18,280 bases of DNA from Fimbriiglobus sp. Lineage in GTDB: Bacteria > Planctomycetota > Planctomycetia > Gemmatales > Gemmataceae. The notes under the pieces were generated by a model. That model made no database searches and was not told the DNA's origin. It worked only from the letters and a program-made list of their open reading frames with translations. The stretch lies in the NCBI GenBank assembly GCA_025352585.1, contig JANXTD010000274.1, positions 1-18,280 on the forward strand, in the 5' to 3' direction. Of this stretch, positions 1-18,280 are shown one piece after another. A program made the translations under genes and the position numbers. Positions within the stretch are counted from its first letter, which is position 1. Each line of letters opens with the position of its first letter.

Positions 1-2769
1 AGTCGCGGCACCAACACCGTCACCGGCAGTTCGCTGGACCTCGTGGGGGGGACCGTGCCCGTCTCGGTGGACGCGGGGGCGCTGACGGTCGCCAGCCAGA
101 TCACGGGCACGCAGGGCTTCCGCAAACTGGGGCCGAGCACCCTCACGCTCACGTCGTCGGTCCCGAACACGTACGCGGGGGTGACGACGGTCGCCGACGG
201 CACCTTGGCGTTGGCCACGAGCACCGCCGACGCGGGGCTTTCCAGTACCATCGTCGTGGGCGACGGGGCGGGTGCGGTGTCGTCGGCGGTGCTGCGACTC
301 CAGGGGAGTCACGAGATCCCGGACCTGGCGTCGGTCACCGTGGACCGGGACGGCCTGGTCAACGTCGTCGCGGGGTCGGTCGAGGCGGTCACCGCCCTGA
401 CCCTCAACGCCGGGACCGTTTCGATCGCGGCCACCGCGAGCTTCGGCATCCTGAGCGGCGGCACGGTGACGACCGTCGAGGCCGCGACCGCCAGCACCAT
501 TTCGGGGCCGGGGACGCTGTCCCTCGCCGGCTCGCCGGTCGTGACGGTGCCCGACGGCGTGGCGGCCACGGACCTGCTCATCACCGCGGTCGTGGCGGAG
601 ACGACCCCCGACAGCGGCCTCGTCAAGGCGGGGGCCGGGACGCTCGAACTCGCGGGCGCGGTCTCCAACACCTACACCGGCACGACCACCGTGACCGACG
701 GCGTGCTCGCGCTCAACGGCGGCGGCGCGAACGGGGCCTTCGGGCTGCGCCTCGTCATCGGCGACGGCGTCAACGTCGCCGGGACCGCGATCGTGCGGCT
801 GCTGCGGGGCTTCGAGATCCCCAACACCGCCGCGGTCACCATCCGCTCCGACGGCCAACTCGACCTGAACGGCTTCCCGGAGGACTTGGGTCTCCTGACG
901 CTCGACGCCAACTCGGGCGTGGTGACCGGGGCCGGCACCTTGACGCTTCTGGGGGACGTAGTCGCCACCGGGGAGGGCGGCGGCGCGGGCGGCCCGGCGA
1001 CCTTGCGCGGGAACCTGGCGCTCGGCGCGGCGAGCCGCACGTTCACCGTGGCGGACGGCCCGTCGCCCTACGACCTCGCCGTCTTCGCCGTCGTGTCCGG
1101 CGGCGGCCTCGTCAAGTCGGGGCCGGGGCTGATGACCCTCACCGCGGCCAACACCTACACCGGCGCGACCGCCGTCGCCGCGGGCCTGCTGCAAATCGAC
1201 GGCCTCCAGCCGGGGAGCGCCGTGGCGCTGGCCGGCGGCGCGGTGGGCGGGGCCGGCACCGTCGGCGCGCTCACCGCGACGAGCGGCACCGTCGCCCCTG
1301 GGTCCTTCGTCGCCTCCGCCCCCGTGACCTTCAGTACCGGCAACCTGACCCTCGGGGCCGCGACCTACGAGCCGCTGCTCTCCGGCACCGCCGGCGGCCC
1401 GGCCGACAAGCTCGCCGTGACCGGCGCGGTCAACCTGACCGGGTCAACGCTGACCCCGCACCTGGTCGGCGCGGCGGTCGCCACGGCGCAGACGTTCGTC
1501 ATCCTGGCCAACGACGGCATCGACCCGATCGTCGGCACCTTCGCGGGGCTGGCCGAGGGGGCGACCCTCATGGCACGCGGCGAGGCGTTCACGATCAGCT
1601 ACGTGGCCGGCGACGGCAACGACGTGGCGATCACCCGGACGGCGGCCCCGGCCGTGCCCTTCGTGCCCGTCGTCCCCGCCGTGCCGGGAATCCCGCCGGC
1701 CGTGCCGGGCGTCCCGCCGGTGGTGCCGGGAGTCCCCGTGGTGCCGGGAGTCCCGCCGGTGGTGCCCGTGGTGCCGGGCGTCCCGCCGGCACCCCTGAGC
1801 GCTCCGCAGCTCGCGGTCGGCACCGACACCGGCACCACCGCCACGGCGACGCTGTACGCCGCCGACCAGTCGGTCCGCTTCGCGGTCACCCCCTTCGGCG
1901 ACTTCACCGGCGGCGTGCGCGTGGCGGCGGCGGACTTCAACGGCGACGGGGTTGCCGATCTCGTCGCCGGGACGGGGCCGGGCCGCGCCACGCAGGTCGT
2001 CGTCCTCGACGGCGCGACGCAGAAGGTACTCTTCACCATCGACCCGTTCGAGGCGGGCTTCACCGGCGGCGTCTACGTCACCGCGGGCGACCTCAACGGC
2101 GACGGCGTCGCCGACCTCGTGGTCACCCCCGACCAGGGCGGCGGGCCGCGCGTGCGGGCCTTCGCCGGCAACAAGTCGGGCAAGCCGTTCGGCCAACTCG
2201 CCGACTTCTTCGGCATCGACGACAAAGCCTTCCTCGGCGGGGCGCGGGCCGCCGTGGCCGACCTCAACGGCGACGGCGTCGGCGACCTGATCGTCTCCGC
2301 CGGGTTCGGCGGCGGGCCGCGCGTCGCCGGCTTCAACGGCCTGACCCTGGGGCAGCCGACCCCGCCCAAGCTCTTCGGCGACTTCCTCGCCTTCGAGGAG
2401 ACCCTCCGCAACGGGGCCTTCGTCGCCGCCGGCGACCTCGACGGCGACGGCTACGCCGAGTTGATCGCCGGCGGCGGCCCCGGCGGCGGCCCGCGCGTGA
2501 CCGCGTTCTCCGGCAAGCAGTTGCTCGCCAACCGACAAGTGCCGCTGGCCAACTTCTTCGCCGGCGACACCACTAGCCGCGGCGGCGTCCGGGTCGCGGC
2601 CAAGAACCTCGACGGCGACACCCGGGCCGACCTCGTGGTCGGCTCGGGCGGCGGGGTCGGCGCGCGCGTCACCGCGTACGCCGGCAAGTCGATCGGGTCC
2701 GCGACGCCGTCGGAGTTGTTCGCCTTGGAGACGCTCCCCGGCTTCACCGGAGGCGTCTTCGTCGGCTAA
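1..2769 (+). CDS. Large surface protein, 3' part: autotransporter-associated beta-strand repeats plus FG-GAP repeats
   Basis: The frame is open from base 1 with no upstream stop, so the gene begins outside the window and 922 residues are visible. At least three autotransporter-associated beta-strand (PATR-type) repeats can be read, each a lysine and G-x-G/T-x-L block followed by NTYxGxTxV...DGxLxL (about residues 42-71, 209-240 and 372-401). They are followed by the usual end of such a helix (residues about 500-545, including a GTFAGL..GA motif). A Pro/Val-rich linker (550-598) leads to five FG-GAP/VCBS-like repeats with DxNxDG or DxDGD calcium-loop motifs (from about 639). This architecture fits an exported adhesin or cell-surface beta-solenoid plus beta-propeller protein; the signal peptide would lie upstream. 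The protein stops eight residues into what looks like a sixth repeat (FTGGVFVG). I have the impression that this ending is common in Gemmataceae FG-GAP proteins. No enzymatic motif is visible, and the binding partner is unknown. Confidence 0.9.
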   Translation, partial: SRGTNTVTGSSLDLVGGTVPVSVDAGALTVASQITGTQGFRKLGPSTLTLTSSVPNTYAGVTTVADGTLALATSTADAGLSSTIVVGDGAGAVSSAVLRLQGSHEIPDLASVTVDRDGLVNVVAGSVEAVTALTLNAGTVSIAATASFGILSGGTVTTVEAATASTISGPGTLSLAGSPVVTVPDGVAATDLLITAVVAETTPDSGLVKAGAGTLELAGAVSNTYTGTTTVTDGVLALNGGGANGAFGLRLVIGDGVNVAGTAIVRLLRGFEIPNTAAVTIRSDGQLDLNGFPEDLGLLTLDANSGVVTGAGTLTLLGDVVATGEGGGAGGPATLRGNLALGAASRTFTVADGPSPYDLAVFAVVSGGGLVKSGPGLMTLTAANTYTGATAVAAGLLQIDGLQPGSAVALAGGAVGGAGTVGALTATSGTVAPGSFVASAPVTFSTGNLTLGAATYEPLLSGTAGGPADKLAVTGAVNLTGSTLTPHLVGAAVATAQTFVILANDGIDPIVGTFAGLAEGATLMARGEAFTISYVAGDGNDVAITRTAAPAVPFVPVVPAVPGIPPAVPGVPPVVPGVPVVPGVPPVVPVVPGVPPAPLSAPQLAVGTDTGTTATATLYAADQSVRFAVTPFGDFTGGVRVAAADFNGDGVADLVAGTGPGRATQVVVLDGATQKVLFTIDPFEAGFTGGVYVTAGDLNGDGVADLVVTPDQGGGPRVRAFAGNKSGKPFGQLADFFGIDDKAFLGGARAAVADLNGDGVGDLIVSAGFGGGPRVAGFNGLTLGQPTPPKLFGDFLAFEETLRNGAFVAAGDLDGDGYAELIAGGGPGGGPRVTAFSGKQLLANRQVPLANFFAGDTTSRGGVRVAAKNLDGDTRADLVVGSGGGVGARVTAYAGKSIGSATPSELFALETLPGFTGGVFVG
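1648..1794 (+). repeat. Tandem Pro/Val/Gly-rich linker repeat inside the surface protein
   Basis: In-frame degenerate repeats encode units such as VPGVPP and VVPGVP, built from the DNA words gtgccgggcgtcccgccg and gtggtgccgggagtc. The tract separates the beta-strand repeat region from the FG-GAP region and probably acts as a stiff spacer. Near-identical short units make it prone to copy-number change. Confidence 0.8.
1915..2766 (+). repeat. Five FG-GAP/VCBS-like protein repeats plus a partial sixth
   Basis: Repeats begin near 1915, 2071, 2242, 2416 and 2581, with a stub at about 2743. Each reads V/A-x-V/A-A-x-D-L/F-N/D-G-D-x-x-x-D/E-L-I/V, usually followed by GGGPRV and a short FxG strand. 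The DxNxDGxxD loops resemble those that bind calcium in integrin-type propellers. At the DNA level the repeats are similar but diverged, pointing to old internal duplication. Confidence 0.8.
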
Positions 2770-2877
2770 CCCGCGTCCGACCCACCGACCCGCGCCGCCG
2801 CGCCGCGTCCCCCGGACCCAGGGCGGCGGCGGCGGCGTGTGCGGGCGTACCGATTTCACAGACTTTGCGCGTCGGGT

Positions 2878-2895
2878 GCGGCACAAATCTTGCGT
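2878..2895 (+). promoter_or_regulatory. Sigma-54-type -24/-12 promoter upstream of the MRJP gene
   Basis: GGCACAAATCTTGC at 2880-2893 matches the RpoN pattern GGCAC-N5-TTGC, with exactly ten bases between GG (2880-2881) and GC (2892-2893). Predicted transcription start is near 2905, and the next start codon is at 2942. The same motif recurs before three more genes in the window. The promoter call is an inference from motif and position. Confidence 0.65.
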
Positions 2896-2941
2896 CACCT
2901 CCGAGCTTAGGGACGACCCCGACGCCACCGGAGACTGACTC

Positions 2942-4084
2942 ATGGGACCGCTCTTCCTCGCCGCCGCGTTGCTTTTGCAGCCGCCGCCCCCCGAACTCGC
3001 GCGGGAGCGGCCCGTCGGCAAGCTCGAAGTCGTGGCGACGTTCAGTGGGCCGATGCCGACGGGCGTGGCCGTGTCGAAGTCGGGCCGCGTCTTCGTCAAC
3101 TACCCGCGCTGGGGCGACGCGGTCACGTTCACCGTCGCCGAGGTCAAGGCCGGCGTCGCGACCGCCTACCCCGACGCTGCGTTGAGCGTTTACGACAAGG
3201 CGAAGCCGGCCGAGACGCTGGTCTCGGTGCAGAGTGTCGTCGTCGATGCGGCCGACCGGCTCTGGATGCTCGACACCGGGACCGTCGAGTTCGGCCCGGT
3301 TGTCCCCGGCGGCGCGAAGCTCGTCGGCGTCGATCTGGCGACCAACACGGTCGTGAAGTCGATCGCCGTCCCGGCCGACGTGGCGTTGCCGACGACGTAC
3401 CTCAACGACGTGCGCTTCGACCTGACCCGCGGCAAGGCCGGCACCGCTTACGTCACCGACTCCAGCACCGAGGGGCCGAACGCGGTCGTCGTCATCGACC
3501 TCGACAGCGGCAAGTGCCGGCGGCGGCTGCACGACCACCCGTCCACGAAGGCCGACAAGGGCTTCCTGCCGTTCGTCGAGGGCAAGCCGCTGCTCACCCG
3601 CAAGCAGAAGGACGGCCCGCGGCAGTCGATGAGCTTCGGGGCCGACGGGGTCGCCATCTCGCCCGACGGCAAGTTCCTGTACTACTGCCCGCTGTCGAGT
3701 CGCCGGCTGCACCGCGTGCCGACCGAGGCGCTGGCCGGGGCCGCGCCGGACGCCGAGGTCGGCAAGGCGGTCGAAGACTTGCCGGTGCGGCCGTTCGCCT
3801 CCGACGGCCTGGAGTCCGACGCCCAGGGCCGGCTCTACCTCACCGACTACGAGCACAACGCCGTCGTCCGCCGCGACCCGGACGGCACCTACACGACAAT
3901 CGCCCACGACCCGCGGATGCTCTGGCCCGACACGCTGTCACTGGCGGCCGACGGCTACCTCTACTTCACGGCCAACCAGCTCCACCGCCAGAAGCAGTTC
4001 CACGACTTCACTGACCAGCGCGAGAAGCCCTACGTGTTGTTTCGCGTCAAGGTCGATGGCACGCCGGTCGCGCCCCGGCCGTAA
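2942..4084 (+). CDS. MRJP/yellow-family (L-dopachrome tautomerase-related) beta-propeller protein
   Basis: The 380-aa protein starts at ATG 2942 behind GGAG (2930-2933, spacing 8). A short hydrophobic N-terminus (residues 2-12) suggests export. The body resembles the major royal jelly protein/yellow family: a PTGVAVSKSGRVFVNYPRW block, the S-V-x-x-V-V-D-x-x-x-R-L-W-x-L-D block near residue 105, YLNDVRFD, AYVTDSS, DGVAISPDGKFLYYCPL, and SDGLESDAQGRLYLTDYEHN near the C-terminus. Some of these also occur in SMP-30/gluconolactonase propellers, the main alternative. Bacterial members are usually of unknown substrate, and no catalytic residues can be assigned. It is followed after 36 bp by an alcohol dehydrogenase and then an esterase, probably as one transcript from the sigma-54-type promoter at 2880. 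Confidence 0.8.
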   Translation: MGPLFLAAALLLQPPPPELARERPVGKLEVVATFSGPMPTGVAVSKSGRVFVNYPRWGDAVTFTVAEVKAGVATAYPDAALSVYDKAKPAETLVSVQSVVVDAADRLWMLDTGTVEFGPVVPGGAKLVGVDLATNTVVKSIAVPADVALPTTYLNDVRFDLTRGKAGTAYVTDSSTEGPNAVVVIDLDSGKCRRRLHDHPSTKADKGFLPFVEGKPLLTRKQKDGPRQSMSFGADGVAISPDGKFLYYCPLSSRRLHRVPTEALAGAAPDAEVGKAVEDLPVRPFASDGLESDAQGRLYLTDYEHNAVVRRDPDGTYTTIAHDPRMLWPDTLSLAADGYLYFTANQLHRQKQFHDFTDQREKPYVLFRVKVDGTPVAPRP

Positions 4085-4120
4085 CCCCAAGTTGATTCCC
4101 CTTTGACCCGGAGTATTTCG

Positions 4121-5293
4121 ATGAAGGCTTTGTGTTGGCACGGCAAGGGCGACGTTCGGGTGGACACGGTGCCCGACCCCAAGATCTTCGACCCGCGCGA
4201 CGCGATCGTGAAGGTCACCTCGACGGCGATCTGCGGCAGCGACCTGCACCTCTTCGACGGCTACATGCCGACGATGGAGTCGGGCGACATCCTCGGCCAC
4301 GAGTTCATGGGCGAGGTCGTCGAGACCGGCAAGGCGATCACGAACTTGAAGAAGGGCGACCGCGTCGTCGTGCCGTTCACGATGGCCTGCGGCAGTTGCT
4401 TCTTCTGCCAGAAGACGCTGTACTCGTGCTGCGACAACTCGAACCCGAACGCCAAGGTCGCCGAGGAGGCGATGGGCCACTCGCCCTCGGGGATGTTCGG
4501 CTACTCGCACATGATGGGCGGCTTCTCCGGCGGCCAGGCCGAGTTCGTCCGCGTGCCGTTCGCCGACGTGGGCGGCTGCAAAGTCCCCGACGGCGTGCCC
4601 GACGAGAAGGTGCTGTTCTTGAGTGACATCTTCCCCACCGGCTACATGGCCGCGGAGAACTGCGGCATCGAGCCGGGCGACACGGTCGCCGTCTGGGGCT
4701 GCGGCCCCGTCGGCCAGTTCGCGATCCGCAGCGCGTGGATGCTGGGGGCCGGCCGCGTCATCGCGATTGACCGCGTGCCGGAGCGCCTCAAGCTGGCGCG
4801 GGAGTACGGCAAGGCGGAGACGATCGACTTCTCGAAGAAGGCCGTCTTCGACGAGTTGCAGGAGATGACCAAGAACCGCGGCCCGGACCGCTGCATCGAC
4901 GCGGTCGGCGCGGAGGCCCACGGCGGCGACAGCCTCGGCGCGGTCGTGGACGCGGTGAAGACGACCATCGGCCTGGCGACCGACCGGCCGACGGCGCTGC
5001 GCCAGGCGATCATCGCCTGCCGCAAGGCGGGCACGGTGTCGATCCCCGGCGTCTACGTCGGCCTGCTCGACAAGGTGCCGATGGGCGCGGCGATGAACAA
5101 GGGCCTGACCCTGAAGATGGGCCAGACCCACGTCCACCGCTACCTCAAGCCGCTGCTGGAGCGCATCCTGAAGGGCGAGATCGACCCGTCGGGCGTGATC
5201 ACGCACCGCGCCAAGCTGGCCGACGCCCCGGCGCTGTACAAGACCTTCCGCGACAAGAAGGACGGCTGCATCAAGGTCGTCCTGACCCCGTGA
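4121..5293 (+). CDS. Zinc-dependent alcohol dehydrogenase, formaldehyde dehydrogenase-like
   Basis: This is a 390-aa medium-chain dehydrogenase. ATG 4121 is chosen over an upstream TTG because GGAG (4110-4113) lies 7 nt before it and [14 protein letters not shown] is the family's typical beginning. Catalytic zinc ligands are visible as C38 (AICGSD) and H60/E61 (GHEF). The structural zinc site is C90, C93, C96 and C104. The Rossmann motif WGCGPVG spans 192-198, and D217 after the second strand indicates NAD preference. It strongly resembles the FDH_like_1 subgroup, related to formaldehyde dehydrogenase, but the true substrate cannot be read from sequence. There is no signal peptide, so it is cytoplasmic. 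It sits 36 bp after the MRJP gene and 29 bp before the esterase, which suggests an operon. Confidence 0.92.
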
Positions 5294-5322
5294 CCGACCC
5301 CGACACCCCCAGGATTCCCACC

Positions 5323-6375
5323 ATGACCCGCTCGACACTCGCCCGCCTGGCCCTCGCCGCGGGCCTGACGTTCGCCGCCGCCCTTCCCGGCCGCGCCGAC
5401 GACAAGATGACCGGCAAGCCCGACGCGCAGATGCAGGCGGTCCTCGACCAGCTCGCGGCGCTCGGCGGCAAGCCGATCCCGCAATGCACGCCGCAGGAGG
5501 CCCGCCAGCAGCCGACGCCAGCGGACGCCGTCAAGGCACTGTTGAAAAAGCAGGGCAAGAGTGCCGCGCCCGAAGCCGTCGGCTCCGTCAAGGACTTGAC
5601 GTATCCCGCCGCGGCGGGCAACCAGCCGGCGCGCGTCTACACGCCCAAGGGCGACGGCCCGTTCCCCGTGCTCGCGTACTGGCACGGCGGCGGCTGGGTC
5701 ATCGCCGACCTCGACACCTACGACTCGTCGTGCCGCGCCTTGTGCAACGCCGCGGGCTGTGTGGTGGTGTCGCTAGAGTACCGGCACGCCCCGGAGTTCC
5801 CGTTCCCGGCCGCCGCGGACGACGCCTTCGCCGGCTACCAGTTCGTGCTCAAGAACGCCGCGGCGATGAACGGCGACCCCAAGAAGGTCGCCGTCGCCGG
5901 CGAGAGCGCCGGCGGCAACCTCGCGGCCGTGACGGCCATTCGCGCGCGCGACAAGGGGTTGCAACTGCCGCTGGCCCAAGTGCTGATCTACCCGGTGACG
6001 AACAACAACCTCGACACGCCGTCGTACGTCAAGAACGCCGACGCGAAGCCGCTGAACAAGCCGATGATGAAGTGGTTCTTCGCGCACTCCGTCGGCAACC
6101 AGCCGAGCGCCGCGATGAACCCCGTCGCCTTCCCGATGCAGGCCAAGAGCCTGGCCAAGTTACCCCCGGCGACGATCCTCAACGCCGAGATCGACCCGCT
6201 GCTCGACGACGGCGTGCTGTACGCCGCGAAGCTCAAGGCGGCCGGCGTGGCCGTGACGCAGCGGACGTTCCCCGGCGTGGCGCACGAGTTCTTCGGCATG
6301 GGCGCGGTGGTGGACAAGTCGAAGGAGGCGGTCAAGGTCGCCGCCGACGCGCTGAAGGCGGCGTACGGGAAGTAG
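5323..6375 (+). CDS. Secreted alpha/beta hydrolase (acetyl esterase/HSL family)
   Basis: The 350-aa protein has an N-terminal signal peptide (hydrophobic core about residues 5-21, probable cleavage after GRA near 25). ATG 5323 is preferred because AGGA (5311-5314) precedes it and the signal peptide starts there; an in-frame GTG at 5290 overlaps the previous stop codon. The oxyanion motif HGGG is at 121-124 and the nucleophile elbow GESAGG contains S195. D291 (EIDPLLDDG) and H321 (AHEFF) complete the triad. These are hallmarks of the Abhydrolase_3/hormone-sensitive lipase family, which hydrolyses short-chain acyl esters. The substrate is unknown. It is probably the last gene of the three-gene unit, as a strong hairpin follows the stop codon. 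Confidence 0.92.
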   Translation: MTRSTLARLALAAGLTFAAALPGRADDKMTGKPDAQMQAVLDQLAALGGKPIPQCTPQEARQQPTPADAVKALLKKQGKSAAPEAVGSVKDLTYPAAAGNQPARVYTPKGDGPFPVLAYWHGGGWVIADLDTYDSSCRALCNAAGCVVVSLEYRHAPEFPFPAAADDAFAGYQFVLKNAAAMNGDPKKVAVAGESAGGNLAAVTAIRARDKGLQLPLAQVLIYPVTNNNLDTPSYVKNADAKPLNKPMMKWFFAHSVGNQPSAAMNPVAFPMQAKSLAKLPPATILNAEIDPLLDDGVLYAAKLKAAGVAVTQRTFPGVAHEFFGMGAVVDKSKEAVKVAADALKAAYGK

Positions 6376-6382
6376 AGCGACT

Positions 6383-6416
6383 GGCGGGTCGTCCGCGTGG
6401 GCGCGGGCGACCCGCC
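6383..6416 (+). terminator. Strong hairpin after the esterase gene
   Basis: Arms at 6383-6397 and 6402-6416 pair over 15 bp (one G-U wobble) around the loop TGGG, starting 7 nt after the stop codon. No T-run follows, so it is either a hairpin-only terminator or an RNA-end stabiliser. The next sigma-54-type promoter begins about 15 nt downstream. Confidence 0.65.
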
Positions 6417-6429
6417 CTCGCGCGGCGCT

Positions 6430-6447
6430 CCGGCACGGCGATTGCGA
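6430..6447 (+). promoter_or_regulatory. Sigma-54-type -24/-12 promoter upstream of the DUF4142 gene
   Basis: GGCACGGCGATTGC at 6432-6445 is GGCAC-N5-TTGC with exact GG-N10-GC spacing, and matches the longer consensus GGCACG-N4-TTGC. The start codon lies 55 nt downstream of the -12 element. It sits between the upstream hairpin and the gene, as expected for an independent promoter. Confidence 0.7.
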
Positions 6448-6500
6448 CGCCCAGACCCGCCGCACGACCGGCACCCCTGCACACCTTTGAGGACTCACCT

Positions 6501-7043
6501 ATGATTCGCTCCCCCCGCGCCGCCTTCGGCGTCGCCGCCCTGCTTTGCGGCTTCGCGATGGTCGCCACCGCCCAGGACAAGAAGGCCCCGAAGGGCGACA
6601 AGGATTTCGACGACGCCGAGTTCGTGATGAAGGCCTCCGAGGGCGGCTTGTACGAAGTCCAGGTCCACACGCTCGCCACCAAGATGGCCAAGAGTGAGGA
6701 CGTGAAGAAGCACGCGACGATGATGCTGAAGGACCACACCAAGCTCAACGCCGAGATGAAGAAGGTCGCCAGCGCCGGCGGCCTGAAGGTCGCCACCAAG
6801 ATCGACGCCAAGCACGCCAAGACCCTCGAAACCCTCAAGGCCCTGAAGGGGGCGGCGTTCGACAAGGCGTACCTCGACGACCAACTCGAGGACCACGAGG
6901 CGGACATCAAGGAGTTCACGGCGGCCAGCGAGATGGCCAAGGCCCCGGCCCTGAAGGCGTTGGCGACCAAGGCGTTGCCGACGCTCAAGGAGCACCTCGA
7001 CATGGTCAAGAAGGCCCAGGACGAGAAGGGCGACAAGAAGTAG
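6501..7043 (+). CDS. DUF4142 (ferritin-like four-helix) exported protein
   Basis: The 180-aa protein starts at ATG 6501 with GAGG (6489-6492) at 8 nt spacing. The reading frame stays open far upstream only because of high GC. The signal peptide covers residues 1 to about 25 (hydrophobic core GVAALLCGFAMVATA), giving a periplasmic or envelope location. The mature part matches the DUF4142 pattern: FVMKASEGGLYEVQVHTLAT, an alpha-helical KKHATMMLKDHTKLN segment, then a FDKAYLDDQLEDHEADI helix and a final PTLKEHLDM helix. The family has a ferritin-like bundle with conserved His/Glu positions, but its biochemical role is not established. The C-terminus is Lys-rich. In many bacteria DUF4142 genes lie near manganese catalases and other general stress genes, as here. 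It has its own putative sigma-54 promoter and terminator. Confidence 0.9.
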   Translation: MIRSPRAAFGVAALLCGFAMVATAQDKKAPKGDKDFDDAEFVMKASEGGLYEVQVHTLATKMAKSEDVKKHATMMLKDHTKLNAEMKKVASAGGLKVATKIDAKHAKTLETLKALKGAAFDKAYLDDQLEDHEADIKEFTAASEMAKAPALKALATKALPTLKEHLDMVKKAQDEKGDKK

Positions 7044-7062
7044 TTGTCGGTGTCCACTGAGA

Positions 7063-7105
7063 GCCGGGACGCGCGCCGACCGCGCGCCCCGGCTTCTCCA
7101 TTTCT
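7063..7105 (+). terminator. Intrinsic terminator after the DUF4142 gene
   Basis: A 13-bp GC stem (7063-7075 with 7081-7093, one A-C mismatch) has the 5-nt loop CCGAC and is followed by the pyrimidine-rich tail TTCTCCATTTCT. It begins 20 nt after the stop codon and separates this gene from the 82-aa gene. Confidence 0.75.
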
Positions 7106-7189
7106 GGGGGTCGCCCGCGGCCGACACGCGGCGGCAAGCACAAGCCCATTTTCACGCACCGGAACGACCAACTTTTTCGAGGACGCCCC

Positions 7190-7438
7190 ATGCCGTACAC
7201 GATTGACCAAGACCCGCGGAACAGCGACGAGGGCAAGGAACTGCCGGCGACCCCCTACGGCCCGCACCCCCGCGGCACCGACGCGGCGGCCGGCGGCGCG
7301 GACAGTTCGCCACTGGACACCGAGCCGACCGGCGAGGAGCGTCTTGCAATGGCCGAGGCCGAAAAGCGTGCCCGCGAGAAGCGCGGCAACCCCGACGGCC
7401 CGGTGACGCGAACGACGAACCCCAAGGCCGAGCAGTAG
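7190..7438 (+). CDS. Small hydrophilic protein of unknown function (82 aa)
   Basis: ATG 7190 is preceded by GAGG (7179-7182, spacing 7), which supports real translation. The 82-residue product is rich in Pro, Gly, Ala, Asp/Glu, Arg and Lys. It has no signal peptide, membrane segment or cysteine. The centre (GTDAAAGGADSSPLD) looks disordered, and a short charged helix (EERLAMAEAEKRAREKR) spans about residues 48-64. I do not recognise a family. Its place between DUF4142 and Ser-rich stress-type genes suggests a related role, but this is guilt by association. No sigma-54-type motif was found in the 145 bp upstream, unlike the neighbouring genes, so its promoter is unidentified. Confidence 0.7.
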   Translation: MPYTIDQDPRNSDEGKELPATPYGPHPRGTDAAAGGADSSPLDTEPTGEERLAMAEAEKRAREKRGNPDGPVTRTTNPKAEQ

Positions 7439-7444
7439 CCGCTT

Positions 7445-7462
7445 TTGGCACACCCATTGCAC
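7445..7462 (+). promoter_or_regulatory. Sigma-54-type -24/-12 promoter upstream of the Ser-rich protein gene
   Basis: TTTTGGCACACCCATTGCA (7443-7461) contains GGCAC-N5-TTGC with GG at 7447-7448 and GC at 7459-7460. It is the best match in the window because T and A flank the -24 and -12 elements as in the consensus. It lies 7 nt after the stop of the 82-aa gene and 68 nt before the next start codon. Confidence 0.75.
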
Positions 7463-7528
7463 AGATGTCCACCGCCGCTAAGTGGCGGACGGACTTTCCC
7501 AGTGACCAGTCGAATTAGGAGTTTCAGC

Positions 7529-8062
7529 ATGGCGAGCAACAGTTCCTCCCGCGCCAACAAGGACGACGACGACGAGGGCATGATGGCGACGGCGACCTCG
7601 GGTCGGGGCCGCGGGCAGTCGACTTCGGACGACGAAGGCGAGTCGGGTTCGTCGAGCGGCAAGGGCGGCGGCCGCACGGGCAGCCAGGGCAGCAAGTCGG
7701 CCAGCCAGGGGGGCAACGGCACCCAAGCCGGCACGTCCCAGGCGGGCGGCTCACCGGGCGGCGGGGTTCAAAGCGGGGCCGCCCAGAAGCGCCTCATGAC
7801 GCGGGCCGTCCGGGTACTCAATGAAATCGAGACCCGCATCCACGAACTGCGCGAGGAACTCGAGCAGCAGCAGCACGGCGGCACGCAGTCGTCCACGACC
7901 GGGAGCAACGGGAGCAGCCAATCCCGCTCGTCGTCGAGCAAGTCGTCGCGCTCGTCGTCGGCCGACGACGACGAGGAGGGTGACGAGGAGACCGGCCACG
8001 TCAAGGGGGCCGTGAAGCACCCCGAAACCGACCGCCGCTTGAAGGCCAACCGCGACGACTAG
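7529..8062 (+). CDS. Ser/Gly/Asp-rich low-complexity protein of unknown function, hydrophilin-like
   Basis: Start ATG 7529 follows AGGAG with 7-nt spacing; an in-frame TTG at 7445 lies inside the -24 promoter element and is rejected. The 177-aa product is highly hydrophilic and mostly low complexity. An acidic/Ser N-terminus (four Asp in a row near residue 12) leads into Gly/Ser/Gln-rich stretches to about residue 84. A predicted helical coiled-coil segment follows (about 85-115, RLMTRAVRVLNEIETRIHEL), then a second Ser-rich tract and an Asp/Glu-rich run. The C-terminus is basic and polar (HPETDRRLKANRDD). There is no signal peptide or membrane segment. The composition resembles hydrophilins or desiccation-linked disordered proteins, but no family is recognised. 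The sigma-54-type promoter and catalase neighbour support a stress role by inference. Confidence 0.8.
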   Translation: MASNSSSRANKDDDDEGMMATATSGRGRGQSTSDDEGESGSSSGKGGGRTGSQGSKSASQGGNGTQAGTSQAGGSPGGGVQSGAAQKRLMTRAVRVLNEIETRIHELREELEQQQHGGTQSSTTGSNGSSQSRSSSSKSSRSSSADDDEEGDEETGHVKGAVKHPETDRRLKANRDD

Positions 8063-8083
8063 CTCGCGCCCCCGTGAAAAACG

Positions 8084-8131
8084 CCGCGGCCCGCCGAAAC
8101 CTCTCGGCGGGCCGCGGTCGTTGGGTTTCTT
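8084..8131 (+). terminator. Intrinsic terminator after the Ser-rich protein gene
   Basis: A perfect 14-bp stem (8084-8097 with 8104-8117) closes the 6-nt loop AACCTC. It is preceded by GAAAAACG and followed by the T-rich stretch TCGTTGGGTTTCTT. It lies 21 nt after the stop codon and upstream of the catalase promoter. Confidence 0.85.
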
Positions 8132-8172
8132 CGACGGGGGGTCACTCGCGGCGCGGCCTTCGCGCCACCGCG

Positions 8173-8188
8173 TGGCCTGACACTTGCA
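8173..8188 (+). promoter_or_regulatory. Sigma-54-type -24/-12 promoter upstream of the manganese catalase gene
   Basis: TGGCCTGACACTTGCA has GG at 8174-8175, ten bases, then GC at 8186-8187, with TGGC and TTGCA cores intact. It departs from the other three only at the CAC of the -24 box. The start codon is 46 nt downstream of the -12 element. A small inverted repeat (GGCGCG-N5-CGCGCC, 8150-8166) sits just upstream; it may be incidental. Confidence 0.6.
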
Positions 8189-8233
8189 CCGAAAATTCAC
8201 GCTCAATTCGAGCGACACCCCAGGAGTTTGCGA

Positions 8234-9118
8234 ATGATTCTGCGCATGGACCGCCTCCAGACCGAGTTGCCGAAGCCGAAGAACCCCTCGGCCAACGACG
8301 CCGCGGCGATCCAGGAACTGCTCGGCGGCAAGTTCGGCGAGATGTCGACGTTGATGAACTACACCTTCCAGTCGTTCAACTTCCGCGGCCGAAGCCAACT
8401 GCGACCCTTCTACGACCTGATCGCCAACATCGCCACCGAGGAGTACGGCCACATCGAGTTGGTGTCGTATTGCATTAACATGCTGCTGACGGGCGTGACC
8501 AAGCGCGACCCGAACCCCGTCAGCGGCCCCCTCGCCGACGCGGCCAACTTCCGCAACAGCTACCACACCCTCGCCAGCGGCCAGCAGGCGCTGCCGACGG
8601 ACTCGATGGGCAACTACTGGAACGGCAGTTTCGTGTACAGCAGCGGCAACCTGAAGGCCGACCTGCTGCACAACTTCTTCCTGGAGTGCGGGGCGCGGGC
8701 CAACAAGATCCGCGCCTACGAGATGGTGACCGACCCCTGCGCCCGCGCGATGGTGGGCTACCTCTTGGTGCGCGGCGGCGTCCACATCGTGGCCTACGCC
8801 AAGGCGCTCGAGAAGCTGACCGGCGTCGATGTCGGCAAGCTGTTGCCGATCCCGGACATCAGCAACAAGAAGTTCCCCGAGGCCAAGGCCCACGAGGACG
8901 CCGGCCTGCACCTGAAGCTGTACCAGTTCAGCACCGAGGACTACGGCACGGCCGGCAAGATCTGGAACGGCCCGCACCCCGAGGACGGCCAGGAGTGCAA
9001 GTTCGAGCCGCTGCCGGAGGGTTACGGCGCGCCGGTGCCGGACCTGGAGCCGGAGCCGCAACTGAATTCGCCGCTCGACCCGGCGATGATCGCCGACATC
9101 TTGAAGAAGATGCAATAA
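8234..9118 (+). CDS. Manganese catalase family protein
   Basis: ATG 8234 is chosen because AGGAG (8222-8226) lies 7 nt upstream; the in-frame TTG at 8228 is too close to it. The 294-aa length is normal for non-heme dimanganese catalases (KatN/PF05067), which convert hydrogen peroxide to water and oxygen in the cytoplasm. The five expected metal ligands are present with correct spacing: E36, E70, H73, E151 (LECGAR) and H184 (GGVHIVAY). A typical C-terminal part (YQFSTEDYGTAGKIWNGPHPEDG) follows. No truncation is seen. It has its own promoter-like element and is isolated from the upstream gene by a terminator, so it is probably monocistronic. The family and likely activity are secure; in vivo substrate range is not known. 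Confidence 0.95.
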   Translation: MILRMDRLQTELPKPKNPSANDAAAIQELLGGKFGEMSTLMNYTFQSFNFRGRSQLRPFYDLIANIATEEYGHIELVSYCINMLLTGVTKRDPNPVSGPLADAANFRNSYHTLASGQQALPTDSMGNYWNGSFVYSSGNLKADLLHNFFLECGARANKIRAYEMVTDPCARAMVGYLLVRGGVHIVAYAKALEKLTGVDVGKLLPIPDISNKKFPEAKAHEDAGLHLKLYQFSTEDYGTAGKIWNGPHPEDGQECKFEPLPEGYGAPVPDLEPEPQLNSPLDPAMIADILKKMQ

Positions 9119-9141
9119 GTCGTCCGCCGCGCCGACTCGGG

Positions 9142-9171
9142 TTGGCAAGCGGCGGGCCGGGGGCTTACACT
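9142..9171 (+). promoter_or_regulatory. Sigma-70-like promoter for endonuclease IV
   Basis: TTGGCA (9142-9147) and TACACT (9166-9171) are separated by 18 bases and resemble -35 and -10 boxes, giving a start near 9178, about 24 nt before the gene. An inverted repeat GGGCCGG/CCGGCCC (9154-9160, 9173-9179) overlaps it and could be the catalase terminator or an operator. Both calls are weak in DNA this GC-rich. Confidence 0.35.
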
Positions 9172-9201
9172 GCCGGCCCCTGACCCGCGAGACCCGCCGC
9201 G

Positions 9202-10059
9202 ATGCCGCCGTTCGGTGCCCACTTCTCGATCGCCGGCGGCCTGTCGAAGGCCGCGGAGACCTGCCGCGAACTCGGCTGCGCGACCTTCCAGCTCTTCACG
9301 AAGAGCGCCGCCCAGTGGGCCGCCAAGCCGCTCACGTCCGACGACGTGCGCGACTTCCGCGCCGCGGTCAAGCGGGCCAACGCGGAGTCGGTCACCGCCC
9401 ACGACTCGTACCTCATCAACCTCGCGGCGAAGGACGACGCGCTGTTCGCCAAGAGCGTCGAGGCCTTCGCCGTCGAGATCGAGCGGGCGGAAGCCCTCGG
9501 CATCGACTACCTCGTGATGCACCCCGGCGCGCACGTCGGCAGCGGCGAGGAGTACGGCCTGGCCCGCGTCATTCACGGCATCGACCTGGCCCACGCCCGC
9601 TGTCCGGGGTACGCCGTGCGCGTGCTGGTCGAGGCGACCGCCGGCCAGGGTACGACGCTGGGCCACCGCTTCGAGCACCTCGCCACCATCCTCAACGGCG
9701 TCGCCCAATCGGAACGGTTGGGGGTCTGCCTCGACACCTGCCACGTCTTCGCCGCCGGCTACGACCTGCGCACGCCCGAGACCTACGCCGCGACGATGGC
9801 CGAGTTCGACGCCGTCGTGGGGCTGGCACGCCTGAAGGTGGTCCACGTCAACGACAGCGTGAAGCCGCTGGGCAGCCGCGTCGATCGCCACGCCGGCCTG
9901 GGCCTGGGTCACATCGGCGAGGAGGCGTTCCGCTGCCTGGCGACCGACCCGCGGCTCACCAAGGTGCCGTTAATCCTCGAAACGCCCAAGGAGGACGCCG
10001 ACGGCAACGCGATGGACCCGATCAACCTGGCGAAGCTCCGCGGCTACGCCCCGGCGTGA
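9202..10059 (+). CDS. nfo: Deoxyribonuclease IV (AP endonuclease, endonuclease IV)
   Basis: This 285-aa TIM-barrel enzyme cleaves DNA 5' to abasic sites in base-excision repair. All nine metal ligands expected for the trinuclear zinc site are seen at the family's spacing: H67, H107 (MHPGAH), E144 (EATAGQG), D178 and H181 (LDTCH), H215 (HVNDS), D228 and H230 (DRH), and E260 (LETPKE). Start ATG 9202 gives the standard length and the beginning GAHFSIAGGL. No clear Shine-Dalgarno precedes it. The last 16 bp overlap the 3' end of the convergent glycosyltransferase gene. It probably has its own sigma-70-type promoter rather than sharing the upstream stress promoters. Confidence 0.96.
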   Translation: MPPFGAHFSIAGGLSKAAETCRELGCATFQLFTKSAAQWAAKPLTSDDVRDFRAAVKRANAESVTAHDSYLINLAAKDDALFAKSVEAFAVEIERAEALGIDYLVMHPGAHVGSGEEYGLARVIHGIDLAHARCPGYAVRVLVEATAGQGTTLGHRFEHLATILNGVAQSERLGVCLDTCHVFAAGYDLRTPETYAATMAEFDAVVGLARLKVVHVNDSVKPLGSRVDRHAGLGLGHIGEEAFRCLATDPRLTKVPLILETPKEDADGNAMDPINLAKLRGYAPA

Positions 10060-11201
10060 CCGTCCAGCCACCGCTCGAACTGTGTCGCTTTGGCGTCCCA
10101 CCCCTCGTCGTGCAAGCGTCTCCGCGCGACTCTTTGTGCGTCGGGTAGCCCCGTCGTCAGCCGCAAATTCACGGCGGCGGTGAAGCCCTCCGGCGTCGCG
10201 GCGAGGTCGGCGGCGTCGGCCCACGGCCGCGTCGAGGGCAGGTCGCGCACCACCGCCGGCTTGCCCGACGCGAGATACTCTTTCAACTTCAACGGCTGCA
10301 TCGCGCGGGTCACCGGGGCGTCGATGTACGGCATGACGAGGACCGACGCGGCGGCCGCGAGCGCCGGCAAGTCGGCGAAGGGCAACGCCGGCCGGAGTGC
10401 GAGGTGGGGGCCGTCGACGAGCGCCGCGTCGGGGTCTTCGCGCGGGCCGACGAGGACGACCGTGCCGCGTGCTAGGTTGGCCGTGAGGTGCCGCACGAAG
10501 GCGAGGTCGAGGCGCTTGTCGATCACGCCCCAGAAGACGACGAACGGCGGTTCGAGGCCGCCGAGGCACGCCGGCACCGGGCCGGGGGTGGCTTGCCAGT
10601 GGGCGAGATCGACGCCGTGCGTCAGCAGGTGCGCCGGCTTGCCGAGCGCGGCGACGTGCGACACCAGGGTGTCACTCACGGCGACGACGGCGTCGACCTT
10701 CGGCACCAGGTCGCGCTCCATCGCCAGCATCGTCGCGCCGTCGTAGCCGGGCCAGACGCTGAAGTCATCGACGCAGTAGTAGACCCAACGGTGCGCCGGC
10801 AGTCGGCCCACGAGGTCGGCCGTCAGTGGTAGCGTGGTGACGACGACGGGGGCTTGCGACAAGGCGTCGAAGGTGCCGCGCAGGCCACGCACCAGCAGCC
10901 GGCGGTTGACGCCGCGCCACACGCCCTTGAAGCTCGGCAGCATCTTCGGGGCGACGACCCGCGGTGACGGCCCGGTGTCAGCGGGGCCGGCGTCGGCGTG
11001 ACCCCACTGGCGGAGCTTGCCGGCGATTCGGCGCAGCGTGCCGAGGTCGAGCCGCAGCGGGCGCGTGCCGATGGTGTTGACCCAGACGACCTCGCGGCGC
11101 GGCAGCAGCCGGCGGACGAGGTGCTGGCAGCTCGACGGGTGGCGGCCCCAGTCGTCGGCGAAGACGACTAGCGGGCGCGGCGAATGGGCGTTCGGCGTCA
11201 T
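10044..11201 (-). CDS. Glycosyltransferase, GT-B fold (GT4-like)
   Basis: The 385-aa protein is read from the ATG at 11199-11201. A farther upstream in-frame GTG would overlap the divergent gene and adds a non-conserved basic tail. Visible features are an N-terminal Rossmann-like start (LVVFADDWGRHPSS), a VYYCVDDFSVWPG segment (140-152), AVVAVSDTLV (171-180) where the acceptor-domain ends, and THGVDLAHW (194-202). The donor-site motif PLKLKEYLASGKPVV-like (303-317) carries the conserved Glu at 308. These suggest nucleotide-sugar transfer to a glycan or lipid, as in surface polysaccharide synthesis. Donor and acceptor cannot be told. There is no signal peptide or membrane helix. It is convergent with nfo (16-bp overlap) and divergent from the PL26-like gene, so it is likely transcribed alone. 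Confidence 0.85.
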   Translation of the reverse strand: MTPNAHSPRPLVVFADDWGRHPSSCQHLVRRLLPRREVVWVNTIGTRPLRLDLGTLRRIAGKLRQWGHADAGPADTGPSPRVVAPKMLPSFKGVWRGVNRRLLVRGLRGTFDALSQAPVVVTTLPLTADLVGRLPAHRWVYYCVDDFSVWPGYDGATMLAMERDLVPKVDAVVAVSDTLVSHVAALGKPAHLLTHGVDLAHWQATPGPVPACLGGLEPPFVVFWGVIDKRLDLAFVRHLTANLARGTVVLVGPREDPDAALVDGPHLALRPALPFADLPALAAAASVLVMPYIDAPVTRAMQPLKLKEYLASGKPAVVRDLPSTRPWADAADLAATPEGFTAAVNLRLTTGLPDAQRVARRRLHDEGWDAKATQFERWLDGHAGA

Positions 11202-11255
11202 GCCGCTATTATGGCCCACGATGCGCCGCCGCGCCACCGCCCCCCGAGAACGCCC

Positions 11256-13781
11256 GTGACCGAGCCGACCCACGCCGAACTTCACGCCTGGAGTGCCGAG
11301 CCGGGGCCGCGCCGCGGGGAGCCGGTGCGCTTCGGGCTACCGTGGCCCAAGGGCGTCGCCGACGACCGCCACTTCCACCTCGTCGGTCCCGACGGCGCGA
11401 CCCACCCCGTCACGACGAAAGTGCTCGACCGCTGGGCCGACGGCACGGTCCGCTGGTGCCTCTTCGACGCCAACCTCGACACCGACGGCAACGGCCCGAC
11501 CGGCTACCGCGTCGAAGCCCGGCCGACCCCGCGCGCAAAACCGGAGCCGACGTTGCCGCTGCCGGCGGTGCCCGAGTTCTGGGTGAAAATCCTGGGCCAG
11601 CGGATGGAGCCGCACGCGCCACCGGTGCTGATGCACGAGCCGATCCCGACCACCGGGGCACCGTTCCGCTTCAGCTTCTCGCTGGGCCTCGAAATCGAAG
11701 TCGAGGTGCGGCCCCTCCCCGGTACGGCGACTAGCCGCGTCACGCTGACGCTGACGAACACGCTCGCGGCTGACCACCCCGGCGGCAACTGGGACCTCGG
11801 CGAGGGCGGCGGCGAACTGCTCGACTCCGTCGATGTCTTCGTGCCGTTCCCCGAGGGCCACACGCCGCGCGGCATCCTCAGTGTCAATCGACTGTCACCG
11901 GCGCAGTCGGTCGCCGCGGGCGAGGTCTTCCAGGCGTCGTCGGGCGGCGAGAACTGGGCGTCGTCGAACCACCTCGACGCCGACCGCCGCGTGCCGCTCG
12001 CCTTCCGAGGCTACCGCGCCAGCTTCGACGGCACCCCGGCCGAAGGCTTGCGGGCGACGCCGGTCGCCACGCTCGACGACGGCGAAGTCTTCCTCGGCGT
12101 CGCCGTGCCGGACTTCTGGGAGAACTTCCCGATCGCCCTCCGCGTGTCGCGCGAGGGGATCACGCTGAGCCTGTTCCCGGCCGAGTCTCGGCCGCACGAG
12201 TTGCAGGGCGGCGAGCAGAAGACGCACGTCTTTTACGTCGCCCACGGCCGCGACACGGTCACCGCCGTGCCGATGGCCTGGTGCCGTAGCCCGACGCACG
12301 TCGCGGCGTCGCCGGAGTGGTACGCGGCGAGCGGGGCGGTGCAGTACCTCACGCCGCGGGCGACCGACCCCAACACGCTGGCGTGCGAACTGGCCGACCT
12401 CGGCTTCGTCGGGCCGGACACCTTCGCCGCCAAGCGCGAGCGCATCGACGAGTACGGCTGGCGGCACTACGGCGACCTCTACGGCGACCACGAGGCGACG
12501 ACCCACAAGGGGCCGACGCCGCTGATCTCGCACTACAACAACCAGTACGACTGCGTCGCGGCGTTCCTGGTCCAGTTCTTCCGTACCGGCGAGTTCGACC
12601 GCCTCACTGAGGGTCTGGCCTGCGCCGACCACACGGTTGACATCGACCTTTACCACACGCAGTCGGACAAGGCGGCGTACAACGGCGGGCTGTTCTGGCA
12701 CACCTACCATTACGCCGACGCCGACACCGGCACCCACCGCAGCTACCCGAATTCGCTCACGCGCGGCCCCGTGGAAAGCCTCACCGAGAAGATGGACCAG
12801 CTCGGCGACACGGCAGCGCAGCTCAAGAAGGCGTACGCCGTGGGCGGCGGGCCGAGCGCGTCGCACAACTACAACGCCGGGCTGATGCTGGCGTACTTCG
12901 TCACCGGCGAGGCGCGCTACCGTAACGCCGCGGTCGGCCTGGCCGACTTCGTCATCGCGATGGACGACCCGCGCGGCACGGTGCTGAAGTGGCTGAGCCG
13001 CACGCCGACGGGGTTGGCGACGGAGTCCGGCGCGGGCGGCTACCACGGCCCCGGCCGCGCCGCCGCCAACAGTATTTTGGCACTGCTGGTCGGGCACCAA
13101 CTCACCGCCGACGCCGAGTATTTGGCGAAGGCCGAGGAGGTCATCCGCCGCGTCGTCCACCCGGCCCAAAACCTCGACGCGCTTGACCTGCTGAACGCCG
13201 AGTTGCGTTGGTTCTACACGATGACTCTTCAAGCGCTGGGCGTCTACCTCGACCACAAAATCGAGCGTGGGCAACTGGACCGGATGTACGCCTACGCCCG
13301 GCTCACACTGCTGCACTACGCCCGCTGGATGGCGGTTCACGAGCGGCCGACGCTCTCGACCCCCGAGAAGTTGCAGTACCCCAACGAGACGTGGGCGGCC
13401 CAGGACTTGCGCAAGGTCGAAGTCTTCCAGTACGCCGCCAAGCACTCCGACCCCGCCGAGCAGTCGCGGTTCCTCGAACGCGCCGACTGGTTCTTCACGA
13501 CGAGTGTCAAAACTCTGGCCGGCTTCGAGACGCGCTCGCTGTGCCGGCCGGTGATCCTCGCGATGCGCTACGGCTGGCCGCGGGCCTGGTGGCAACGCCA
13601 CCCCGACGCCACGGCCCCCCCGCCGGCGGTCGCCGTGGCCGCGTCGGAGTTCGGGGCGTGGCGAATGTTCGTGCCGCAGAAGGTCATCGCCGTGGGGCGG
13701 GCGAAGCGGCTCGTCGTCGCGGGCGGGGTGGCGTTCGGGGCCGCGACGCTGCTGGCGACGTTCGCCCTCCTGCGGATGTGA
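11256..13781 (+). CDS. PcRGLX/YetA-like (PL26-type) protein with C-terminal membrane segment
   Basis: From GTG 11256 the protein has 841 aa; in-frame ATGs at 11211 and 11184 are alternatives. GTG is preferred because the upstream part is Arg/Pro-rich, unlike the family, and overlaps the divergent gene's promoter space; GAGAA precedes it weakly. The N-terminal block (VRFGLPWPKGV, then DRWADGTVRWCLFDA) resembles the first domain of exo-rhamnogalacturonan lyase/YetA proteins. Their usual length (about 850) also fits. The middle contains helical-barrel-like segments (HYNNQYDCVAAFLVQFF, YNAGLMLAYFVTGEARY, GPGRAAANSILALL). The role would be breakdown of rhamnogalacturonan-like glycans. Unusually there is no signal peptide, but a single hydrophobic segment ends the chain (about residues 819-839, VVAGGVAFGAATLLATFALL). 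Catalytic residues were not assigned, so activity is inferred. Confidence 0.65.
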   Translation: MTEPTHAELHAWSAEPGPRRGEPVRFGLPWPKGVADDRHFHLVGPDGATHPVTTKVLDRWADGTVRWCLFDANLDTDGNGPTGYRVEARPTPRAKPEPTLPLPAVPEFWVKILGQRMEPHAPPVLMHEPIPTTGAPFRFSFSLGLEIEVEVRPLPGTATSRVTLTLTNTLAADHPGGNWDLGEGGGELLDSVDVFVPFPEGHTPRGILSVNRLSPAQSVAAGEVFQASSGGENWASSNHLDADRRVPLAFRGYRASFDGTPAEGLRATPVATLDDGEVFLGVAVPDFWENFPIALRVSREGITLSLFPAESRPHELQGGEQKTHVFYVAHGRDTVTAVPMAWCRSPTHVAASPEWYAASGAVQYLTPRATDPNTLACELADLGFVGPDTFAAKRERIDEYGWRHYGDLYGDHEATTHKGPTPLISHYNNQYDCVAAFLVQFFRTGEFDRLTEGLACADHTVDIDLYHTQSDKAAYNGGLFWHTYHYADADTGTHRSYPNSLTRGPVESLTEKMDQLGDTAAQLKKAYAVGGGPSASHNYNAGLMLAYFVTGEARYRNAAVGLADFVIAMDDPRGTVLKWLSRTPTGLATESGAGGYHGPGRAAANSILALLVGHQLTADAEYLAKAEEVIRRVVHPAQNLDALDLLNAELRWFYTMTLQALGVYLDHKIERGQLDRMYAYARLTLLHYARWMAVHERPTLSTPEKLQYPNETWAAQDLRKVEVFQYAAKHSDPAEQSRFLERADWFFTTSVKTLAGFETRSLCRPVILAMRYGWPRAWWQRHPDATAPPPAVAVAASEFGAWRMFVPQKVIAVGRAKRLVVAGGVAFGAATLLATFALLRM

Positions 13782-13885
13782 CACAAATCGGGGCTTTCGG
13801 CTTGCGGCGCGGGGCGGGCGTTCTAAGTTTCGGCGGACGGTGCTGCTGCCACGGCACCCACGCTCGAAGCCGCGGGGTTCCGCCG

Positions 13886-14728
13886 GTGACGCCGACCGTT
13901 GACGACCCCATCCCGGACCTCGTCCGCGGCCTCCGCAGTGCGACGGCCGAAGTTCGCAGCCGCGCCGCGCGGTCGCTGGGCCGGCTCGGCCCGCAGGCCC
14001 GCGACGCCATGCCGCCGCTCGCCCGCGCCCTCGACGACGCCGACGCGGCGGTGCGCGAGTCGGCGGCCCAAGCCCTCGGCCAGATGGGGCCGGCGGCGCT
14101 GCCGCACCTCTTGGCGATGCTCAAGCACCCCGACAAGTACGTCCGCCGCAACGCCGTCTGGGCCGTCGGCAAACTCGGCGACGCCGGCCTGCCGGCGCTC
14201 CCGGCGCTGTGCGAGGCGCTGCGCGACGCCGACCCGCGGGTCGCCTCGGGGGCCGCGCAGTCGCTCGGCGGACTGGGCGAGGCCGGCGCGGCGGCGGTGC
14301 CGGGCCTGACCGAGGCGATGCGCGGCACGAACATCGTCTTGTGCCGGCTGGCGTCGAAGGCGCTGGGCCAGGTCGGCCGGCCGGCGCTGCCGACGCTCCT
14401 GACGCACTTGCAGCACCGCGACCCGTTCGTCCGCGGCGAGGCGGCGCTGGCCCTGGGCTGGATGGGCGCGCCGGCCGCGGCCGCCGTGCCCGGCCTGATC
14501 GAGTGCCTGCGCAGTGGCCCCCCCGCGAAGCCGGGCGCGGTCGCGAAGCCCGGCCCGCCGACGGCCGAGGAGGCGTGCCGGCTGTACGCCGCGCAGTCGC
14601 TCGGCCGCATCGGCCCCCCCGCCGCCGCCGCGCTCCCGGCGCTACGCCAGGCGCTCCGCGACCCCAGCGAGGCGCTGCGGCAAGCGGCGGAGCAAGCCGT
14701 GCGCATGATCGAGCCGGTGGCCGGGTAG
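13886..14728 (+). CDS. HEAT-repeat (PBS-lyase-type) scaffold protein
   Basis: GTG 13886 is the likely start, as the first helical repeat begins eight residues later; the frame is open far upstream but reads nonsense there. The 280-aa protein is almost entirely about seven HEAT/EZ repeats of 30-35 residues, with units such as VRESAAQALGQMG, VRRNAVWAVGKLG, VASGAAQSLGGLG and VRGEAALALGWMG. The last two repeats are split by a Pro/Lys-rich insert (about residues 211-228). Such proteins bind other proteins or act as lyase-like chaperones for bilins, but no catalytic motif is seen and the partner is unknown. There is no signal peptide. The gene lies 104 bp after the lyase-like gene on the same strand. 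GC is extremely high here, in sharp contrast to the next two genes. Confidence 0.85.
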   Translation: MTPTVDDPIPDLVRGLRSATAEVRSRAARSLGRLGPQARDAMPPLARALDDADAAVRESAAQALGQMGPAALPHLLAMLKHPDKYVRRNAVWAVGKLGDAGLPALPALCEALRDADPRVASGAAQSLGGLGEAGAAAVPGLTEAMRGTNIVLCRLASKALGQVGRPALPTLLTHLQHRDPFVRGEAALALGWMGAPAAAAVPGLIECLRSGPPAKPGAVAKPGPPTAEEACRLYAAQSLGRIGPPAAAALPALRQALRDPSEALRQAAEQAVRMIEPVAG

Positions 14729-14811
14729 ATGATTGCGGTTGTGGCCGGCCAACAAATCCGTTTAAATCCCAACGCCCCACTGAGACACGAGACGACGCGG
14801 AGAAACGAGAC

Positions 14812-15198
14812 ATGGCAAGGAAGTTGAGCGCGCCGACACTGGTCGAGTTCACAGTCTCGCAAGAACAGCGTCGGTCGCTTGTCGAAGCGGGACAGACGGT
14901 ACTCGCCAACCTGCGACACGACAAGGCACTGATTGCGTGGGCCGAAGCCGAGGGCCTGTACGTGCGGATTGACCGCCGTTCGGACTGGGGGAATCCTTAC
15001 GAGATCGGCGAGGACGGCGACCGCAAGGCCGTGATCGACAGCTTCGCGATCTACATTTCCCGAAAACTCGGTTTACAGAAGCGGGCTAGCGAACTACGCG
15101 GCAAAGTCTTAGGCTGTTGGTGTTACCCTGACTCATGTCACGGCGACACCCTGATCAAACTCGCCGAGGAGTCGCCCGTTGAACACGATGCACCTTGA
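14812..15198 (+). CDS. DUF4326 domain protein
   Basis: ATG 14812 follows GGAG (14799-14802, spacing 9) and gives 128 aa. Residues about 50-120 match DUF4326: VRIDRRSDWGNPY (WGNP 59-62), then a DGDRKAVIDSFAIYI helix, ELRGKVLGCWC and PDSCHGD. The Cys/His cluster C102, C104, C109, H110 followed by GD is the family's hallmark and looks like a metal or redox site; the function is not established. The first 48 residues are an extension (QEQRRSLVEAGQTVLANLRH) that I associate from memory with phage or ParB/methylase-linked DUF4326 proteins; this cannot be verified here. The 3' end overlaps the next gene by 20 nt, so the two are translationally coupled. GC is lower than in surrounding genes, which indicates horizontal acquisition. 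Confidence 0.85.
   Translation: MARKLSAPTLVEFTVSQEQRRSLVEAGQTVLANLRHDKALIAWAEAEGLYVRIDRRSDWGNPYEIGEDGDRKAVIDSFAIYISRKLGLQKRASELRGKVLGCWCYPDSCHGDTLIKLAEESPVEHDAP
15166..15171 (+). promoter_or_regulatory. Shine-Dalgarno deciding a TTG start
   Basis: GAGGAG lies inside the DUF4326 coding end, 7 nt before TTG 15179 but 16 nt before the in-frame ATG 15188. This makes TTG the likelier start and places it 20 nt inside the upstream gene. Confidence 0.6.
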
Positions 15199-15982
15199 GG
15201 ACTTCGTGGCGTTAGGTCGTACGGTCCCCGAGGTGTCGAAAAAGTACGGCAAGCGGGTGTGCATGGCGGACTACTCGCCAATGAACAACCAGTTCTTGCG
15301 AGTCTACCCGTTGATGCTGCCGGTCAAAGGCAACTCCGACGCGAACGGCTTCAAGTCCCGTCACACTTACGCCGTCGATCTCCAAAGAAACCCCGAGGAC
15401 AATCGGTCGGAGTCTTGGCGAGTCGTTGACGAGCTGCACCCGACGACGACTCCTTGGGACGCGGCTCCCGAGGTCAGCACGAACAGCGTAATCAAGTGGC
15501 TCGAACCTCGCGCGGTGCCCACGATCCGAGCTCTCGACGAGTGCCGCCTCTCGATCGGCGTAATGCTCGTCAAGGCGGGGTCATGGCAGGGGCTGTCGCA
15601 GCCACGCGACCAAGTGGACACTCAACCCGAACACCGTTCACTTTTCGACGACTTGGCGGACCAAGTCGGGCTCTCCGGGACGCCCGAGTTCGACCCGACA
15701 AGGGTGAAGTTTGCGCCGTACATTGTGTTCTCGGATGCGGGCGGCAACCACAAACTCCAACTGCGAGAATGGGGCGCGTTTATGCTCCTAGGCAACCCGA
15801 CATACGCTGACGACCCCGACGCCCTCTGGAACGCCAACGGATACAAGAAGGACATGGACACTTTTTTAGTGCTCGGCAACATGGCCAAGCACCGCAAGAA
15901 CTGGCTAGTGATTAAGACATTTCAGCGCAAGCCGGCCACCACGAACTCATTGTTTGATGACGCGGATGACCAGGACGAATAA
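15179..15982 (+). CDS. Uncharacterised protein partnered with DUF4326
   Basis: The 267-aa product starts at TTG 15179 (264 aa if ATG 15188). The N-terminal part reads RTVPEVSKKYGKRVCMADYSP then FLRVYPLMLP and later NPEDNRSESWRV. The C-terminal part reads KFAPYIVFSD..HKLQLREWGAFML, then a DTFLVLGNMAKHRKNWLVIKTF ending. These blocks resemble a poorly described bacterial family (KTYPxxSxKYxExVCTAG...RLYPV and FFFVGTxxxHPRSWIIxG patterns). I recall it beside DUF488-type genes in accessory regions; that link is from memory and untested. The family's C-terminal CxxC-like pair seems lost here (SDAGG). There is no signal peptide or membrane helix, and the tail is acidic (DDADDQDE). Function unknown. 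The coupled DUF4326 gene suggests they act together. Confidence 0.75.
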   Translation: MNTMHLEDFVALGRTVPEVSKKYGKRVCMADYSPMNNQFLRVYPLMLPVKGNSDANGFKSRHTYAVDLQRNPEDNRSESWRVVDELHPTTTPWDAAPEVSTNSVIKWLEPRAVPTIRALDECRLSIGVMLVKAGSWQGLSQPRDQVDTQPEHRSLFDDLADQVGLSGTPEFDPTRVKFAPYIVFSDAGGNHKLQLREWGAFMLLGNPTYADDPDALWNANGYKKDMDTFLVLGNMAKHRKNWLVIKTFQRKPATTNSLFDDADDQDE

Positions 15983-16011
15983 GGCATCTCGTTGGCCAAG
16001 TCATCATAAAT

Positions 16012-16084
16012 TGGACGCGGAGGGACTCGAACCCCCGACCTCGGCTGTGTAAAAGCCGCACTCTAACCGCTGAGTTACGCGTCC
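16012..16084 (-). tRNA. tRNA-Val (anticodon UAC)
   Basis: On the minus strand a complete 73-nt cloverleaf can be drawn. It has a 7-bp acceptor (GGACGCG/CGCGTCC), D arm ACTC-AGCGGTTA-GAGT, anticodon arm CGGCT-TTTACAC-AGCCG with anticodon TAC, a 5-nt variable loop, T arm with TTCGAGT loop, and discriminator A. The CCA end is not encoded. It lies 17 bp downstream of the sulfatase gene on the same strand, and its 3' end faces the low-GC islet. Confidence 0.95.
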
Positions 16085-16101
16085 GTCGTGTCGCAATCCT
16101 A

Positions 16102-17868
16102 TCACTTCGCTGGCCGCAGCACCACCTCGCGCAAATCCATCACCGCCGCGCCCGGCTTCGTCAACGGCTTGACGCTCAGCGTCTGCCGGCCGGCCGCGAC
16201 GCTCAGCGTGCCGACGGCGCGGCGCTCGAACGCCTGGAAGCCGCCGGTGTCCTTGACCGTGAACGTCAGCTTCGACGCGCCCACACTCAATTCGACCTCG
16301 CTGCCGCCGCTGCCCTTGCCGCAGCCTTGCAGCACCTCCACGGCGTAGTCGCCGGGCTTGACCACGGTGAAGTCGAAGGCGGCGGTGTCGGCGGCGCGGA
16401 CCCAGTAGCCGAGGGTCTCCTTATGAGGCAGCGGCTCGTAGCGGAGTTGCCCGCCGGACACCGTCGCCGTCTTGGCGTGCATCGTGATGACACCGGCGGC
16501 GTCCGGCGGGTTCGGCCGGTAGTCGGGGTTCGGCGTCGGCAACTTCGCCCCGCGCGACTTGACCCAGGCGTCGATCTCGCCGCGCAGTTCGGCCACGACC
16601 TTGGCGTTCTCAGCCGCGACGTTGCGGCCCTCGCCGGGGTCGGCCTTGAGGTCATACAACTCGCCGCGGTCGGTCTCGTAATCGACGAGCAACTTCCAGT
16701 CGCCGCGCCGGATCGCCACGCCGGGCTTGCCGCCTTGGTTCGCGTAGTGCGGGTAGAAGTGGACCAGGCTCCGCGCCGGCAACCCCTCGCCGCGCAAGAC
16801 TTTCGCCAGGCTCACGCCGTCGAAGCTTTTCGGCTCAGCGGGGATGCCGCACAAGTCGAGCAGCGTCGGCAGGATGTCGATGCTATCGACGGCCCCGGCG
16901 AGGACGGCCGGCTGGACGCCGGGGGCGCGGATCACCAGCGGCACGCGCAGGCCGCCCTCGTAGAGGTAGCCCTTGCCCTCGCGGTACGGGCCGTTGAACG
17001 TGGCCGGCTTGGCCATCCCCTCCAGGGTCGCCAGGCCGCCGTTGTCGCTCGTCAGGATCACGACCGTGTTGCCCGCCACCTTGGCGTCGTCGAGCGCCTT
17101 GAGGAGCCGGGCGAGGCTGTCGTCGAGGCTCTCGATCATCGCCGCGTAGGTCGGGTTACCCTGCGCACCGAGTTTACCGGGCGCGTACTTGGCGACGACT
17201 TCGGGCCGCGCTTGCAGTGGCGTGTGGGGCGCGTAGTGGGCCAGGTGCAGGAAGAACGGCTTGCCCGGCTCGGCCGCGACGAACCGGACCGCCTCGTCGG
17301 TCAGGCGGTCGGTGAGGTACTCGCCCTTGGGGGCCGCGCCGAGGCCCGTGACGCTGGGGCCGTAGGGGGCGAAGTAGCTCGGCGGGTGGCCGGCGGCGCT
17401 GCCCCCGACGTTGAGGTCGAAGCCCTGCTCCGTCGGGGCGAACCCCGGCCCGCCCAAGTGCCACTTGCCGACGTGTGCGGTGCGGTAGCCGGCCGCCCGG
17501 AAGTACTCGCCGGCAGTCACGGCGGCCAGCGGCAACTCCGTCGCGTTCTTCGGGCCGACGAGTCGCTGCCCCGGCCGCGGCGGCTGGCCGGGCACCCAGT
17601 CGGTCAACCCGTAGCGCACCGGGTGGCGGCCGGTCAGGATCGCCACGCGGGTCGGCGAGCAGACGGGGCACGTCGAGGTCGCCTCGGTGAAGCGAACTCC
17701 CTGCTTCGCCAGCGCGTCGAGGTGCGGCGTCTTGTGGTACGTGCTGCCGTAACAGCCGAAGTCGCGCTGGCCCGCGTCGTCCAGGACGATCAGCACGACG
17801 TTCGGCTTCTCGGCCGCCGTCAAAGTCGTGGCGCTCAAGGCGAAGGCGACAGCGAGCAGGCGGGTCAC
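16102..17868 (-). CDS. Secreted sulfatase (formylglycine-dependent, arylsulfatase family)
   Basis: GTG at 17866-17868 follows GAGGA at close spacing and opens a clear signal peptide (residues 1 to about 19, ending in TAA-E). The 588-aa protein carries the family start KPNVVLIVLDD (metal ligands D30, D31) and the modification site CSPTR (C70 becomes formylglycine), followed by the usual TGRHPVRYG. VGKWHLGG and LTSDNGG, both sulfatase active-site motifs, are also present. It hydrolyses sulfate esters, probably of polysaccharides, outside the cytoplasm; substrate type cannot be assigned. Residues about 465-588 form an extra C-terminal beta-sandwich-like domain (W-rich, ending in LREVVLRPAK), which may bind carbohydrate. 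It lies 14 bp after the WD40 gene, suggesting co-transcription, and is followed by tRNA-Val. Confidence 0.95.
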   Translation of the reverse strand: MTRLLAVAFALSATTLTAAEKPNVVLIVLDDAGQRDFGCYGSTYHKTPHLDALAKQGVRFTEATSTCPVCSPTRVAILTGRHPVRYGLTDWVPGQPPRPGQRLVGPKNATELPLAAVTAGEYFRAAGYRTAHVGKWHLGGPGFAPTEQGFDLNVGGSAAGHPPSYFAPYGPSVTGLGAAPKGEYLTDRLTDEAVRFVAAEPGKPFFLHLAHYAPHTPLQARPEVVAKYAPGKLGAQGNPTYAAMIESLDDSLARLLKALDDAKVAGNTVVILTSDNGGLATLEGMAKPATFNGPYREGKGYLYEGGLRVPLVIRAPGVQPAVLAGAVDSIDILPTLLDLCGIPAEPKSFDGVSLAKVLRGEGLPARSLVHFYPHYANQGGKPGVAIRRGDWKLLVDYETDRGELYDLKADPGEGRNVAAENAKVVAELRGEIDAWVKSRGAKLPTPNPDYRPNPPDAAGVITMHAKTATVSGGQLRYEPLPHKETLGYWVRAADTAAFDFTVVKPGDYAVEVLQGCGKGSGGSEVELSVGASKLTFTVKDTGGFQAFERRAVGTLSVAAGRQTLSVKPLTKPGAAVMDLREVVLRPAK

Positions 17869-17882
17869 GACGAATCCTCGGG

Positions 17883-18280
17883 TTACTTCTTCGGCTTGGC
17901 GACCGGCTTCACGACCGGGATCGGCACGACCACCGGCTCGGCGTCGGGCGGCACGAGGGCCTTGATGAGCTTACTGTCGGCGGCGGTGTAGAGGCGGACA
18001 ACCCCCTCCTCGCCGCCGGACGCGACCAAGAGGCCGTCGGCGCTGACCGCCACGGCGTCGAGAGCGCCCTTGGCGTCGGCGAAGGTGCGGCCCATGCCCG
18101 CGCTCTCGACGTTCCAGGTGCGCATCACCCCGTCGCCGGCCGTCGTCACGAAGGTCGGCGACTTGGGCACGAACACCAGCCGCGTGATCTGCTTGTCGTG
18201 GTTGCGAATGTCCTTGGTCTTCTCGCCCTTCTCGTAGTCCCAAATCTTGACGAGGTTGTCGGCCCCCGCCGAGGCGAGCA
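17883..18280 (-). CDS. WD40-repeat protein, C-terminal part
   Basis: The reading frame runs off the right edge of the window, and about 132 residues are visible. Three WD40-like blades can be read: LASAGADNLVKIWDYEKG, then FVTTAGDGVMRTWNVES, then LVASGGEEGVVRLYTAAD. A Pro/Val/Lys-rich tail follows (VVVPIPVVKPVAKPKK). This is a beta-propeller scaffold; planctomycete WD40 proteins of this kind are often large, sometimes with cytochrome or kinase domains upstream, which cannot be seen here. It lies 14 bp upstream of the sulfatase start on the same strand and may share its transcript. Confidence 0.9.
   Translation of the reverse strand, partial: LASAGADNLVKIWDYEKGEKTKDIRNHDKQITRLVFVPKSPTFVTTAGDGVMRTWNVESAGMGRTFADAKGALDAVAVSADGLLVASGGEEGVVRLYTAADSKLIKALVPPDAEPVVVPIPVVKPVAKPKK

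Follow-up and report, generated by a model that had tools for sequence, protein, structure and literature searches.

The window, that is the whole 18,280-nt stretch of Fimbriiglobus sp. DNA analysed here, contains a series of plus-strand genes among which sequences of the sigma-54 promoter type recur; the letters TGGCAC/TTGC are the sigma-54 consensus. Promoter 1 (2880..2893, +; GGCAC AAATC TTGC) lies ahead of genes for an MRJP/SMP-30-like protein (2942..4084, +; PF03022, E 1.1e-33), a zinc alcohol dehydrogenase (ADH; 4121..5293, +; PF08240 and PF00107) and an alpha/beta-hydrolase esterase without its own site (5323..6375, +; PF07859, E 5.8e-66). The nearest model to the ADH, glutathione-independent formaldehyde dehydrogenase (TIGR02819), scored 202.9 bits, far under its cut-off of 637. 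By a rule of thumb, transcription from promoter 1 presumably starts near 2905, and the orthologue in genome G001 has TGGCACGATGTTTGCC, alignable with the window site, 50 nt ahead of its ATG. A possible extra site, GGCACGCCGGTCGC (4058..4071, +), lies 49 nt upstream of the ADH ATG, within the 3'-terminal part of the MRJP gene, and may be a coding coincidence; G001 has a similar sequence 125 nt ahead of its ADH gene, a likeness that could reflect protein conservation.

Further downstream, promoter 2 (6432..6445, +; GGCAC GGCGA TTGC) precedes a DUF4142 gene (6501..7043, +; PF13628, E 2.6e-38), beyond which lies a gene for an 82-aa hydrophilic protein with no match to a Pfam or NCBIfam family (7190..7438, +). 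Promoter 3 (7447..7460, +; T GGCAC ACCCA TTGC A), the nearest of the four to consensus, precedes the gene for a 177-aa protein of hydrophilin-like composition (7529..8062, +; 16.4% Gly, GRAVY -1.33), which has very few relatives. A terminator-like hairpin of 15 pairs (8083..8118, both strands) separates this gene from that of a manganese catalase (8234..9118, +; PF05067, E 2.1e-72), ahead of which is the weaker promoter 4 (8174..8187, +; GGCCTGACACTTGC).

A first-pass annotation had placed four sites at exactly these plus-strand positions, and we located each of them there. All four are intergenic with our own gene caller, lie 48, 55, 68 and 46 nt from the ATGs at 2942, 6501, 7529 and 8234, and have the -24 GG and the -12 GC exactly 10 bases apart. 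GGCAC-N5-TTGC, reported as exact in three of them at 48-68 nt from the start codons, was indeed so at 2880, 6432 and 7447, with a T preceding the GG only at 7447. The site at 8174 has the TTGC, and because its -24 box reads GGCCT we call promoter 4 probable only.

The bare GG-N10-GC was rejected as evidence, since the window has 487 occurrences for 461 expected. GG-N8-TTGC occurs 24 times, 15 in coding and nine in intergenic sequence, the reported sites being four of the nine. The window has three copies of GGCAC-N5-TTGC where dinucleotide shuffles give 0.18, and only one shuffle in 200 reached three. When the best site within 200 nt upstream of each gene was compared with 1000 first-order Markov resamplings, the exact sites gave p 0.002 (2880), 0/1000 (6432) and 0/1000 (7447), and the site at 8174 was weak on its own (p 0.057). 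Five other window genes gave p 0.32-0.95; the ADH gene scored 0/1000, owing to the match within the MRJP coding end, and the 82-aa gene at 7190 has no sigma-54 site of its own by this upstream test. A search for sigma-70 promoters in 2700-9250 returned just two matches, both weak: one at 6478, which overlaps the start of DUF4142, and one at 9142.

Across the organism's own genome GGCAC-N5-TTGC occurs 37 times and the reversed pattern 23 times, a small excess (p 0.09). At that density 0.14 sites are therefore expected in the window, and the probability of at least three is about 4e-4, for a pattern chosen after the sites were seen. The genome-wide enrichment that the first-pass annotation proposed to look for was modestly present: 10 of the 34 other sites have a start on the same strand 30-90 nt downstream, as against 1 of 23 reversed matches (Fisher p 0.04), but the intergenic share (20/34 versus 11/23) is not clearly over the control. 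Genes for YflT, DUF3309, YgaP/SRPBCC and AI-2E-transporter proteins, among others, have such sites ahead of them, as do genes for a Rieske protein, an outer-membrane efflux protein and an ArsR-type regulator, and several sites front genes without a clear stress role.

The motif also recurs ahead of homologous genes in related Gemmataceae, as the first-pass annotation had anticipated, in many relatives but not in all. The DUF4142 gene is preceded in 20 of 30 loci (own locus and L141 included) by a site that keeps GG and GC and has no more than one mismatch, the site being exact in 10 of 30; in the control genome G002, of the same genus, this holds for 2 of 204 leader genes, none exact (Fisher 1e-19, with loci that are not independent). 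The other 10 of the 30 DUF4142 loci have no good site within 200 nt, although in one of these, L140, a site with one mismatch lies just beyond, at 204 nt. Mn catalase has a site at five of six Gemmataceae/Isosphaera loci; of its distant homologues, those in G053 and G046 lack a good site, while the one in G012 has a site only at 108 nt. DUF3309 has a site in 7 of 26 loci (four exact, own included) and no good site in 19.

Spacing mattered in these comparisons. In 79 homology-chosen loci the N5 spacer gave 38 sites, of which 17 stood 25-100 nt ahead of a start, against 3, 1, 5 and 7 sites for N3, N4, N6 and N7, none of which fell at 25-100 nt. The longer TGGCAC-N5-TTGCA was found 148 times over 37 Gemmataceae genomes, against 73 for its reverse; in G002 it was below the control count (4 versus 7). 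The gene caller was trained on the window genes and made few calls, or none, in some loci of lower GC (G003, G017, G082), where the counts of placed sites should therefore be read as minima.

The metagenome-assembled genome encodes the machinery that such promoters call for. There is one copy of rpoN (TIGR02395, 399 bits, over cut-off), with an ARRTVTKYR near the C-terminus of its product that we take to be the RpoN box, and nine of 13 PF00158 matches are strong enhancer-binding proteins, of which six carry GAFTGA and the other three GSFTGA, GAFTSA and NAFTGA. The GSFTGA loop belongs to a regulator on contig C109 with a PF00072 receiver, a PF00158 sigma-54 AAA+ domain and a PF02954 Fis-type HTH, all over cut-off. 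Its neighbours are a YtxH-like gene (under its Pfam cut-off), a DUF2383 gene and a DUF1328 gene, each with a one-mismatch site, and a divergent CHASE3 histidine kinase gene adjoins it. An NtrC-type enhancer-binding protein adjoins DUF4142 in G114, G115 and G116, all of one genus, so that this adjacency is perhaps a single event. The best own-genome match to that regulator is the C109 protein, at 56-57% over 373-386 residues with the first-called pieces and 51% over 461 residues with the fuller G116 protein. DUF892, presumably YciF-like, is found near DUF4142 in G116, G062 and G077.

No enhancer motif stood convincingly above shuffles in 4-mer dyads over 47 promoters, in k-mers or in expectation-maximisation (EM) applied to 19 promoters (16 from the named set and three others), where the real promoters came slightly above all six shuffles in each of four runs. 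The best 16-base EM motif was not accepted, as it is probably homologous coding sequence upstream of two AI-2E genes.

From these sequence comparisons we consider it likely that the exact sites at 2880, 6432 and 7447, and probably that at 8174 too, are RpoN -24/-12 promoters in a dispersed Gemmataceae stress regulon, whose members, on our best reading, would be the genes for DUF4142, Mn catalase, YflT, DUF3309, YtxH-like, DUF2383, SRPBCC/YgaP-TM and AI-2E transporter proteins together with the MRJP/ADH/esterase group. Several stress-protein families (DUF4142, Mn catalase, YflT, DUF3309, DUF2383) would then share one promoter type; most of these families are generally associated with stress. 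The first-pass reading of a sigma-54 stress regulon is thus supported by rpoN, the enhancer-binding proteins and the recurrence in Gemmataceae, but "compact" does not describe it, as the members are spread over the genome and are not only stress genes.

That the sites arose by chance in a GC-rich genome and were singled out by someone familiar with the consensus is a very remote explanation: the motif was post hoc, its reverse occurs 23 times in the genome and site 4 reached only p 0.057, but the repeated occurrence ahead of homologous genes, the dependence on spacing and the G002 control largely contradict it. It is also improbable, if slightly less so, that the conserved element is recognised by a different protein, for instance an ECF sigma factor of planctomycetes or a repressor, since GG and GC at the exact 10-base spacing within TGGCAC/TTGC make up the sigma-54 consensus and rpoN is present; for this alternative speak the 37 ECF sigma genes, some stress-induced, described in Rhodopirellula baltica (PMC2754498). 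Sigma-54 promoter elements are themselves placed at -24/-12 (PMC12316311).

A more substantial alternative, possible in our view but rather doubtful, is that these are true sigma-54 promoters served by several different activators, hence not one regulon, with a stress theme that comes partly from the neighbourhood and the families examined. The lack of a common enhancer motif, the nine strong enhancer-binding proteins and the sites fronting Rieske, efflux and ArsR-type genes favour it, but in G114-G116 as well as in the own genome, members of the C109 regulator family sit next to stress-type genes that carry sites.

If there is a single regulon, sigma-54 holoenzyme would form a closed complex at these promoters and wait for an NtrC-type activator, for which the C109 protein with its REC-AAA+-Fis architecture (L083/L322) is the most likely candidate. 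Under stress this activator would be phosphorylated by the divergent CHASE3-PAS histidine kinase, and the phosphorylated form would open the complex with ATP, turning the whole set on together. General stress responses are usually attributed to factors of the sigma-70 family (RpoS, SigB, EcfG), and the EcfG/PhyR response of Alphaproteobacteria, with similar small stress-gene families, uses an ECF sigma factor and partner switching. Since the sites stand ahead of the same kinds of genes in many relatives, stress protection in Gemmataceae is probably switched on by another route than in Escherichia coli or Bacillus. We propose, tentatively and with the balance tilting a little against it, that sigma-54 with one CHASE3 kinase and NtrC-type activator pair is the Gemmataceae general stress sigma factor, the RpoS/EcfG/SigB gene set having moved to ATP-driven, all-or-none promoters. 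A broad sigma-54 stress response, if true, would be tight when off, would need ATP and an activator to come on, and would tie stress protection to a two-component signal; for planctomycetes, the sigma factor and a candidate activator would both have a name, and the target genes would form a testable list.

For comparison with published predictions we equate DUF4142, Mn catalase, DUF892, DUF1328 and AI-2E with COG3652, COG3546, COG3685, COG5487 and COG0628, respectively. The sigma-54 regulon that Carrera-Reyna et al. (2025, PMC12316311) predicted for Planctomycetia likewise covers groups related to stress (UspA and MscS; chaperones and proteases), which qualifies the first-pass reading in that sigma-54 control of stress genes had already been predicted for planctomycetes. 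In contrast to our set, those five COGs are absent from the main text of that study, and its accessible text describes no dedicated activator or cluster of the present kind. R. baltica, a planctomycete of another family, shares a stress-induced Mn catalase (RB10727; heat, cold and salt) and an RpoN promoter proposed for a stress gene (thioredoxin RB10378, cited there to Studholme and Dixon 2004), but its rpoN was not induced, being down at high salinity with no regulation seen in heat shock, ECF sigma factors rose, and the authors stress ECF factors and two-component systems (PMC2754498).

Outside the planctomycetes, the Desulfovibrio vulgaris sigma-54 regulome resembles the C109 case in having a response-regulator activator, DVU3305, with targets labelled general stress response, and a GSFTGA variant in DVU3220; it differs in phylum and in its small target set, and 'catalase' and 'DUF' are absent from the main text (PMC4641369). 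Enterobacterial katN, in an operon like yciGFE-katN, also places a Mn catalase within a stress gene group, comparable to DUF892 near DUF4142 in G116, G062 and G077, but under RpoS and OxyR rather than sigma-54 and an ATP-driven activator (PMC5363993). A DUF4142 gene of Burkholderia thailandensis is up in stationary phase and, in the source consulted, is not tied to RpoN, and Campylobacter jejuni depends on RpoN rather than RpoS (PMC12322963). Set against the texts of these sources, control of stress genes by sigma-54 already has known or predicted cases (PMC12316311, PMC2754498, PMC4641369), and what is new here is the gene set and the candidate activator.

The first-pass annotation had proposed four sigma-54-type promoters, and all four were found where it had placed them, at 2880-2893 (MRJP gene), 6432-6445 (DUF4142 gene), 7447-7460 (gene 7529) and 8174-8187 (Mn catalase gene), on the plus strand, intergenic and 46-68 nt from the ATGs. 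Three are exactly GGCAC-N5-TTGC; the site at 8174 has the GGC and the TTGC without the AC (p 0.057 by resampling of the upstream region). The bare GG-N10-GC pattern, also considered as evidence, says little. Dinucleotide shuffles of the window contained 0.18 exact motifs on average and reached three in 1 of 200, while the whole MAG (4.82 Mb, 87% complete, 964 contigs, the window being contig C758) holds 37 copies, against 23 of the reversed control pattern, giving an expectation of 0.14 for the window.

Pfam identified MRJP, zinc ADH, Abhydrolase_3, DUF4142 and Mn catalase among the window genes, and neither Pfam nor NCBIfam scans gave a family for the proteins at 7190 and 7529. The 7529 product (Gly 16.4%, GRAVY -1.33) had no match in 58 relatives (1 of the 59 genomes searched matched, its own) and four in a set of 5.8 billion proteins; the two of these that were compared share with it a VLNEIETR-HELREEL segment. 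Between this gene and the catalase lies a 15-pair hairpin (8083-8118), consistent with a separate catalase promoter. Elsewhere, 1-2769 encodes a protein that is cut off where the contig begins and contains passenger-associated (PATR) as well as FG-GAP repeats, and a tRNA-Val (tac) lies at 16012-16084 on the minus strand.

The required machinery is present: the genome encodes one RpoN (TIGR02395, 399 bits, above cut-off) and 13 matches to PF00158, the AAA+ domain of enhancer-binding proteins, nine of them strong, with GAFTGA in six of these nine and variants in the other three. The anticipated enrichment upstream of start codons was found, at a strength that is weak as a lone test. Among the 34 further exact sites of the genome, 20 are intergenic, 15 of these within 300 nt before a same-strand start, and 10 of the 34 lie at 30-90 nt; the corresponding numbers for the 23 reversed-pattern sites are 11, 4 and 1 (Fisher p 0.047 for 300 nt and 0.037 for 30-90 nt). 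A family scan of ten genes behind these sites returned a YflT heat-induced stress protein, DUF3309 and YgaP-TM/SRPBCC, along with an AI-2E transporter, pentapeptide repeats, a Rieske protein, an outer-membrane efflux protein and an ArsR-type regulator, two of the ten having no family; stress-type families are prominent, though not alone.

Spacing and placement were tested in 79 loci (509 kb, own genome excluded) picked by homology for stress genes, a choice that does not address genome-wide density. The N5 motif occurred 38 times, 34 of them intergenic and 17 at 25-100 nt before a start, with 2 wrongly oriented. Counts for other spacings were 3 (N3), 1 (N4), 5 (N6) and 7 (N7), and 11 for the reversed pattern; no copy of these lay 25-100 nt before a start. 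The control was a 400 kb portion of the same-genus genome G002: two of its 204 leader genes had a one-mismatch site, with no exact site and none at 30-90 nt, and no site preceded 25 leader genes in loci taken for distant MRJP/SGL matches. TGGCAC-N5-TTGCA outnumbered its reversal 148 to 73 over 37 Gemmataceae genomes, with 4 versus 7 in G002 alone.

Conservation in related Gemmataceae, also suggested as a check, held before homologous genes in many relatives, though not in all. G001, a genome of the same genus, has the MRJP gene on one contig and the DUF4142 promoter on another, each with its site kept; its AI-2E and DUF3309 promoters keep theirs too. A DUF4142 search matched 26 of 95 genomes (44 match rows), and of the 30 loci taken, all examined, 20 (own included) had a site with at most one mismatch, GG and GC kept, at 27-100 nt; 10, again including our own, were exact, and 10 lacked a good site within 200 nt upstream. 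For DUF3309 only 7 of 26 had sites, four exact, own included. The Mn-catalase survey comprised 80 loci, including a G001 fusion left out of the counts: 8 or 9 of the 9 motif positions matched in 5 of the 6 loci from Gemmataceae/Isosphaera and in 3 of 16 from other groups outside Bacteroidota, whereas only 2 of the last 57, most of them from Bacteroidota, reached this level. Distant catalase homologues had a site at 108 nt in one relative (G012) and none in two (G053, G046). That fusion (L096:9046-9864, minus strand) joins in frame the first ~40 DUF4142 residues to Mn catalase from about residue 57, and is either a deletion or an assembly artefact. Verrucomicrobia bacterium LW23, one of the 3 matching loci among the 16, carries an exact site, TGGCACAGCTATTGCT, placed 47 nt upstream of the Mn catalase start, so this wiring may extend beyond planctomycetes. 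Genes flanking DUF4142 or Mn catalase in relatives (L138, L145, L149, L179, L180, L328, L333) frequently have sites too, which resembles the arrangement in the window; among them are SDR, SRPBCC/YgaP and DUF892 genes, a single-domain response regulator, and unnamed genes.

When the window and loci L096-L107 and L137-L180 were searched by pattern for enhancer-binding proteins, three came up, each adjoining DUF4142, in G114, G115 and G116 (one genus). They were compared with ten proteins of our own genome, L092 and the nine enhancer-binding proteins classed as strong; the best match was a receiver-AAA+-Fis protein on contig C109 (56-57% over 373-386 residues; with the G116 regulator in its fuller form, 51% over 461), divergently encoded from a CHASE3-PAS histidine kinase. 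It is followed by three genes with one-mismatch sites: a YtxH-like gene (below the Pfam cut-off; site 71 nt upstream), DUF2383 (57 nt) and DUF1328 (169 nt). The G116 regulator clusters with SRPBCC/YgaP (exact site), ADH, DUF4142, SDR, DUF892 and DJ-1/PfpI genes. Both neighbourhoods point to the same regulator, which would receive a phosphorelay and bind at the target promoters; dyad, k-mer and EM searches found no enhancer motif upstream of the sites.

In Planctomycetia, sigma-54 control has been predicted for UspA, MscS, chaperone and protease groups (PMC12316311). According to PMC2754498, Mn catalase belongs to the common stress response of Rhodopirellula baltica and rpoN is down-regulated there at high salinity; the paper also refers to a sigma-54 promoter proposed for thioredoxin. 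katN is under RpoS and OxyR control (PMC5363993). Precedents for sigma-54 in stress come from Desulfovibrio, whose activator DVU3305 is listed with general-stress targets (PMC4641369), and Campylobacter jejuni, which relies on RpoN instead of RpoS (PMC12322963). Since such precedents exist, and a search of titles and abstracts returned no link of sigma-54 to DUF4142 or Mn catalase, we regard the system as a variation on a known theme, in which the new elements are sigma-54 promoters across a wide range of stress genes and a candidate dedicated two-component activator.
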